A DNA stretch of 64,000 nt, taken from the NCBI RefSeq assembly GCF_007559335.1, contig NZ_VMBG01000001.1, forward strand, positions 2,046,001 to 2,110,000, read 5' to 3'. This document shows, in pieces, positions 1-64,000 of the stretch. A program made the position numbers and the translations under genes. The notes below the pieces were generated by a model. The model did no database searches, was not told the DNA's origin, and worked only from the letters and a program-made list of their open reading frames with translations. The number at the start of each line of letters is the position of its first letter. Position 1 is the stretch's first letter. Origin of the DNA: Rariglobus hedericola (GTDB lineage Bacteria; Verrucomicrobiota; Verrucomicrobiia; Opitutales; Opitutaceae).

Positions 1-295
1 GCACCGAGATCGGTTTCTCAACCATGACGTGCAGGCCGGCCTTGAGCGCGGCGATGCCGATCGTGGTATGATCATAGTGCGGAGTCGCGATGAGAATCGC
101 GTCAATGAGGCCGGAAGCCATCATCTCGGCGGCAGACGAGAAGCCCTTGACCTGCGGAACGCGGGCCAGCTTCGCGGGATCGGAATCCGCCACGGCGGTG
201 AGCTCGAGACGGCTGATTTTGCCGGCGAGAATTTGATTGGCGTGGGTCGAGCCCATGTTGCCAAGACCAACGATACCAATGCGAACTTTGCTCAT
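1..295 (-). CDS. Gfo/Idh/MocA-family oxidoreductase (partial, N-terminal 98 codons)
   Basis: The reverse strand from an ATG at 295 reads MSKVRIGIVGLGNMGSTHA, an N-terminal Rossmann motif (GxGxxG, residues 10-15), and continues to a typical 'HMVEKPIS' segment near the window edge. That Glu-Lys-Pro motif is the hallmark of Gfo/Idh/MocA dehydrogenases, which oxidise or reduce sugars and inositols with NAD(P). The C-terminal substrate domain is outside the window, so the substrate cannot be told. The gene is divergent from a LacI-type regulator, a common arrangement for sugar catabolism genes, so control by that regulator is a reasonable inference. Confidence 0.88.
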   Translation of the reverse strand, partial: MSKVRIGIVGLGNMGSTHANQILAGKISRLELTAVADSDPAKLARVPQVKGFSSAAEMMASGLIDAILIATPHYDHTTIGIAALKAGLHVMVEKPISV

Positions 296-412
296 GATGG
301 ATAGGTTGAAGAAAAACGAGAGGGGGAATAAAATGCCGTCTAGGGGAAAGGCAGAGTGCTATCGAAAATCTTGCCTTGGCGAGCGCGACGGCGAGTATCT
401 GCAAACAATTTC

Positions 413-1513
413 ATGGCCGACCCCATTCCTGCGATCCCCGCCAGAATCACCTTGAAGCAAGTCGCCGCCGAGGCCGGCGTGCACGTCTCCACGGCATGGC
501 GTGCGCTCAAAAACGACACCTACGTCGACCCCGTTAAACGCGCACACATCCGCGCAATCTCAACACGCCTCGGCTACGTGCCCGACCCGATGCTGACGGC
601 CCTCAGCCACTACCGGCGCAAGCAGCACACGCCGGCCTATCGTTCGACTTTTGCGTGGGTGCACACGTTCGCCGAAAAACACGGCTGGCAGGACTCGATT
701 CATCTCAAGGCTTACCACGAGGGCGCGACGGCGTTTGCCGCATCGATGGGTTACAAACTGGAGGAGTTCTGGCTGACTGAACCCAACCTGAGCCCAAAGC
801 GCGCACGCGAAGTCTTGCTCGCGCGAAATATCCGCGGGCTGATTTTCTGCCCGCAACCTTCGGCCAAAATGGAATTGAAACTGCCCGTCGAAGCGTTTGC
901 CGGCGTAGCGATTGGCTATTCGGTTGAGTCACCACGACTGCATGTCGTGGCCAATCACCAGCACAGCTCCACGCTCACGTGCCTGCGTGAGTTGTGCCGG
1001 AAGGGCCACAGTCGCATCGGCATGGTGAGCGCGTCGGAAACGCTGCGCCGCGCCGAGCATAACTTCGAGACGCCCTACTGCTTGTTTCGCGACGCCCAGG
1101 AAGATCATGCAAAGATTCCGCTCTTCATGATCGATGGCCGCGACGAGCCGGCCGTGGTCAACCCGTGGCGCGATCGCTTTCTCGCCTGGGTGGATAAATA
1201 CCGTCCCACCGCGATCGTCTCCACGGTATCGGAAGTGAAGACCTGGCTCGAGGGCGCGGGCTACGACGTCCCCGGCGATATCAGCATCGTGACGCTGTCG
1301 CGCATTTTTGATTCCGATTGGTCGGGCATCGACCAGCAGGAAAAGGAAATCGGCGCGCGCGCGGTGGAGTTGCTCATCAGCTTGTTTCAATCCGGCGAAC
1401 GCGGCGTGCCCGCAACACCCCTGCGCCTGCTCATCGAAGGTCGCTGGATCGAAAACGGCACGGTGAAAAAACTTGGTCCGCCGGTGACCGAACTACTGAA
1501 GCGGCTCTCGTAG
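413..1513 (+). CDS. LacI-family transcriptional regulator
   Basis: A 366-aa protein with a LacI helix-turn-helix at residues about 11-35 (ITLKQVAAEAGVHVSTAWRA) followed by a long periplasmic-binding-protein-like effector domain. The hinge region reads YVPDPMLTAL, a variant I associate with Verrucomicrobia LacI proteins. An ATG at 413 is preferred over an upstream GTG at 356, because the family begins only a few residues before the HTH. It probably represses or activates a sugar operon. The divergent oxidoreductase is the nearest candidate target, with 117 bp between the two starts. The ligand is unknown. Confidence 0.88.
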   Translation: MADPIPAIPARITLKQVAAEAGVHVSTAWRALKNDTYVDPVKRAHIRAISTRLGYVPDPMLTALSHYRRKQHTPAYRSTFAWVHTFAEKHGWQDSIHLKAYHEGATAFAASMGYKLEEFWLTEPNLSPKRAREVLLARNIRGLIFCPQPSAKMELKLPVEAFAGVAIGYSVESPRLHVVANHQHSSTLTCLRELCRKGHSRIGMVSASETLRRAEHNFETPYCLFRDAQEDHAKIPLFMIDGRDEPAVVNPWRDRFLAWVDKYRPTAIVSTVSEVKTWLEGAGYDVPGDISIVTLSRIFDSDWSGIDQQEKEIGARAVELLISLFQSGERGVPATPLRLLIEGRWIENGTVKKLGPPVTELLKRLS

Positions 1514-1517
1514 GCAC

Positions 1518-1550
1518 AAAAAAGCGCGTCCGGCATGGACGCGCTTTTTT
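1518..1550. terminator. Bidirectional rho-independent terminator (LacI gene / argG)
   Basis: AAAAAAGCGCGTCC and GGACGCGCTTTTTT form a stem with a short CGGCAT loop and a T-tract on both strands. It lies between the convergent ends of the regulator gene (1513) and argG (1577), and can serve both. Confidence 0.9.
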
Positions 1551-1576
1551 CATGCAGTAGTCGCTGCCCGTCCTGT

Positions 1577-2803
1577 TCAGACTTTCGGGCCACCCTGCGC
1601 CAGACTGCGGGCGCGGAGACGGAGGCCGTTAAGGCGGATAAAGCCGGTGGCGTCGCTCTGGTTATACCAGCTCTTCACACCTTCCATCGAAGCGATCTTG
1701 TCGTCGTAAAGTGAATACTTCGATTTGCGACCGACGGTGATGATGTTGCCCTTGTAGAGCTTGAGACGGACGGTGCCGGCAACGAATTTCTGACTCTCGT
1801 CAATCATGGCCTGAAGCATTTCGCGCTCAGGGGAGAACCAGAAGCCGTTATAAACAAGCTCGGCGTATTTCGGAATGAAACCGTCGCGAAGATGTTCAAC
1901 TTCGCGGTCAAGAGTGAGACTCTCGATTTGTTTGTGGGCCTGCATGAGGATCGTGCCGCCCGGGGTCTCATAGACGCCACGGCTCTTCATGCCGACAAAA
2001 CGGTTTTCAACGAGATCCACGCGGCCGATGCCGTGTTTGCCGCCGAGCTTGTTCAGGGTCTTGAGCACTTGCCCAGGGGTGAGCTTCTTGCCGTTGACGG
2101 CAACCGCATCGCCCTTGGCGAACTCAATCTCGACGTATTCAGGCTTGTCCGGCGCATCCTCAGGCGAGACGGAGAGTTTAAACATCTCCTTGTTGGCTTT
2201 GGTCGTCGGGTCGAACCACGGATCCTCGAGGATGCCCGCCTCGTAGGAAATATGGAGGAGGTTACGATCCATCGAATAGGGCTTTTTGAGCGAGGCTTCG
2301 ACCGGGATCTTGTGCTTGGCGCAGTAGGCGATCATCTCGGCGCGACCGGGGAACTCGGCGCGGTAGTTCTCCATCTTCCAAGGGGCGATGATGTCGAGAT
2401 CGGGGGCGAGCGCCATGTAGGTGAGCTCGAAACGGCACTGGTCGTTGCCCTTGCCGGTGGCACCGTGGGCAACCGTATCCGCTTTTTCCTTACGGGCGAT
2501 TTCAACCTGGGCCTTGGCGATGAGCGGGCGGGCGATGGAGGTGCCGAGGTAATACTGGCCTTCGTAGACCGCGTTGGCGCGGATCATCGGGTAGATGTAG
2601 TTCGTGGCGAACTCCTCGACCAGATCGAGGGTGTAGTGCTTGGAAGCACCGGTGGCCTTCGCCTTCTTATCGAGGCCCTTGAGTTCCTCTTCCTGGCCGA
2701 CGTCGGCCGCGAAAGTGATGATCTCCGCATCGTAGGTTTCCTTGAGCCACTTGACGATGACGGAGGTGTCGAGACCACCCGAGTAAGCGAGAACGATTTT
2801 CAT
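1577..2803 (-). CDS. argG: Argininosuccinate synthase
   Basis: A 408-aa enzyme that joins citrulline and aspartate with ATP to form argininosuccinate. The N-terminus [14 protein letters not shown] carries the PP-loop ATP-binding motif (SGGLDTS). Further hallmarks are [13 protein letters not shown] and [13 protein letters not shown]. The ATG at 2803 is chosen because it starts exactly at the family N-terminus; the frame stays open upstream but the extra 88 residues look non-coding. The gene is separated from the argBDF operon by a prepilin-like gene on the other strand, so it probably has its own promoter in the 170-bp gap before 2973. Confidence 0.97.
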
Positions 2804-2972
2804 GGTAAAAGAGGAAGCGGTTGTGAGCCACCGCACGCAGCTGCGCAAAGCAAAACAGAGCCGTAACCATCCTGTCTCAATCCACCGCCCTACCCGCCGC
2901 CAAGAACTCCATGAATAACACCGATGTAAAAATGGCGTAAAAAGTGCTTCTACCAGAAAGCCCGTTCCGAGC

Positions 2973-3446
2973 ATGCGTTCTCCTTCACGCCCCACTCTTT
3001 CCGCCGCCGGATTTACCCTGCTGGAGATCATGGTGGTCGTGACGATGATCGGCCTGCTGTGTGCCATCGCGGTTCCGGCCTACCGCAAATTACAGCGTCG
3101 CAGTGTTAATACATTAACGAGCAATGAACTGCGGGTCGCCTCCGGAGCGTTGGAATATTATGTGACCGATAAAGGCATCTGGCCGCCCGATGGCGATGGC
3201 GGCATACCAGCCGAGCTTATCGGCTACCTGCCTCCACCTGATCGCTGGAATAAACCGACGCCGATAGGCGGATCCTGGTCTTGGTCCATCAACACCGACG
3301 GAGCCGCCGCGGCCCTGCGCATCAATAATTTTACGGCTCTGGATGATCAGATCGCGGCTATTGATCAGATGATCGACAACGGCGACACCTCCAGCGGCAC
3401 GTTATTCCGTTCCGGCCAGTCGCTGATCTACGTTTTGCAACAATAG
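2973..3446 (+). CDS. Prepilin-type N-terminal cleavage/methylation domain protein (pseudopilin-like)
   Basis: A 157-aa protein with a short basic leader and the type IV prepilin peptidase site [11 protein letters not shown] (Gly at residue 14, Phe +1, Glu +5), followed by one hydrophobic helix. The rest is a small globular domain with '[12 protein letters not shown]' and '[12 protein letters not shown]', as in GspG/GspH-like pseudopilins common in Verrucomicrobia and Planctomycetes. It would be processed by PilD and sit in the inner membrane or a pseudopilus. No other type II secretion or pilus genes are nearby. It lies alone between argF and argG on the opposite strand. Confidence 0.85.
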
Positions 3447-3480
3447 ACCAGCAGTCCTGAAAACAGCGCGCCGCGCCCTA

Positions 3481-4461
3481 TCAGCCGCGAGCCTGATTGG
3501 ACGCCAGAGTGGCCATGATGGCCTTCTGAATGTGCAGCCGGTTTTCCGCCTGATCAAAAATGATCGAGCGTGGATTATCCAAGACCTCCTGGCTGACTTC
3601 CTCGCCTGGATGGGCCGGCAGGCAGTGCATGAACCACGCGTCCGGCTTGGCGGCAGCGAAGACCTCGGCCGTGACGGCATAAGGCGACATTTGCGCGATG
3701 CGCTGCTTGGTCTCCTCTTCCTTGCCCATGCTCACCCATACGTCGGTGTAAACGACGTCGGCATCCTTCACCGCCTCGAGCGGATCGGTCGTGAAATGGT
3801 AATCCTTGGCGAGCCCCTCCTGCTTGAGCAGCGCATCGATTTCGGGCGACGGCTCGAAGCCTTTGGGGCCGGAGAGCGAGATCTTCATTCCGAAGAGCGC
3901 CGCACCGAGGATCCAGGAGTTGGCCATATTGCAGGCCGTATCGCCCAAGAACGCGATCTTGCGACCTTTGAGCGAACCGAGGAGATCGCCGCCCTTTGGC
4001 GCCCAGCGTTCGGCCAGCGTAAAGGCATCCGTGTAAATCTGGCACGGGTGCAGAAAATCCGTCAGCGCATTGATCACCGGAATGGTGCCGCTGGCCGCGA
4101 GACGCTCGACTTCGGCGTGTTCGTAGGTGCGAACGATCAAGCCGTGCACAAACCGCGAAAGCACCTTGGCCGTGTCCTCAACCGACTCACCACGGCCCAG
4201 TTGGATGTCGTTCTTGTTCAGGAAAAGCGGATTGCCGCCGAGTTCGTGAACACCGACTTCAAAGGACACACGTGTGCGCGTGGAAGACTTCGAAAAGATC
4301 AGCGCCCACGTCTGATGCTGAAGCACCGGGGGCGTATGACGACCCCGCTTGGCTTTAAGGTCACGTGCCAGCGCGAAAACTTCCGCCACTTCGTGTGGCT
4401 TGAAGTCGGTCTCTTTGAGGAAGTGCTTCATGAAAAAAATGAAGCGGACAGGCTTGGCCAT
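3481..4461 (-). CDS. argF: Ornithine carbamoyltransferase
   Basis: Makes citrulline from ornithine and carbamoyl phosphate. The protein has the carbamoyl-phosphate motif SSTRTR, and the ornithine-side signature FMHCLPAHPGEE, which separates it from aspartate carbamoyltransferase. Two starts are possible. The ATG at 4461 has a good Shine-Dalgarno AGGAG eight bases upstream and gives a 326-aa protein. The ATG at 4431 gives the bare KHFLKETDF start with no visible ribosome site. I chose 4461. It is the last gene of argB-argD-argF, 39 bp after argD. Confidence 0.95.
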   Translation of the reverse strand: MAKPVRFIFFMKHFLKETDFKPHEVAEVFALARDLKAKRGRHTPPVLQHQTWALIFSKSSTRTRVSFEVGVHELGGNPLFLNKNDIQLGRGESVEDTAKVLSRFVHGLIVRTYEHAEVERLAASGTIPVINALTDFLHPCQIYTDAFTLAERWAPKGGDLLGSLKGRKIAFLGDTACNMANSWILGAALFGMKISLSGPKGFEPSPEIDALLKQEGLAKDYHFTTDPLEAVKDADVVYTDVWVSMGKEEETKQRIAQMSPYAVTAEVFAAAKPDAWFMHCLPAHPGEEVSQEVLDNPRSIIFDQAENRLHIQKAIMATLASNQARG

Positions 4462-4500
4462 TCGCTCCGCTCCTACGAGAGCAAAATACAGGCCGCTTGT

Positions 4501-5724
4501 TTACTTTTTCGCGACAAACACCGAGCGCAGAATCTCGACGGAACTCGCGAGCTCGTCAGCCGTTGCATTGAGCGGAGGCAGGAGCCGAATCACATTGCCG
4601 CCAGCGGAGGGCACGAGCAGGCCCGCATCACGCAACGCCGCGACATACGGAGCCGGATCACTGGCCAGCTGAATGCCCACCATGAAGCCACGTCCGCGCA
4701 CGCCCAGCACTTGCGCCGGAAAATCCGTCGCCAGTTCCGTTAAGGCCTCGATCCACGATCCGCTTGCGCGGCTAACCTGCTCCATGAGCTTCTCCTTCTC
4801 GATCACGTCGAGCACGGCAAGCGCCGCGGCACAGGCCAGCGGAGTGCCGCCAAACGTCGTGCCATGCATGCCCGGCTGGAAGAGATCAGCCGCTTTTTCG
4901 CCGATCCAGATCGCGCCGATCGGGAAACCGCCGCCCAGCCCCTTGGCCATGCCGATCGCATCCGGACGCACTCCGGCATGCTCGTAGGCAAAAAACTTTC
5001 CTGTGCGACCCACACCGCACTGCACTTCGTCGAGCATGAGCAGGAGATTGTGCTGGTTGCACAGTTTGCGCAGGCCCAGCAGGAACTCGGTCGTGGCGGA
5101 ATTCACGCCGCCTTCGCCTTGGATCGTCTCGACAAAAATCGCCGCGGTCTGGTCGTCGATCAACGCCTCGAACGAGGCGAGATTGTTGAGTTCGCCGAAT
5201 GCGAAACCGGGCACAAGCGGACGAAATCCTTTCTGGATTTTTTCCTGCGGGGTCGCACTCATGCCGCCAAACGTGCGGCCGTGAAATGCGCTCTTCGCGC
5301 AGATCACTTTGTAGCACTTGCCCTCTTCGCCACCGGCCTTGGTCGCACCATGCAAACGCGCGAGCTTGAGCAGACCTTCGTTGGCCTCGGCTCCGCTGTT
5401 ACAGAAAAATACCCGGCCCGGTCCGGCATAGCCGACGAGACGGCGTGCGAGTTCGCCTTGGTTCGGATTGCGGAAAAGGTTGCTCGTGTGAATCAGCTCG
5501 CCGGCCTGGCGCTGCACCGAGGCCACCCAATGCGGATGGCAATGCCCGAGCGCGCTCACCGCGATGCCCGAGGTGAAATCGAGGAACTTGCCGCCCTGGT
5601 CATCCCAGACATGCGAGCCGCTGCCGCGCACGAGCGTGAGCGCGGGGCGTCCGTAGTTTTTCAGAACGTGCGCGTCGTAGAGATCGGCCGTGCTGGTGCG
5701 AACGACATCGGGGCGGTTGCTCAT
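4501..5724 (-). CDS. argD: Acetylornithine aminotransferase
   Basis: A 407-aa class III PLP aminotransferase. Visible hallmarks are FLDFTSGIAVSALGHCHP, the phosphate-binding NSGAEANE, the Asp pair region LLLMLDEVQCGVGRTG, and the lysine of GMAKGLGGGFPIGA. It converts N-acetylglutamate semialdehyde to N-acetylornithine. The context (argB seven bases upstream, argF downstream) makes the arginine role secure over gabT-like paralogues. The ATG at 5724 was preferred to an 11-residue longer version. Confidence 0.95.
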   Translation of the reverse strand: MSNRPDVVRTSTADLYDAHVLKNYGRPALTLVRGSGSHVWDDQGGKFLDFTSGIAVSALGHCHPHWVASVQRQAGELIHTSNLFRNPNQGELARRLVGYAGPGRVFFCNSGAEANEGLLKLARLHGATKAGGEEGKCYKVICAKSAFHGRTFGGMSATPQEKIQKGFRPLVPGFAFGELNNLASFEALIDDQTAAIFVETIQGEGGVNSATTEFLLGLRKLCNQHNLLLMLDEVQCGVGRTGKFFAYEHAGVRPDAIGMAKGLGGGFPIGAIWIGEKAADLFQPGMHGTTFGGTPLACAAALAVLDVIEKEKLMEQVSRASGSWIEALTELATDFPAQVLGVRGRGFMVGIQLASDPAPYVAALRDAGLLVPSAGGNVIRLLPPLNATADELASSVEILRSVFVAKK

Positions 5725-5731
5725 GGCTGAA

Positions 5732-6616
5732 TCAACCGTGCACGATCTCCGTGCCAATGCCGGAGTCGGTGAAAATTTCCATCAACAACGAATGCGACTG
5801 GCGCCCGTCGATGAAGTGGACGCGCTGCACGCCCTCTTGAAGCGCGCGCACGGCGCTCATGACTTTCGGGCGCATGCCCTTGTCGATGACACCCCTCTTC
5901 TTGAGGTCGTCCACTTGGGAAATTTTGAGCGTGGAAATCAGCGACTCCGGATCCGACGGATTCGAAAGCAGGCCGGGGACGTCGCTCATGTAAACGAGGC
6001 GGCGGGCGCGCAGGGCACTGGCCACGCGGCCGGCAACCAGGTCGGCATTCACGTTGTAAGGTTTGCCGTCGAGCCCTTCGGCCACCGGCGAGATCACCGG
6101 AACGTTGCCGTCGGCGATTTCCTTTTTGATGAGCTTCACCTTCACCTCGGTGACTTCGCCCACATAGCCGAGATCAACGGCGTTGCCATTGTCGTCAACG
6201 AGCAGCTTTTCGCACACGAGCACGCTGTCGCCGGCGAGCCCCTTGGGCTTGGCCTTGGCCAGCGAAATGGCATCGCACACGTCCTTGTTCACAACTTCAT
6301 CGAGCGTCTTCTTGACGATCTGCACGCTGGCCTCGTCGGTGATGCGCATGCCATTGGGCGCGAACTGCGATTTCAAGCCCGAGGCTTCGAGCGCCTTGGT
6401 GATCGCTTTGCCACCGCCATGGACAACGACGACGTTGATGCCCACGGCTGCGAGGAACGCGATGTCGTAGGCCACGCGGTTGCGCACCGCGGGATCTGGG
6501 TCGTCCATAAAGCTGCCGCCGTATTTGACTACGAAGGTCGAGCCGCGAAAATCTTGGATGTAAGGCAGGGCTTCTAGGAGCACCTTCGCCTTGGTGGTGA
6601 TTTCAGTTACGTTCAC
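5732..6616 (-). CDS. argB: Acetylglutamate kinase
   Basis: A 294-aa amino acid kinase that phosphorylates N-acetylglutamate. It shows the N-terminal [11 protein letters not shown] loop and [15 protein letters not shown], both typical of ArgB, and [12 protein letters not shown] near the C-terminus. It has the N-terminal helix (residues 1-20) found in arginine-inhibited hexameric forms, so feedback inhibition is plausible but not proven. It is first in the argB-argD-argF operon and divergent from argJ with 148 bp between starts. Confidence 0.96.
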
Positions 6617-6764
6617 TTATCGGTGTTGGAGTAAACACGGGTAAATCACGCGTGGCCGGCATTTCCATCTTATTTCTCAACCCGACGCGGGAATTAACGC
6701 CTTCGGCACGCGCCAATCAAAGAATCGGCTTCACTCCGCGCGCCGTCGCGCCACTTCTGAACGC

Positions 6765-8081
6765 GTGCCCAGCACCGCCCTTTCCTTCTCTTCCCGTGAC
6801 GAACATCGTGCGTGGCTCGCCACGCAATCCGCCCTGCCACTCGGCTTCCGCGTGGGCACGGCACGCTTCGACTTCATGCCCAAGGAAGCACCCAAGCCCG
6901 CGAAGATGACGCTCACGCTCATCGCGTTGGATAAACCCACGCCGGACTTCGCCGCCATGTTCACCAAAAACGCCTTCCCCGGCGCCCCCGTGATCGTCGG
7001 CCGCCAGCGCCTCGATGAACCCCTGCTCGGCGCGATCATCGTTAATAATAAAATTTCCAACGTGTGCGCGCCCGGTGGCGTCGAAACCTCGGAACGCGTG
7101 TGCGTCGAGACGGCAAAACTCCTCGGCCTCCCCGCGACCGCTGTGCTGCCGAGTTCCACCGGTGTGATTGGCTGGGGCCTGCCGGCCGACGACATCGTGG
7201 CGAATCTGCCCAAAGCCGCCGCCGCGCTCGCCGCCGGTTCGATCATGCCCGCCGCCGAAGGCATCGTGACGACTGATCTTTACCCCAAAGTCCGCAGCGC
7301 CGCCGTCGGCGCGGGCCGCATCGTCGGCATCGCCAAGGGCGCGGGCATGATCGAGCCCAACATGGCGACGATGCTCGTTTACATCCTCACCGATCTCGCC
7401 GTGCCGCGGGACACGTTGCGCGCACTGCTTACGAAGACGGTCAACGCCAGCTTCAATCGCATCAGTATCGACAGCGATACCAGCACCTCGGACACCGTTG
7501 CCCTCGTCTCGTCGAGCCTCGTGCCCTGCGATGACCTCGCCGCGTTCGAAAACGCACTCGCGCTTGTGTGCCGCGACCTCGCCGAAGACGTCGTGCGCAA
7601 TGGCGAAGGCGTGCGTCACGTAATCCGCGTCGAGGTGAAAAATGCCGCGACCGCCTCGCTCGCTTGCGCGCTCGGCAAGGCGATCGTGAACGCGCCGCTC
7701 TTCAAATGCGCCGTCGCCGGTAACGATCCGAATGTCGGCCGCCTCGTGCAGGCCATTGGTAAACACGTCGGCGCGCATGCACCCGAAACCGATCTTTCCA
7801 AGCTGCGTGCAAGCATCGGCGGCATCGAGATTTTCGCCAAGGGTGCGTTCCGGCTGAATCCGGAAAAAGAAACCGCACTGGTCGCCCACTTGAAAAATGC
7901 GGAACTTTACACGAGCAAGCCGTCCGCCGATGGCGTGTTCGCCGCGACGGTGGATTATCCGCCGCACGAACGCTGCGTGGAGATCGAGGTCGACCTCGGG
8001 AGCGGTCACGCCGCAGCCACGATTTTTGGTGGCGACCTCACACATGAATACGTGAGTGAGAACGCGGATTACCGGAGCTGA
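6765..8081 (+). CDS. argJ: Bifunctional glutamate N-acetyltransferase / amino-acid acetyltransferase
   Basis: A 438-aa ArgJ with a GTG start. The self-cleavage region reads KGAGMIEPNMATML, with predicted cleavage between Ala201 and Thr202 to give alpha and beta chains; the Thr becomes the nucleophile. SSTGVIGWGLP (130-140) forms the oxyanion-hole region. It recycles the acetyl group from acetylornithine to glutamate, so this organism uses the cyclic route. No argA-like gene is in view. It is divergent from argB, and the shared 148-bp gap is the likely control region for the pathway. Confidence 0.95.
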   Translation: MPSTALSFSSRDEHRAWLATQSALPLGFRVGTARFDFMPKEAPKPAKMTLTLIALDKPTPDFAAMFTKNAFPGAPVIVGRQRLDEPLLGAIIVNNKISNVCAPGGVETSERVCVETAKLLGLPATAVLPSSTGVIGWGLPADDIVANLPKAAAALAAGSIMPAAEGIVTTDLYPKVRSAAVGAGRIVGIAKGAGMIEPNMATMLVYILTDLAVPRDTLRALLTKTVNASFNRISIDSDTSTSDTVALVSSSLVPCDDLAAFENALALVCRDLAEDVVRNGEGVRHVIRVEVKNAATASLACALGKAIVNAPLFKCAVAGNDPNVGRLVQAIGKHVGAHAPETDLSKLRASIGGIEIFAKGAFRLNPEKETALVAHLKNAELYTSKPSADGVFAATVDYPPHERCVEIEVDLGSGHAAATIFGGDLTHEYVSENADYRS

Positions 8082-8102
8082 TCCTCCCAAAACGGCGGCG
8101 AA

Positions 8103-8213
8103 TTTAACGCAGAGGCGCAGAGGACGCGGAGACACGCAAAGCACGGACGCGCTGTTGTCGCCGCGTGCGTCTTTCTTGAGTCTCTGCACCTCTGCGTCTC
8201 TGCGTTAAAACCT
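8103..8213. repeat. Inverted pair of dispersed 'TTAACGCAGAGGCGCAGAGG' repeats
   Basis: The argJ-rpsI gap holds one copy starting TTAACGCAGAGGCGCAGAGG at 8103 and a second, inverted copy ending TCTGCGTTAAAACCTC at about 8213. Their outer ends are complementary, so the whole could fold as a long hairpin. Related copies lie at 19667-19747 and 49772-49803. All three sites are intergenic. Confidence 0.75.
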
Positions 8214-8228
8214 CTTTCGCTCTAGGCA

Positions 8229-8263
8229 CAAAAAATCCGCCCTCTTTTGAAGGGCGGATTTTG
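8229..8263 (-). terminator. Rho-independent terminator of rplM-rpsI
   Basis: AAAATCCGCCCT and AGGGCGGATTTT pair around a CTTTTGA-type loop. The run of A residues on the + strand gives a T-tract on the minus strand, just past the rpsI stop at 8281. Confidence 0.88.
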
Positions 8264-8280
8264 AAAACGTTCCTGACAGC

Positions 8281-8679
8281 TTAGCGCTTCGAGAACTGGA
8301 AACGCTTGCGGGCGCCGGGCTGACCGGGCTTCTTGCGCTCTTTTTCGCGCGGGTCGCGCTTGAGGTGGCCGGCCTTTTTGAGGGCGGCGCGAAGCTCGGG
8401 ATTGAGCTTCTGGAGGGCGCGGGCGATACCGTGGGCGGTCGCACCAGCCTGGCCGGTGACACCACCGCCGGCAACGTTGACGTCAACGTCAACCTTGTCG
8501 CGGAGCTCAACAGTTAGCAGGGGGCGGAAAGCCTGCTTCGAGAAGTTCTCGTGGGAGAAATAGGTGTCGAAGTCGCTGCCGTTGGCAGTGAGCTTACCGG
8601 TGCCTTCAGAGAGGCGAACGCGGGCAGTGGAGGTCTTGCGACGGCCGGTGCCGAGATAGATGGTCTTTTCAGCGCTCAT
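8281..8679 (-). CDS. rpsI: 30S ribosomal protein S9
   Basis: A 132-aa protein of full family length. It has the S9 signature [19 protein letters not shown] and the C-terminal tail ending RKRFQFSKR, which reaches the P-site tRNA. It starts five bases after the rplM stop, the usual L13-S9 operon, and is followed by a terminator. Confidence 0.98.
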
Positions 8680-8684
8680 GGTAA

Positions 8685-9113
8685 TCAGACGGAGGTCTTA
8701 ACGGGGCTCTGGGCCTCGTGGGTGTGGTTCGGGCCGGCGAACACGCGGAGCTTGGTGAGCATGTCACGGGCAATGCGGTTCTTCGGCAGCATGCCTTTGA
8801 CGGCGTGCTCGATGATGAAGGCCGGATTCTTCTCACGCATCTGCTGCATGGTCTTGTAGCTCTCGCCACCGACGAAACCCGAGAAGAACATATACTTGTT
8901 CTGCTCTTCCTTCTTGCCGGTCAGGACGACCTTCTCGGCGTTAATGATGACAACGAAGTCGCCGGTATCGACGCTCGGGGTGTAGGAAGCTTTATGGCGG
9001 CCGCGGATAAGGTTGGCGGCTTTGACCGCGAGACGGCCAAGGACGGCGCCCTCGGCATCGATAAGATGCCATTTGGCTTGCACAGTCTCTTTTTTGGCGA
9101 GGAACGTTTTCAT
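8685..9113 (-). CDS. rplM: 50S ribosomal protein L13
   Basis: A 142-aa protein with the L13 start [20 protein letters not shown], followed by [20 protein letters not shown] and the [13 protein letters not shown] segment. It is the first gene of the rplM-rpsI operon. Length and motifs match the family. Confidence 0.98.
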
Positions 9114-9177
9114 GAGAAAAGAGGCGGATTGCGAAGGTTTGCCCGAGAGGTGTCAACCCCTCTTTTGGCCTTGTGAA

Positions 9178-9214
9178 CAAAAAACCCGCCCTGCCGTTGC
9201 CGGCAGGACGGGCC
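9178..9214 (-). terminator. Rho-independent terminator of the porin gene
   Basis: On the minus strand CCCGTCCTGCCG and CGGCAGGGCGGG pair around a GCAA loop (one G-T pair), followed by TTTTTTG. It lies 30 bp past the porin stop at 9246 and ahead of rplM. Confidence 0.85.
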
Positions 9215-9245
9215 CGAGGGTTTTCGATCCGTGAATCGATCCAGA

Positions 9246-9944
9246 TTAGAAACCGACCGACAGGCCGAGGAAGAAAACGACCTGATCCTGGTCAGGATTG
9301 AGGTTCTTGTCGTCAACCGAGGTGTAGTTCACGCCTAGGGTGAGCTTGGCGGTGTCGCTGACCTGATAAGGAAGCGCCACCCCGGCGCCCCAGTAGGTGT
9401 AGTCATTGCCCGGGATCTGGACGTAGCCGAGAATGGCCGAGAAATCCAAGGACACGCCGAGCTTGGGGATCGGGAGCTTGTAACCGATCGAGCCAATGTA
9501 AGAGGACACTTCGAGATCGAAGTCGTAGTAGTAGTAAACGCTGGGGCTCAGGAGCAGGTTGGTCTTGATGCCGGCGGAAACCTCCGTGGTGTCACCCTGG
9601 CTGCCACCATTGTAGGTGTAGCGGGTCACGCCGAGGTCGGCGGAAAAGATTTCAGTGATCGGGCGGGTGTAGCCCAGATAAAGATCCGCTTCGGAATCGA
9701 AGGTAGCCGTGGCGTTATTCTGGCTGATGGCGTCGGAATACCACACGCCGGCATAAAAATCGCCATAAGAAGCCTCGATGGAAGGCTGGATGGAGGCATC
9801 GGCGAGCTTGGCGCCACGGAACACGTAATCGCTAACATACGTGACATCAAGGCTAACGGCCAAGGAGGAGGCGTTGGAAGCATCCTGAGCGGAGGCGGAC
9901 ACACCGGCCGCAAGAGCTGCGACAGCGAGGATCATCTTTTTCAT
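9246..9944 (-). CDS. TorF-family putative outer membrane porin
   Basis: A 232-aa protein with a cleavable signal peptide (MKKMILAVAALAAGVSASA, cut before QDASN). The mature start VTYVSDYVFRGAKLAD and YAGVWYSDA match the TorF/TIGR02001 family of small beta-barrel proteins. The alternating hydrophobic strands and the C-terminal phenylalanine (LGLSVGF) suit Bam-dependent insertion into the outer membrane. The substrate is unknown. It stands alone with its own terminator and a structured upstream leader. Confidence 0.82.
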   Translation of the reverse strand: MKKMILAVAALAAGVSASAQDASNASSLAVSLDVTYVSDYVFRGAKLADASIQPSIEASYGDFYAGVWYSDAISQNNATATFDSEADLYLGYTRPITEIFSADLGVTRYTYNGGSQGDTTEVSAGIKTNLLLSPSVYYYYDFDLEVSSYIGSIGYKLPIPKLGVSLDFSAILGYVQIPGNDYTYWGAGVALPYQVSDTAKLTLGVNYTSVDDKNLNPDQDQVVFFLGLSVGF

Positions 9945-9950
9945 TTTGGT

Positions 9951-10020
9951 GTAGTTCTTTGGTTTAGTGGTTCTGTCGGGTTTCCGGTCAGGGACCCAGC
10001 AAACGCATGCAAAGAACTAC
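9951..10020 (-). promoter_or_regulatory. 11-bp inverted repeat in the porin 5' leader
   Basis: GTAGTTCTTTG at 9951-9961 and CAAAGAACTAC at 10010-10020 are exact inverted complements 48 bp apart, ending only seven bases before the porin ATG (9944). Further matching bases (TTGGT/ACCAA) flank the arms. Pairing in the mRNA would place the ribosome site at the base of a long stem. Function is inferred only. Confidence 0.45.
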
Positions 10021-10133
10021 CAAGCATCCTTCAAGTCTTTACTCGGGGGTCACGCCGCCACCGCCACGAGGTAAAATCCACTCTAGGCGCAGAACCCTGT
10101 GGCAATCGGGCAGGTATCTCTCAACTTACCGCC

Positions 10134-10520
10134 ATGCGTAGCTATTTATATTTAACTGCCGCTGTGGGAGCCATTGGCGTGATGGCAGGTGCCTTCGGTG
10201 CCCACGCCCTGAAAGATACCCTGATCACCCATGGAACTACATCCACTTGGAACACAGCAGTGTTATACCATTTAATTCACGCCCCGGCCTTGCTCGCAGT
10301 TTGTTTTCAGGCCTTGGACAAAAATGCCGCGACTTCATGGCTGAACAAGGCCTGCGCCGCCTGGATCACGGGCGTGGTCCTGTTTTCGGGATCGCTATAC
10401 TGGCTCTCACTGGGAGGTCCTCGCTGGCTGGGACCCGTGACTCCGCTGGGCGGACTATTCTTAATTTTAGGCTGGCTGTGCGTGGCCGTCGCCGCCGCCA
10501 AGCACCCAAAAACGTCATAA
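10134..10520 (+). CDS. DUF423 family inner membrane protein
   Basis: A 128-aa protein with four hydrophobic helices. The N-terminus AVGAIGVMAGAFGAHALKD and the GSLYWLSL and TPLGGLFLILGW segments are the family hallmarks. The same family includes E. coli YgdD, of unknown function. The stop is 15 bp ahead of the nucleotidyltransferase gene, so the two may be cotranscribed. Confidence 0.9.
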   Translation: MRSYLYLTAAVGAIGVMAGAFGAHALKDTLITHGTTSTWNTAVLYHLIHAPALLAVCFQALDKNAATSWLNKACAAWITGVVLFSGSLYWLSLGGPRWLGPVTPLGGLFLILGWLCVAVAAAKHPKTS

Positions 10521-10535
10521 ACCCCGCAGCGCTTC

Positions 10536-11939
10536 ATGGAGTTGCCCGCTGATTTACTGTCCGTGCTGGAAGCCGTGCGCCAGACTGCCCGTCCCCGACT
10601 GGCCGGAGGGTGCGTGCGGGATTCACTGTTGGGATTAAAACCGAAGGACTTCGATATTGAGGTCCAAGGCGTGGATTTTGATGAACTTCAGGCCATTTTA
10701 TCACCTTTCGGCGCCACCGACGTGGTCGGCCGCAGTTTCGGGGTGATCAAGCTCCGGCTCGGCTCCATCGAATACGATTTCAGCCTGCCCCGGCGTGAAT
10801 CCAAGACCGGCGCCGGTCATCGTGGATTTGCGGTCACGCCCGACCCGTTGCTCAGCGATGCCGATGCCGCCGCCCGGCGCGATTTCACGATCAACTCGAT
10901 CACCTGCGATCCGTTCACCGGCGAATTGTTCGACCCGCATGGTGGCCAACGTGACCTGAACGACCGCGTCCTTCGTCACACCAGCTCCGCTTTCACCGAA
11001 GACCCGCTGCGCGTCCTCCGCGCCTTTCAATTCGCCGCACGCTTCAATTTCACCCTCGCTCCAGAAACCGCCGCGCTTTGTCGCAGCATGGTGGATACCT
11101 ATAGCGAGCTTCCCGTCGAACGCGTCTGGGGTGAATGGGATAAATGGGCCACGCAATCCATCCGTCCTTCCCGCGGTCTCGATGTCCTCGAAGAAACCGG
11201 CTGGCTCGTCCACTTCCCCGAGGTCGCCGCTCTGCGCGGCTGCCCTCAAGACCCCGAGTGGCACCCTGAGGGCGATGTGTTCACCCACACCCAACATTGC
11301 TGCGACGCCCTCGTGCAACTTCCCGAGTGGCGCGACGCCCCGCCCGCCCGCCGTCGTATCTTGCTCTTCGGCGTGCTCGCCCACGATTTCGGCAAACCCG
11401 CCACCACCGCCCAATCCGAGGTTCGCGGACGCCTGCGTTGGCGCAGCCTTGGTCACGAAGCGGCCGGCGGCCCCATCGCGGATAACTTTCTCCGTCGCAT
11501 CGGCTCGCCTCACGCCATTCCAGAAGCCGTCCGTCCGCTGGTCGTGCTGCACCTCGCCCACCACCATGGCGCCGACGAGTTCAGCGACAGCCACATCCGC
11601 CGCCTCGCGCGCAAACTCCACCCCGCCACCATCGACGATCTCTGCGCCGTGATGATCGCCGACAGTCTCGGCCGCCCCCCGCTCACCGGCCCCGAGAACC
11701 TCGTCCTCATCGAAAAACTTCGCACCCGCGCCCACCAGCTTTCCCTCCGCATCGCCCCGCCCCGCCCGATCTTGCTTGGCCGACATCTCATCGCCCTCGG
11801 CCACCGCCCGAGTCCCGGTTTCACCGCCATCATTCACGCCGCCTTCGAAGCCCAGCTCGACGGCGCTTTCGACGACGAAGCAACCGCCCTCATCTGGTTG
11901 AGAAATTATTTGCAGAACAACCCCGGCTCCGAGCCGTGA
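10536..11939 (+). CDS. CCA-adding-type tRNA nucleotidyltransferase with HD domain
   Basis: A 467-aa protein of the class II poly(A) polymerase/CCA-adding family. The N-terminal head domain has [12 protein letters not shown] and the catalytic KDFDIEV (DxD). RRDFTINS and the [18 protein letters not shown] neck motif follow. A C-terminal HD phosphohydrolase domain shows HTQHCCDAL and [13 protein letters not shown], as in E. coli Cca. It probably adds or repairs the tRNA CCA end. The tRNA-Leu in this window encodes its own CCA, so repair is likely at least for that tRNA. Poly(A) polymerase activity cannot be excluded. Confidence 0.88.
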
Positions 11940-11985
11940 CAAACCGTGCATCCGCGCTTACCTTGATCCCACTTTTTTTAAAATC

Positions 11986-12933
11986 ATGCCCAACCAACTC
12001 GACCAGCTGAAACAGTTCACCGTCGTCGTTGCCGATACCGGCGACTTCGCCTCCATGAAGGAATTCACCCCGCGCGATGCGACCACGAATCCCTCGCTCA
12101 TCCTGAAGGCCGCCGGCATGGCCGCCTATGCGCCGCTCGTAGATCAAGCGATCAAGGACGCCGGCTCCTCCGCCGACATCGGCCACGTGATTGATCGCCT
12201 CCTCGTTAATTTCGGCCTCGAGATCCTCAAAATCGTCCCTGGTCGCGTGTCCACCGAGGTCGATGCCCGACTTTCCTTCGACACCGCCGCCACCATCGCC
12301 AAGGCCCGCGAGATCATCGCCCTCTACGAAAAAGCCGGCATCGGCCGAGACCGTGTTCTCATCAAGATCGCCTCCACTTGGGAAGGTATCAAAGCCGCCG
12401 AGCAACTCGAGAAAGACGGTATCCACTGCAACCTTACGCTCCTCTTCTCGTTCGCCCAGGCCGTCGCCTGCGCCGAGGCCGGCATCACGCTCATCTCGCC
12501 TTTCGTCGGCCGCATCCTCGACTGGCACAAGGCCAAGAAGCCCGACGCCAACTTCGCCGGCGCCGCCGATCCGGGCGTGATCTCCGTCACCCATATCTAC
12601 ACCTACTACAAAAAATTCGGCTACAAGACCGAGGTCATGGGCGCCTCCTTCCGCAACACCGGTGAGATCGTCGAACTCGCCGGTTGCGACCTCCTCACCA
12701 TCGCACCTCCGCTGCTCGCCGAGCTCAAGGCCTCCGAAGCTCCGCTCGTCCGCAAACTCGACCCCGCGAAGGCTCCTTCCGCCGACCTCAAGAAGGCCAC
12801 CTTCACCGAGGCCGCCTTCCGCTTCGCCCTCAACGACGACCCGATGGCCACCGAAAAGACCGCCGAAGGCATCCGCCTCTTCTCCGCCGACATCGTGAAA
12901 CTCGAACAGCTTATCGCGCAAAAGCGCGGCTGA
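11986..12933 (+). CDS. tal: Transaldolase
   Basis: A 315-aa TalB-type enzyme of the non-oxidative pentose phosphate pathway. Hallmarks are the N-terminal DATTNPSLI and the Schiff-base lysine in [14 protein letters not shown]. It transfers a dihydroxyacetone unit between sedoheptulose-7-P and glyceraldehyde-3-P in the cytoplasm. Length equals the family norm. It is a single gene closed by a strong terminator. Confidence 0.96.
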
Positions 12934-12965
12934 GTCTGTCGCACGCGATCCTCGCGTCCAACCAA

Positions 12966-12996
12966 AGCCCGGCGTTTCCACACGCCGGGCTTTTTT
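12966..12996 (+). terminator. Rho-independent terminator of tal
   Basis: AGCCCGGCG and CGCCGGGCT pair around a TTTCCACA loop, followed by TTTTTT. It lies 30 bp after the tal stop. Confidence 0.92.
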
Positions 12997-13101
12997 ATGG
13001 CCAAAGACAGAAGTCACGTTGACAAGCACTCCCCGCGGGCCTGCCTTCATGCTCACCTCGCGGACGCGATTCCCCTTCGACGTTTGCAGGCATTTTTCGA
13101 C

Positions 13102-15426
13102 ATGGAAGACGGTATCAATTTTATCCAGGACCTCGCCATCGTGCTGCTCGCCGCCGGCCTCGCCGGTTCGCTCTGCAAACGCATCGGCCTCTCCGTCATC
13201 GTAGGCTACCTCGCCGCCGGCCTTGTCATCGGCCCCTACACGCCGCCGTTCTCTTTCGTCACCGACGTCGCTCGCATTCAAACGCTCTCGCAGGTCGGTC
13301 TCGTGTTCCTGATGTTCGCGATCGGTCTCGGGCTGAGTCTCACCAAGCTCGGCCGCATGGGCCTTCCCACGCTCATCGCCACCGGCCTCGGCGCGTTTCT
13401 GATGCTCAACCTCACGCAACTCCTCGGCGTGTTCGTCGGCTGGACGTCCATGCAGAGCCTCTTCATCGCGAGCATGTTTGTCGTCTCCAGTTCCGCCGTC
13501 ATCGCGAAGATTGTGAGTGAACTTAAACTCACTCACGAAGGCGCCGCTCAACGCGCCCTCGGCATCACCGTGATGGAAGACGTCGTCGCCGTCGTCATGC
13601 TCACCATCCTCGCGAGCCAGACCCAGTCCGGCGGTGGTGACGGCGCCAGCGTCGGCACGCTGCTTGCCACGATGAGCGCCTTCGTCGTGCTCCTCGTCGG
13701 CGCCGGCCTGCTTTTTGTCCCCCGCCTGCTTCGCCGCCTCGAAGCCCGCGCCGACGCCGAACTCCAGACGATCATCGTCGCCGGCGTTCTTTTCCTTCTC
13801 TCCATCGCCGCCGCCAAAGCCGGTTATTCGCTCGCCCTCGGCGCCTTCCTCCTCGGCGCCATCGTCGCCGAGATGCCGCAAAAAGTCGGTGTCGAAAAAT
13901 CCTTCGCCGGCATGCGCGATCTCTTCAGCAGCGTCTTCTTCGTGTCCATTGGCATGATGATCGACGTCCGCCTGCTGTTCGGCGTCTGGCCGCTCATCCT
14001 CGGCCTCTTCGCCTTCGTGATGATCTGCCGCCCCATCGCCTGCGGGCTCGCCATGGTCATCTGCGGCACGCACCCGCGCGAAGCCCGCCGCGCCGGCCTG
14101 CTCCTCACGCCCCTCGGCGAATTCTCATTCATCATCGCCCAGCTCGGCGTGAGCAGTGCCGTATTGCCCGCTTCGTATTACCCGCTGGCCGTCGGCGTCT
14201 CCATTCTCACGGTGCTCGCCACCCCGCTCATCAACCGCAACGCCGGTCCGCTCCTACGTTTTGCGGAACGCATCGAACCCCGCTGGCTCACCCGCGCCCT
14301 CGAAGCCTACCACGGCTGGCTCCAACAGGCTCAAAACGGCAAATCCTCCCCGCTCGCCTGGAAACTCATCCGCAGCCGCATCCCGCAGATCGCCATCGAA
14401 ATGCTGGTCACCTCCGGCCTGCTGATTTTCTCAGGCCAGATTCTGGCGTTTATCGAAGGTTCATTCTCTTCCGAGTGGATCGAAACCGTGCGTCTCAACT
14501 ACATCTTCTGGGGTGTCATCGGCCTGATCGTTCTCGTGATGCTCGTCGCCCTCTGGCGCAACGTCACCGCCATCGTCATGATCCTCGCCGAGAGCCTGGG
14601 CGAAGGCACCCGTCTTCCCGCCAGCGTGATCTACAACGGTCTCCGCGCCATCTCCGCCGTGCTCCTCGGCTACTGGCTCTACGCCATCCTGCCCATCAAC
14701 GCCCTGCCCGGCTGGGGTTGGGTCGTCATCGGCGCGGCCGCCCTCGTGGTCGTCGCGATCTTCTCCAGCCGCCTCGTTTACTGGCACAGCACGTGGCAAT
14801 CTTCCGTGCAGGACGTCCTCCGCGAAGACCCCGACCGTCCTTCCGGCGTGCGCACCGAAGCCCGCAACGCCCTCGACCAGGGCCTCGAAGGCTGGGACAT
14901 GCGCCTTGACGACTACACCGTGCCCGACGACGCCGCCTACGCCGGCAACGACCTCGCCCAGCTCGCCATCCCGTCCCGCTTCGGCTGCTCGGTCATCGAG
15001 GTCGAGCGCAACGGCTACGTCATCACGCGCACCGGCCCCGACCTCCGCATCTATCCGGGCGACAAACTTCTCCTCCTGGGCAAAGACCAGGGCCTCGCCG
15101 CCGCCCGCGATTTCCTTCAAGGGACCACCAAGACCGTCGATGAAACCTCCGACGAATTCAGCGGCTCCATCCTGCAAACCCACGCCGTTCCCGCCGGCCC
15201 GCATACCGGCAAAACCCTCGCTCAACTCCAGATCGCCCGCGAAACCGGCGTGCGCGTCGTCGGTATCCACCGCGACAATACCAAGATCATCAACCCCGAC
15301 GGAAACCAGTCCCTCCAGTCCGGCGACAACCTCCTCGTCGTCGGCACGCTCGAAGAACTCCGTTCCTTCCGCCGCTGGCTGCGCGGCGGCGGCGAAACCA
15401 TCCCGCCGTTCCCCGTTTCCGCATAA
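13102..15426 (+). CDS. Kef-type monovalent cation:proton antiporter with two RCK_C domains
   Basis: A 774-aa membrane protein. Residues about 1-390 are a CPA2 Na+/H+ exchanger core (VIVGYLAAGLVIGPYTPP; EFSFIIAQLGV). A second block of four to five helices follows (about 430-570), and the cytoplasmic C-terminus carries two TrkA_C/RCK_C-like modules (SRFGCSVIEVERNGYVI and RETGVRVVGIHRDN, each ending in a '(Y/Q)xGDxLLxxG' strand). No Rossmann-type RCK_N domain lies between them, unlike KefB/KefC. The ATG at 13102 is chosen because the upstream extension begins inside the tal terminator. It likely moves K+ or Na+ against H+; the ligand is unknown. Confidence 0.85.
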   Translation: MEDGINFIQDLAIVLLAAGLAGSLCKRIGLSVIVGYLAAGLVIGPYTPPFSFVTDVARIQTLSQVGLVFLMFAIGLGLSLTKLGRMGLPTLIATGLGAFLMLNLTQLLGVFVGWTSMQSLFIASMFVVSSSAVIAKIVSELKLTHEGAAQRALGITVMEDVVAVVMLTILASQTQSGGGDGASVGTLLATMSAFVVLLVGAGLLFVPRLLRRLEARADAELQTIIVAGVLFLLSIAAAKAGYSLALGAFLLGAIVAEMPQKVGVEKSFAGMRDLFSSVFFVSIGMMIDVRLLFGVWPLILGLFAFVMICRPIACGLAMVICGTHPREARRAGLLLTPLGEFSFIIAQLGVSSAVLPASYYPLAVGVSILTVLATPLINRNAGPLLRFAERIEPRWLTRALEAYHGWLQQAQNGKSSPLAWKLIRSRIPQIAIEMLVTSGLLIFSGQILAFIEGSFSSEWIETVRLNYIFWGVIGLIVLVMLVALWRNVTAIVMILAESLGEGTRLPASVIYNGLRAISAVLLGYWLYAILPINALPGWGWVVIGAAALVVVAIFSSRLVYWHSTWQSSVQDVLREDPDRPSGVRTEARNALDQGLEGWDMRLDDYTVPDDAAYAGNDLAQLAIPSRFGCSVIEVERNGYVITRTGPDLRIYPGDKLLLLGKDQGLAAARDFLQGTTKTVDETSDEFSGSILQTHAVPAGPHTGKTLAQLQIARETGVRVVGIHRDNTKIINPDGNQSLQSGDNLLVVGTLEELRSFRRWLRGGGETIPPFPVSA

Positions 15427-15437
15427 CCCGCTCCGGC

Positions 15438-17354
15438 ATGATCCGCGCCTTCCAATGGGACCTCGGCCGCCAGGTCGAGCGTCTCGGCTTTCTCCTCGAC
15501 CAGCTCCCCCGTTACGCCGACTGGGGCTATCAGGAACTCTACCTGCACCTTGAGGACTCGGTCGCTTACCCAAGCCTGCCCGGCGTCGCCCGGGCCGACG
15601 CCTACACGACCCGCGAATTCGAAAAACTCGTCCGCGCCGCCACCCGCGCCGGCATCAAGGTCGTCCCCATCGTCAACCTCCTCGGCCACACCCAATACCT
15701 CATCAAAGACCCGTCGCTGCGTGACCTCAACGAGCTCCGCGCCCCCGACGGCACTCCGCTCGACCGCGGACAAATCTGCCCGCTCCACCCGCGCACACTC
15801 GAGGTCGCCGAAAAACTCCTCCGCGACATGGCCCCGTTCTGCACCGCGGGCAAAGTCCACGTCGGCCTCGACGAATCCTTCCACCTCGGCAAACACCCGC
15901 TTTCCCGCGCCGAAGTGAAACGCATCGGCCTTGCGTCGCATTTTTCTGGATACGTAAACCGCCTCCACACGCTTGTCCAGCCGCTCGGCCTCCGCATGGG
16001 TCTGTGGGCCGACATGCTCGCGCTCATCCCCGACGCCATCCCGCAACTCCCTCGCGGCTTGATCGCCTACGATTGGTATTATTATCCGTTCCCGCGCCAC
16101 CCGCGCATGGAGCTGCACAACTACGCCGACTACGACCTCGCCCCCGCCTTCGCGAAACAAGGCATCGAATACTGGGGTTGTGCGATGAACGGCGGCTTCC
16201 GCCACGAACCGCTCCCCGTTTTCGGCGAACGTCTCGCCAACGCCCAATCCTGGTGGCGCCGCTGCCGTCAAACTCACGCCGGCGGTTTTCTCATGACCGG
16301 CTGGGAACCGCAACGCCTCGCCTTCGAAATGCCCATGGTCGTGGACGCCGCCGCCGCCTGCCTCTGGTTGAATCCCGAGATCGACGACCACGCCGGCATG
16401 CTGGCCAAAGGCTTCGAACGCGTCTTCGGCAAATCTGGCTCCCGCGAAGCCGCCCGCGCCGCACTCGCCTGTGACGAACACGCCTTCGCCGGCTACGCGA
16501 AATGGGAAACCCATGATCGCTGGGACAACCTCGCCGGCCCCGAAGGCCCCGGCCGCGCCGAGCGCAGCGCGAAGTTTTTCACCCGCCTCGCCGCGAAGCC
16601 CAACCTCCCCGCCCCCTTCTCCGCCAGCGCGTCGCTCAACGCCTACCTCGCCGCCCGCGAATCTTTCATCCGACAAGCGACCCGCGACGTCCAAAAACTC
16701 CGCCGCTACCACACCACCGGACAAAAGCAGTTTGTAACTTATTACGTTACAAACTGTCTTAAGCCGCTCGATTTGTTTGAATTAAAACTCTCAAAAGCGC
16801 GCCTAAATGCCCGTGAAATCTGGGCCCGCACCCGCGATCCGCGTGTGCAATCGCCCTACGCCGATATCCTTGATCGCGACGCAGCGCGTTTGAAAACGTG
16901 GCGCGCCTGGCTCAACGCTACCGCCAAAAATTCCGCCCGTGCGCTCGACGCCTCGCCCGTCCACGGACGCTGGCAGCTTACGTTCATCGTCCACAACCAC
17001 GCGCCCGCGCTTCAGAAAATTCTCGTCGAACAACAGTCCGCCGACGGCACGTGGAAAACCCTCGCCGAACGTTTCACCATCGAGTTCCGCGCCAAAGCCG
17101 CCCGACCCCGAGCCAACCTCAAACGCGAGTTTTCCGTCTCCATCGATTCACCCGCGCTCCCACTACGCATCGCGTTGCGCGGAATCGGCGAAGTCACCGT
17201 CGGCCAAGTCACGTTCACCGACGGCGTCATCATTTTGCGCCCGCAAGACTGGCCCGTGCGTGAACGCCGCGCCCTCGGCACGCCGGCACCGACTTCTGGC
17301 TTTCCCGATCTACACCTCGGCAGCAACCGCGATGCCGTGTCGCTCGTATTCTAG
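15438..17354 (+). CDS. GH20-like (hexosaminidase-fold) glycoside hydrolase
   Basis: A 638-aa cytoplasmic-looking protein (no signal peptide). It has a TIM-barrel start (MIRAFQWDLGRQVERL, YQELYLHLED), VPIVNLLGHTQY, and the paired catalytic acids GLDESF (Asp145-Glu146), which match the Asp-Glu pair of family 20 hexosaminidases. Tryptophan-rich strands (AYDWYYYPFP, YWGCAMNGGF, MTGWEP) fit a sugar pocket. The substrate is probably an N-acetylhexosaminide, by inference. Residues about 430-440 are encoded by a 29-bp palindrome in a low-GC patch. It starts 11 bp after the antiporter stop. Confidence 0.72.
   Translation: MIRAFQWDLGRQVERLGFLLDQLPRYADWGYQELYLHLEDSVAYPSLPGVARADAYTTREFEKLVRAATRAGIKVVPIVNLLGHTQYLIKDPSLRDLNELRAPDGTPLDRGQICPLHPRTLEVAEKLLRDMAPFCTAGKVHVGLDESFHLGKHPLSRAEVKRIGLASHFSGYVNRLHTLVQPLGLRMGLWADMLALIPDAIPQLPRGLIAYDWYYYPFPRHPRMELHNYADYDLAPAFAKQGIEYWGCAMNGGFRHEPLPVFGERLANAQSWWRRCRQTHAGGFLMTGWEPQRLAFEMPMVVDAAAACLWLNPEIDDHAGMLAKGFERVFGKSGSREAARAALACDEHAFAGYAKWETHDRWDNLAGPEGPGRAERSAKFFTRLAAKPNLPAPFSASASLNAYLAARESFIRQATRDVQKLRRYHTTGQKQFVTYYVTNCLKPLDLFELKLSKARLNAREIWARTRDPRVQSPYADILDRDAARLKTWRAWLNATAKNSARALDASPVHGRWQLTFIVHNHAPALQKILVEQQSADGTWKTLAERFTIEFRAKAARPRANLKREFSVSIDSPALPLRIALRGIGEVTVGQVTFTDGVIILRPQDWPVRERRALGTPAPTSGFPDLHLGSNRDAVSLVF
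16728..16756. repeat. 29-nt palindrome inside the GH20-like gene (copy A)
   Basis: Arms CAGTTTGTAAC and GTTACAAACTG flank a TTATTAC centre; only one of the 14 base pairs is mismatched. It is in frame and encodes QFVTYYVTNC. The surrounding 80 bp are AT-rich compared with the rest of the gene. The core half-site TTTGTAACTTA recurs at 48556-48590. Confidence 0.75.
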
Positions 17355-17369
17355 TTCGCATTCCCACCG

Positions 17370-18530
17370 ATGTCAGGCTGCCCGTTTAACTCTACCCCTT
17401 CCGCTACTCCGCCACCACCGGTGTCGGCTTCCGTCGAAGACGAACTCGCCTTCCTCTCCGAAGCGCATCACGGCCACATCCTCGACGAACGCCTTGCCGT
17501 CTGCCGCGCCGCCCTCGCCGCGCAACTCCCCGCTCCGCTCACGTCCGCCGAACTCACTTGGGCCGGCCGTATCGCGTGGCGCAATCACGCGCGCTGCATC
17601 GGCCGTCACTACTGGCGCAGCTTGAACGTGCGCGATCATCGCCACCTCGACTCCGCTGATCAGATCGCCGCCAGCCTGCGCGAGCACCTCGAATTCGCCC
17701 AGGCCGATGGCAACGTGCGCTCGGTGCTCACGGTTTACGCACCACCCGACCATCCCGGTGGCCCCGCGCCGCGCATTTGGAATCACCAGCTCTGCTCCTA
17801 CGCGGGCTACCGTCACCACGACGGCACCATTCTTGGTGATCCAAAAACCATCGCTCTCACCGACCACGCCCGCGCGCTCGGCTGGGAACCACCCTCAACT
17901 CCCGGACGCTTCGATCTGCTCCCTTGGATCGTCTCGGGACGCGATGGACGTCCGCACCTTTTCCCGCTTCCCGCCGGTCTCGTGCGCGAAGTGCGCCTGC
18001 GTCATCCGCAGTTCGCCTGGTTCGAGCAACTCGGCTTGCGCTGGTATGCCGTGCCCGTGATCAGCGACATGAGCCTGCATGCCGCCGGCACCGATTATCC
18101 GGCTGCGCCGTTCAACGGTTGGTATATGGGCACGGAGATCGGCGCGCGAAACCTGGCCGACACCGACCGCTACAATCTCCTGCCGGTCATCGCCGAAAAA
18201 CTCGCGCTCGATCAGCGCAATCCTCGCAGCTTGTGGAAAGATCGCGCGTTACTCGAACTCAACGCCGCCGTGCTGCACTCCTACGAATCCGACGGCGTGA
18301 AACTCGTGGACCACCACACCGCCTCCGCCGAATTCATAAAATTCTGCGAACGCGAAAAGACCGCCGGCCGCGAGGTGTCCGCACGCTGGGACTGGATCGT
18401 GCCGCCCATGTCGCCCGCGACCACGACGGTGTTTCACACGCCGATGGCCGAGTTTCCCACTACACCCGACTTCCACGCGCAACCGTCCGCATGGGCATCG
18501 GCGGGCGCGACGGCCGCGGAGAAATCTTAA
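17370..18530 (+). CDS. nos: Nitric oxide synthase oxygenase (bacterial type, no reductase domain)
   Basis: A 386-aa protein equal to the oxygenase domain of NOS. WRNHARCIGR (70-79) supplies the haem thiolate ligand Cys76. The arginine site is NGWYMGTEIGARNLAD with Glu256. WDWIVPPMSPATTTVFH (340-356) is the pterin/dimer region. Bacterial NOS makes NO from arginine using borrowed reductases; no flavodoxin or reductase gene is adjacent. The N-terminal 25 residues are Pro/Ser/Ala-rich, with one Cys that could recall the zinc-site region, but no CxxxxC pair is evident. It starts 15 bp after the GH20-like gene and overlaps purK by 4 bp tail to tail. Confidence 0.93.
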   Translation: MSGCPFNSTPSATPPPPVSASVEDELAFLSEAHHGHILDERLAVCRAALAAQLPAPLTSAELTWAGRIAWRNHARCIGRHYWRSLNVRDHRHLDSADQIAASLREHLEFAQADGNVRSVLTVYAPPDHPGGPAPRIWNHQLCSYAGYRHHDGTILGDPKTIALTDHARALGWEPPSTPGRFDLLPWIVSGRDGRPHLFPLPAGLVREVRLRHPQFAWFEQLGLRWYAVPVISDMSLHAAGTDYPAAPFNGWYMGTEIGARNLADTDRYNLLPVIAEKLALDQRNPRSLWKDRALLELNAAVLHSYESDGVKLVDHHTASAEFIKFCEREKTAGREVSARWDWIVPPMSPATTTVFHTPMAEFPTTPDFHAQPSAWASAGATAAEKS

Positions 18531-19666
18531 AGCTTCGCCTTGATCGCTCGCGCCGCTTCAAGCGCGGCATCCGGCGTCTTCGCAGTCACCGTGAAGTGGC
18601 CCATCTTGCGGCCGATACGCGGCTCTTTTTTTCCGTAGAGATGGAGCTTCGCGTGCGGTTCGGCCAACACCGCGGACCAGTTGGCATCGCCCACGAGCGC
18701 GCCGTTGTCCCACTTCCAGGCGTCACCCAGAATATTCACCATAACGACCGGCGCCACGACCGACACGTCGCCGAGCGGCAGTCCGCATACGGCGCGCACG
18801 TGTTGCTCGAACTGCGAGGTCACGCAAGCATCGAGCGTCCAGTGTCCGGAGTTATGCGGACGCGGCGCGAGTTCGTTGACGAGGAGTTCGCCGCGATCCG
18901 TCAGGAACAACTCGATCGCCAGCAGTCCGACCACGTTGAGCTTTTCCACGATGGCGAGTGCCAGCTTTTCAGCATCGGCCTTGACCGCATCGCTGATGCG
19001 CGCCGGCACGATGGAAAAATCCAAAATGTGTTTCGTGTGGATGTTTTCCGCGACGGGGAAAATCTTCACTTCACCGTTGCTGCTGCGCGCCACGAGGACC
19101 GACAGCTCGCATTTGAAATCGATGAACTTCTCGATGACGCAGCGCTGCTTCGTGAACGACTCCACCGCCTTGGACAGCGTCGCGTCGTCGGAAACCTTGA
19201 TCTGCCCCTTGCCATCATAGCCGAAATCGGCGGTCTTCACGACGCACGGCAGGCCGATTTTGCGGATGGCGGCGGCGAGGTCATCACCCGCTTCTACCTC
19301 GGTAAACGGCACAGGAGAAAAGTCGTTTTTGCGCAGCCAGTTTTTCTCGCGCATCCGGTTCTGGCAGGTCTCGAGGACGTTCCAGTGCGGATGAAGCTGC
19401 ACGTATTTTTCGATGCTCCAGAGCGGCTCGGCCGGGATGTTTTCGAATTCGTAGGTGAGCACGTCGACGCTCTTGGCAAAGGCCGTCAGTGCCTCGATGT
19501 CGGTGTAAGGTTTGTTCGTCTCCAGTGCCGAGACTTCGCCGGCCGGACCGTTGGCCTCAGGCTCATAAATGTGCACGCGATAGCCGAGACGCTCCGCCGC
19601 ATGGGCGAACATGCGGCCAAGCTGGCCGCCACCGAGAACACCAATCGTTTTGCCGGGATGAATCAT
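18527..19666 (-). CDS. purK: 5-(carboxyamino)imidazole ribonucleotide synthase
   Basis: A 379-aa ATP-grasp enzyme that converts AIR, ATP and bicarbonate to N5-CAIR in purine synthesis. The N-terminus GKTIGVLGGGQLGRMFAHAA and the C-terminal NELAPRPHNSGHWTLDAC are hallmark sequences. The ATG at 19666 starts at the family N-terminus; the longer frame reads through a repeat. It is downstream of purE in the same direction, 82 bp apart, with a dispersed repeat filling the gap. Confidence 0.96.
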   Translation of the reverse strand: MIHPGKTIGVLGGGQLGRMFAHAAERLGYRVHIYEPEANGPAGEVSALETNKPYTDIEALTAFAKSVDVLTYEFENIPAEPLWSIEKYVQLHPHWNVLETCQNRMREKNWLRKNDFSPVPFTEVEAGDDLAAAIRKIGLPCVVKTADFGYDGKGQIKVSDDATLSKAVESFTKQRCVIEKFIDFKCELSVLVARSSNGEVKIFPVAENIHTKHILDFSIVPARISDAVKADAEKLALAIVEKLNVVGLLAIELFLTDRGELLVNELAPRPHNSGHWTLDACVTSQFEQHVRAVCGLPLGDVSVVAPVVMVNILGDAWKWDNGALVGDANWSAVLAEPHAKLHLYGKKEPRIGRKMGHFTVTAKTPDAALEAARAIKAKL

Positions 19667-19747
19667 TTTAACGCAGAGGCCGCAGAGCACACGGAGAAGA
19701 CTTCAGAAGATCAATCCCTCTGTGCTCTCCGCGCACCTGGTGTTTAA
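19667..19747. repeat. Dispersed repeat pair in the purE-purK gap
   Basis: TTTTAACGCAGAGGCCGCAG at 19667 and an inverted, more diverged arm (CTCTGTGCTCTCCGCG) near 19716-19735 fill the whole space between purE and purK. The unit is of the same family as at 8103-8213. Its outer edges touch the purK start and purE stop, so the repeat forms the purK leader. Confidence 0.65.
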
Positions 19748-19748
19748 A

Positions 19749-20237
19749 TCAGGGCAATTTCGCCGCCAGCACCTTGCTGGTCTGTTCGGCACGGAAAGCA
19801 TCGAGGGCCTTCTTCACCTTTTTGTCGCCACCCGTCGCGAGGATGGCGGCGGCAAACAGCGCGGCGTTGATCGCACCGGCCTTGCCGATGGCAAAAGTCG
19901 CCACGGGAATGCCGCCGGGCATTTGCACGATTGAATATAGTGAATCGACGCCCTTTAGCGTGTGCGACTCCACAGGAACACCGAGCACGGGCAGCGGCGT
20001 GAGCGCGGCGGTCATGCCGGGCAAGTGAGCGGCGCCACCGGCACCGGCGATGATGACCTTGAGGCCGCGTTTTTCGGCGGTTTTCGCGTAGTCATACATC
20101 TTGTCGGGCGTGCGATGCGCCGAGACGACGTGATGCTCGGCGGCGATGCCGAGGGCTTTGAGCGTCTGCGCGGCATGCTCCATCGTGCTCCAGTCCGACG
20201 TGCTGCCCATGATAATGCCGACAAGTGGCTTGGCCAT
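19749..20237 (-). CDS. purE: 5-(carboxyamino)imidazole ribonucleotide mutase
   Basis: A 162-aa class I PurE. It shows [13 protein letters not shown], the phosphate/AIR loop [14 protein letters not shown], and [25 protein letters not shown]. It rearranges N5-CAIR to CAIR. The ATG at 20237 is used because the 23 upstream residues are basic and unlike the family. It is the first gene of purE-purK. Confidence 0.97.
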
Positions 20238-20341
20238 AGACGAGAAGCGATAAACCATCCGGCGCCTCCTCCGCAAACCGGTTTTCACGGTGACAGCGCG
20301 AACCACCCCGTTAAGGTGGGGTCTTACCTGTTCGATTCAGC

Positions 20342-20737
20342 ATGAAAAACATCCGCTCCACCCTCCTCACCTCTCTCTCCCTTGCCTCGCTGGCATTCGG
20401 CCTCTCCGGCTGCAGCACCGTCGCCCTCGACGAATCCGGCGATAAATCCGCCGTCTATCAGCTCAACGAATTCCGCATGGTGCTCAACACCACCGCGCCC
20501 GTCGCTTTCGCCGCCACTCAAAAGGCCTTCCGCGAATATGATCTCTTCGAAACCAAGAGCGAACTGAACACCTACGATGGCGAGCTCTACGCCCGCTCCC
20601 GCACCGACGACAAGGTCTTCGTGAGCGTCTCCGAAATGAACAGCAAGCAGACCTTGCTGCGCATCCGCTGGAGCACGACCGGCGACAAAAAGAACTCCCG
20701 CGCCCTCTACGATCTCATCGAGCGCAACCTGCGCTAA
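20342..20737 (+). CDS. DUF3568-like lipoprotein
   Basis: A 131-aa protein with a lipoprotein signal (hydrophobic run ending LSGC, Cys24). The mature part (YQLNEFRMVLNTTAPVAFAATQKAF..YDLFETKSE) resembles the small DUF3568 fold found in periplasmic lipoproteins. Function is unknown. It is a single gene, closed by a bidirectional terminator shared with amt. Confidence 0.72.
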   Translation: MKNIRSTLLTSLSLASLAFGLSGCSTVALDESGDKSAVYQLNEFRMVLNTTAPVAFAATQKAFREYDLFETKSELNTYDGELYARSRTDDKVFVSVSEMNSKQTLLRIRWSTTGDKKNSRALYDLIERNLR

Positions 20738-20782
20738 TCGATTACGATCATTCCCGTGGCCTTTACGGCCGGCATGAGTGCA

Positions 20783-20819
20783 CAAAAAAACCGCGGACAT
20801 GACGTCCGCGGTTTTTTGT
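20783..20819. terminator. Bidirectional terminator between the lipoprotein gene and amt
   Basis: AAAAAAACCGCGGAC and GTCCGCGGTTTTTT pair around an ATGAC-type loop, with T-tracts on both strands. It lies between the convergent stops at 20737 and 20844. Confidence 0.92.
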
Positions 20820-20843
20820 TGTCAGGATGAAACGGTCCGGCGC

Positions 20844-22283
20844 TTAGCCGATGTAGCCTTCTTCGCCGTGTTCGGAGGTATCCAGACCGGCGGCCTCGAC
20901 CTCGGGGGTCGGACGCAGACCGATGGTTGCCTTGACGATGAGGGCAATGATGGCGGTGGCCACGACGCTCCAGACGATGGTCAGGGCGCAGGCTTTGAGC
21001 TGGGCCATCACGAGACCTTCCTTGAGAGGACCGACCACGGAGTTGATCTTCTCGTCGGCAAACACGCCGGTGAGGATAGCACCCATGGTGCCGCCGACGC
21101 CGTGCACGCCGAAGGTGTCGAGCGCGTCATCATAGCCGAGGATCTTCTTCAGATAGGAAACCGCGATGAACGGAACGATACCGGCGAGCACGCCGATCAA
21201 GACGGCCGAGTTCATGGAGACGAAACCGGCGCCGGGGGTGATGACCACCAGACCGGCAACGATACCCGAGCAAAAACCGAGGACGGAGGGATGGCCCTTG
21301 AGGACCCACTCAGCCATACCCCAAGTGAAACCGGCGATGGCGGCGGCGAGGGTCGTGGTGGCGAAGGCGTTGGAAGCGATCGCGTCGGCGCCGAGGGCGG
21401 AACCGGCGTTGAAACCATACCAACCGACCCAGAGCATACCGGTGCCGACGGTGCAGAGCACCAGCGAGTGCGGAGGCATCGGGACTTTGCCGAAGCCGTT
21501 GCGCTTGCCGAGGATGATACAGAGAACCAGTGCGGACCAACCCGAGGTCATGTGCACCACGGTGCCACCGGCGAAGTCGATCGCCTTGATGCCGGCGCCG
21601 GCGTTAAGGATGCCCGACATAAAGCCCGTGCCGCTCCACACCATGTGCGCGAAGGGGAAATACACCGCGAACATCCAGAGCGTCACGAACACAAGGACCG
21701 AGATGAACTTCATGCGCTCGGCGATCGCACCGACGATCAGGGCCGGCGTGATGATGGCGAAAGAGAGCTGGAACATCGCCCACATCGAATCGCTGATCCA
21801 GTAGTAACCGGCGCCGACGTTGCCTGGCTCCACGCCCTTCAAGAACGCGAAGGTGGCGTCACCGATGAACGCATTGCCGCTGCCGAAGGCCAGGCTGTAG
21901 CCGATAGCCCACCACAGGATGGTGACCAGACCGGCGACGCCCATACACTGGGCGAGGACAGAGAGGACGTTCTTCTTGCGAACCAAGCCGCCGTAGAAGA
22001 GAGCCAAACCGGGTAGCGTCATGAAAATGACCAGCGCTGTGCTGACCATCTGCCATGCATTGTGGCCGGGACCCGGTCCGGGGATCTTCGACGCGACGTC
22101 AGGCGTGCGCGCCGTGTTGTTCACGTAGGCCTCGAGGTCGGCGAGGCGCTGTTCAATGGTCGGCTCAGCCGGCGCGGCGGCGGGTGCGGCTTCCTGAGCC
22201 TGCAAACCACTGGCGCAGGCCAGCACAGATACAAGTAGAGCCCCGAAAACCAGGGATTTTAGACGATGCAGGGATTTTAACAT
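20844..22283 (-). CDS. amt: Ammonium transporter (Amt family)
   Basis: A 479-aa protein with a signal peptide (to about residue 29), a short extracytoplasmic extension with EQRLADLEAYVNN, and eleven predicted membrane helices. Hallmarks are LALFYGGLVRKKNVLS, DFAGGTVVHMTSGWSAL, and the late DALDTFGVHGVGGTMGAILTGVFA with one of the pore histidines. It conducts ammonium into the cell. No glnK/glnB follows, which is unusual for amt. Its upstream region is AT-rich and full of ATGAA/TTCAT palindromes. Confidence 0.96.
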   Translation of the reverse strand: MLKSLHRLKSLVFGALLVSVLACASGLQAQEAAPAAAPAEPTIEQRLADLEAYVNNTARTPDVASKIPGPGPGHNAWQMVSTALVIFMTLPGLALFYGGLVRKKNVLSVLAQCMGVAGLVTILWWAIGYSLAFGSGNAFIGDATFAFLKGVEPGNVGAGYYWISDSMWAMFQLSFAIITPALIVGAIAERMKFISVLVFVTLWMFAVYFPFAHMVWSGTGFMSGILNAGAGIKAIDFAGGTVVHMTSGWSALVLCIILGKRNGFGKVPMPPHSLVLCTVGTGMLWVGWYGFNAGSALGADAIASNAFATTTLAAAIAGFTWGMAEWVLKGHPSVLGFCSGIVAGLVVITPGAGFVSMNSAVLIGVLAGIVPFIAVSYLKKILGYDDALDTFGVHGVGGTMGAILTGVFADEKINSVVGPLKEGLVMAQLKACALTIVWSVVATAIIALIVKATIGLRPTPEVEAAGLDTSEHGEEGYIG

Positions 22284-22340
22284 GATGTTATTGAGTTAAT
22301 TGAAAATAAAAACGTTCCCCTTCACACCCCGATACCGGAG

Positions 22341-22497
22341 ATGAAAATGGCATGCTTCAATTTCATAAAATGAACAATTTTCATACAGCAGCACAAATGC
22401 CAGCCGCCGCCACACTGCGATTTTTGAGCAAAAATCATCTCAATTACTCATCTAATGCAGCTATCGGGCACTTATTTGAGTCATCGCGCATTTTCAT
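22341..22497. promoter_or_regulatory. AT-rich amt upstream region with repeated ATGAA/TTCAT palindromes
   Basis: The 250-bp gap between amt and the DUF456 gene is far more AT-rich than its surroundings. It holds ATGAAAAT at 22341, the palindrome TTCAT-AAA-ATGAA at 22362-22374, ATTTTCAT at 22377 and again at 22490, and a separate palindrome GATTTTTG-AG-CAAAAATC at 22419-22436. These look like operator sites for a dimeric regulator. No clear sigma-54 -24/-12 element was found. Confidence 0.5.
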
Positions 22498-22534
22498 GTA
22501 TCCCTTCGCGCAACTCCGCTGTCTTCGGAGCACG

Positions 22535-23050
22535 ATGGAAATCTACCTGGTTTGGACCCTCACGATTGTGCTCACCGTCATCGGCCTCGCCGGCGTGGTG
22601 CTGCCTTTGCTCCCGGGAACCACGCTGATCCTGATCGCGATGGTCGCACACAAGCTCCTCCTCCCGGGCGATGTCTCGTGGGTGATCATCGGCTGGATCG
22701 CCGGCGTGTGGCTGCTCTCCGTGATCGTGGATTTTGCCGGTGTGCTACTCGGCACCCGGCTTTTTGGCGGTGGCAAATGGGGTATGATCGGTGCCGGCGG
22801 CGGTGCGATGATCGGCATGTTTTTCTCCCTGCCCATGCTGATCCTCGGAACCGTGATAGGCGCGGTGGCCGCGGAAAAACTCATCGCCGAAAAATCCAAC
22901 CGCGCCTCGCTACTCGCCGGTGCGGGCGCTGCCGTCGGCTTTTTAATCTCAACCATCGGCCGCCTCATTTGCGCGGTGGTGATGATCGCGATTTTCCTAC
23001 TCGGCGTGTGGCACGCCTACGAAGCCACCAGCCACACTCCCACGTTCTAA
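22535..23050 (+). CDS. DUF456 family membrane protein
   Basis: A 171-aa protein with four to five hydrophobic helices and a glycine-rich loop (LFGGGKWGMIGAGGGAMIGM), the DUF456 hallmark. The N-terminus is 'VLTVIGLAGVVLPLLPGTTLILIA'-like, here starting MEIYLVWTLT. The ATG at 22535 is chosen because the 61 upstream residues come from the AT-rich regulatory gap. Function is unknown. Confidence 0.85.
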   Translation: MEIYLVWTLTIVLTVIGLAGVVLPLLPGTTLILIAMVAHKLLLPGDVSWVIIGWIAGVWLLSVIVDFAGVLLGTRLFGGGKWGMIGAGGGAMIGMFFSLPMLILGTVIGAVAAEKLIAEKSNRASLLAGAGAAVGFLISTIGRLICAVVMIAIFLLGVWHAYEATSHTPTF

Positions 23051-23058
23051 AAAATCGC

Positions 23059-24468
23059 TCACACCGCGCGGGCATGAACGACTGCCCCGCGTTTTAAGTA
23101 AGCATCGAACCGCGAGGCCACCACGCGCACGAAGGGCAGTCCGGCCTCGGTGATGTAAACACCGTGCTCATCGCGAACCACGATTCCATCCGCCTCGAGA
23201 TCGGCCAACGACGCCAATTCCGGCGCATAGCGGATCGACACATCCACGCCGAGCTCCCGCGAAAGCGCGTAAAAATCCAACCGGTGATCACACATCAGGC
23301 GCATAATCAGCATCTGCCGGCGACGATCCTCATCACTCAGGCACCAGCCGCGCGCGACGGGCAGTTCTCCCTTGAGCAACGCCATACGATAAGTCGCCAG
23401 GCTCTTGTGGTTCTGCCGGTAGCCATCGGGCGTCGTTGAAATCGCCGAGATCCCAAAGCCATACACCGACGCACCGGCGCGCGTGCTGTAGCCTTGGAAA
23501 TTACGATGCAGCGTATGATCGCGCACCGCGACGGCCAGTTCGTCCCGCGGACGCGCGTAGTGATCAATGCCGATTTCCACATAACCGGCGGCGAGCAAAC
23601 GCTCCTTGGCGAGGAGTTGCATCCGCAGCTTTTCATCGACGCCCGGCAACTGTCCCTGCTGGTCGAAGATCCGCTGCGCCGGTTTGAGCCCCGGAACATG
23701 CGCGTAACTAAAAACCGACAACCGCTCCGGAACCAGCCCCAGCACATCGTCAATCGTGCGGGCAAACGTGGAGACCGTTTGTTTGGGCAAGCCGTAGATG
23801 AGGTCGATGTTGATCGAGTTGAATCCCGCATGCCTCAACAACGTGACCGCGCGCTCATTCAACACCTGCGGCTGCACGCGATGAATTGCTGTCTGCACGG
23901 CCGGATCGGTATCCTGCACACCAAGTGATGCCCGCCGCGCGCCGAGATCGCGCAACGCGTCGATTTGATCGAGGTCGAGATGACGCGGGTCGATCTCGAC
24001 CGCGATTTCGGCCGTGTCGTTGAACTTAAAGGCATCGCGAAAAATACGGCCGAGCCTCCGGAGCTGCTCAGCCGATAAAAACGTGGGCGTGCCTCCGCCG
24101 AGATGCAGCTGGGTGACTCGCCTCGCCGGATCGATCAACGGCGCGGTGAGCGCGATCTCGCGCTCCAGATCATCGAGATAATCATCGGCCGCGGACTGGC
24201 GGGTGGTGACGAGATTCGTGCAGCCGCAGAACCAGCAACGACTGGCGCAAAACGGCAGATGCACGTAGAGCGAAAGCGGACCCGCACCGAGCTGGTTGTC
24301 GCATGCAATCAAATCCACGGGATCAAACACGGCACGATCAGTCGTAAAAAGATTCGCCGTGGGATACGAGGTGTAGCGGGGAACAGGACCGGAGTATTTC
24401 CGCAAGAGATCAAAGTCGGCGGCGGCCGGCGTGACAGAAAACGCATCAGTCAAAAGGGAGGAGACCAT
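23059..24468 (-). CDS. hemN: Oxygen-independent coproporphyrinogen III oxidase
   Basis: A 469-aa radical SAM enzyme. The cluster motif is LPFCASRCWFCGC (CxxxCxxC plus the extra Cys of HemN), followed by HLGGGTPTFLS. The N-terminal RYTSYPTANLF and the C-terminal HemN domain are both present, so it is a true HemN rather than HemW. It decarboxylates coproporphyrinogen III to protoporphyrinogen IX without oxygen, so haem can be made anoxically. The ATG at 24468 is the family start. Confidence 0.94.
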   Translation of the reverse strand: MVSSLLTDAFSVTPAAADFDLLRKYSGPVPRYTSYPTANLFTTDRAVFDPVDLIACDNQLGAGPLSLYVHLPFCASRCWFCGCTNLVTTRQSAADDYLDDLEREIALTAPLIDPARRVTQLHLGGGTPTFLSAEQLRRLGRIFRDAFKFNDTAEIAVEIDPRHLDLDQIDALRDLGARRASLGVQDTDPAVQTAIHRVQPQVLNERAVTLLRHAGFNSINIDLIYGLPKQTVSTFARTIDDVLGLVPERLSVFSYAHVPGLKPAQRIFDQQGQLPGVDEKLRMQLLAKERLLAAGYVEIGIDHYARPRDELAVAVRDHTLHRNFQGYSTRAGASVYGFGISAISTTPDGYRQNHKSLATYRMALLKGELPVARGWCLSDEDRRRQMLIMRLMCDHRLDFYALSRELGVDVSIRYAPELASLADLEADGIVVRDEHGVYITEAGLPFVRVVASRFDAYLKRGAVVHARAV

Positions 24469-24569
24469 GGTGGTGTCGGTAGGACGCCCGGCATCTTGCC
24501 TGAAATACCTTTCGCCGGCTCCGCAGCCATTGAAAATGGCTGCGCGGTTTTTGCATCCCCCGCGCGCAC

Positions 24570-24609
24570 AAAAAAAATCGCCGGCATCCATAATTATGGA
24601 TGCCGGCGA
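24570..24609 (-). terminator. Terminator of pckG
   Basis: CGCCGGCATCCATAA and TTATGGATGCCGGCG form a perfect 30-nt palindrome, followed on the minus strand by eight T residues. It lies 30 bp past the pckG stop. Confidence 0.92.
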
Positions 24610-24639
24610 GTCGGGCTTTTCTTCTTCGGTGAAGTCGGA

Positions 24640-26466
24640 TTACAGGCGGCAGATCAGCAGCTCGCGCTCGTAGATCATTTCCTTCGGCAAGTGATCGTGG
24701 AGATCGATGAAGAGTTCTTCATGGCCGATCACCTCGGTGCGCCAGGCGGCACGATCGACTTCCTGCAGCGCCGTGAACTGTTCACGGGTGAAATCACTGC
24801 CGGTCCAGTCGATCTCGTCGTAGCGCGGCTGCCAGCCGATCGGCGTCTCCTTCGCGAGGGCACGACCGCGGGCGCGTTCAACGATCCACTTGAGGATGCG
24901 CATGTTTTCACTGAAGCCCGGCCAGAGGAACTTACCCTCCGAGTCCTTGCGGAACCAGTTCACATTAAAGATACGCGGCGTCTCGCTGAGCTTCTTCTGC
25001 ATCGAGATCCAGTGGCGGAAATAATCGCCCATGTGGTAGCCGCAGAACGGCAGCATCGCGAAGGGATCGCGGCGCACTTTGCCAATCGTGCCGGCGGCGG
25101 CGGCCGTCATCTCGGAACCCATCGTGGCGCCCATGTAAACGCCGGCACTCCAGTTGAAAGCCTGGTAGATGAGCGGCATGGTCGTCGCGCGGCGTCCGCC
25201 GAAGATGATCGCGCTGATCGGCACGCCCAAGGGCGACTCCCAATCCGGATCGATGGTCGGGCACTGCACGGCCGGCGCGGTGAACCGCGAGTTGGGATGC
25301 GCGGCCTTGGCGCCGGTTTCCTTGGCGATGGCGGGAGTCCACTTGTTGCCCTGCCAGTCGGTGAGCTCGGCCGGAGCCTTGTCGGTCATACCTTCCCACC
25401 ACACGCCACCCTCGGGCGTGAGCGCGACGTTGGTGAAGATCGTGTTCTTCGCGAGCGCGGCCATCGCATTGGGGTTGGTCTTGTCGGACGTGCCGGGAGC
25501 GACGCCGAAGAAACCGGCCTCGGGATTGATCGCGTGCAGGCGGCCGTTGGCATCGGGTTTGATCCACGCGATGTCATCGCCGACGGTCCACACTTTCCAG
25601 CCCTTGTCACGCAGGGGCGCGGGCGGGATGAGCATGGCGAAGTTGGTCTTGCCGCAAGCCGAGGGAAACGCGGCGGCGACGTAGGTTTTTTCGCCCTTCG
25701 GATCCTCGACGCCGAGGATGAGCATGTGCTCGGCCATCCAGCCCTCGTCGCGCGCCATGTTGGAGGCGATGCGGAGCGCGAAACACTTTTTGCCCAGCAG
25801 CGCATTGCCGCCGTAGCCTGAACCGAAGGACCAGATCTCGCGCGTCTCGGGAAAATGGACGATGTATTTCTCCTTGTTGCACGGCCACGAGACATCCGCC
25901 TGACCTTCGGCCAGAGGCGCACCGACCGAGTGCACGCAAGGGACCACGCGTTTCTCGTCCTTGTCGATTTCCTTGAACACCGGCAGGCCGATGCGGGCCA
26001 TGATGCGCATGTTGACGACGACGTAAGGTGAGTCGGTCAGCTCGACGCCGAGCTGCGAAAGCGGGGAGCCCACCGGACCCATGCTGAACGGCAGCACATA
26101 CATCGTGCGACCGGCCATGCAGCCCTTGAACAGGCCCTTGAGGGTTTTGCGCATCGCGAACGGATCGACCCAGTTGTTGGTCGGGCCGGCGTTGGTTTTG
26201 GAAAGCGAACAAATGAAGGTGCGGTCCTCCACACGGGCGACATCGCTCGCATCGGATCGTGCGTAATAACAGCCGGGCCAGAGCTTTTCGTTGAGTTTCG
26301 TCAGCGTGCCCGCCTCGATCATCTGAGCGCACAGCGCGTCGTTTTCCTCCTGCGAGCCGTCAACCCAGTGAATGGCGGCGGGCTGCATCAAGTCGGCCAT
26401 CTTGGTCACCCACTTGAGGAGATTGGGGTTCTTGCTGAGCGGCTTGGAGTGTAGGCGGGCTTTCAT
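24640..26466 (-). CDS. pckG: Phosphoenolpyruvate carboxykinase (GTP)
   Basis: A 608-aa enzyme interconverting oxaloacetate and PEP with GTP/GDP. The P-loop with the hyper-reactive Cys is [14 protein letters not shown]. Other hallmarks are [27 protein letters not shown] and [15 protein letters not shown]. The protein belongs to the GTP class, not the ATP class usual in gammaproteobacteria. It is a single gene with its own terminator. Confidence 0.97.
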
Positions 26467-26587
26467 AAGGAGGTGGTTATACTGGTTTCGGTTGGTCCCT
26501 TGAGTAAACCGGAATCGGACCCGGTTGACTGCGTAGAATTAGCCCATCCCTACGCAGTATTTGTCCTACCTTCAGAATCAACCCGCC

Positions 26588-27538
26588 TCAGGGCGCCGGC
26601 TCGATGTGGACTGACACGTCCGAGATATGCAGCGTCGAATGCACCAGCGCATCCTTGACCGCATGCGCGATGTCATGACCGGCATACACGGTAAGCTCCG
26701 GATCCACTTCGACGTGAATATCCACCAGATGGCTCAGACCGCTTTTGCGCACACGACATTTATCGATGCCATGCACACCGGCCACCGCGGACGCGACGGC
26801 CCGCACTTCCTTTTCGAATTCCACGGGCACCGCCGTATCCATCACATCGCGGAGCGCGCGGTTGAAAATATGCACGCCATTAAAAACCACGACTGCGCAC
26901 GCCACCAACGCAGCCCAGTCATCTGCCGCCTCGTAACCGGGCCCACAGATGATCGCGATCGCGATGCCGATAAACGCCGCGGCCGACGTGATCGCATCCG
27001 AATAATGATGCCACGCTTCCACGCCGAGTCCCGTGCTGCCCTCGGCCTCGCCGGCACGCGCCATGCGTCGCGAGAACCACCACTTCACGGCGACAATCCC
27101 CGCGAGCAACGGCAACGTGGCCCAGTGCGGCGTGCGATGCGGGGTCACGATCTCATGCACCGCATGCACCCCGATCCACGCCGCCGCCGCAAAAATAAAC
27201 AAGGCGACCGCCATCGCCGCCAGCGGCTCGGCCTTGCCGTGACCATACGGGTGATCCTCATCCGGCGGTCGCGCCGCCACGCGAAACCCCGCCCACACCA
27301 GCACCGAAGAAAACACATCCATCAATGACTCCACGCCATCCGCGATGAGCGCATAGGTGTTGCCGAGAATGCCGCCGGCGAACTTCACGACCGCCAGCAG
27401 CAGATTCAGCGCAATGCCCCGCAGCACCAATGCCGCGCTGGCTTCGGCGCGGTGCTGGATGCTTTTAGGCGTGGATCGTTCGGCCATGTGCCGACGAAAA
27501 ACGTCCAGTCGATTTCTCAACGCAAGTTGTTTAGGCAT
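26588..27538 (-). CDS. Cation diffusion facilitator (CDF) family metal transporter
   Basis: A 316-aa protein with six membrane helices. The metal-site residues fit ALIADGVESLMDVFSS (DxxxD) and AWHHYSDAITSAAAF (HxxxD). The loop DEDHPYGHGKAEP is the family's HPYGH signature. The C-terminal domain (residues about 215-316) has the copper-chaperone-like fold with VDIHVEVDPELTV. It exports Zn2+, Fe2+, Mn2+ or Co2+; which one is not clear. An ATG at 27487 (MAERS) is an alternative start. It is divergent from an ABC exporter. Confidence 0.92.
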   Translation of the reverse strand: MPKQLALRNRLDVFRRHMAERSTPKSIQHRAEASAALVLRGIALNLLLAVVKFAGGILGNTYALIADGVESLMDVFSSVLVWAGFRVAARPPDEDHPYGHGKAEPLAAMAVALFIFAAAAWIGVHAVHEIVTPHRTPHWATLPLLAGIVAVKWWFSRRMARAGEAEGSTGLGVEAWHHYSDAITSAAAFIGIAIAIICGPGYEAADDWAALVACAVVVFNGVHIFNRALRDVMDTAVPVEFEKEVRAVASAVAGVHGIDKCRVRKSGLSHLVDIHVEVDPELTVYAGHDIAHAVKDALVHSTLHISDVSVHIEPAP

Positions 27539-27637
27539 GACTAAGAAACCTTGGTCACCCGCTCGTTTGCGACAGTGTGAATTCCGCAGCCATTGACCGT
27601 CCAAGGACGCTCGCGCAGGCTGCCAGCTTCCTTCTCC

Positions 27638-29419
27638 ATGACCCCGCCCGTCGCTCCGAGTGCGTCCTCCAGTGCCTTTCGCCGCCATCTCTGGCCGCTC
27701 CTGCGACGCCACCGCTGGGCCATTATCGCAGCTGTCATTTTGGTAAGTCTCCACGGCGGCGCCATGACGCTGCAGAACGTCTATCCGAAGTGGCTTTTTT
27801 CTGAAGTCTTGGAGCCCAAAAATCTCGCCACCAGCGAACGCTGGCACCGACTCGCCTGGCTCATCGCCGGATACCTCACCGTATCGATTTTCCTGCGCAT
27901 GATCCTGTGGCATTGCGGCTACCGGATTTTCACCTGGGCTCGCGAACGCATCGTGTTCTCGTTGCGCGCGCAGTTTTTCCGCCACGTCAACCACCTGTGC
28001 CTGCGGTTTCACGGCGAGCACCACTCGGGCGAATTGTTCAGTTATCTTTTCGGCACACCGCTGGCCAACGTCATGCAGTTTTTCCAGCAGACTTCACTGC
28101 TGGCACCCGGCGCCGTCATCGTGATCGTCTCGACGCTCGGCCTTTTCTGGCAATGGGACTGGCCGATCGCAGTGCTGCTCACCGTGCTGTGCGCGCTCAG
28201 CTTTTGGATCATGATCTATGCGCGCAACCGCATCAAAATCATCCAGACCGATTACCAAAAAACCGAAGGCGCGGTCAGCGGTCGCGTGGCCGATCTGCTC
28301 CGTGGCAACAAGGCCGTGAAGCTCCACTCGATGGAATCTTCCATCAGTGTCGATTTCGAACAACAGGCCGAGCTCATCGGCCGCAAATCCTATGAGCGCG
28401 ACGTCCGCAGTCACGTCGAGTGGATGAAGCAGGAAACCCTCACCTACTTCGGCTACGTATCCTTGCTCGCGCTGTGCACGTGGCGGTATCTCGACGGCCA
28501 GATCGACCTTGGCATCGTTGCCGCCTGCCTCGCCGCTTACAGCGGGCTCAACTGGCCGCTGCAGCAGATATTCAACTCCGTCACCTTGTGGGCCGGTTGC
28601 TCCGCATCGCTCGATCGCATAGGCACCGTGCTCGACACCGCCAGCACCACACCCGATCCGGTCTCGCCCGTGCCCGTCCCGAAGGAGCCGGGCGAACTTC
28701 GTTTCGAACGCGTCTCATTCCACTATGCCGACGGCTCGCCGATCCTGCACGAGCTCGATCTGGTGATTCCCTACGGGCATCGCGTGGCCATCGTCGGCCC
28801 TTCCGGCGCGGGCAAGAGCACGTTGTTGCAACTCCTCCTTCGTCTCTACGATCCGGCACAGGGGAACGTCCGCATCGCCGGTATCGATGTCCGTGATATC
28901 GCCGGTCGCGATCTGCGCCGTCTCTTCGGCGTCGTGCCGCAGGACACCTTCGTATTCCGCTCCACCTTGCGCGACAACATCCGCCTCGCCCGGCCTGATG
29001 CCGATGACGCGGCCATCCGGCGCGCCTGCGAACAAGCCAACGCCTGGGAGTTCATCTCACGCCTGCCCGAAGGTCTCGACACGCCCGTCGGCGAGGGAGG
29101 CTCGTCGCTTTCCGGCGGCCAGCGCCAACGCATCGCCATCGCGCGTGTTTTCCTCGCAGATCCGCCCTACTTCGTTTTCGACGAAGCCACCAGCGCGCTC
29201 GACACGCTCAGCGAGCAGCTCATCCAGGAAGCCATCGAGAAAAACCTCACGGGTCGCACCGCGCTTTTCGTCGCCCACCGGTTGTCCACCGTAAAGAACT
29301 GCGACCGCATTCTCGTGATGGAAGCAGGCTCCATCGTTCAAGACGGCAGCTACGACGAATTACTCGGCCGCCCCGGCCTGTTCCGCGAACTTGTCCACGG
29401 ACAACAATTGCGCGAGTAA
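27638..29419 (+). CDS. ABC exporter, fused membrane and ATP-binding domains
   Basis: A 593-aa half-transporter. Six hydrophobic helices (residues about 25-330) are followed by an ATPase domain with Walker A GPSGAGKST, Q-loop VVPQDTF, signature LSGGQRQR, Walker B YFVFDEATSALD and H-loop VAHRLSTV. It resembles MsbA/multidrug-type homodimeric exporters. The ATG at 27638 is preferred to a TTG 45 bp upstream. The kinase gene starts 26 bp after its stop, so it may belong to the same transcript as the exosortase operon. The cargo is unknown. Confidence 0.9.
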   Translation: MTPPVAPSASSSAFRRHLWPLLRRHRWAIIAAVILVSLHGGAMTLQNVYPKWLFSEVLEPKNLATSERWHRLAWLIAGYLTVSIFLRMILWHCGYRIFTWARERIVFSLRAQFFRHVNHLCLRFHGEHHSGELFSYLFGTPLANVMQFFQQTSLLAPGAVIVIVSTLGLFWQWDWPIAVLLTVLCALSFWIMIYARNRIKIIQTDYQKTEGAVSGRVADLLRGNKAVKLHSMESSISVDFEQQAELIGRKSYERDVRSHVEWMKQETLTYFGYVSLLALCTWRYLDGQIDLGIVAACLAAYSGLNWPLQQIFNSVTLWAGCSASLDRIGTVLDTASTTPDPVSPVPVPKEPGELRFERVSFHYADGSPILHELDLVIPYGHRVAIVGPSGAGKSTLLQLLLRLYDPAQGNVRIAGIDVRDIAGRDLRRLFGVVPQDTFVFRSTLRDNIRLARPDADDAAIRRACEQANAWEFISRLPEGLDTPVGEGGSSLSGGQRQRIAIARVFLADPPYFVFDEATSALDTLSEQLIQEAIEKNLTGRTALFVAHRLSTVKNCDRILVMEAGSIVQDGSYDELLGRPGLFRELVHGQQLRE

Positions 29420-29445
29420 CCGCACGCCGCTTAATAACCGCCTTC

Positions 29446-30888
29446 GTGACGATCCGCACCCGCATCCTGCTTGTTTACCTGCTGTTGATCGGCGGCAGCT
29501 ATCTCTACCTGGTCTCGTGGATTCTCGAAGGCATTCGTCCGCGTTACCTCGAATCCATGGAGGAGTCGCTGGTCGACACCGCCGCCTTGCTCGCCTCGGT
29601 CGTCGAAACGAGCTCCACCGGCACCACGCCCGATGCCGCGCAACTGCGCACCGCGGTCGATGGCGCCCATCGCCGCCAGCTCGACGCACTCATCTACGGC
29701 ATGCGCAAAACCTCCATCGACCTGCGCGTTTACGTGACCGATGCACAGGGCATTGTGCTCTACGATTCCGACGCGGGTCACGACGAAGGCGTGGATTATT
29801 CCCAGTGGCGCGATGTGGCGCGCACCCTCGCCGGCTCTTACGGGGCGCGCGCCACCCGCGACGATCCCGACGACGAATCCTCCCTCGGCATTTACGTCGC
29901 GGCGCCGATCCGCTCCGGTGACGCCATCATCGGCGTGCTCGCGGTCGGCAAACCCACGCGCAACATCAACGAGCTCGTCGCCGTCGCTCGCACCCGCGTG
30001 TTGCTGGCCGGTTTGATCGGCGGCGTGTTGGTGATCAGCGCCGGCATCGCGTTCTCCGTGTGGCTGACGACGCCACTAGAAAAACTCACCGCCTACGCCC
30101 GCGCCGTGCGTGACGGACGCCCCGCCACCCTGCCCCGCCTCGCCGGCCGCGAGGTCGGCGACCTGCGCCGCGCCTTCGAAGAAATGCGCGCCGCCCTCGA
30201 GGGCAAAGACTACGTCGAGCGTTACACCCAAACCCTCGCCCACGAGATCAAAGCCCCGCTCTCGGCCATTCGCGGCGCCGCCGAACTGCTCGCCGAGGAC
30301 GCCGACATGCCGCCGGACCAACGCGCCAAATTCCTCGCCAACTTGCGCTCCGAGTCCGCCCGCATCCAGCAGATCGTGGACAAACTTCTCCAACTCGCCG
30401 CCCTCGAAGCGCGCAAGCATCTCTCGGACGTGGAGCCCGTTGATCTGAATTCGCTGGTGCGCGAAGTCGCTTCCTTCGGCGAACCCACCCGCACCGCTCG
30501 CGGACTCACCTTGATCCTACCCTCCGCCGATACCGAAAAGCTCATCGTTAAAGGCGAAAAATTCCTGCTCACCCAGGCACTTTCCAACCTCCTTCAAAAC
30601 GCCGCCGAGTTCACGCCCGCCGGCGGAACGCTGACATTGTCGCTCACCCGATCCGCCCGACACGCCGTGATCACGCTCGACGACACCGGCACCGGTATTG
30701 CCGACTACGCACTACCCCAGGTATTCGACCGGTTTTATTCGCTGCCGCGTCCCGCCGGCGGAGCCAAGAGCACCGGCCTCGGCCTGAGTTTTGTGCGCGA
30801 GATCGCACACCTGCACGGCGGCGAGATCACCGTCGCCAACCGCCCCGACGCACGCGGCTGCCGCGCCGTGCTCACGTTGCCGGTGTAG
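29446..30888 (+). CDS. CreC-like sensor histidine kinase
   Basis: A 480-aa kinase with a GTG start. There are two membrane helices (residues about 5-27 and 185-208) around an extracytoplasmic sensor domain. The sensor is CreC-like by motif: YVTDAQGIVLYDS, DYSQWRDVARTLAGSYGAR and IYVAAPI. A HAMP segment is followed by the phosphoacceptor LAHEIKAPLSAIRG (His266) and an ATPase domain with NLLQNAAEFTP, DDTGTGI and FDRFYSLPRP. No response regulator gene is beside it in this window, although creB normally precedes creC. The exosortase operon follows 80 bp later. Confidence 0.88.
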   Translation: MTIRTRILLVYLLLIGGSYLYLVSWILEGIRPRYLESMEESLVDTAALLASVVETSSTGTTPDAAQLRTAVDGAHRRQLDALIYGMRKTSIDLRVYVTDAQGIVLYDSDAGHDEGVDYSQWRDVARTLAGSYGARATRDDPDDESSLGIYVAAPIRSGDAIIGVLAVGKPTRNINELVAVARTRVLLAGLIGGVLVISAGIAFSVWLTTPLEKLTAYARAVRDGRPATLPRLAGREVGDLRRAFEEMRAALEGKDYVERYTQTLAHEIKAPLSAIRGAAELLAEDADMPPDQRAKFLANLRSESARIQQIVDKLLQLAALEARKHLSDVEPVDLNSLVREVASFGEPTRTARGLTLILPSADTEKLIVKGEKFLLTQALSNLLQNAAEFTPAGGTLTLSLTRSARHAVITLDDTGTGIADYALPQVFDRFYSLPRPAGGAKSTGLGLSFVREIAHLHGGEITVANRPDARGCRAVLTLPV

Positions 30889-30967
30889 CGCGATTTTCAG
30901 TTTAATTCATCGGGACTTCACGCCCGCTTCATACGCGTTTCACATAGCTCGGGCAGACTTCGCGGCG

Positions 30968-32977
30968 ATGAAACGCTTTGCCCTCCTCCTGCTCTTTCTC
31001 CCGGCCGTCTTATTCGCCCAAAACGACGACTCGGCCGATTCCACGCGCGACAAAAACCTCTCGCCTTACTTCTGGGTGCGCAACGCCTCGCCCGGCGCCG
31101 ACACGCTTCCGCTCAAGTCAACGCACGTCGAGGCCACACTCGCCGGCGTCATCGCCGATGTGAGCGTGACGCAGGTTTACACCAACACCGGCACCACGCC
31201 CATCGAGGCGATCTATGTGTTTCCCGGCTCCACCCGCGCCGCCGTGCACGGGCTCACGCTCACCATCGGCGAGCGTCGCATCGAAGCCCGCGTGCAGGAA
31301 CGCCAGCAAGCCCGCCGCACTTACGAGGCCGCCAAATCCGCCGGAAAAACCACGTCTCTCCTCGAACAACAACGTCCCAACGTTTTCCAAATGAACGTCG
31401 CCAATATCCTCCCCGGCGACGAGGTGCGCGTGGAGTTGCGCTACACCGAACTGCTCGTCCCGACCGACGGCGTCTACGAATTCGTTTATCCCGGCGTGGT
31501 CGGCCCTCGCTACTCGAAGACCGCCGCCGCGAACGCCTCGACCGACGACACGTGGGTGCAGAATCCTTATCTGCCGACGCAGACCAATGATCCCACCGCG
31601 TTCACGCTCACGGTCAACTGTCTCACCGGCGTTCCCCTGCGCGAAGCCGCCTGCTACACGCATCGCACGTCGATTGTGTATGCCGATCCCTCGCGCGCCC
31701 GCATCACGCTCGATCCGTCCGAGACCACCGGCGCCAATCGCGATTTCATTCTGCGCTACCGGCTCACCGGCGAAGCCCTGCAAGCCGGTCTCCTCGTGAG
31801 CGAGGGCGCGAACGAAAACTTCTTCCTCGCGATGATCCAGCCGCCCGCGCGTCCGGTCGCCGCCACGTTGCCACCGCGCGATTATCTTTTTGTCGTCGAT
31901 GTCTCCGGCTCGATGCGCGGCTTCCCGCTTCAGACCACGCGCACGCTCCTCCGCCAGCTCTTCCCCGGACTCCGTCCGCAGGACACGTTCAACGTCCTGC
32001 TCTTCTCCGGCGACAGCCGCACGCTCAGCCCGCGCTCACTGCCCGCCACGCCCGCCAACCTCGAAGCCGCCCTCAATCTCCTCTCCGGCCAGGACGGCGC
32101 CGGCGGCACCGAATTGCTGCCCGCGTTGCAGGCGGCCTTTGCATTACCGCGCCAAGAAAACCTTTCGCGTATCATCACCGTGATCACCGATGGCTACGTG
32201 GACGTGGAGGCCAAAGCATTCGATCTCGTGCGCTCGCACGCCGATAAGGGCAACGTTTTCGCCTTCGGCATCGGCTCCAGCGTCAACCGTCACCTCATCG
32301 AGGGCATCGCGCGCGCCGGTCAGGGCGAGCCGTTCATCGTGACCGATCCCGGCGAGGCCGAGACCGTCGCCAAGGCCTTTCACAACTACATCGCCGCGCC
32401 CGTGCTCACCGCCGCCAAACTGGAGATCACCGGTCTCGACGCCTACGACATCGAGCCGCGCAGTCTCCCCGACGTGTTTGCCCAGCGCCCCGTGATCGTC
32501 TTAGGCAAATGGCGCGGTCCGCGCACCGGACAACTCACCTTGCGCGGTTTGACCGGTGCCGCTCCGTTCGCGGCCACGCTCGATCTCGCGAAGGCCCAAA
32601 GTATTTCCGGCGGCGGTCTGTCCCACCTGTGGGCGCGCCATCGGATCAGCCAGCTGATGGACGACATCTCCCGCGAATCGACGCCCGAACGTATCGCCGA
32701 AGTCACTACGCTCGGTCTCAGCTACAACTTGCTCACGCGCTACACGTCATTCGTCGCCGTGGACGAAATCGTGCGTCGCACCGGCGCAAATCTCACCACC
32801 GTCAACCAACCCGTGCCACTCCCCCAAGGCGTTGCCGCGAGCGCCGTCGGCAACAGCGGCGGTGGCAACATCCCGACTTCGCCCGAGCCCGGCACGTTCG
32901 CCCTGATGATCACCGCCGCACTGATCATTCTCATCCCGGTCTATCGTCGTCATCGCAGCCAACGCCCGCAGGCATGA
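30968..32977 (+). CDS. VIT and vWA domain protein with PEP-CTERM sorting signal
   Basis: A 669-aa exported protein with a signal peptide (cut after LFA, about residue 17). The VIT (inter-alpha-trypsin type) domain spans residues 45-185 (VTQVYTNTGTTPIEAIYVFP, NVFQMNVANILPGDEV). The von Willebrand A domain spans 305-480 with an intact MIDAS DVSGS (Asp311, Ser313, Ser315) and VITDGY. The tail is PEPGTFALMI, a hydrophobic helix, and YRRHRSQRP: the three-part PEP-CTERM signal read by exosortases. The stop overlaps the exosortase ATG (ATGA). It is the likely sole substrate of that enzyme. Confidence 0.9.
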   Translation: MKRFALLLLFLPAVLFAQNDDSADSTRDKNLSPYFWVRNASPGADTLPLKSTHVEATLAGVIADVSVTQVYTNTGTTPIEAIYVFPGSTRAAVHGLTLTIGERRIEARVQERQQARRTYEAAKSAGKTTSLLEQQRPNVFQMNVANILPGDEVRVELRYTELLVPTDGVYEFVYPGVVGPRYSKTAAANASTDDTWVQNPYLPTQTNDPTAFTLTVNCLTGVPLREAACYTHRTSIVYADPSRARITLDPSETTGANRDFILRYRLTGEALQAGLLVSEGANENFFLAMIQPPARPVAATLPPRDYLFVVDVSGSMRGFPLQTTRTLLRQLFPGLRPQDTFNVLLFSGDSRTLSPRSLPATPANLEAALNLLSGQDGAGGTELLPALQAAFALPRQENLSRIITVITDGYVDVEAKAFDLVRSHADKGNVFAFGIGSSVNRHLIEGIARAGQGEPFIVTDPGEAETVAKAFHNYIAAPVLTAAKLEITGLDAYDIEPRSLPDVFAQRPVIVLGKWRGPRTGQLTLRGLTGAAPFAATLDLAKAQSISGGGLSHLWARHRISQLMDDISRESTPERIAEVTTLGLSYNLLTRYTSFVAVDEIVRRTGANLTTVNQPVPLPQGVAASAVGNSGGGNIPTSPEPGTFALMITAALIILIPVYRRHRSQRPQA

Positions 32978-33768
32978 TCCGTTTTTTCCAGACCCGCGCC
33001 TGGGTCGCACTCGCCCTGCTCGCCGCCGGCTGGCCCGTGTTGAACTGGTATGCGCTGCGCCTCAACGACGGCTCCGACGAACCGTGGGGACTCGCCGCGC
33101 TCGCCGCCGCAGCGTTGTTCGCCCCGTGGCGTGGATGGCGTGAGCCGCTGTCGCCGCGACGGCTCGCGTGGCTCTGCGGATTTCTCGCTCTCTACGTCGT
33201 GGCGTTCCCGTGGATGCCGCCGCTGATCCGTGCGTTGCTGCTGGTCACGGCACTCGGACTTGCCGCATCGGATCGCGGTTTTCCCGCCGCGTGGTGGGGA
33301 CTGTTGGTGTTGTCACTGCCCGTGGTCGCGACGCTGCAATTCTACCTCGGCTATCCGTTGAGATTGCTTACGACCCAGCTCTGCGTGCCGTTGATCGCCC
33401 TCGGCGGACACACCGCGCGCGCCGTCGGCACCACGCTCCACTGGGCTGGCGAACGCGTCGTCATCGATGCACCGTGCAGCGGCATCCGCATGCTGTGGAC
33501 CGGTCTTTTCTTCGCCGCGTGCCTCGCCTGCTGGCACCGGCTCGATGCGAGGCGCACGTTCACGCTCATGCGCATCGCCGGCCTCGCGCTGTTTCTCGCC
33601 AACGTGGTGCGCGCCACGCTGCTGTTTTTTATCGAGACCGGTTTATGGTCCGCTCCCTCCGGCAGTCATGAGGGCGCCGGCCTGCTCTGCTTCTGCCTCG
33701 CCGCCGGCGTGGTGCTCTGGATCGGAGAACGTCTCGCCCATCGCCCGCACGTGCACGCCATCGCATGA
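32974..33768 (+). CDS. Exosortase/archaeosortase family transpeptidase
   Basis: A 264-aa multi-span membrane protein with about eight helices. The exosortase catalytic triad is visible: DAPCSGIRM (Cys168), LANVVRATLL (Arg213) and GSHEGAGLLCF (His232). These enzymes cut PEP-CTERM tails and attach the protein to a surface anchor, by analogy with sortases. The ATG overlaps the stop of the VIT/vWA gene and its own stop overlaps the next ATG, so the three genes are translationally coupled. The exact Xrt subfamily cannot be assigned from memory. Confidence 0.9.
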   Translation: MIRFFQTRAWVALALLAAGWPVLNWYALRLNDGSDEPWGLAALAAAALFAPWRGWREPLSPRRLAWLCGFLALYVVAFPWMPPLIRALLLVTALGLAASDRGFPAAWWGLLVLSLPVVATLQFYLGYPLRLLTTQLCVPLIALGGHTARAVGTTLHWAGERVVIDAPCSGIRMLWTGLFFAACLACWHRLDARRTFTLMRIAGLALFLANVVRATLLFFIETGLWSAPSGSHEGAGLLCFCLAAGVVLWIGERLAHRPHVHAIA

Positions 33769-34304
33769 AACTCTACCTCCTCTTTTTCTGCGCGTGCATT
33801 GTCGCCTCAACACGCCCGATCTGGCCGGACGCCGATGCCGACTCCACTCGCTCGACGGCTTCGCGCGCATCCTTCCCCGGTTGGGCCGCGGGACCGGTTT
33901 CGCCCGATTGGGAAAAACTAACGCCCTCCGCCCGCGACGCCCGTTTCGCCAAAGATTTCCCCGGAGAAACCGGAATCTTTAGCGATGGCACCACGACGTT
34001 TGTCGTCCGCTGGCTCGATCATCCGACCCGTCGTCTGCACCCCGCGTCCGATTGTCTGCGCGCGCTTGGCTACGACATCACCCCGCGACCGCTCCGCGAA
34101 AAAGCCGACGGCACGCTCTGGAGCACCTGCGAAGCCACGCGCGACGGCGCGACCGTGCGCGTGCACGAACGCCTGCTCGGCTCCGACGGACGCAGCTGGA
34201 CCGATGTCTCCACCTGGTTCTGGCACGCGAGCCTCCGGCGCGCCGCCGGACCGTGGTGGGCGGTGACGGAAATCACCCCGATCTCCGGCCCGAGTCGCCA
34301 TTGA
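33765..34304 (+). CDS. EpsI-like exosortase-associated protein (DUF3485 type)
   Basis: A 179-aa protein with an N-terminal hydrophobic anchor (residues 1-17). The motif RRLHPASDCLRALGYDI, with Cys97, corresponds to the 'HxPExCLxxAGW' region of EpsI proteins that accompany exosortases. A later VHERLLGSDGRSW..WFWHAS segment also fits that family. In other systems EpsI is fused to or follows the exosortase, with an unknown role in processing. It starts within the exosortase stop codon (ATGA) and ends the coupled trio. Confidence 0.78.
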   Translation: MKLYLLFFCACIVASTRPIWPDADADSTRSTASRASFPGWAAGPVSPDWEKLTPSARDARFAKDFPGETGIFSDGTTTFVVRWLDHPTRRLHPASDCLRALGYDITPRPLREKADGTLWSTCEATRDGATVRVHERLLGSDGRSWTDVSTWFWHASLRRAAGPWWAVTEITPISGPSRH

Positions 34305-34346
34305 CCGCGTCGCCTGCGCCATCATGCTGGGGTTAACCAGCTCACC

Positions 34347-34802
34347 ATGGCGTCCACGAATATTTCCATCGGCACCGATCCTGTTAAACAATTCTCCGTG
34401 TTTGCGGAGAACCGCGTCGGCCGTCTCTACGACCTCACATCGCTCCTGAAGGACAACAACGTCCACATCATGGCGCTCACCGTGCTCGACACGACCGACA
34501 GCTCGATCCTCCGCCTCATTGTCGATGATCCGGACAAGGCCCGCGAGCTGATGATCAACAATGATTTTCCTTACACCGAGGTCGACGTCCTCGCAGTCGA
34601 AATCAGCGACGAAGCCGATCTGAAGGAAGTGCTCAAGGCGCTCCTCGAGGCCGAGATCAACATTCACTACATCTACAGCTTCATCAAACGCCCCGACGGC
34701 AAGTCCGCCCTCGCGATGAACATCGAGGACGCCGACGTCGCCGCGCAGTCGCTCAACACGCACGGCTTCAAAGTCCTCACTCAGCGCGATATTTCGCGCT
34801 GA
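34347..34802 (+). CDS. Tandem ACT-domain protein
   Basis: A 151-aa soluble protein made of two ACT-like halves (about residues 14-78 and 84-148). The first half reads QFSVFAENRVGRLYDLTSLLKDNNVHIMAL, with the ligand-type N-R-x-G-x-L turn. There is no enzyme domain, so it is probably an amino-acid sensor or a regulatory subunit. Relatives are often annotated simply as ACT domain protein. No partner is apparent from the neighbours. Confidence 0.85.
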   Translation: MASTNISIGTDPVKQFSVFAENRVGRLYDLTSLLKDNNVHIMALTVLDTTDSSILRLIVDDPDKARELMINNDFPYTEVDVLAVEISDEADLKEVLKALLEAEINIHYIYSFIKRPDGKSALAMNIEDADVAAQSLNTHGFKVLTQRDISR

Positions 34803-34824
34803 GTGTTTTCCGCGCCACAGCGAT

Positions 34825-36684
34825 TTACTCCGCTGCCCTCGGTGCTTTTTTTGCCTTGGGTTTGGCCGCCGCACTTCCGGCGGCTTTTTTAGCGCCGGCC
34901 TTCGATGTCTTCGCGTTGATCCACACCGAGCCGTCCTTCGGGTTTTTGTTCAGCCAGAAGATTTCGTCCGCATGTTCGACGAATGTCGGCTTGTGTTCCT
35001 CGGTCGCGGGCAACGCCAGGCCCAGTTCCGAAATGACCACGAGGAAGTGCTGCAAGTCCTGGCCGAGCGTTTTCGCCAGATAACCGACTTCAGCCGACAC
35101 ACCGGTGCCGCGCTTGTTGGGGTTCAACAAAAGCCTAATTCCGGCGAGCGCCGAGTCCCCCGAGAAGGGAACGGCCTCGGCGGGAACAGCCGGTGTCTCC
35201 GTAAGGGCCAGCTCAGGCGCAGCTTCCGGTGCAGATTCAACCACTGCGGAATCTTGGGTAATCGGCTCAACCATCGCCGCCGTTTCAACCGCCGGTGCTC
35301 CGTCTTCCGCCTTCTGTTCTCCGTCCTCTGTATTCCGTCCTCCGTCCTCCGTCCTAGGCGCACGCACTTCATCCCCGTTGATCCAAATCGCGTTACGGCT
35401 GTCCTTGTTCAACCAATACACAAACTCACCGATCGCCGTCTTGACCGGCTTATCGTTGGCGGTTTCCGGCACCGTCAGACCGACGGCGATGAACATTTCC
35501 ACGAGATCGTTTTCCGACTGCTTAAAGGCGCGGGCGAGATAAGTGATGCTGCCCGAATAACCCGGTCCGCGACGATTACGGCGCATCTGCGCACGCACGG
35601 CGGCCAGAAACTCCTCGGCTTCGGGTGGCAGTTCTTCCGTCGAAACCGTTACAACTTCCTCCGCCTGTCCTCCGTCCGTCTTTTGTTCTCCGTCCTCTGC
35701 CTTCGGCCCGTCCTCAGTCTTCTGTCCTCCGTCTTCCGTCAGCTTGGCAGCCCGGGCCGCAGCGGCGGCCTGAGCGGCTTCGCGGGCGGCTTGCGCAGCC
35801 GCCTGCTGCGCCAGACGACGCGCTTCGTGTTCCGCACGACGGGCGGCTTGCTCGGCTTCACGGGCAACACGGTCAGCCTCGCGCTTCGCCTTCTCCGCCT
35901 GCTCGGCGGACGCTTCCCCGGCCAGCAACACGGCGGTCGGATCGCTCGGATCAAGCGGCTTCGCCTGGGCGACACGAAACACCGGACGCGGTTTTTCTCG
36001 GGTGTTCAAGAAGAGCTCGTGGCGGTTGTTAAGATTGAGCCAGTAGAGTTCGCCTTCGAATTCCAGATGCACCGGCGCGTCGTCTTCGCGCTCGGGGATG
36101 ACGAAGCCGCACTCCTTGAGCGCGCCAATGAGATCGCCTTCCGATTGCTCCCAGCGCTTCGCCAGGAACGTGACGCCGACCGACTGGCCCGGACCGCGCT
36201 GGTTTTTGCGGAGGTGAGGTTTGATCGCCTCGAAGAACGTCGGCAGGTCGTCATCGAGATTGTCCCAGTTGTCCCAATCGTCGCCCTCTTCGGCGGCATC
36301 CGGATCGGCGTCGCGCTCGGTGTCGCGCAGCTTGCGAAAACCATCCTCGGGCGCGGCGGTTTCAGAAACGAGCGTGGACGGTTTTTCAGCGTGCGCATCA
36401 CCGGCCGCACCGGTGGCGTTGCCGGCGAATTTCGCGGCGAACTCGGCACGGAGTTTCTCCGCCTCGATCTTCGCGGCGGCTGCGGCTGCGCTTTCGAGCG
36501 TCCAGTCGCGCAACGTGGTGCGGCGGGCGACGCCGTTGAAGGCCAGTGCGTTGTTCGAAAGCGTCTCGTAGCTGATGATCTCCCACTCGTCCTTGCCGAG
36601 CTGGTTCAGGTAGGACTCCAAAAGTGCGGGAGTAGCGAAGCCATGCGGGCCGCTGGTGATATGCTTATATTCCCAAAGAGACAT
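34825..36684 (-). CDS. Uncharacterised protein with DUF4177-like N-terminus and three copies of an unnamed ~82-residue domain
   Basis: A 619-aa protein. Residues 1-58 (LWEYKHIT..LNQLGKDEWEIISYE) resemble DUF4177. Three similar units follow at 147-228, 356-437 and 509-592. Each has 'N(Q/R/K)RGxGxSxxxxYLAK', a helix ending in 'GLxxPE', and a closing '(Y/F)WLNxxxxxxxWIN'. This looks like a winged-helix-type fold, but I do not recognise it. An Ala/Arg/Glu coiled-coil stretch (255-314) and TEDGGQK-type linkers (316-340 and 445-463) separate the units. The tail is Lys/Ala-rich. Cytoplasmic; role unknown. Confidence 0.8.
   Translation of the reverse strand: MSLWEYKHITSGPHGFATPALLESYLNQLGKDEWEIISYETLSNNALAFNGVARRTTLRDWTLESAAAAAAKIEAEKLRAEFAAKFAGNATGAAGDAHAEKPSTLVSETAAPEDGFRKLRDTERDADPDAAEEGDDWDNWDNLDDDLPTFFEAIKPHLRKNQRGPGQSVGVTFLAKRWEQSEGDLIGALKECGFVIPEREDDAPVHLEFEGELYWLNLNNRHELFLNTREKPRPVFRVAQAKPLDPSDPTAVLLAGEASAEQAEKAKREADRVAREAEQAARRAEHEARRLAQQAAAQAAREAAQAAAAARAAKLTEDGGQKTEDGPKAEDGEQKTDGGQAEEVVTVSTEELPPEAEEFLAAVRAQMRRNRRGPGYSGSITYLARAFKQSENDLVEMFIAVGLTVPETANDKPVKTAIGEFVYWLNKDSRNAIWINGDEVRAPRTEDGGRNTEDGEQKAEDGAPAVETAAMVEPITQDSAVVESAPEAAPELALTETPAVPAEAVPFSGDSALAGIRLLLNPNKRGTGVSAEVGYLAKTLGQDLQHFLVVISELGLALPATEEHKPTFVEHADEIFWLNKNPKDGSVWINAKTSKAGAKKAAGSAAAKPKAKKAPRAAE
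35296..35352. repeat. In-frame GTCCTCCGTCTTC-type repeat encoding linker 2
   Basis: Degenerate repeats of the kind CTCCGTCCTCTGTATTCCGT encode the RTEDGGRNTEDG-type linker between domain copies 2 and 3. A second tract at 35663-35739 encodes the linker before copy 2. The period is 6-9 bp with little divergence in sequence compared with the domains. Such tracts are usually seen in intergenic DNA. Confidence 0.7.
35663..35739. repeat. In-frame GTCCTCCGTCTTC-type repeat encoding linker 1
   Basis: Contains several variants of GTCTTCTGTCCTCCGTCTTC and encodes KLTEDGGQKTEDGPKAEDG. It is of the same unit type as the tract at 35296-35352, and both keep the reading frame. Confidence 0.7.
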
Positions 36685-36777
36685 AAAAGTGGTGTTGCCG
36701 GGGTAGCGCTAACAACGCATCCCAAATGACTTCCCCCTTGCGAGCCTATAATCCGGCTTAAGCCCGTTCCTAAACCC

Positions 36778-38151
36778 ATGAAATCGCTTCGTTTTCTCCT
36801 CGTCGCCGCCCTCACCGGCACTTTTCCGCTCTTCGCGCAGGACGCCACTCCCGCCCCGTTCACCATCACCGCCGTGCCCGTGCACGCCCAGGCCCGCGTC
36901 GCCGCCGTGCAGGTGCGCGTCACCCCCGACCACGCCGACTGGACCTACGCCACCGGTGAAACCGCCAAATTCACCGTCACCATAACCGCCGACAATGAAC
37001 CGCTCACCGGTGCCACCGTGCGCTACAAGGTTGGTCCCGAGATGCTTCCCACCGACGAGAAAACCTCCCCGCTTCCCGCCGGCGGCCTCGTCATCGACGC
37101 AGGCACCATGAAAGAGCCCGGTTTCTTGCGTTGCGCCGTCACAGTCGAGGTCGCGGGCAAAACTTATCGCGGCCTCGCCACCGCCGGTTTCTCGCCCGAA
37201 AAAATCCAGCCCACGCAGACCGATCCCGCTGACTTCGATTCGTTCTGGGATTCCGGCAAAGCCGAGCTCGCCAAGGTTCCGCTTGAGGCGCGCCAGACGC
37301 TCCTGCCCGACGCCTGCACCGACACCGTCAACGTTTACCACGTCAGCTTCCGCAACATCGGCGGCACTCCTTGGAATAAACTCACCGCCCGCGTCTACGG
37401 CATTCTCTGCGTGCCCAAAGCCCCCGGCAAATACCCCGCCGTCCTCGGCGTCCCCGGCGCTGGCGTGCGTCCCTACACCGGCATGAAGGATCTCGCCGCC
37501 CGCGGCGTCATCACGCTCCAGATCGGCATCCACGGCATTCCTGTCAACCTGCCTCAGGAGCTCTACGACCAGCTCGGCACCGGCGCGCTCAACGGTTACA
37601 ACAGCTTCAACCTCGATAACCGCGACACCTACTATTACCGCCGCGTTTATCTCGGCTGCGTCCGCGCCAACGATTTCCTTGTATCCCTTCCTGAATACGA
37701 CGGACAAAACCTCGCCGTCACCGGCGGCAGTCAGGGCGGACAGCTCTCCATCGTCACCGCCGCCCTCGACTCGCGCGTGAAGGCGCTCGCCGCCTACTAC
37801 CCCGCGTATTGCGACGTCACCGGCTACCTCCACGGCCGCGCCGGCGGCTGGCCGCACATGATGCGTCCCAACGACAAGACCGGCGCCCCCTCCGGCGCGG
37901 CTACCCCCGAGAAAATCGCCGTCACCGGTTACTACGACGCCGTCAACTTCGCCCGTCGCCTCAAGGTCCCGGTGCACTTCGCCTGGGGCTACAACGACGA
38001 GGTCTGCCCGCCCACCTCGCTCTACGCCGCCTACAACACCATCACGTCCCCCAAGCGCCTGCTCCTCGCCCTCGAAACCGGCCACAACACCGTCCCCGAG
38101 GAAAACGCCGCCAGCGACACCTGGCTGCTCTCCCAGCTCGGCGTGAAGTAA
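36778..38151 (+). CDS. Acetyl xylan esterase (AXE1 / cephalosporin-C deacetylase family), secreted
   Basis: A 457-aa alpha/beta hydrolase with a signal peptide (cut near FAQ-D, residue 21). An N-terminal immunoglobulin-like domain (about 40-140) precedes the catalytic domain. The nucleophile is GGSQGG (Ser318), the acid is in WGYNDEVCPP, and the histidine is in ETGHNTVPE. It removes acetyl groups from xylan or related sugars outside the cytoplasm. The last 19 bases of the gene recur at 41198-41216 just before a terminator, so sequence downstream of this gene appears to have been inserted. Confidence 0.9.
   Translation: MKSLRFLLVAALTGTFPLFAQDATPAPFTITAVPVHAQARVAAVQVRVTPDHADWTYATGETAKFTVTITADNEPLTGATVRYKVGPEMLPTDEKTSPLPAGGLVIDAGTMKEPGFLRCAVTVEVAGKTYRGLATAGFSPEKIQPTQTDPADFDSFWDSGKAELAKVPLEARQTLLPDACTDTVNVYHVSFRNIGGTPWNKLTARVYGILCVPKAPGKYPAVLGVPGAGVRPYTGMKDLAARGVITLQIGIHGIPVNLPQELYDQLGTGALNGYNSFNLDNRDTYYYRRVYLGCVRANDFLVSLPEYDGQNLAVTGGSQGGQLSIVTAALDSRVKALAAYYPAYCDVTGYLHGRAGGWPHMMRPNDKTGAPSGAATPEKIAVTGYYDAVNFARRLKVPVHFAWGYNDEVCPPTSLYAAYNTITSPKRLLLALETGHNTVPEENAASDTWLLSQLGVK
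38133..38151 (+). repeat. 19-bp direct repeat, left copy (esterase 3' end)
   Basis: CCAGCTCGGCGTGAAGTAA, the last codons and stop of the esterase, is repeated exactly at 41198-41216 in the same orientation, 3,065 bp away. The two copies bracket three genes. Confidence 0.85.
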
Positions 38152-38173
38152 ACCTGCGGATCGCGCACCTCCG

Positions 38174-39334
38174 ATGCTTCAAAACGGTAAATCTCCCAGC
38201 GCTATTCTGATAGCGGGAGCCGGCATCGGAGGTCTCGCCACCGCGCTTGCGCTGCAACAGCGCGGCATTCCCGCAATCGTGTGTGAACGCGCACCCGAGC
38301 TTCGTGAAGTGGGCGCTGGATTACTACTTTCGCCCAACGCCGTTCGAGTTCTTCAACTATTCGGGATTTTCGAGGATGCAGTCTCACGCAGTCGCGTGAT
38401 CAACGAGTGGCAGATTCTGAATCCGCACGGTCGCCCGCTTCATCGACTTCGTCCGACCAACCGCGACCAACTGCCAGCCCTCAGTCTGCACCGTGGAGAT
38501 TTGCAAAACCTCCTGCGAAGCCATCTCTGCGCATCTTCAACGAAGCTCGGCGTCGAAGTGAGTGATTTTTCCGAAACGCCGGAGAGCGTTCAACTCACCT
38601 CGACCGGAGGTGAACAGCTTGAAGGCCCCGCGCTCGTTGCCGCCGATGGCCTCCGGTCGCGTGTGCATCACATCACCGAAGGAGGCGACCACTTGCGCGA
38701 TTGCGGCTACTCCGGCTGGCGCAGCGTGGTCCCTTTTATTCCCAAAGGATATGAAGGCGATTCGCTCAGCGAATCCTGGGGCGAAGGAAAACGGTTTGGC
38801 ATTTCCCCGTTGGGTGACGGCCGCTGTTATTGGTATGCGACCGCCAATCACCCGGCCGGCCTCGCTGCTTCCCCGTCCTCTCGCAAACAGGAATTGCACA
38901 AATTATTCGGCCACTGGCACGCCCCGATTCCGGAGTTGATCGCCGCCACCGAGAACGACCAGATATTGCTCAACCCGATTTTTGACCGCCCCGCCCGCAT
39001 GAAAGCAACCGGCGCGTCCCGCGTGACTTTGCTCGGAGACGCCGCGCATCCCATGACGCCCAATCTCGGCCAGGGTGCCTGCGCCGCGTTGGAGGATGCC
39101 TGGATTCTGGCTCGTGAAATCGCCGCGGCACCCAACGTCATCGACGGCCTGCGTCGTTATGAGACGCTTCGCAGCGCACGCGTTAAATGGATTTCTCGCG
39201 CATCACACGCTCTTGGCACCGTCATCCAACTGGAGAACCCCTACGCCACGTCCGTGCGCGACTTCATCCTGCGACTCACCCCGGGATTTCTTAGCACGAC
39301 TACAATGCGTCCGCTTTTTTCGTTTCGAGGCTGA
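38174..39334 (+). CDS. FAD-dependent monooxygenase (UbiH/salicylate hydroxylase-like)
   Basis: A 386-aa flavoprotein. It has the N-terminal dinucleotide fold ILIAGAGIGGLATALAL (GxGxxG at 15-20), the middle DG motif region ADGLRSRVHH, and GDAAHPMTPNLGQGACAALEDA, the GD motif. It hydroxylates or epoxidises an aromatic or isoprenoid-type substrate using NAD(P)H and O2. The neighbouring desaturase-type hydroxylase suggests a carotenoid or lipid substrate, as an inference. It overlaps the convergent membrane protein gene by 35 bp. Confidence 0.88.
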   Translation: MLQNGKSPSAILIAGAGIGGLATALALQQRGIPAIVCERAPELREVGAGLLLSPNAVRVLQLFGIFEDAVSRSRVINEWQILNPHGRPLHRLRPTNRDQLPALSLHRGDLQNLLRSHLCASSTKLGVEVSDFSETPESVQLTSTGGEQLEGPALVAADGLRSRVHHITEGGDHLRDCGYSGWRSVVPFIPKGYEGDSLSESWGEGKRFGISPLGDGRCYWYATANHPAGLAASPSSRKQELHKLFGHWHAPIPELIAATENDQILLNPIFDRPARMKATGASRVTLLGDAAHPMTPNLGQGACAALEDAWILAREIAAAPNVIDGLRRYETLRSARVKWISRASHALGTVIQLENPYATSVRDFILRLTPGFLSTTTMRPLFSFRG

Positions 39335-40328
39335 ACGGTTCACGCGTGTCCGCGCCACCCGGCGCGAACGAGGTCAACGCCCATCCCGCCAGAAAGATTG
39401 CCAGCCCCGCAAAGGCCGGAGCGATGTGCAGCACATCCAGATAGCCGATGATGAAATGCACACCGATCGCCGTGGCAAAGCCGGTGCCGCCCGCGAACAA
39501 CATCACTTGCTTAAAACTCCTCGTTGCCGGCGCGTGGAAAACCACCGCCAGAATCACGATGCCGATGGATAACAACCCGCCGCCAAAACCCGCCCGGTCA
39601 TGCGCGATCAACGGAACCAGCCGGTTCGATACTCCGCAGATTTCCAGGCGCGTCATGCCGATGTAGCGGAGATCCGTCATCACAAAAACCTGCGTCATCC
39701 CCGTGATCGAAATGACTATTCCCGCCGCAACCAGCCCGCCTCCGTAAAGCAGTAACAAGCGCCGCCCGAGCAAACCCGTGCGACCTTCCTCAACGAATCT
39801 CCGCTTGCGCAAAAACGTCCCCACGCCGCGCTCTTGCGGGAGCCGGCTCCAGGCCTTCGCCATACCGGCCACATAAATTGGCAACAGACACAAAGTGGCC
39901 ACGCCGTGCCATTGATCGAGATAGCCGTAAGCCAGATACGTCAAAAAGCTTCCGAAGCCCGTCCCGCCGGAAACCGCTAGCGTCCACCACGCCCAAGCCT
40001 CGCCTCGTCGAAGAGGGAAGGCCACCAGCCACAAATAAAGCGCCCCCATCGATAAGAGGGCCCCGCCAAACGCGGCCCGGTCATGAAACATGAAATTCAC
40101 CAATTGCGGATTCGAGACCAGCGCCAGTTGTTTCGCATCCATCCCCAAGTGCGCCACATCATGCGGGAGAAAATGTCCGGTGAGGCAGAGAAAGAGCGCA
40201 AAACCTCCCGACCCCGCAAGCGCCACACCGGTCAACGCCAGCAAGAAATGTCCGTCGCCCAACAAGGCTTCGATCACACCGCGTTCATCCCGCGAACTCT
40301 CTCCGCTGATCTCTCTGCGATGACTCAT
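39300..40328 (-). CDS. Internally duplicated integral membrane protein of unknown function
   Basis: A 342-aa protein with about eight to ten helices arranged as two similar halves. The motif HDRAAFGGALLSMG (82-95) recurs as HDRAGFGGGLLSIG (243-256), 161 residues later. Each half also has (S/A)GGTGFxxxxxxxxxxGYLD, at 120-138 and 279-298. The conserved His/Asp/Arg in a membrane setting could bind a cofactor or metal. I do not recognise the family. Its start overlaps the desaturase stop (ATGA), so it is coupled to it. The ATG at 40328 was chosen over a 48-residue extension that lies within the desaturase gene. Confidence 0.8.
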   Translation of the reverse strand: MSHRREISGESSRDERGVIEALLGDGHFLLALTGVALAGSGGFALFLCLTGHFLPHDVAHLGMDAKQLALVSNPQLVNFMFHDRAAFGGALLSMGALYLWLVAFPLRRGEAWAWWTLAVSGGTGFGSFLTYLAYGYLDQWHGVATLCLLPIYVAGMAKAWSRLPQERGVGTFLRKRRFVEEGRTGLLGRRLLLLYGGGLVAAGIVISITGMTQVFVMTDLRYIGMTRLEICGVSNRLVPLIAHDRAGFGGGLLSIGIVILAVVFHAPATRSFKQVMLFAGGTGFATAIGVHFIIGYLDVLHIAPAFAGLAIFLAGWALTSFAPGGADTREPFSLETKKADAL

Positions 40329-41143
40329 GGCACACGCAGCGGTTTCACCCCGTGATCCAAAAGATAGGCATCCAGTCGCCTGGCGAGCACCGGCCACTGA
40401 TGCGACGAAACCGAAGGATAAAGATGATGCTCCAAATGATACGTATGCTGGAGGAAAATTTCCGGAATCCACCGGCCGCGCACGGCATGGGTTTGCTGAA
40501 GCACATTCTCACCCTCGGCCCGATGCGGCAGCCAGACCGTGGCCAGTGGATACAGCCAGCTGCTCGTGAAAACCAAGCCCACATAAACCAGAAACACCGG
40601 CGTATGAGTCCACAGCAGCAGACTCATGCCCACCGCGCCTACGATGAATGCAGCCTCAACCAGCATCCACCGGCGCTCGTCCAAACGTGCCCTCCCCCAG
40701 GCCCAAACAAACAAACGCGGCTGCAAGGTCACGCCGTCCAATAGCGCGCGCCACCAAGTCATATGCGCAGCGCGGCCCTCGATATCATCGTGCTCGGGAA
40801 ACCTCCGGTGATGCTGCAAATGCGCAAGCCGAAACGCATGACCGCTGCGCAACACCAACCCTTCGATAACCGCCAGTAAAAGCTCATTGAGCCAGCGCGG
40901 TAATCCCAAGGTGCGATGCACCAGATCATGCGAGGTCGAAACGTAGGTGATAAACATCAGCCCCGCTACGGACAACACCGCCGGCATCCACCAGCCTTGA
41001 GTCGCGAATAAAACATACGCTGCAAAACAAACCAGAGGTCTTGCCACGGACAATATCCGCTGACCGTCCGTGACGTGGAGCAGGTCGCGCCCAAGATCCT
41101 CAATTCGTGGTAACACCACCTTGGTATCGATGGACGATTCCAT
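40325..41143 (-). CDS. Fatty acid desaturase / CrtR-type beta-carotene hydroxylase superfamily
   Basis: A 272-aa membrane di-iron enzyme. The three histidine clusters are HDLVH (72-76), HLQHH (108-112) and HLEHH (236-240), set among four to five helices. The short length and 'HLEHHLYPSVSSHQWP' tail fit both small acyl desaturases and CrtR/CrtW-type carotenoid oxygenases. The substrate is therefore open. It is the upstream gene of a coupled pair with the duplicated membrane protein. Confidence 0.85.
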   Translation of the reverse strand: MESSIDTKVVLPRIEDLGRDLLHVTDGQRILSVARPLVCFAAYVLFATQGWWMPAVLSVAGLMFITYVSTSHDLVHRTLGLPRWLNELLLAVIEGLVLRSGHAFRLAHLQHHRRFPEHDDIEGRAAHMTWWRALLDGVTLQPRLFVWAWGRARLDERRWMLVEAAFIVGAVGMSLLLWTHTPVFLVYVGLVFTSSWLYPLATVWLPHRAEGENVLQQTHAVRGRWIPEIFLQHTYHLEHHLYPSVSSHQWPVLARRLDAYLLDHGVKPLRVP

Positions 41144-41197
41144 CGCCGGAAGCTGAGTGGTTTCTCCTCACGCGCCAAGTCATCACTTCGTGGCCTA

Positions 41198-41216
41198 CCA
41201 GCTCGGCGTGAAGTAA
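41198..41216 (+). repeat. 19-bp direct repeat, right copy
   Basis: An exact copy of the esterase 3' end (including its stop TAA). It is followed after 17 bp by a strong terminator that would suit the esterase gene. Confidence 0.85.
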
Positions 41217-41234
41217 GCCTTTCCTGCTGACGCA

Positions 41235-41270
41235 AAAAAGGCCGGACCCGAGAAGGGTCCGGCCTTTTTA
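41235..41270. terminator. Bidirectional terminator, probably once the esterase terminator
   Basis: AAAAAAGGCCGGACCC and GGGTCCGGCCTTTTT pair around GAGAA. It serves the TPR gene (stop at 41289) on the minus strand. On the plus strand the only stop codon leading into it is the duplicated esterase end at 41214-41216. Confidence 0.92.
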
Positions 41271-41288
41271 TTTAACTGCGCGCCGTGC

Positions 41289-44200
41289 TCAGTGACTCGA
41301 TGCGACCCATTGATAGATGGAGTCTAGCGCCTGCGTCACCTGTTGCAGCACGTTATGCTTCGCCAGTCGCTCCGCAGGAGTCCGCGCCTTGTCGGGATTC
41401 ATCATGCTATGCATGTAGTCATTATTGGATGACTTCGCTTTTTTCGCCTTGTTACCGAGCGGGAACAGCTTGTCAGGAACGATCAGCCCGCTCTCTCGCG
41501 CGACCGAGTAAGCCTTCCACAACGCGGGAATGTCGCGCACCTGTTCATCGCCCGCGCCACCGTGCTTTCCAGCGGGATCAAGCTCCAGCAAACGGAACGC
41601 CACGCGGTCCTGCTCCGAACGCGGACGCGTGGTGTTAGGCAGCACGTCGGCCAGTTTTTTCCAGGCGTTTAAATAATCGGGGTCAGCAGCGACCGCCTTC
41701 GTGAAATACTCCGCCGCTTCCTCCCAGCGCTCCTGTTCCATGCGCAGGTAACCGAGGAGATAATGCACCTGCGGTTTCGCATCTGGCTTGGCCGCCATTT
41801 CCTTGAAGACGCGCTCAGCCACCGCTTGCGCATCCTCGCCTGCGAAGGCCTGTTCGCAGCCGAAACAATGGCTTTCAACGCGACCGAAGCTGTCGGGCAT
41901 CAGTTCAAACGCCCGCTTGTAGTGCTCCATCGCCTCGGGAAGGCGGTTCTCTTCGGCGAGCTTTCGCGCCAGTCGTGACTGGATGCAATACGCGTCGGAG
42001 AACGACTCCAGCGCCCGTTCGTATTCCTTGATCGCGCGGTCGATAAGTCCAGCCTCCGCGATGTCATCGGCGTCCTCCGAACGGCGGATGGCTGCCAGCA
42101 CACCGGCGAGGAACTCGGCCTGTTTGGCGTCGTTTTTCGCCAGCGCCACATCGCGCAACACCGCGTAGGCCCGCATACGATCACCCTTGGGTTGCTCACC
42201 GTCGGAGGGATCGGTCGCGATCGCTTTTTTCACCGTCGTCTCGGCGTCGGCGATTTTTCCGGCGGCCAGTTGCAACGACGCCAGCCAGATCAATGGACGC
42301 TCCTGATAGTGATCAGCCGCCCAGAGTTTTTCCAGAAACGGGATCGCCTTGTCGCCCTGCAAACGCGTGTAGAGCGCGTAAGCCGGATCATAGCCGGAGT
42401 TGTCGATCAAGTAAGCTTCCAGAATCGCGATCGCTTCGTCGCCGCGACCCGTGGCTTGCAACGACTCCGCCGTCACCAGCGCCAGCGGACGCCAGTTTCC
42501 GGAACTGCCGCGATTCAGATAATGCACCAGATCCGCCTGCTGCCAGTTGGGCGAATCCGCGAGCAACGCAAGGACTCCGGCATGGTTGCCGCGACGCGCC
42601 ATCACATCGGCCAGGTCCATCGTCAGCTGCTGCAAATCAACGCGCTCCTCATAACTATCGCCCTCGGAATCCGCATCCACGCGCATGCCGCCACGCTCGC
42701 GAGCCTTGGGTTGCACCGCGAGGCGGCCGCGCAGCATGTCTTCGATCAACGCATAGTTGCCCGCCTTCAACTGAATCGCTGCGTAGGTGTTGAACACTGA
42801 CCCACCCTGCGCCCAGAGCGGCGACGAGGGATCCTTGAAATCGACGGTCAGCTTATCGCTCCATTCCTTCTCCAGCTCGGGGCGGGACAAGACCTTCGCG
42901 AGAAGCAGCAGGCGGCCGGCCGACTCCCGCCACTCCGCGCTCCATAATTTTTCCTGGTTCGTCGGACGCGACGCCAGACTCGCGGTCAGCAGCGGCAGGC
43001 CTTCGTCGATTTTTTCTTCGCCGATCAACGCCCACGCATGCCTTGCGTGCCAGATGCGCGCCGGCTCCGAATCCTTGGGCGCATCCCCGGCCTGTTTGGC
43101 GGCGAACTCCGTGAGCTCCGAACTGCGGCCCGCCATACCGGCCAGATGGATCAACTGGCTCCAGCCTGCGGTTTTTTCTCCACCGGCCGCGGTTCGCAGG
43201 GCGAGATTCCACACGGCCACCGCCGCATCCGGCGTCAACCGCGCATGATAAGGCAGACCGGACTCAGCGACTCCGTAGGTAGTCATAAAAACCGTCGCTT
43301 CATCCACGCGTCCCGTGATCGCCAGCGCATACGCCACCGAGGCCAGCGCGCGCTTCTGCTTCCAATCAGATCCACCGGTCTTTTTCTCCGTGAGGTCGGG
43401 GAACTGTTTTTTCAACCCGTCGAACAACGCGACCAGTTCGGCGGCCGCCGCTTTATTCACCGATGAACCCCGCCAGCCGACCAACGACCACGGCACACGC
43501 TTCGCCGGCAGCTTGCCCTCCAGCAACAGACGCCGTGCTAGTCCGCCCGTGCGATTTTCCGGCTCCAACTGAACGTCGACCGGCAACTGGTAAACCTCGG
43601 TCAACAGTTTTGCAGCCTCGGCTTCATCCACCCACGACAACAAGTCGGGCACCGTGATGCTGCGATAATCCATTCGGGTTTCGCCGCCGAATTCACCCGC
43701 CAGATCAGGATCCTGCATGGCCTCCTGCCACTGCCGTTCCTGACCATTGAAACCATAAAAATATCCCAACGCCCCGCCCGCCTTGCGCAGCGCCAGCTTG
43801 CGCTCCGCCTCGGGCGAAACCGTGTCCTGCTGCGCCGCTTGAAACTCGGCATTCAGGCGTGCGTGTTCTTTTCCAAGCTTGATCAGCTCGGCCAGTTTTT
43901 CCTCGCCGCCGTAGCGCGCCGCGATCTGCGCACGATCGGCCGGACGATACGATTCGATCTCCTCGCGAAACGCCGCCACGCGGTCCGCCGGAGAATCCGC
44001 CAGCCACCGGCTCAAACTTTTCTCCAATTGCTGCAACTGCTCGGATGCATTGCGCGCCTGCCAGTCGGAGCCATCGGCCGATTTCATCGCCCGCAACGTG
44101 CGGACGGTTTCAACGAGTGATTTCCGCTCCACTCGCAATTCCTCAAGCACCTTCGGATCCGTCACCCCCAGCACCAGCGCCTCGATTCGAGCGAGTTTGC

Positions 44201-44477
44201 GTATCAGGTGATCGGTGGGATTTTCCGCCAGCGAAGGAGCCGCCGCCGCCCACGCCGCCGCCTGATCGCGCGCCCCGCTCCATTGCGAAGGCTCGCTGCC
44301 GACCCCGAACACCGATCCCGTGCGATAGGGCTGATAATCGCCCTCGGGCAACGGCTTCCAGCCCAGCGAAACGCTCAAGGGCTCCGGCACCGAAATCTCT
44401 GCTTTGTTGGACTGGGCCGGACACGCCGGCCCAGCCAGTAACGCTACGCCCAAAATCGGTCCAGCCAGACGATTCAT
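41289..44477 (-). CDS. Large secreted TPR-repeat protein
   Basis: A 1,062-aa protein with a signal peptide (MNRLAGPILGVALLAGPACP, cut near AQS). Most of it is alpha-helical. Clear TPR units lie near the C-terminus (ALESFSDAYCIQSRLARKLAEENRL; VHYLLGYLRMEQERWEEAAEYF with the next helix AVAADPDYLNAWKKLADVLP), with weaker repeats before. The ATG at 44477 has GGAGG four bases upstream and gives a clean signal peptide; an ATG at 44516 adds 13 residues. Probably a periplasmic scaffold. Relatives are large Verrucomicrobia TPR proteins of unknown role. Confidence 0.82.
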   Translation of the reverse strand: MNRLAGPILGVALLAGPACPAQSNKAEISVPEPLSVSLGWKPLPEGDYQPYRTGSVFGVGSEPSQWSGARDQAAAWAAAAPSLAENPTDHLIRKLARIEALVLGVTDPKVLEELRVERKSLVETVRTLRAMKSADGSDWQARNASEQLQQLEKSLSRWLADSPADRVAAFREEIESYRPADRAQIAARYGGEEKLAELIKLGKEHARLNAEFQAAQQDTVSPEAERKLALRKAGGALGYFYGFNGQERQWQEAMQDPDLAGEFGGETRMDYRSITVPDLLSWVDEAEAAKLLTEVYQLPVDVQLEPENRTGGLARRLLLEGKLPAKRVPWSLVGWRGSSVNKAAAAELVALFDGLKKQFPDLTEKKTGGSDWKQKRALASVAYALAITGRVDEATVFMTTYGVAESGLPYHARLTPDAAVAVWNLALRTAAGGEKTAGWSQLIHLAGMAGRSSELTEFAAKQAGDAPKDSEPARIWHARHAWALIGEEKIDEGLPLLTASLASRPTNQEKLWSAEWRESAGRLLLLAKVLSRPELEKEWSDKLTVDFKDPSSPLWAQGGSVFNTYAAIQLKAGNYALIEDMLRGRLAVQPKARERGGMRVDADSEGDSYEERVDLQQLTMDLADVMARRGNHAGVLALLADSPNWQQADLVHYLNRGSSGNWRPLALVTAESLQATGRGDEAIAILEAYLIDNSGYDPAYALYTRLQGDKAIPFLEKLWAADHYQERPLIWLASLQLAAGKIADAETTVKKAIATDPSDGEQPKGDRMRAYAVLRDVALAKNDAKQAEFLAGVLAAIRRSEDADDIAEAGLIDRAIKEYERALESFSDAYCIQSRLARKLAEENRLPEAMEHYKRAFELMPDSFGRVESHCFGCEQAFAGEDAQAVAERVFKEMAAKPDAKPQVHYLLGYLRMEQERWEEAAEYFTKAVAADPDYLNAWKKLADVLPNTTRPRSEQDRVAFRLLELDPAGKHGGAGDEQVRDIPALWKAYSVARESGLIVPDKLFPLGNKAKKAKSSNNDYMHSMMNPDKARTPAERLAKHNVLQQVTQALDSIYQWVASSH

Positions 44478-44598
44478 CCATCCTCCGCCCAACTCCATCA
44501 TGCGATAATTGCTCATAAATCAGGGGGTTAAAAAACGCATCCCTACTACACCAATCCACGCAATGAATTGGCAACAATAACATCCGCGTCCCGTCGTT

Positions 44599-45723
44599 TT
44601 ATTTCGTTACCGCCGCCAAAAACCACTCGAGCGAATACCACGCCAGCTGCCCCGACGGTCCGTGAGGATTAAAATCACACGCGTGCGTCGCCCACGGCAG
44701 CGACACGAACGCATTCGGCACGCCGAGCCCGTCAAGTTTCGCGTGCAGGCGTTCGCTCTGCTTGTTCCACACCATTGAGTCCATCTCGCCGTGCACCATC
44801 AGCGTCGGCAGCGCGTTTTCCTTCGTCGCGATCAGATAAGCCGACGCCGTCCGATACGCCTCGGGAGCCTCGTCCGGCGAACCGCCGAGATATTGGCGCA
44901 AGAGTTTCACCGCATTCAAAATATCGTCCTCCCGCGAAAAGCCCCACGCGAACACCTGGTCGTGCGGACCATAAAACGACACCACGCCGCGCACCGCCGG
45001 ATCCGGCCGACCATAGCCGACCGACGACGCGATTTGCCCGCCCGCCGAACGTCCCATCAACACCAGCCGCGTCGGGTCAATTCCGAGTTCGGCCGCATGC
45101 GCCTTCAAATAAGTGATCGCCGCGACCACATCATCCGCCTGCCCCGGCCACACCGTTGCCGGAGCCAGCCGGTAACTCACCGCCGCCACCGCATAACCCA
45201 GCCGCGCGAGATGATGATTCACCGCCGGAAGTTGCCCGCGATCCCCGCTGTCCCAACCGCCACCGTGAATCATTACAACACATGGCGCCGGCTTCGTGCG
45301 TCCCACCGCCCGATAAAAATCCATCGGCAATCCCGCCGCCACATCACGCGTCTCCACTGCCACCGGTTCGTCCGAACGCGCCACCAAGCCGCCCAGTGAA
45401 AACGGCGCGCGGTTCATCTCCACTTTGCCAAACGCCGACCCGAGTTTCGCCGGCAACGTCTGTCCGATCACCGCCGCCAGCACCACCGGTCGCCACATCC
45501 CCACCGCCGCCACCACGCAGATTCCGATAATCACGACACGCAGTTCCCCGCCCCACACCCACGCACACCCACCGACCGCCACCGGCAGTAAAAACAAAAA
45601 ATGCCCGAACTCACCCACGAGGATCGACGTCATCCAAAGCCAGATCGTCGGCGCGCGAAACCACGTCAGAGAAGCCGCCCCCGCCAACACCACCGCCAAC
45701 ACCAGCAACGTCCATCGCAACAT
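44599..45723 (-). CDS. Alpha/beta hydrolase (esterase/lipase, BD-FAE/HSL type) with N-terminal membrane helices
   Basis: A 374-aa protein. Residues 1-90 form about three membrane helices. The catalytic domain has the oxyanion motif MIHGGGWDSGD, the nucleophile GRSAGG, the acid in VHGEMDSMV and the His in WATHACDF. It is a carboxylesterase acting on small acyl esters, probably at the membrane surface. The soluble domain stands alone in most relatives, so the helical anchor is a noteworthy addition. Confidence 0.85.
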   Translation of the reverse strand: MLRWTLLVLAVVLAGAASLTWFRAPTIWLWMTSILVGEFGHFLFLLPVAVGGCAWVWGGELRVVIIGICVVAAVGMWRPVVLAAVIGQTLPAKLGSAFGKVEMNRAPFSLGGLVARSDEPVAVETRDVAAGLPMDFYRAVGRTKPAPCVVMIHGGGWDSGDRGQLPAVNHHLARLGYAVAAVSYRLAPATVWPGQADDVVAAITYLKAHAAELGIDPTRLVLMGRSAGGQIASSVGYGRPDPAVRGVVSFYGPHDQVFAWGFSREDDILNAVKLLRQYLGGSPDEAPEAYRTASAYLIATKENALPTLMVHGEMDSMVWNKQSERLHAKLDGLGVPNAFVSLPWATHACDFNPHGPSGQLAWYSLEWFLAAVTK

Positions 45724-45806
45724 ATATGTTGCTACTACGCCCTGAAACCACCTGCGGGTGCAAAATGTTTTGTGCCTCGGCCCCCGCCCGCGTTCACTGC
45801 CCCGCC

Positions 45807-46502
45807 ATGCGCCGCCTCGACCAGCTCCTCGCCAACCTCGGTTACTGTTCCCGCCGCGAAGCGCGCGACTGGATCAAGAAGAACGCCGTCACCGTGAAGG
45901 GCAAAGCCGTCCGCGATCCCTCCGACAAAGCTCACGCCGCCGACGTCCTCATCAACGGCGAGCCGCTCGACCACCCCGAAGGCATTCTCCTCGTCCTCAA
46001 CAAACCCCTCGGCTTGGTCTGTTCCCACGACGAACGCGAAGGCCCGCGCGTTTACGATCTACTCCCCGAACGCTGGCGCGCCCGCAATCCCCAGGTCACT
46101 TCCATCGGCCGTCTCGATAAGGACACCTCGGGCCTGATCCTCCTCACCGACCAGACCGAGCTCGTCCACAAATACACGTCGCCCAAGCACAAGGTCCCCA
46201 AGCTCTACCGCGCCACGACCGACCGCGATCTCACGTCCGACCTCATCCCGCTCTTCGCCGCCGGCACACTCGTCCTCGAAGGCGAAGACGATCCCTGCGC
46301 TCCCGCCGAACTCCGCCTCTTTCCCGACGCACCGCGCACCGCCGACCTGATTCTCACCGAGGGCAAATATCACCAGGTCCGCCGCATGTTCGCCGCCACG
46401 GGTGCAACTGTCCTCACGCTCCACCGCGTCCAATTCGGCAACCTCACCCTCGGCGATCTCGCCCCCGGCGAATTCCGTTCCGTGACCGTCGATGAGATTT
46501 AA
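45807..46502 (+). CDS. rsuA: 16S rRNA pseudouridine synthase (RsuA family)
   Basis: A 231-aa protein with an N-terminal S4 RNA-binding domain (MRRLDQLLANLGYCSRREA) and the catalytic loop IGRLDKDTSGLILLT with the essential Asp. The C-terminus has EGKYHQVRRMFAATG. This is RsuA-like, expected to modify U516 of 16S rRNA. The ATG at 45807 matches the family start. Its last 11 bases overlap the start of the TonB receptor gene. Confidence 0.93.
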   Translation: MRRLDQLLANLGYCSRREARDWIKKNAVTVKGKAVRDPSDKAHAADVLINGEPLDHPEGILLVLNKPLGLVCSHDEREGPRVYDLLPERWRARNPQVTSIGRLDKDTSGLILLTDQTELVHKYTSPKHKVPKLYRATTDRDLTSDLIPLFAAGTLVLEGEDDPCAPAELRLFPDAPRTADLILTEGKYHQVRRMFAATGATVLTLHRVQFGNLTLGDLAPGEFRSVTVDEI

Positions 46503-48510
46503 ATCTCTGCTCTTTCTCCCCGTCACCGTCTGCGCCCTCTTCGACGACGAATCCGCCGTCAGCCTCTCCCCCGTCGTCGTCACCGCGACCCGCAGCGCGC
46601 AATCCACCGACACCCTGCCCGTCGCCGTCACTGTCTTCACCGCCGACGACCTCCGCTCCTCACCTTCGCTCGCGATCGACGACACGCTTCGCACCGACCC
46701 GTCCTTCAGTCTTTTCCGTCGCACCGGCAGCCTCACCGCCAATCCCACCGCGCAAGGCGTCTCGCTCCGCGGACTCGGCCCCAGCGGCGCCAGCCGCTCC
46801 CTCGTCCTCCTGGATGGCGTGCCGCTCAACGATCCCTTCGGCGGCTGGGTCGCCTGGACCAAAGTCCCCAAGCTCGCCCTGTCCTCCGCCGAGATCGTTC
46901 ACGGAGGCGGCTCCGGCGCCTGGGGCAATTCCGCCCTCGGCGGTGCCGTGCAACTCCTCACCACCCCGCCCTCCGGCAACCACGCCACCGTCGAAGCCTT
47001 TGTCGGCGACTTTGACACCCGCGGCGGCGAAATTTCCGCCACCGGCTCAACCGCCGACAACCGCCACAGCGTCACCGTGAACGCCGCCGCCTTCGCCACC
47101 GACGGCGTTTACCTGATCCGCAATCCGGGCGCCATCGACCGCCCCGCCGACCTCGACTATCAACGAGTCCAAGCCTCCTGGCGTAGTGCCATTACCGATA
47201 CACTCGACCTCACCGTCACCGGTCGCCTCTACACCGAAGACCGCGGCAACGGCACTCCCTTCCAGCGCAACTCCTCCGACGAAGCTTTCCTCTCCGCCGC
47301 GCTTACCGGCTCCGACACGCGCGCCTTCACCTGGTCCGCCGTCCTCTACATCCAAGACCAGTCGTTCGCCTCCTTCTTTTCCTCGGTCAACGCCCTCCGC
47401 ACCGCCGAAACTCCCGCCAACGACCAATACGACGTCCCCGCCACCGCATTCGGCGGCGCCTTCACCGCCACCTGGATCGCCGACTCCGATGCCGTCACCA
47501 CGCTCGGCATCGACACACGCCACGTTGAAGGCGAAACCCGCGAGCGCTTCAACTTCGCCCTCGGCCCCTTTGATCGTCGCGCCGGCGGAGAACAAACCTT
47601 CGCCGGCCTCTTCGCCCGCCACGACCGAGCGCTGACCTCCACGCTGCACGCCTCCGCCGGCGCCCGCCTCGACACCTGGCAAAACACCGACGGCTTCCGC
47701 CGCGAGTCCGGCCCCGTCCCGCTCAACCAAACATTCCCCGACCAAGACGGCGTCGAGTTCAGCCCCAACCTCGGCCTCGTCTGGCAACCCGCGCCCGACT
47801 TCCGCGCCCGCGCCTCCGCCTACCAGGCCTTCCGCGTTCCCACGCTCAACGAATACTACCGCCCCTTCCGCGTCGGCACCGTCACCACCAACGCCAACCC
47901 CGACCTCGTCCCCGAAACGCTCACCGGCTTCGAAACCGGTCTCGATTTCGGCCGCCCCGACGCACCCTTGGGCGCCTCGCTCACCGCCTTCGTCAACGAG
48001 CTCTCCGACGCCGTCACCAACGTCACCATCGCCCCCAACACCCGCGAACGCCACAACCTCGACCACGTCCGCGTGCAAGGCCTCGAAGCCTCCCTCCGCA
48101 CCCGCCCCCACGCCACACTCGAACTCTCCGCCGCCTACCTCTTCACCGACGCCCGCGTAACCTCTCCCGGCCCCGCCGCCCCCGCGTCGCTCGACGGCAA
48201 CCGCCTCGCCCAAGTCCCCCGCCACACCCTCACGACCTCGGCGACTTGGAATGCTCCGTTCGCCTTGCATCTCACCGCCCGCGCCCGCTGGTTTTCCGCC
48301 CAATACGAAGACGACGAAAACACCCTCCGCCTCGCGCCCGCCACCACCGTCGATCTCGGCGTCTCGCGCCGTTTCGCGAAGTGCTGGGAAGTTTTCGTGG
48401 CCATCGAAAACCTCTTCGACACCGAAGTCGAAACCGGCCGCACCACCGCCGGAGTCGTCAGCATCGCCCCGCCCCGCTGGTCCCGCGCCGGCCTCCGCTA
48501 CGACTGGTAA
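46492..48510 (+). CDS. TonB-dependent outer membrane receptor (BtuB-like)
   Basis: A 672-aa protein with a short hydrophobic leader, a TonB-box-like LSPVVVTATR, and a plug domain with GVSLRGLGPSGASRSLVLLDGVPLNDPFGGW. A 22-stranded barrel follows, ending in an aromatic residue (SRAGLRYDW). It imports a large ligand such as a cobamide, siderophore or glycan; which one cannot be told. No TonB/ExbB genes are in view. The start overlaps rsuA by 11 bp in another frame. Confidence 0.9.
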   Translation: MRFKSLLFLPVTVCALFDDESAVSLSPVVVTATRSAQSTDTLPVAVTVFTADDLRSSPSLAIDDTLRTDPSFSLFRRTGSLTANPTAQGVSLRGLGPSGASRSLVLLDGVPLNDPFGGWVAWTKVPKLALSSAEIVHGGGSGAWGNSALGGAVQLLTTPPSGNHATVEAFVGDFDTRGGEISATGSTADNRHSVTVNAAAFATDGVYLIRNPGAIDRPADLDYQRVQASWRSAITDTLDLTVTGRLYTEDRGNGTPFQRNSSDEAFLSAALTGSDTRAFTWSAVLYIQDQSFASFFSSVNALRTAETPANDQYDVPATAFGGAFTATWIADSDAVTTLGIDTRHVEGETRERFNFALGPFDRRAGGEQTFAGLFARHDRALTSTLHASAGARLDTWQNTDGFRRESGPVPLNQTFPDQDGVEFSPNLGLVWQPAPDFRARASAYQAFRVPTLNEYYRPFRVGTVTTNANPDLVPETLTGFETGLDFGRPDAPLGASLTAFVNELSDAVTNVTIAPNTRERHNLDHVRVQGLEASLRTRPHATLELSAAYLFTDARVTSPGPAAPASLDGNRLAQVPRHTLTTSATWNAPFALHLTARARWFSAQYEDDENTLRLAPATTVDLGVSRRFAKCWEVFVAIENLFDTEVETGRTTAGVVSIAPPRWSRAGLRYDW

Positions 48511-48555
48511 AACTCAAAAACCAAAACACGTAACCCATTAAAAATCAAAGACCCA

Positions 48556-48590
48556 AGCCTATTTGTAACTTAATAAGTTACAAATAGGCT
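48556..48590. repeat. 35-nt perfect palindrome (copy B of TTTGTAACTTA element)
   Basis: Arms AGCCTATTTGTAACTTA and TAAGTTACAAATAGGCT flank a single central base, with no mismatch. The inner half-site TTTGTAACTTA is shared with the palindrome at 16728-16756. It sits between the TonB receptor stop and the SGNH hydrolase start. There is no T-tract, so it is not a usual terminator. Confidence 0.8.
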
Positions 48591-48608
48591 CGGCCCGTTT
48601 TCACCGCC

Positions 48609-49391
48609 ATGTCCGCCGTCCCTCCCCGTTCCTTCGCCCGCTATGTCGCGCTTGGCGACAGCTCCACCGAAGGCATCGACGATCCCGACGGACACGGTGG
48701 TTATCGCGGCTGGTCACAACGTCTCGCCGAGTGTCTCCACGCCACCACGTCTCCAAATCTCCACTACGCCAACCTCGCCATCCGCGGACTCACCACCGCT
48801 CAAATCCGCGCCACCCAACTCGACGCCGCCCTCGCGATGCGCCCCGACCTCGCCACCGTCTTCTGCGGCACCAACGATGTCACCGCCCCGCGCTTCGACT
48901 CCGCCCGCGTCGCCGCCGACATCGCGCATATGCAGCGAGCCCTTGTCTCCTCCGGCGCCACCGTCCTCACCTTCACGCTTCCCGATCTCACGCCGCTCAT
49001 GCCGCTCGCGCGCCTGATCGCCCCGCGCATCGCCGCGCTCAACCACACCCTCGCCGAGGCCTCCCGCGCAACCGGCACGATCCTTGTCGATTTCGCCGCG
49101 CACCCGGTCGCCACCGACGCCCGCCTCTGGAGCGAAGACCGCATCCATGCCAACTCCGCCGGTCACGCACGCATCGCCGCCGCCCTCTCCCACGCACTCA
49201 ATCTTCCCGACTCCGACGCCACCTGGAGCGCACCCTTTCCCACGCCTCTCAAGTCCACCTTCGCCACCCGCCTCGGCGCCGAAGCCCGCTGGACCACCCG
49301 CCACCTCCTCCCGTGGTTCGCCCAAAGTATCGCAGGCCGCTCCTCCTCCCAAGGCCGCACCCCCAAACGCCCGCACCTTACTCCGCTCTGA
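48609..49391 (+). CDS. SGNH/GDSL hydrolase
   Basis: A 260-aa esterase-type protein. It contains block I YVALGDSSTEG (catalytic Ser), block II Gly in NLAIRG, block III CGTNDVTAP, and block V DRIHANSAGH with the catalytic Asp and His. No signal peptide is evident, so it is likely cytoplasmic. It may deacylate lipids or sugars; the substrate is unknown. Confidence 0.9.
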   Translation: MSAVPPRSFARYVALGDSSTEGIDDPDGHGGYRGWSQRLAECLHATTSPNLHYANLAIRGLTTAQIRATQLDAALAMRPDLATVFCGTNDVTAPRFDSARVAADIAHMQRALVSSGATVLTFTLPDLTPLMPLARLIAPRIAALNHTLAEASRATGTILVDFAAHPVATDARLWSEDRIHANSAGHARIAAALSHALNLPDSDATWSAPFPTPLKSTFATRLGAEARWTTRHLLPWFAQSIAGRSSSQGRTPKRPHLTPL

Positions 49392-49431
49392 AATTCCCCG
49401 CAGGGCTTTACGTCGCGCAAGCGGACTGTTT

Positions 49432-49755
49432 ATGTCTGCGCCACACATGTATGAATTTCCTATCACCGGCGCGCAGAAAACCTTTCTCCGCGGCGTCGGC
49501 CAAACTCTCGATGCTTCCGTCAAAGTGGGCAAAAGCGGCCTGACGCCCGAGTTCTTCACCGAGCTTCAAAAAAATCTCAACGCACGCGAACTGGTCAAAG
49601 TCCGCTTCGTCGCCGCCGAGCGTGACGAACGCGCCGAACTCGCCCCCCGCATAGCCGATGAAGGTCGTTGCCTCTTCATCAGCGCCGTCGGCGCCACCGC
49701 GCTCTTCTTCCGTCAGAATCCCGATCCCGCCCGGCGCGTCATCGATCTGACCTGA
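49432..49755 (+). CDS. YhbY-type CRM-domain RNA-binding protein
   Basis: A 107-aa protein with the CRS1/YhbY fold: LRGVGQTLDASVKVGKSGLTPEF, then ELVKVRFVAAERDER, and a C-terminal GATALFFRQNPDP. E. coli YhbY binds the pre-50S ribosome. The ATG at 49432 fits the family length; the longer open frame is a shadow of the upstream gene. It is followed by a repeat and rsgA, another ribosome assembly gene, in the same direction. Confidence 0.92.
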   Translation: MSAPHMYEFPITGAQKTFLRGVGQTLDASVKVGKSGLTPEFFTELQKNLNARELVKVRFVAAERDERAELAPRIADEGRCLFISAVGATALFFRQNPDPARRVIDLT

Positions 49756-49771
49756 TCGGTCAGGATTCCGT

Positions 49772-49803
49772 CTTAGCGCCTTCGCGTCTTTGCGTTAAAA
49801 CTT
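49772..49803. repeat. Single copy of the TTAACGCA... dispersed repeat
   Basis: TTAGCGCCTTCGCGTCTTTGCGTTAAAACT lies between the yhbY-like gene and rsgA (reverse complement starts AGTTTTAACGCAAAGACGCG). Same family as at 8103-8213 and 19667-19747, here without an inverted partner. It forms part of the rsgA leader, six bases ahead of its ATG. Confidence 0.65.
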
Positions 49804-49808
49804 CGTCC

Positions 49809-50924
49809 ATGTCCGCTGATCCCTCCAACGTCCTCAGCTCCTACGGCTGGGATGACGCTTGGGCCGCCGCCTTCGCTCCTCACGCCGCCATCGGTTACGA
49901 ACCCGCCCGCGTCGTCGTTGAGCTGCGTCGCCACTACTATGCCGTGCAAACCGCCGACGGCGAAGTCCTCGGCGAACTCACCGGCAAGTTCCACCACGCC
50001 GCCGACCGCGACGCGCAATCCTACCCCGCCGTCGGTGATTGGGTCGCCGTGCAAATCGCCTCCGACCGCCAGCGCGCCCAGATCCACGCCCTCCTCCCGC
50101 GCCGGTCGTGCTTTTCCCGCCAGGCCGCCGGCGAACGCCAGGTCGAGCAGATCGTCGCCACCAATATCGACACCGTGTTTCTCGTCAGCGGACTCGACGC
50201 GAACTACAACGCCAAGCGTATCCAGCGCTTCTTCGTCGCCGCCCGCGACAGCGGCGCGCAACCCGTCATCATCCTCAACAAGTCCGACCTCTGCGAAGAC
50301 GCCGAAACCATCCGCGCCGAGATCGAACTCCTCGTCCCCGGCATCCCGGTCGCCATCACCAGCACCTACACGCGTAAAGGTTTAAAAAGCCTCACCGAAA
50401 CCTACGCGCTCCCCGGTCGCACGCTCGCGTTCGTCGGCTCCTCCGGCGCCGGCAAATCCACGCTCATCAACCGCCTCCTCAAAGACAGCGATGCGATGCC
50501 CACCGCCGAGGTCCGCGAAAAAGACAGCCGCGGACGCCACACGACCACCCGCCGCGAACTCACGCAGACGCCCACCGGCGCCCTCGTGATCGACACGCCC
50601 GGCATGCGCGAATTCCAACTCTGGGACGCGAAGGAAGCCGTCGAAGACGCCTACCCCGACATCGTCAACCTGGCCGCGCAATGCCGCTTCAGCCGTTGCA
50701 CCCACCTCACCGAACCGGGCTGCGCGATTCGTGCCGCCCTCGACGCCGGCACGATCCCCGCCGAACGCCTCGACAGCTATTTCAAACTCAAAGCCGAACA
50801 GGCCGCCAAAGCCCCCAAGCAGTTAAAACCCGGCGCCCACGCGAGTGCTCCGGGTTGGCGCAAAAAGGCCGCGGAAGCCAAAACCCGCCCCTTCCGCCAC
50901 CGCCAGCACAACGAGGACGAATAA
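49809..50924 (+). CDS. rsgA: Ribosome small subunit-dependent GTPase A
   Basis: A 371-aa circularly permuted GTPase. The OB-fold N-domain is followed by G4 ILNKSDL, G1 GSSGAGKST, G2-region RHTTTRREL and G3 DTPGMRE, in the permuted order. A C-terminal zinc site CRFSRCTHLTEPGCAI completes it. It releases RbfA during 30S maturation. The C-terminal tail is basic. The upstream YhbY-type gene suggests a ribosome assembly pair. Confidence 0.96.
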   Translation: MSADPSNVLSSYGWDDAWAAAFAPHAAIGYEPARVVVELRRHYYAVQTADGEVLGELTGKFHHAADRDAQSYPAVGDWVAVQIASDRQRAQIHALLPRRSCFSRQAAGERQVEQIVATNIDTVFLVSGLDANYNAKRIQRFFVAARDSGAQPVIILNKSDLCEDAETIRAEIELLVPGIPVAITSTYTRKGLKSLTETYALPGRTLAFVGSSGAGKSTLINRLLKDSDAMPTAEVREKDSRGRHTTTRRELTQTPTGALVIDTPGMREFQLWDAKEAVEDAYPDIVNLAAQCRFSRCTHLTEPGCAIRAALDAGTIPAERLDSYFKLKAEQAAKAPKQLKPGAHASAPGWRKKAAEAKTRPFRHRQHNEDE

Positions 50925-51090
50925 GCCGGCCTTGGCGGGTTACACCCCATACGCCACGCCGAATTATTCCGTTATGCTCAGGGCACGGAACGCTGCGGGC
51001 GGTGCTATACACACGCCCATCCTGGGGTGATTCACGTCTCCCTTCTGAAGACGCGAACGCCTCACACGGCCTTATCCGGCTTAAACATCC

Positions 51091-52143
51091 ATGAAATTCA
51101 CATCTACCGTCGTCGCCGCCTTTCTCGCGTGCTGCGCCAGCCTCGCCACCCACGCCGAAACGGAACGCCCCAAGGAGGACTTCGGCCCCGAAAAAACGAT
51201 CCAGGACGTATCGCATATCTACATACAAAATCTGCAGGGCGAGAAACTGGGCCGCATCAAGGATCTCGGCATCGATCTCACCAACGGCCGCATCATCGAG
51301 GTGTTCGTCGTCTCCGGTGAATTCCTCGGCATGGGCGGCAAGGTTGTCGCCGTGCCCCCGCTCGCGCTCGTCACCAACATGACGAAGGCCGTCTATTACC
51401 TCGATGTCACCCAAGAGGAGTTCAAGGCCGCTCCAGGCATCAATCTCAAGAAATGGACCGACTACGGCCGCAGTGATCGCGTCACCGCCACCTACAAGCA
51501 TTTCGGACAGGAGCCTTATTTCCTGCAACCCGGCGAAGTATCCGATCGCTCTGCCAGCCGCCCCAAGGTGCCGCTCGGTTACGTCCAGCGCTCCAGCAAG
51601 ATTCTCCGCCTGCCCGTGAGTAATCTTAATAACGAAAAGCTGGGCTCCGTCGCGTCCCTCAAGCTCGACATCGACCACGGCACCATTGGCAACGTCATCG
51701 TGCGCGGACCCGGCTTCGACAAGACCAAGAGCGTCATCTCCCCCACCGCGCTGAGCTTCAATGCCACGCACACCGGTCTGCTGCTCGACGACACCAAGGA
51801 GGAATTTGCGAACCAGCCGCAAATCGTCGTCACCCCGGCGGGCAACGGCCAGGAAGCCAGCTCCGTCGAAGAGGCATACAAGGGCCCGCGCACGTCCTCC
51901 GCGCTTGAACAGGGTCGCTCCTACGCGGACATGGATCGCACGGCGTTGATCACCCGTAACCTCCGCTCGGCCCGCATTCAGGGACTCGCCGTGAAAGTCG
52001 GCACGCTCGATGGCCGCATCACCCTGCGCGGCACGGCTAACTCCGAGAATGACAAGCGTCGCGCCGGCGAAGTCGCCATCGCCGCCTCCAGCATCGAAGT
52101 CGTGGACAACCAGCTCACCGTCACCGCTCCCGCCCGTCGTTAA
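51091..52143 (+). CDS. PRC-barrel and BON domain exported protein
   Basis: A 350-aa protein with a signal peptide (cut near THA-ET, residue 22). Two PRC-barrel-like modules (about 38-120, IYIQNLQGEKLGRIKDLGID; and 165-250, LPVSNLNNEKLGSVASLKLD) are followed by a C-terminal BON-like domain (285-350, DGRITLRGTANSENDKRRA). Such proteins are envelope or stress proteins in many Verrucomicrobia and proteobacteria. It has its own terminator. The 166 bp before it hold no gene. Confidence 0.83.
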   Translation: MKFTSTVVAAFLACCASLATHAETERPKEDFGPEKTIQDVSHIYIQNLQGEKLGRIKDLGIDLTNGRIIEVFVVSGEFLGMGGKVVAVPPLALVTNMTKAVYYLDVTQEEFKAAPGINLKKWTDYGRSDRVTATYKHFGQEPYFLQPGEVSDRSASRPKVPLGYVQRSSKILRLPVSNLNNEKLGSVASLKLDIDHGTIGNVIVRGPGFDKTKSVISPTALSFNATHTGLLLDDTKEEFANQPQIVVTPAGNGQEASSVEEAYKGPRTSSALEQGRSYADMDRTALITRNLRSARIQGLAVKVGTLDGRITLRGTANSENDKRRAGEVAIAASSIEVVDNQLTVTAPARR

Positions 52144-52173
52144 TTCCCCGGGTCCGATGCGTATCGGTAAAAT

Positions 52174-52212
52174 AAAAAGGGCCGGGCAACCTAGCGTTGT
52201 CCGGCCCTTTTT
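52174..52212 (+). terminator. Terminator of the PRC-barrel gene
   Basis: AAAAAGGGCCGGGCAAC and GTTGTCCGGCCCTTTTT pair (one G-T) around CTAGC. It lies 30 bp after the stop at 52143. Confidence 0.9.
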
Positions 52213-52266
52213 GTGTCCGCCTGAAGCGGAGGTGCTGAAATCTAACCGCGCGCCCCCGATGAATCC

Positions 52267-52479
52267 CTAGCCCGCCTCGTCCCAACCATCTGCGGCAGCC
52301 GGCGCCTCACCCATCACCTCGCGCTTCGCCTGCTCATAATCCACCTGCAGAACATGCGGCGGCACGCGTCCCGCATCTAAGGCCAGCTCCCGCGTGCGCA
52401 CACGCACGCGCTCAAGACCCTCATCCTCTGCGACGGGATGTAAGTTTGTGTCGAAGTTCGGTGACGAAAGGAGGGACAT
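52267..52479 (-). CDS. Small acidic protein, 70 aa, possibly DUF2934-like
   Basis: Reads MSLLSSPNFDTNLHPVAEDE and then RVRTRELALDAGRVPPHVLQ..YEQAKREVMGE. The second half weakly recalls the 'RAYELYEERGxxPGxxxxDWxxAE' pattern of DUF2934. No signal peptide. The ATG is immediately preceded by the T-tract of the terminator of the upstream BON gene, so there is no Shine-Dalgarno site. It may be translated only on read-through transcripts, or be leaderless. Confidence 0.5.
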   Translation of the reverse strand: MSLLSSPNFDTNLHPVAEDEGLERVRVRTRELALDAGRVPPHVLQVDYEQAKREVMGEAPAAADGWDEAG

Positions 52480-52509
52480 AAAAAAAAGCGACCGCCCGAA
52501 GGCGGCCGC
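52480..52509 (-). terminator. Terminator of the triple-BON gene, abutting the next start codon
   Basis: On the minus strand GCGGCCGCC-TTCG-GGCGGTCGC is followed by eight T residues that run directly into the ATG at 52479. It lies 38 bp after the BON gene stop. Confidence 0.85.
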
Positions 52510-52546
52510 ACAACTCTGACGGAGAGAGGACGCGAGGGCCGTTGAT

Positions 52547-53290
52547 TTACGACTTAACCGTCATCTCGTTGTTGACCGACTTCACGCCGCGCACGTCTTG
52601 CGCGAGTTTGGTGACGAGGGATTTCTCGGCATCTGAGGAAGCGACGCCCGTGATGGTGACGACGCCGTCGTTGGTCGTGACCTTGGTCTTCAGGGCGCTG
52701 GTCGCCTTGTGGCTAAGCAGGGCATACTTCAACTGGCTGGTGATGGAAGCGTCGTCCATTTTATCACCGACGGTTTCGCCGGTGGCCGGCTTGTCTCGGA
52801 TGACGATCTCGTTGTTGACCGATTTCACCCATTCGATCTCGGCGGCATAAACACCGGTGAGCGTCTTTTGGGCGAGGTTATCGGCAAAACCGGTGAGCGT
52901 CACGACGCCATCGATCACGGCGACCTTGGTATCGGCGGCGCTGACGTTGGACTTCACCAGCAGGCGGCTGCGGATTTTCAGCGCGATCCACGAATCCGAA
53001 TGCACGGGATGCTTGGGCTTCACGACGATTTCATTTTCCACGCTCTTCACGCCGGGAAGATTCTCCACCGTGTCGGCGGCGAGGTCCTTCTCTTCCTTGT
53101 CCTCGACGGTGCCGGTCAGCGTGACGACGCCATCATGGGCCTTCACCTTCACATGGTCATCAAGAATGGTGCGATAATTGTAGGACGCCTTGGCGGCATC
53201 CTCGATCTTGCGATCGTTTTCCGACGAGGCGAACAGCACGACGGGCGCAGAGGCCAGAACGAGCAAGGCTGACAGGGTTTTGATTTTCAT
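52547..53290 (-). CDS. Exported protein with three BON domains (OsmY-like)
   Basis: A 247-aa protein with a signal peptide (cut near LFA-SS, residue 21). The three BON domains each end in a 'VxxxDGVVTLTG...GVKSVxNEI/M' pattern, at about 25-92, 98-168 and 177-247. BON domains bind phospholipid; E. coli OsmY is a periplasmic stress protein with two. It sits opposite the PRC-barrel/BON gene and may share a stress role with it. Confidence 0.9.
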   Translation of the reverse strand: MKIKTLSALLVLASAPVVLFASSENDRKIEDAAKASYNYRTILDDHVKVKAHDGVVTLTGTVEDKEEKDLAADTVENLPGVKSVENEIVVKPKHPVHSDSWIALKIRSRLLVKSNVSAADTKVAVIDGVVTLTGFADNLAQKTLTGVYAAEIEWVKSVNNEIVIRDKPATGETVGDKMDDASITSQLKYALLSHKATSALKTKVTTNDGVVTITGVASSDAEKSLVTKLAQDVRGVKSVNNEMTVKS

Positions 53291-53566
53291 AGGCTAAGAC
53301 AGAACAGCCTACAGACTTCGCCGGCCGGACCATATGGGGCCTTGCCCTACCATCCTTCAAATAATCGTGCGTAAGAGAGAACCGACCGTTTCCGCGCTGC
53401 AAAATCCGTCCTTTTCACGATCAATATCGACAGCGTTAAACCTCAGCCAGACCGCCCAGATCCGGAAAACCCGCCGCTCAAATTGAAGGCTATTCGCAAT
53501 TTTCTATCCGGAAGAGAGATTTTGACGTTGCGGCCTCTAAAAATAAAACGAGTTCCTAGCACAGGC
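53291..53566. other. Intergenic region, no gene seen
   Basis: A 276-bp gap between divergent genes. A TTG-initiated extension of the downstream frame begins at 53483 but is not convincing. No clear promoter motif or hairpin was recognised. Confidence 0.5.
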
Positions 53567-54106
53567 ATGAGCATAACTCCGCAGACGATACCACCTTTCG
53601 GCCCCGGCGCCAAAAGCCGCCCGAATCCGGCACGGGTGCTGGTCTATTCCGCCTTGCTGGTGATTCTGGATTTCGTCTCGGGTCCGCAATACGCCGTGTC
53701 CGTCTTTTTCGTGCTGCCGGTGATTTATGCAGCCTGGTATCAGGGCTTCCGGTTCGCCTGCTTCCTCGCGGCCGGACTGAGCATCATGCGCTTCATGTCC
53801 AATTGGGCCTGGGGTTTCCCCATGAGCCACGACACCGCACTCGTGAACAACGTGCTGCGCGCCGTGACGTTGATACTCGTCGCCTTCCTGACCGAGCAAC
53901 TCGCCTCCCAGATGCGCGCACTCAAAACGCGCCAGGAGCGCCTCGAATCGCAACTCCCCATCTGCCCTGAATGCGGACTCGCCTGCCGCCACGACGGCCA
54001 GTGGGTGCCGCTCGAAGACGGCACCATGAATCTCTCAAAAACCACGCCGCCCAAGAGCCTGTGCCCTGAGTGCGAGCGCCGTAACTACGACGTGCAGCCC
54101 GGCTAA
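53567..54106 (+). CDS. Four-helix membrane protein with C-terminal zinc-ribbon-like motif
   Basis: A 179-aa protein with about four membrane helices (residues 25-115), the second and third of which (ARVLVYSALLVILDFVSGPQ; FFVLPVIYAAWYQG) resemble the N-terminal sensing region of some MASE/DUF4118-type signalling proteins. The tail carries CPECGLAC and CPECERRN, a probable zinc ribbon. No kinase or cyclase domain follows, so this looks like a bare sensor module fused to a zinc ribbon. Function unknown. Confidence 0.72.
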   Translation: MSITPQTIPPFGPGAKSRPNPARVLVYSALLVILDFVSGPQYAVSVFFVLPVIYAAWYQGFRFACFLAAGLSIMRFMSNWAWGFPMSHDTALVNNVLRAVTLILVAFLTEQLASQMRALKTRQERLESQLPICPECGLACRHDGQWVPLEDGTMNLSKTTPPKSLCPECERRNYDVQPG

Positions 54107-54120
54107 AAGCCACCCGGCGC

Positions 54121-56196
54121 TTAGGCGCGGGTGACTTCTTTGACCGGATACTGGGTGACGGTGAGGCCCTTGGCGCCACGGCTGCCAATCGCGAGATCCT
54201 TCAAGTCGAACTCGAAGTCTTTCACGCGCGCCGAGCAGCGTCCGCTGAGCTGGATGCGCACCTTCGTCGGAATCGAATCCTGATTCTTCGTTTCGTCGAA
54301 GAACACCAGCTTGGAGCCTTCGCTCGCGGCGAGGTTGTAAACCTTCTCGCGCGTGGTGCCGCCGAGTTGGAAGCGCTTGGCGAAGGCTTTGCCGCTTTCC
54401 TTGTCCTGATAGATGACGGTGTAGAACCGGTCGTCGCCATCCTTCGGCAAGATGTGCAGATGGCGGATGTCTTTTCCGACAAACACCTTGTCGGCGACCT
54501 TAACGACCTTGCACGTCGCGTCGCCCATGAAGGCGACCACGTCATCCAGGATCGTGCACTCGACCACGAACTCATGCTGGCGCCAGTTGAGACCCACGAA
54601 TCCTTCCTCGCGGTTGACGTAGAGTTTCTGGTTGGCGACCACGACCTGCGCGGCGCTGATCTGCTCGACTTCGTCGCAGGTGGTGCGGCGCTTGCGGCCC
54701 TTGCCGTATTTTTCCTGCAACGTCTCGAACCACTTGATCGCAAACTCGGTGAGGTGCGCGAGGTGGTGCTTGGTCTGCTTGATGTCGTCCTCGATGGCCT
54801 TGATGGCTTCGTCGGCCTTGAAGCGGTTGTAGGCGGAGATGCGCTTGATGCGGATTTCCGTCAGTCGCGTGACGTCCTCGTCGGTAACCGCGCGGCGTAG
54901 TTTTTTCACGAAGGGTTTTAATCCCTCATGGATCTCGGCGAGCACGCTTTCCCACGTTTTCGAAGTCTCGATGCGGCGGTAAACGCGTTCTTCGATAAAG
55001 ATGCGTTCCAGGCTGTCCCAGTGCCACTGCTGCTCGAGTTCGCCGAGCTTGATATCGAGTTCCTGCTTGAGGAGCTGGACGGTCTTGTCGACGGAGCGGC
55101 GGAGGATTTCGGAAACGCCGAGAAACACCGGCTTGTCCTGGCCGTCGATGGTATCGATCACACACGCGGCGGGCGAAATGGACACCTGGCAGTCGGTGAA
55201 CACGTAGAGCTGGTTCATCACCTGGTCGGCGTCGGCACCCTGCGGCAGGTGGACGATGATCTCGACCGACTCGGACGTGTTGTCGTCCACGTGCTTGACC
55301 TTGATCTTGCCCTTCGCGTTGGCGGCGAGGATCGACTCGATCAGCGAGGTCGTGGTGACGCCGTAAGGCAGCTCGGTGATGGCGATCTGGTGTTTGCCAC
55401 GCGACTCCATCTTGGCGCGAACCTTCACCTTGGCACCGCGCTCGCCGTCGTTGTAGTCGGCGAAGTCGGCGATGCCGCCCGACGGGAAATCGGGGACGAG
55501 TTTGAAGCGTTTACCCTGGAGGTGGTTGATCGCGCAGCGGCAGATATCGTTGAAATTGTGCGGCAGAATCTTGGTCGAGAGACCGACCGCGATGCCCTCG
55601 GCTCCGTCGAGGAGGACGATGGGGAACTTGGCGGGCAACGTGACCGGCTCCTTGGCGCGTCCGTCGTAGCTGGACTGCCAGACGGTGGTCTTCGGATTGA
55701 AAAGGACTTCGCGGGCGAAAGCGGTCAGGCGGGCCTCGATGTAACGGGGCGCGGCCGCGTCGTCACCGGTGAGGAGGTTGCCGAAGTTGCCCTGCGGCTC
55801 GACAAGGTAGCCGCGCTGGCCCATGCCGACGAGGGCGGCGCCGATGGATGCGTCGCCGTGCGGATGGAAGCGCATGGCCGCGCCGACGATGTTGGCGACC
55901 TTGTGGAAACGCCCGTCGTCCTGCTCCCAGAACGTGTGAAGGATGCGGCGTTGAACAGGCTTCAGACCGTCGTCGATGTGCGGAACGGCTCGGTCCAGGA
56001 TGACGTAGCTGGCGTATTCGAGAAACCACTTCTGGTAGGAATGCGCGAGCGGAGCGTTGTCGTTGTTCTTGGGAACCTCGGCTTCGGCGGCGACGAGTTC
56101 GACCGCCTCGACTGGAGGCGCGGCGGACTCGGGCGCAGGTTTACCGGCGAGCGGAAGCTCGGGCTGTTCGTCTTTGGGATCTTTGCGATTAGGCAT
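54121..56196 (-). CDS. parC: Topoisomerase IV subunit A / GyrA-like
   Basis: A 691-aa type IIA topoisomerase subunit, shorter than GyrA (about 850), as in ParC. DNA-gate hallmarks are SYVILDRAVPHIDDGLKPVQRRIL, HPHGDASIGAALV and the nucleophile region APRYIEARLTAFA with the catalytic Tyr. A shortened C-terminal pinwheel follows. The common family has RYTEAR; here Thr is Ile. The first 45 residues are a Pro/Ala/Glu-rich extension. It is 18 bp after parE, in one operon. Confidence 0.92.
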   Translation of the reverse strand: MPNRKDPKDEQPELPLAGKPAPESAAPPVEAVELVAAEAEVPKNNDNAPLAHSYQKWFLEYASYVILDRAVPHIDDGLKPVQRRILHTFWEQDDGRFHKVANIVGAAMRFHPHGDASIGAALVGMGQRGYLVEPQGNFGNLLTGDDAAAPRYIEARLTAFAREVLFNPKTTVWQSSYDGRAKEPVTLPAKFPIVLLDGAEGIAVGLSTKILPHNFNDICRCAINHLQGKRFKLVPDFPSGGIADFADYNDGERGAKVKVRAKMESRGKHQIAITELPYGVTTTSLIESILAANAKGKIKVKHVDDNTSESVEIIVHLPQGADADQVMNQLYVFTDCQVSISPAACVIDTIDGQDKPVFLGVSEILRRSVDKTVQLLKQELDIKLGELEQQWHWDSLERIFIEERVYRRIETSKTWESVLAEIHEGLKPFVKKLRRAVTDEDVTRLTEIRIKRISAYNRFKADEAIKAIEDDIKQTKHHLAHLTEFAIKWFETLQEKYGKGRKRRTTCDEVEQISAAQVVVANQKLYVNREEGFVGLNWRQHEFVVECTILDDVVAFMGDATCKVVKVADKVFVGKDIRHLHILPKDGDDRFYTVIYQDKESGKAFAKRFQLGGTTREKVYNLAASEGSKLVFFDETKNQDSIPTKVRIQLSGRCSARVKDFEFDLKDLAIGSRGAKGLTVTQYPVKEVTRA

Positions 56197-56214
56197 CTAC
56201 TGAAAGAAAAAGGT

Positions 56215-58056
56215 TCAGGCTTCGACGAGGTCTTTTTCGACCCGCAGGTTGCCAATGATGAAGTCCTGGCGGTCAGGCGTGTTCTTACCCATGTAGAACG
56301 TAAGCAGGCCTTCGACGTCGTGGAGGCGGTCGAGGGTGACTTTCTCGGCGCGCATGTTTTCGCCGATGAAATCTTTGAACTCGGCCGGGCTCACTTCGCC
56401 CAAACCCTTGAAGCGCGTGATCTCGGCGCTCTGGCCGAGTTTCATCAGCGCGGCCTGTTTCTCGGCCTCGCTGTAGCAGTAGCGCGTCTCCTTCTTGTTG
56501 CGCACGCGGAAGAGCGGCGTTTCGAGGATGAAGAGGTGGCCCTGCGTAATCAGCTCGGGGAAAAACTGGAGGATGAACGAGAGCAGCAGCAGGCGGATGT
56601 GCATACCGTCCACGTCGGCGTCGGTCGCGATGATGACCTTGTTGTAGCGCAGGCCGTCCATGCCATCCTCGATGTTGAGGGCGCTTTGGAGGAGGTGAAA
56701 TTCCTCGTTTTCGTAGATGACCTTTTTAGTGAGGCCGAAAGTGTTGAGCGGTTTGCCCTTCAACGCGAAGACAGCCTGCGTCTGCACGTCGCGGCAGGAG
56801 GTGAGCGAACCGGCGGCGGAGTCGCCCTCGACGATGAACAGCGAGCTGTCCTCGGCGCGCTTGTCCTTGCCGTCGAGGTGCACGCGGCAGTCGCGGAGCT
56901 TGCGGTTGTGCAGCGAGGCTTTTTTGGCGCGTTCGCGGGCGAGGTTGCGGATGCCGGAGAGTTCTTTGCGCTCGCGCTCGCTGTCCTCGATTTTGCGCTT
57001 CATCGCATCGGCGGCCTCGGGGTTGCGATGGAGCCAGTTGTCGAGGTGCTGCTGGAGGAACCCGCCGATGAACTGGCGGATCGTCGGGCCTTTCGGGCCG
57101 AGGTCGGTGGAGCCGAGCTTGGTCTTGGTCTGCGACTCGAACACGGGCTCCTGCACGCGCACGGACACGGCGGCGATGATCGACTGGCGGATGTCGGCGG
57201 CGTCGTATTCCTTTTTGAAGAAATTGCGGATCGTCGCGACGAAGGCCTCGCGGAAAGCGGCGAGGTGCGTGCCGCCCATGGTGGTGTGCTGGCCGTTGAC
57301 GAAGGAGTAGTATTCCTCGCCGTAGTGCGCGCCGTGGGTGATCGCGACCTCGATGTCCTCGGCTTCGAGGTGGGCCATCGCATAGAGCGGCTCGCCGGTG
57401 AGTTTTTTGGTGAGCAGATCCTTGAGTCCGTTCTCGGATTTGTAGGCCTTGCCGTTGAACGTGAGCGTGAGGCCTCGGTTCAGGTAGGCGTAGTTCCAGA
57501 GCATCTCCTCGATGAACTCGTTGCGGAACTTGAAGTCTTTGCCGAAGAGTGCCTCGTCGGGCGTGAACTCGATGATCGTGCCGTTTCGCTCGGCGGTCTT
57601 GGCGACTTTGTTGTCCTTGGTGATCTTGCCCTGCGTGAACTCGACGATCTTGGTGTCGCCTTCACGGATGGCCTGGGCGCGAAACGAAATGGAGAGCGCG
57701 TTGACGGCCTTCTGGCCGACGCCATTCAAACCGACGGATTTCTGGAACGTCTCGCTGTCGTATTTCGCACCCGTGTTGATGATCGAAACGCAGTCGATGA
57801 GTTTGCCGAGCGGAATGCCGCGGCCGTAGTCGCGGACGCGGAGGGTGCGGTCGTTGAGCTCGATCTCGATCTTCTTGCCGTGCCCCATCGTGTATTCGTC
57901 GATGGAGTTATCGATGGTTTCCTTGAGGAGAACGTAGATGCCGTCCTCGGCGTTGGAGCCGTTTCCGAGACGCCCGATATACATGCCGGGACGCAGGCGG
58001 ATGTGCTCGAGCGGCGAAAGGGTCTTGATTGAATCTTCGGTGTAAGCGTTGGCCAT
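56215..58056 (-). CDS. parE: Topoisomerase IV subunit B / GyrB-like
   Basis: A 613-aa ATPase subunit. It has the GHKL domain ([45 protein letters not shown]), the transducer, and TOPRIM motifs [12 protein letters not shown] and [16 protein letters not shown]. The 'GLNGVGQ' glycine loop differs slightly from the usual GLHGVGA. It works with ParC to decatenate DNA. It is first in the parE-parC operon. Confidence 0.93.
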
Positions 58057-58185
58057 GAGGGAGCGCGGAAATTTTTAACGACTGCGGCCAAGGCAGGGAC
58101 GCTCCTCCGCTCTGACAAGGTAAAAGTTCCCGCGGGCAGCAGGCTTGCCGTTACCGTTCGCCTCATTACCCTGAGCCTACCTCCC

Positions 58186-58953
58186 ATGAAAAAACTCCTG
58201 ATCATCCTCGGCAGCCTGCTCGCACTTATGGTCATCGGCGCGTTCATCGCCTCGTTTTTCCTCGGCTCCATCGTCACCAAGGGCGTCAACACCTTCGCCC
58301 CCAAGATCACCGGCACCAAGGTCACGCTTGATAGCGCCTCGATCTCCCCGCTTTCCGGCTCCGGCACGCTCAACGGCCTGTTCGTGGGCAATCCCGAGGG
58401 ATGGAAGAGCGACAAGGCGTTTTCCTTTGCCAAGGTCCACGTCAGCGTCGTGCCCGGCTCGCTCCTCGGCGACCACATCGTCGTGAAGGAGGTCCTCATC
58501 GACGGACCCGAATTCGTTTACGAGACCAAGATTATCAGCAGCAACATCAAAGAGCTCCTCAAAAACATCGAAACCAACACCGGTGGATCAGGCGATAAAC
58601 CCGTGGCCGATCAACCTGTCAGCAAGGACGGTAAACCCCTCAAGTTTGAGGTGAAGAGCTTCCGCTTGGAAAACGCCAAGGTCACCCTCGGCGCCGGCCC
58701 CACCGCCATCACGGTTCCGATGCCCCCGCTGGTCCTGACCGATCTCGGCACCAAGGAAGGCGGCATCACCGCCGACCAGCTCGCCACCAAGGTCGTAAGC
58801 AACATCCTTAGCAACATCACCGTAGCCGTCGCCCAATCCGCGATGAATATTGGCAGCGCCAGCGGAGCCGCCGCCGGCGATGCTACTTCAGGAGCCGCCA
58901 AAAAAGCCGGCGACGGCCTCAAGAAGCTTTTTGGCGGCGACAAGGACAAGTAA
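58186..58953 (+). CDS. AsmA-like inner membrane protein
   Basis: A 255-aa protein with one N-terminal membrane helix (residues 3-27) and an extended beta-rich domain (APKITGTKVTLDSASISPLSG..LNGLFVGNPEGW). The pattern 'GxVxLxxxxISxLxGxG' is seen in AsmA-like and DUF748-type proteins that act in envelope lipid transport or assembly. The C-terminus is Gly/Ala/Lys-rich and flexible. Single gene. Confidence 0.72.
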   Translation: MKKLLIILGSLLALMVIGAFIASFFLGSIVTKGVNTFAPKITGTKVTLDSASISPLSGSGTLNGLFVGNPEGWKSDKAFSFAKVHVSVVPGSLLGDHIVVKEVLIDGPEFVYETKIISSNIKELLKNIETNTGGSGDKPVADQPVSKDGKPLKFEVKSFRLENAKVTLGAGPTAITVPMPPLVLTDLGTKEGGITADQLATKVVSNILSNITVAVAQSAMNIGSASGAAAGDATSGAAKKAGDGLKKLFGGDKDK

Positions 58954-59097
58954 TCGCCACGCATCTGCATGGGCAGCGGTGCCGGCCCTTGTCCTGCGGC
59001 GGGACTGGCGGCACCGATTACGCTAGTCCCCTGCCACGATTGCTGATGGACTTTCCCTTTTAACGCCACCGACCACCTTTCATCCACGTCACCCACC

Positions 59098-60000
59098 ATG
59101 TCCGATCATTCCCACGCGGGTAAACACGAGGAAAAGTTCTCACCCTGGCTCTTCATTGCCACGATCATCCTGTCGCTGGGCGCGCTTTACGGCGCGCTCG
59201 CCCTCATCGCACCCGGCGTCTGGGCCACGCAAATCGCCGCCGGCTGGGTGTCATTTGTCATCGTTTTCGCCTCCATCCACACGGTCGCGGGCATCTTCGA
59301 ATACTTTTTCCACCGCTACATCCTCCACGCGCCGCTGATTCCCTTCCTCAGCTACTTCTACAAACAGCACACGCGCCACCACGCCCTCACCCACATCGGT
59401 TATCACCGCTCCAAGGTCACCAACGCCGAGGTCCCCGGGTTCATCGATAACGAGCCTGTCGCCGACAACACCCACATCGCGCGCAACACCTTCCCCATCG
59501 AGGAGGAAAAACAGCACGAGGCCTCTTATTTCCCGTGGTATTCGTTGATCATCTTCTCGCTGGTCGTCACTCCGCTGCTCGCCCTCGGCCAGTGGATTTT
59601 TCCCAACGCCCCCATGTTCCTCGCCGGCTACCTCGCGGTCGCCTTCTCCCTCTCGCTCTACGAACTCATCCACGCCGTCGAACACTGGCCGCAAGACACT
59701 TGGGACCGCATGATCGAGCACCCGCGCTACGGGCGCATGTGGCGCAAGGCCTACGCCTTCCACCTCCGCCACCACGCCGACATCCGGTGCAATGAAGGCA
59801 TCTCCGGCATCTTCGGCCTGCCCCTCGTTGATTTTGTCCTCGGCACCTACGTCGATCCCGAGACGCTCTACACCCACGGCGAAAAGGTCCATGCCGACCA
59901 ATTCAACAGCCCTGAGCCCCGTTTCGCCTTCATTCGCTGGCTCGACCGCAAGGCCGACGAAGCCGTGAAAAACCGCCGCGCCGCCGCCCGCGCCGCCTGA
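59098..60000 (+). CDS. Fatty acid hydroxylase / sterol desaturase superfamily protein
   Basis: A 300-aa membrane protein. Histidine clusters fit a di-iron site: EYFFHRYILHAP, KQHTRHHALTH, HAVEHWP and HLRHHAD. It has four to five helices. The substrate could be a fatty acyl chain, sterol or carotenoid. The C-terminus is Arg/Ala-rich. It precedes the leader-attenuator region, with a weak hairpin (GCCCG-TTTT-CGGGC) between them. Confidence 0.85.
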   Translation: MSDHSHAGKHEEKFSPWLFIATIILSLGALYGALALIAPGVWATQIAAGWVSFVIVFASIHTVAGIFEYFFHRYILHAPLIPFLSYFYKQHTRHHALTHIGYHRSKVTNAEVPGFIDNEPVADNTHIARNTFPIEEEKQHEASYFPWYSLIIFSLVVTPLLALGQWIFPNAPMFLAGYLAVAFSLSLYELIHAVEHWPQDTWDRMIEHPRYGRMWRKAYAFHLRHHADIRCNEGISGIFGLPLVDFVLGTYVDPETLYTHGEKVHADQFNSPEPRFAFIRWLDRKADEAVKNRRAAARAA

Positions 60001-60058
60001 GCAAAACCACCGCAGACTTGACCCGCGCCCGTTTTCGGGCCTTTTCAATTTCGTCTCA

Positions 60059-60160
60059 ATGAACCTCGGCACCACGACCATCGCTTCCCAAGCCTCCGCC
60101 TACTCCTCCGTAGTCGCAGTCGTCGTCGTGTCCGTTACGTGCGCGCCGCGAGGGGCTTGA
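60059..60160 (+). CDS. Valine-rich leader peptide (33 aa) of an attenuator
   Basis: ATG at 60059 encodes a 33-residue peptide starting MNLGTTTIASQASAY and then SSVVAVVVVSVTCAPRGA. Seven of nine codons from 18 to 26 are Val, preceded by Thr, Ile and Ala codons. This resembles ivbL/ilvL leader peptides of enterobacteria. A TTGACC -35-like box is at 60018, with a weak -10. It overlaps an antiterminator segment (GAGGGG at 60150-60155), and a perfect terminator follows at 60176. A Val-tRNA shortage would stall the ribosome at the Val run and favour the antiterminator. There is no visible ribosome-binding site. Confidence 0.72.
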   Translation: MNLGTTTIASQASAYSSVVAVVVVSVTCAPRGA

Positions 60161-60210
60161 GCGAATAACCATTTCGCCCCCTCCGGTGCCATACCGGAGG
60201 GGGCTTTTTT
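60150..60210 (+). promoter_or_regulatory. Transcription attenuator (antiterminator and terminator)
   Basis: GCCCCCTCCGGT (60176-60187) pairs perfectly with ACCGGAGGGGGC (60193-60204), giving a 12-bp stem, 5-nt loop and T6. The upstream GAGGGG (60150-60155), at the end of the leader frame, can instead pair with CCCCTC (60178-60183), destroying the terminator. This is the classic leader-peptide attenuation layout, placed 53 bp before the next gene. Confidence 0.8.
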
Positions 60211-60262
60211 GTGCCCTTGTCCGGTCCGGCACACGAGGGGGTGGCCAACAAAACCACCCGCC

Positions 60263-60481
60263 ATGAAAAAGACCGACCTCCTGCAAACCGCATTGCGTTT
60301 CACGCAACCGCTCAACCTCCGCACCGAACTCCGCCCGGGAATTACGCGTCCATTCTTCGAAACGCCTCGACGTCCCGCCGGACATGACATGCTCATGCTC
60401 ACTACACATCCCGATCTCCTCCCCGAGACCGGCACCGCCCAACCACGCGACCTTACCTTCTTCAACCTCGACCGCCCGTGA
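60263..60481 (+). CDS. Small protein of unknown function, 72 aa
   Basis: Starts MKKTDLLQTALRFTQPLNLR and ends TAQPRDLTFFNLDRP. No membrane segment or known motif is seen. It follows the attenuator directly and its TGA overlaps the GTG of the aminotransferase (GTGA), so it is translationally coupled to it. It may serve only to couple translation, or be a small regulatory partner. I do not recognise a family. Confidence 0.6.
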   Translation: MKKTDLLQTALRFTQPLNLRTELRPGITRPFFETPRRPAGHDMLMLTTHPDLLPETGTAQPRDLTFFNLDRP

Positions 60482-61719
60482 ATCCGCCCGACGACGTTCT
60501 TCCGCCCGTGACCTCCTCCCAACCCGTATATCGCTACGCCGCGCGCACCGCCGGCATGAAGCCCAGCGCCATCCGCGAAATCCTCAAGGTCACCGCCGCG
60601 CCCGACGTCATCTCCTTCGCCGGCGGACTACCCGCCCCCGAGCTCTTTCCCGTAGAAGCCGTCGCCCGCTCCGCCCAAGCCGTCCTGCTTTCCGCCGACG
60701 GTCCTGCCTCCCTTCAATACGGAGTTACCGAGGGCCACCTGCCTCTCCGCCAATGGGTCGCCGCCCATCTCGCCGAGACCGTCAGCCTCTCCGTCACGCC
60801 GGACGACATCGTCATCACCCACGGCTCCCAACAGGCGCTCGATCTCATCGCCAAGGTTCTCCTCGACCCGGGCGACCTCGTGGTGACCGAAAACCCCGCC
60901 TACCTCGGCGCCCTGCAGGTCTTCCAAGCCTATGAAGCCCACGCCGTCGGTCTCGCCTCCGACGCGCACGGCCTGCAACCCACCGCCCTGCGCGCCTTCC
61001 TGGAGTCATCACCCGTCCGTCCGAAACTGCTGTATTTGATTCCCAACTACCAGAATCCGACCGGCGTCTCGCTCACCGCCGCCCGCCGCGCCGAGATCGT
61101 CCGGATCGCCGCCCACTTCGGCGTGCCCGTCCTCGAAGACGATCCCTACGGCGCCCTGCGTTTCTCCGGCGAAGCCCAACCCGCACTCGGCACCTTTCCG
61201 GGCGCCCGCGACTGCCTCTACCTCGGCACCTCCAGCAAAATCCTCGCCCCCGGCCTTCGCGTCGCCTGGCTCGCCGTGACCGATGCCGGCCTCCGCGAGA
61301 AAATCACCTCCGCCAAGCAGGCCGCCGACCTGCAAACCTCCTCTTTCACCCAGCGCCTCGTGCACCACTACGTCAGCCAACCCGGTGCGCTCTCCGCGCA
61401 TGTGGAAACGCTGCGCAGCGTGTATGCCCGCCGCCGCGACTTGATGCTCGCCGCCCTCGAACGCGAACTGCCCGCCGGCTGCACCTGGACCAAGCCCGAC
61501 GGCGGACTGTTTCTCTGGGTCACCCTCCCCGCGTCCATCGACACGACCGCGTTGCTCCAGATCGCCGCCCGCGAAAAAATCGCCTTCGTCCCCGGCGCCC
61601 CGTTCTGGGTCGGCGAGCCGGTTCGCAACACCCTGCGCCTCAACTTCAGCAACTCCACCGAGGAACGCATCGAGACCGGCATGGCCCGTCTCGGCGCGGT
61701 CATCCGCGCCGCGCTCTAA
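60478..61719 (+). CDS. PLP-dependent fold type I aminotransferase (LysN/2-aminoadipate type)
   Basis: A 413-aa enzyme starting with GTG at 60478. It has ISFAGGLPAPELFP, YGVTEGHLPLRQWV, NPTGVSLT, DDPYGALRFSG and the Schiff-base TSSKILAPGLRVAW (Lys254). This is the MocR/2-aminoadipate/aromatic/branched-chain aminotransferase group. LysN relatives are promiscuous and accept branched chains. The valine-rich leader upstream suggests the physiological role is valine or branched-chain amino acid synthesis, an inference to test. Confidence 0.9.
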   Translation: MNPPDDVLPPVTSSQPVYRYAARTAGMKPSAIREILKVTAAPDVISFAGGLPAPELFPVEAVARSAQAVLLSADGPASLQYGVTEGHLPLRQWVAAHLAETVSLSVTPDDIVITHGSQQALDLIAKVLLDPGDLVVTENPAYLGALQVFQAYEAHAVGLASDAHGLQPTALRAFLESSPVRPKLLYLIPNYQNPTGVSLTAARRAEIVRIAAHFGVPVLEDDPYGALRFSGEAQPALGTFPGARDCLYLGTSSKILAPGLRVAWLAVTDAGLREKITSAKQAADLQTSSFTQRLVHHYVSQPGALSAHVETLRSVYARRRDLMLAALERELPAGCTWTKPDGGLFLWVTLPASIDTTALLQIAAREKIAFVPGAPFWVGEPVRNTLRLNFSNSTEERIETGMARLGAVIRAAL

Positions 61720-61775
61720 CCCGCGCCGCCTCGTGCGCGCTTGCGCTCGGGGCGCGGGAAAGCGAGCCTTTGCCC

Positions 61776-62354
61776 ATGAGCTGGACCGCACCGTTACGCC
61801 CTCTTTTCCGCGCCGGCGAAGGCCTGCTTGATCGCGTGCTCTGCCTGCTCGGCGCCGTGGCGTTCTGCCAGCTGCCCGAGTTCATCCAGCAATACCTGCA
61901 ACGCCTCGGCGGACGCCTCGACGAGGCCCGTCGCCAGCTGGCCGAGTTCGAAGTGGTCGCCCGCAGTTCCAACCTGACGCTCCCCCAATTCATCGAGCGC
62001 ACGTCGACCAACACGGACACCGCCGTCGCCAAACTCGGCGGTGTCATGCAAGGCACGATCGACCGCGTCAACGAACTCGCCACCGCCGAGTCCTCCCTGC
62101 GCAACGCTTCCATCTGGGAAAAACCCTTCGTCTTCTTTGCGCACCTCGACCGATCCATCGCCAGCGCCACGCTCGACGTTTACCGCCCCGCCGTGCCCAC
62201 GACCACGGAAGGCCTGATCTACGCCGCCGCCGGCATGATCACGTTCCTCTGCATTTATCACGGCTGCGTCCGCTACCCGATTTCCGCTGCAGTCAAAAAA
62301 CGCGCTGAACGCCGGACCTCCAAAATCCAGGCACCGAAACAGCCGACGCCTTAA
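61776..62354 (+). CDS. DUF2937-like membrane protein
   Basis: A 192-aa protein with a hydrophobic N-terminal helix (VLCLLGAVAFCQLPEFIQQYLQR) and a second helix near residue 160. The 'QLPEFIQQYLQRLGGRLDEA' segment matches the start of DUF2937. The middle is a helical, probably extracytoplasmic region. Function unknown. The ATG at 61776 is preferred to a TTG two codons upstream. Confidence 0.72.
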   Translation: MSWTAPLRPLFRAGEGLLDRVLCLLGAVAFCQLPEFIQQYLQRLGGRLDEARRQLAEFEVVARSSNLTLPQFIERTSTNTDTAVAKLGGVMQGTIDRVNELATAESSLRNASIWEKPFVFFAHLDRSIASATLDVYRPAVPTTTEGLIYAAAGMITFLCIYHGCVRYPISAAVKKRAERRTSKIQAPKQPTP

Positions 62355-62394
62355 TTTCGCAGCGCCGGATCTGCGGCGCACAGGGCGGGCACGA

Positions 62395-62697
62395 TCAACG
62401 GCGCTCGCTGCGCAGCCATTTTACATCCGCGTAAAACGTCCCGAACGGCACGAGACTCGCGAGCATGATCAACGCCGCGCGTTTCCACGACCAGTCGTGT
62501 TCCAACCACGCCTGCACCGTTGCCGCGATGTAGGCGAGAAACAGCACGCCATGCGCCATGCCGACGACACGCACGGCCTGAGGCTCGCCCCAGAAATATT
62601 TCAACGGCATGGCGACGCCAAGCAGCACGAGGAATGAGACGCCCTCGAGAAAACCAATGACACGAAGACGACCGATGGTGGTGGTAAGCAGATTCAT
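62395..62697 (-). CDS. DUF3817 family membrane protein
   Basis: A 100-aa protein with three helices. The motif GFLEGVSFLVLLGVAMPLKYF and the internal 'VRVVGMAHGVLFLAYI' are family hallmarks. The ATG at 62697 fits; the 30 upstream residues are unlikely to be coding. Function unknown. Confidence 0.88.
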   Translation of the reverse strand: MNLLTTTIGRLRVIGFLEGVSFLVLLGVAMPLKYFWGEPQAVRVVGMAHGVLFLAYIAATVQAWLEHDWSWKRAALIMLASLVPFGTFYADVKWLRSERR

Positions 62698-62845
62698 GGA
62701 ACGCGAATACGAAACCACGAACGTCCGCATGTTCCCGCCAACCCTCAATGCCAAGTTTCCCGTGTCGCACGGATACAACCTGAGCAACGCGGGTTATTAC
62801 CGCACGTTATCAGGATGCGGATGTGTGAAGGGATGAGTCGCAGCG

Positions 62846-62874
62846 TTGACCGCAGGCAGGCGGACACTTTCACT
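62846..62874 (+). promoter_or_regulatory. Putative sigma-70-type promoter of tRNA-Leu
   Basis: TTGACC at 62846-62851 and TTCACT at 62869-62874 are 17 bp apart and end 18 bp before the tRNA. The -35 is a 5/6 match; the -10 is weak (3/6). Confidence 0.4.
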
Positions 62875-62892
62875 CTGCCCGCAGTGCCGCCC

Positions 62893-62978
62893 GCCCGGGT
62901 GGTGGAATGGTAGACACCAGAGACTTAAAATCTCTTGATCGTAAGGTCGTGCGGGTTCGAGTCCCGCCCCGGGCACCA
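62893..62978 (+). tRNA. tRNA-Leu (UAA)
   Basis: The acceptor stem GCCCGGG (62893-62899) pairs with CCCGGGC (62968-62974), followed by A and an encoded CCA. The anticodon stem AGAGA/TCTCT encloses loop CTTAAAA with anticodon TAA at 62926-62928. A long variable arm and the T-arm GCGGGTTCGAGTCCCGC are present. Length is 86 nt, a class II tRNA. Confidence 0.97.
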
Positions 62979-63031
62979 GTTTTTAGATTGGCACGGCACC
63001 AATCGAAACCGTGCGCGCCCCCCTCGGCGTA

Positions 63032-64000
63032 TCAGCTGCCGATGTAGGTTTGAATGGAACGCGCCGGAATCGTGCAGGCGAGTGCGTCGGCGTCGGTCTT
63101 CAGCGTGAACTGCACGGCATCGTCCGTTTCGTTCAGCACCACGATCGCCAGCGAACCATCGGGATTCATAAAGGCCACCGACGACACACCCGGATGCGGT
63201 TTGCCCGAGGCGATGCGTTTAGCACCCGGCTTCACGAAGCGGCTGAAATGCCCGATGTAATAAAACGAGCTCTGGTAATGCACCTCGCCCGTCTCGTGAT
63301 CCACCAGCACCGGAGCATCACACCAGTTGCCGACGTGATTCGGGCCGCCGCGCGTATCCAGGACCATGTTCCAGTCGATCCAACCGCATACCCAGTTGCG
63401 AATGTCGCCGATCATGTTGCGCGCATAACGCTCGCCGCGGTCCCACTGGCCGAGCTTCACGCCGCCTTCCCAGCAACCTTCGGTAAACAAAATATGTTTG
63501 TCCGGAAATGCCGCGTGCAGTGCCGAGGACTGCGTGAAGTCTTCGCTCACATACCAGTGCAGCGCCGCGCCCCACACAAAACGCGCCGTCGCCGGATCCG
63601 AGAAAATCGGCGTCGCGCGCTCGACGAGCAGATCACGGTTATGATCCCACACCAGCAGCTTCACGTCCGCGTGTCCGGCCGCATGCAGCGCCGGGCCGAG
63701 ATGGTCGCGCACGAAGTCGCGCTCCTCTTCCGCCGTGTAAAGGCACGACTCCCACGTCTGCTTGGCGGCCGGTTCGTTTTGCACCGTCACGGCCCAGATG
63801 GGGAGCTTTTCCTCGTCGCGCATCGCGGTCACAAAACGCGCCATCAAGCGCGCCCAGGCATCGCGGCATTCGGGCCGCAAGCCGCCGCCTTGAAGCATGG
63901 TGTCGTTGGTCTTCATCCACGCCGGGGGACTCCACGGAGAAGCGAGGAAACGCAACTTGTCACCGGCGATGGCGCGGGCCTCATGCAGCAACGGCAGCAC
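63032..64000 (-). CDS. Glycoside hydrolase family 30 (partial, C-terminal part)
   Basis: The gene runs off the right edge, leaving 322 residues up to the stop at 63032. The acid/base is in AVTVQNEPAAKQ, and the nucleophile in ILFTEGCWEGG. The tail has the beta-sandwich domain typical of GH30 (SSVAFMNPDGSLAIVVLNE). GH30 enzymes include glucosylceramidases and beta-1,6-glucanases; the exact activity is not clear. Signal peptide, if any, is outside the window. Confidence 0.9.
   Translation of the reverse strand: MLPLLHEARAIAGDKLRFLASPWSPPAWMKTNDTMLQGGGLRPECRDAWARLMARFVTAMRDEEKLPIWAVTVQNEPAAKQTWESCLYTAEEERDFVRDHLGPALHAAGHADVKLLVWDHNRDLLVERATPIFSDPATARFVWGAALHWYVSEDFTQSSALHAAFPDKHILFTEGCWEGGVKLGQWDRGERYARNMIGDIRNWVCGWIDWNMVLDTRGGPNHVGNWCDAPVLVDHETGEVHYQSSFYYIGHFSRFVKPGAKRIASGKPHPGVSSVAFMNPDGSLAIVVLNETDDAVQFTLKTDADALACTIPARSIQTYIGS

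Follow-up and report, generated by a model that had tools for sequence, protein, structure and literature searches.

The window, the whole stretch of 64,000 nucleotides of Rariglobus hedericola DNA analysed here, contains a three-gene operon that we regard with considerable confidence as a dedicated exosortase cassette of the XrtQ type. It encodes a secreted VIT/vWA protein, an EpsI-like partner and, between them, a coupled membrane exosortase, which is very probably the enzyme that cuts and anchors the surface protein. The features of the locus are as follows.

27593–29419: MsbA-like ABC exporter, 26 bp upstream of creC
29446–30888, + strand: CreC sensor histidine kinase (NF008312), separated by 79 bp from the target gene downstream
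30968–32977, + strand: target P0001, a secreted VIT/vWA protein of 669 aa (Pfam domains, ORF)
32879–32974, + strand: PEP-CTERM-like tail of the target, SPEPG, hydrophobic helix and RRHRSQR (motif only, no HMM match)
32974–33768, + strand: exosortase P0002, XrtQ-like, 264 aa (PF09721, NF012182 nearest, catalytic residues)
33475–33477, 33610–33612 and 33667–33669, + strand: exosortase codons for Cys168, Arg213 and His232
33765–34304, + strand: EpsI-like partner P0003 (179 aa), a single N-terminal helix plus an alpha/beta domain that carries H92-x4-C97-x4-G102

The three open reading frames of the operon lie on the same strand, and both junctions are 4-base ATGA overlaps, as an earlier note on this DNA had described.

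The target protein

P0001 begins with a signal peptide at approximately residues 1–18 (judged by eye). Pfam places a VIT domain at residues 49–159 (PF08487, 122 bits, over threshold) and a vWA domain at about residues 304–470, where PF13768, PF00092 and PF13519 each score over gathering. The MIDAS is intact, with DVSGS at 311 (D311/S313/S315), Thr381 and Asp408, so that the domain architecture given in the earlier note is correct. The nearest NCBIfam model is TIGR03788, the marine sortase target, which matches over 588 residues (2e-122) with 409.7 bits, below its cut-off of 551.65.

The C-terminal tail, SPEPGTFALMITAALIILIPVYRRHR, has SPEPG at position 638, followed by a hydrophobic stretch and then RRHR. 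The PEP motif, hydrophobic helix and basic C-terminal end looked for in such a tail are all present in P0001, SPEPGTFALMITAALIILIPVYRRHRSQ. The earlier reading of a PEP-CTERM tail therefore holds for these three elements, but not at the level of a profile match: neither PF07589 nor TIGR02595, nor any other PEP-CTERM HMM, recognises the tail of the window target, which counts against its reading as the exosortase substrate. The tails of some homologues are recognised by these HMMs, and those of close homologues score at threshold. An [S/T/A]PEP tail is found in 22/22 family homologues, the motif in locus L062 being SPEP.

Other VIT proteins were seen in passing. The window genome has a second VIT/vWA protein (L087 6384–8417) with a Gly-rich linker, a membrane helix and a basic end, with no PEP motif and no adjoining exosortase, which may be a paralogue with another mode of anchoring. 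VIT homologues of a third class, with about 31% identity to P0001, occur in open frames of 1300–1900 codons (G055:C165:10506-12317, G083:C111:48796-50610 and G008:C296:36128-37906).

The exosortase

P0002 is a member of the exosortase family, scoring 76.2 bits against PF09721 (cut-off 25.7) and 46.2 against TIGR04178 (cut-off 23). The catalytic residues Cys168, Arg213 and His232, which had been pointed out from the single sequence, are invariant in 21/21 proteins of alignment A1 and in 49/49 exosortases of the tree. The best named model is exosortase Q (NF012182) at 169.3 bits, which does not reach the cut-off of 270; it is also the best match by E-value for all 21 members of the family alignment. 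Scores against XrtN (58.8 bits, cut-off 200) and XrtT (46.1 bits, cut-off 250) are both below their cut-offs. The comparison with XrtN made in the earlier note was a reasonable one, but XrtQ is closer than any other named exosortase (169 versus 59 bits for XrtN).

The XrtQ cut-off was reached in none of the 388 genomes of the window's phylum. Curated-level XrtQ proteins, at 316–380 bits, are found in Pseudomonadota, where they share the VIT–exosortase–EpsI gene order of the window. In the exosortase tree, a single branch of 43 rows with moderate support (85/89) has curated XrtQ nested among the window's relatives, and the other exosortases of the window genome sit apart from it. Because the score of P0002 falls below the XrtQ cut-off, and because curated XrtQ lies inside the radiation of its relatives with only moderate support, we call the protein XrtQ-like rather than XrtQ; the sequence comparisons identify it as a divergent relative of exosortase Q. 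Our literature search found no experiment on any XrtQ, and searches for XrtN and for VIT domains with an exosortase returned no paper. A plasmid search with the exosortase gave no match.

The EpsI-like partner

P0003 has no Pfam match, its sole model match being to the C-terminal domain of XrtT (NF033770), and profile comparison using hhalign with exosortase-fused EpsI domains was not significant. In most relatives its counterpart forms the rear part of a fusion with the exosortase, an arrangement also known for EpsI in other exosortases, and the H-x4-C-x4-G motif is common to the P0003 family and EpsI. AlphaFold models were obtained for P0003 (pLDDT 91) and for the EpsI domain of the family's other exosortases (pLDDT 79). 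Both have the element order E-H-E-E-H-E-E-E-H-E, and the helix that bears the H-C motif is the same in each; this is a comparison of order and not a superposition. Foldseek found no solved structure resembling the P0003 fold (best E 0.039). We assign P0003 as EpsI on its predicted fold order, its motif, its place behind the exosortase and the fusion in relatives. The EpsI-like character proposed in the earlier note is thus upheld by predicted fold, shared motif and fusion, but not by sequence or profile similarity.

Linkage of the three genes

Of 150 family genomes, 22 contain the exosortase. Each of these has the VIT gene adjacent on the upstream side, and the partner either adjacent downstream or fused to the exosortase. 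Conversely, VIT orthologues were found in 23 genomes of the family, of which 22 also have the exosortase; in the remaining one, a contig ends within the gene. A further 23 loci from the wider phylum and Pseudomonadota were read, each of which has a same-strand VIT protein. Over the window's phylum and Pseudomonadota together, a same-strand VIT protein is thus present at each of the 45 XrtQ-like loci that were read. The linkage is exclusive over these two phyla, the 22/22 in the family is far beyond chance, and the prediction that the VIT protein would always be the neighbour of this exosortase is confirmed. Distances between VIT proteins and between exosortases are correlated at 0.90, a value that includes shared species history.

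Among 399 Pseudomonadota genomes, the TIGR03788 cut-off was passed in 37, and in six the best match was 404–435 bits. Five of the latter coincide exactly with the set of genomes that have XrtQ over its cut-off, and the sixth has an adjacent XrtT (688 bits). XrtT looks to be VIT-linked as well: in G766 (L239 4397–10566, 688 bits) its neighbours are a CreC/CreB-like pair and a VIT/vWA protein whose tail is of the APEP type.

Eight of the 45 loci carry a second type of target of roughly 770–970 residues, which combines several membrane helices with a VIT-like region, has a PEP tail and retains only a degenerate vWA domain; L154 and L155 are carriers of this large type. Those members that were scanned partly match TIGR04477, the target model of the XrtN system (TIGR04476/TIGR04477), in which an exosortase is likewise found with a VIT-domain target. 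The matches, at XrtQ-like loci L148 and L199–L201, are below cut-off. The window target has no TIGR04477 match.

Dedication of the pair

The window genome contains six exosortases in total, five besides P0002, and PF07589 recognises 43 further PEP-CTERM proteins there. P0002 might therefore be imagined as a general sorting enzyme that merely lies beside one of many substrates and is used by the other PEP-CTERM proteins too, and the numbers just given speak for this reading. Four observations argue against it, and we consider it highly improbable. Linkage to a VIT protein is found at all 45 loci; the genome's other exosortases are placed elsewhere in the tree; there are genomes with a sole enzyme and one or no other recognisable PEP-CTERM protein; and the other substrates have a different residue before PEP. 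This residue is V or I in all 30 of the other PEP-CTERM proteins read from the window genome, against S, T or A in the 22 family VIT tails. VPEP is often found in the VIT tails of class-level relatives, and the difference in the tails is therefore local rather than universal.

The genomes in which the pair stands alone are the clearest cases. In Pseudomonas alcaligenes MRY13-0052 (G151, 6.9 Mb), the pair itself accounts for the single exosortase and the single PF07589 protein of the genome. G650 has one exosortase and one PEP-CTERM match, both at the XrtQ-like locus. G884, G711 and G573 each have one exosortase and no PF07589 match, their VIT tails falling below threshold. Given these genomes and the 45/45 linkage, we conclude that the pairing of exosortase and VIT protein is dedicated, and probably so in the window genome too, despite its other exosortases. 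The earlier note had named two findings that would speak against dedication. One of them was made, in that five other exosortases and 43 other PEP-CTERM proteins exist in the genome; the other was not, as the genes are unlinked at none of the 45 loci.

A dedicated sorting system has been defined as one in which an enzyme has just one target within its genome (PMC3237569). G151 and G650 show exactly this arrangement; the window genome has additional exosortases and substrates, and any of the five other exosortases could in principle process the window target. These five (L001–L005), three of which are fused to EpsI-type domains, do not score over the cut-off of any specific Xrt model.

Most exosortases have dozens of substrates each and have been resistant to biochemistry. 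Genomes with one exosortase and one recognisable substrate side by side, such as that of Pseudomonas alcaligenes, offer the simplest setting in which to learn where cleavage occurs, what the acceptor is and how EpsI contributes.

One target family, different enzymes

Elsewhere, targets of this family are paired with a sortase, an enzyme unrelated to the exosortase, as the earlier note had pointed out. A class GN sortase over its cut-off adjoins the sortase-type VIT target in 5/5 loci tested, and the tails of these targets are LPxTA-like (LPQTAT, YPQTAT, LPKTAT and similar). In a tree of the VIT proteins with their tails removed, 36 exosortase-linked proteins lie on one side of a branch (support 99/100) and eight sortase-linked proteins on another branch (98/95). 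The VIT clades thus sort by enzyme: each kind forms one clade, and the two group together against generic VIT paralogues with full support.

The earlier note had suggested convergent recruitment. In one form of such a reading, unrelated VIT/vWA proteins would have been paired independently with a sortase and with an exosortase, and it is true that the two enzymes are unrelated (PMC3237569). We regard it as improbable, given the match of P0001 to TIGR03788 over most of its length and the grouping of the two kinds of VIT protein apart from the generic paralogues. The tree and the TIGR03788 match indicate instead that the target is homologous and that enzyme and tail have been exchanged together. 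The target design is therefore not convergent, and on sequence grounds we read the two systems as one homologous target on which enzyme and tail have been exchanged. This suggests that selection keeps the anchoring of the protein and not a particular chemistry.

Nor is the system a new inference. Haft and Varghese (2011; PMC3237569, Fig. 3C) reported, in the passage concerned, that proteins of the VIT/vWA family have tails of three kinds: GlyGly-CTERM; LPXTG, in which case a dedicated sortase adjoins the target; or, in Verrucomicrobium spinosum, PEP-CTERM together with its cognate exosortase. The exosortase case is a single example given in passing, and that passage does not mention an XrtQ class, an EpsI partner, CreBC or spread across phyla. 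The basic form of the pairing was accordingly published in 2011, and the present locus is a well-supported further case and no new kind of system. Relative to the literature that we found, what is new is the XrtQ-like identity of the enzyme, the strict linkage over two phyla, the one-to-one genomes, the fold evidence for EpsI and the association with CreBC/CreD.

The proteobacterial dedicated sortase system (TIGR03784/03785/03787/03788) resembles the window locus in having a dedicated enzyme beside a VIT/vWA target, often near a two-component system. It differs in its unrelated sortase and LPxTA-like tail, and the window proteins do not reach the cut-offs of its kinase and target models.

Proposed mechanism

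In the mechanism that we propose, Sec would export the VIT/vWA protein, whose C-terminal helix would keep it in the inner membrane. Its neighbour, the XrtQ-like exosortase, would then cut at the PEP motif using Cys168, together with Arg213 and His232, and the new C-terminus would be passed via a thioester intermediate to a putative acceptor, either a lipid or a glycan. The EpsI-like domain would contribute to this from the periplasmic side. The chemistry of cleavage and transfer is suggested by analogy with archaeosortase ArtA, whose processing depends on lipid-synthesis genes and results in attachment of a lipid (PMC7157517); we infer the acceptor, the final location and the regulation of the target.

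A simpler scheme would have the exosortase and its EpsI-like partner act only as a releasing protease, leaving the VIT protein attached to nothing. This would be compatible with the computational analysis of the locus, which identified no acceptor or acceptor-making enzyme there. The ArtA precedent, which ends in lipid attachment, points the other way, as does the fact that the same VIT family is served by sortases, which are known transpeptidases. We consider release alone unlikely, and prefer cleavage coupled to transfer.

Association with the Cre system

The kinase upstream of the operon scores 561 bits against NF008312 (CreC), over the cut-off of 356. It was also considered as the kinase of the dedicated sortase system and rejected, with 121.7 bits against a cut-off of 612.2 for TIGR03785; the parallel drawn in the earlier note between the two kinases is a generic likeness only. 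Same-strand creC or creBC genes accompany the cassette at 18 of the 45 loci, and creD is near six. A fixed order, creD–VIT–exosortase–EpsI–creB–creC, is shared by L064 and a distant group of loci (L146, L148 and L150). The window has no creB, and CreC is therefore without an adjacent response regulator; the MsbA-like ABC transporter occupies the place where G117, of the same genus, has creB (L061 3572–4303).

CreD supports envelope integrity in Stenotrophomonas (PMC4689548). CreC is the probable regulator of the cassette: acting with CreB, encoded elsewhere or, in relatives, within the operon, it would probably tune expression to the state of the envelope. To our knowledge, the Cre envelope-stress system (CreBC, CreD) is without a clear surface output, and its association with the cassette suggests one for the CreBC two-component system. 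Human inter-alpha-trypsin heavy chains have the same VIT/vWA architecture and are attached to a glycan at their C-terminus. As a speculation, which we hold only tentatively, the old partner of the Cre system may be a VIT/vWA surface protein that has an anchoring enzyme to itself and for which XrtQ, XrtT, XrtN-like enzymes and class GN sortase would be interchangeable anchoring modules, the target perhaps being attached to a glycan through its C-terminus like the human heavy chains.

The six-gene arrangement is complete in L148 (4047–11661; also in L146 and L150), comprising creD, a multi-TM VIT protein with a PEP tail, an XrtQ-like exosortase, an EpsI-like protein, creB and creC; the target in L148 partly matches the XrtN target and MSEP-CTERM models.
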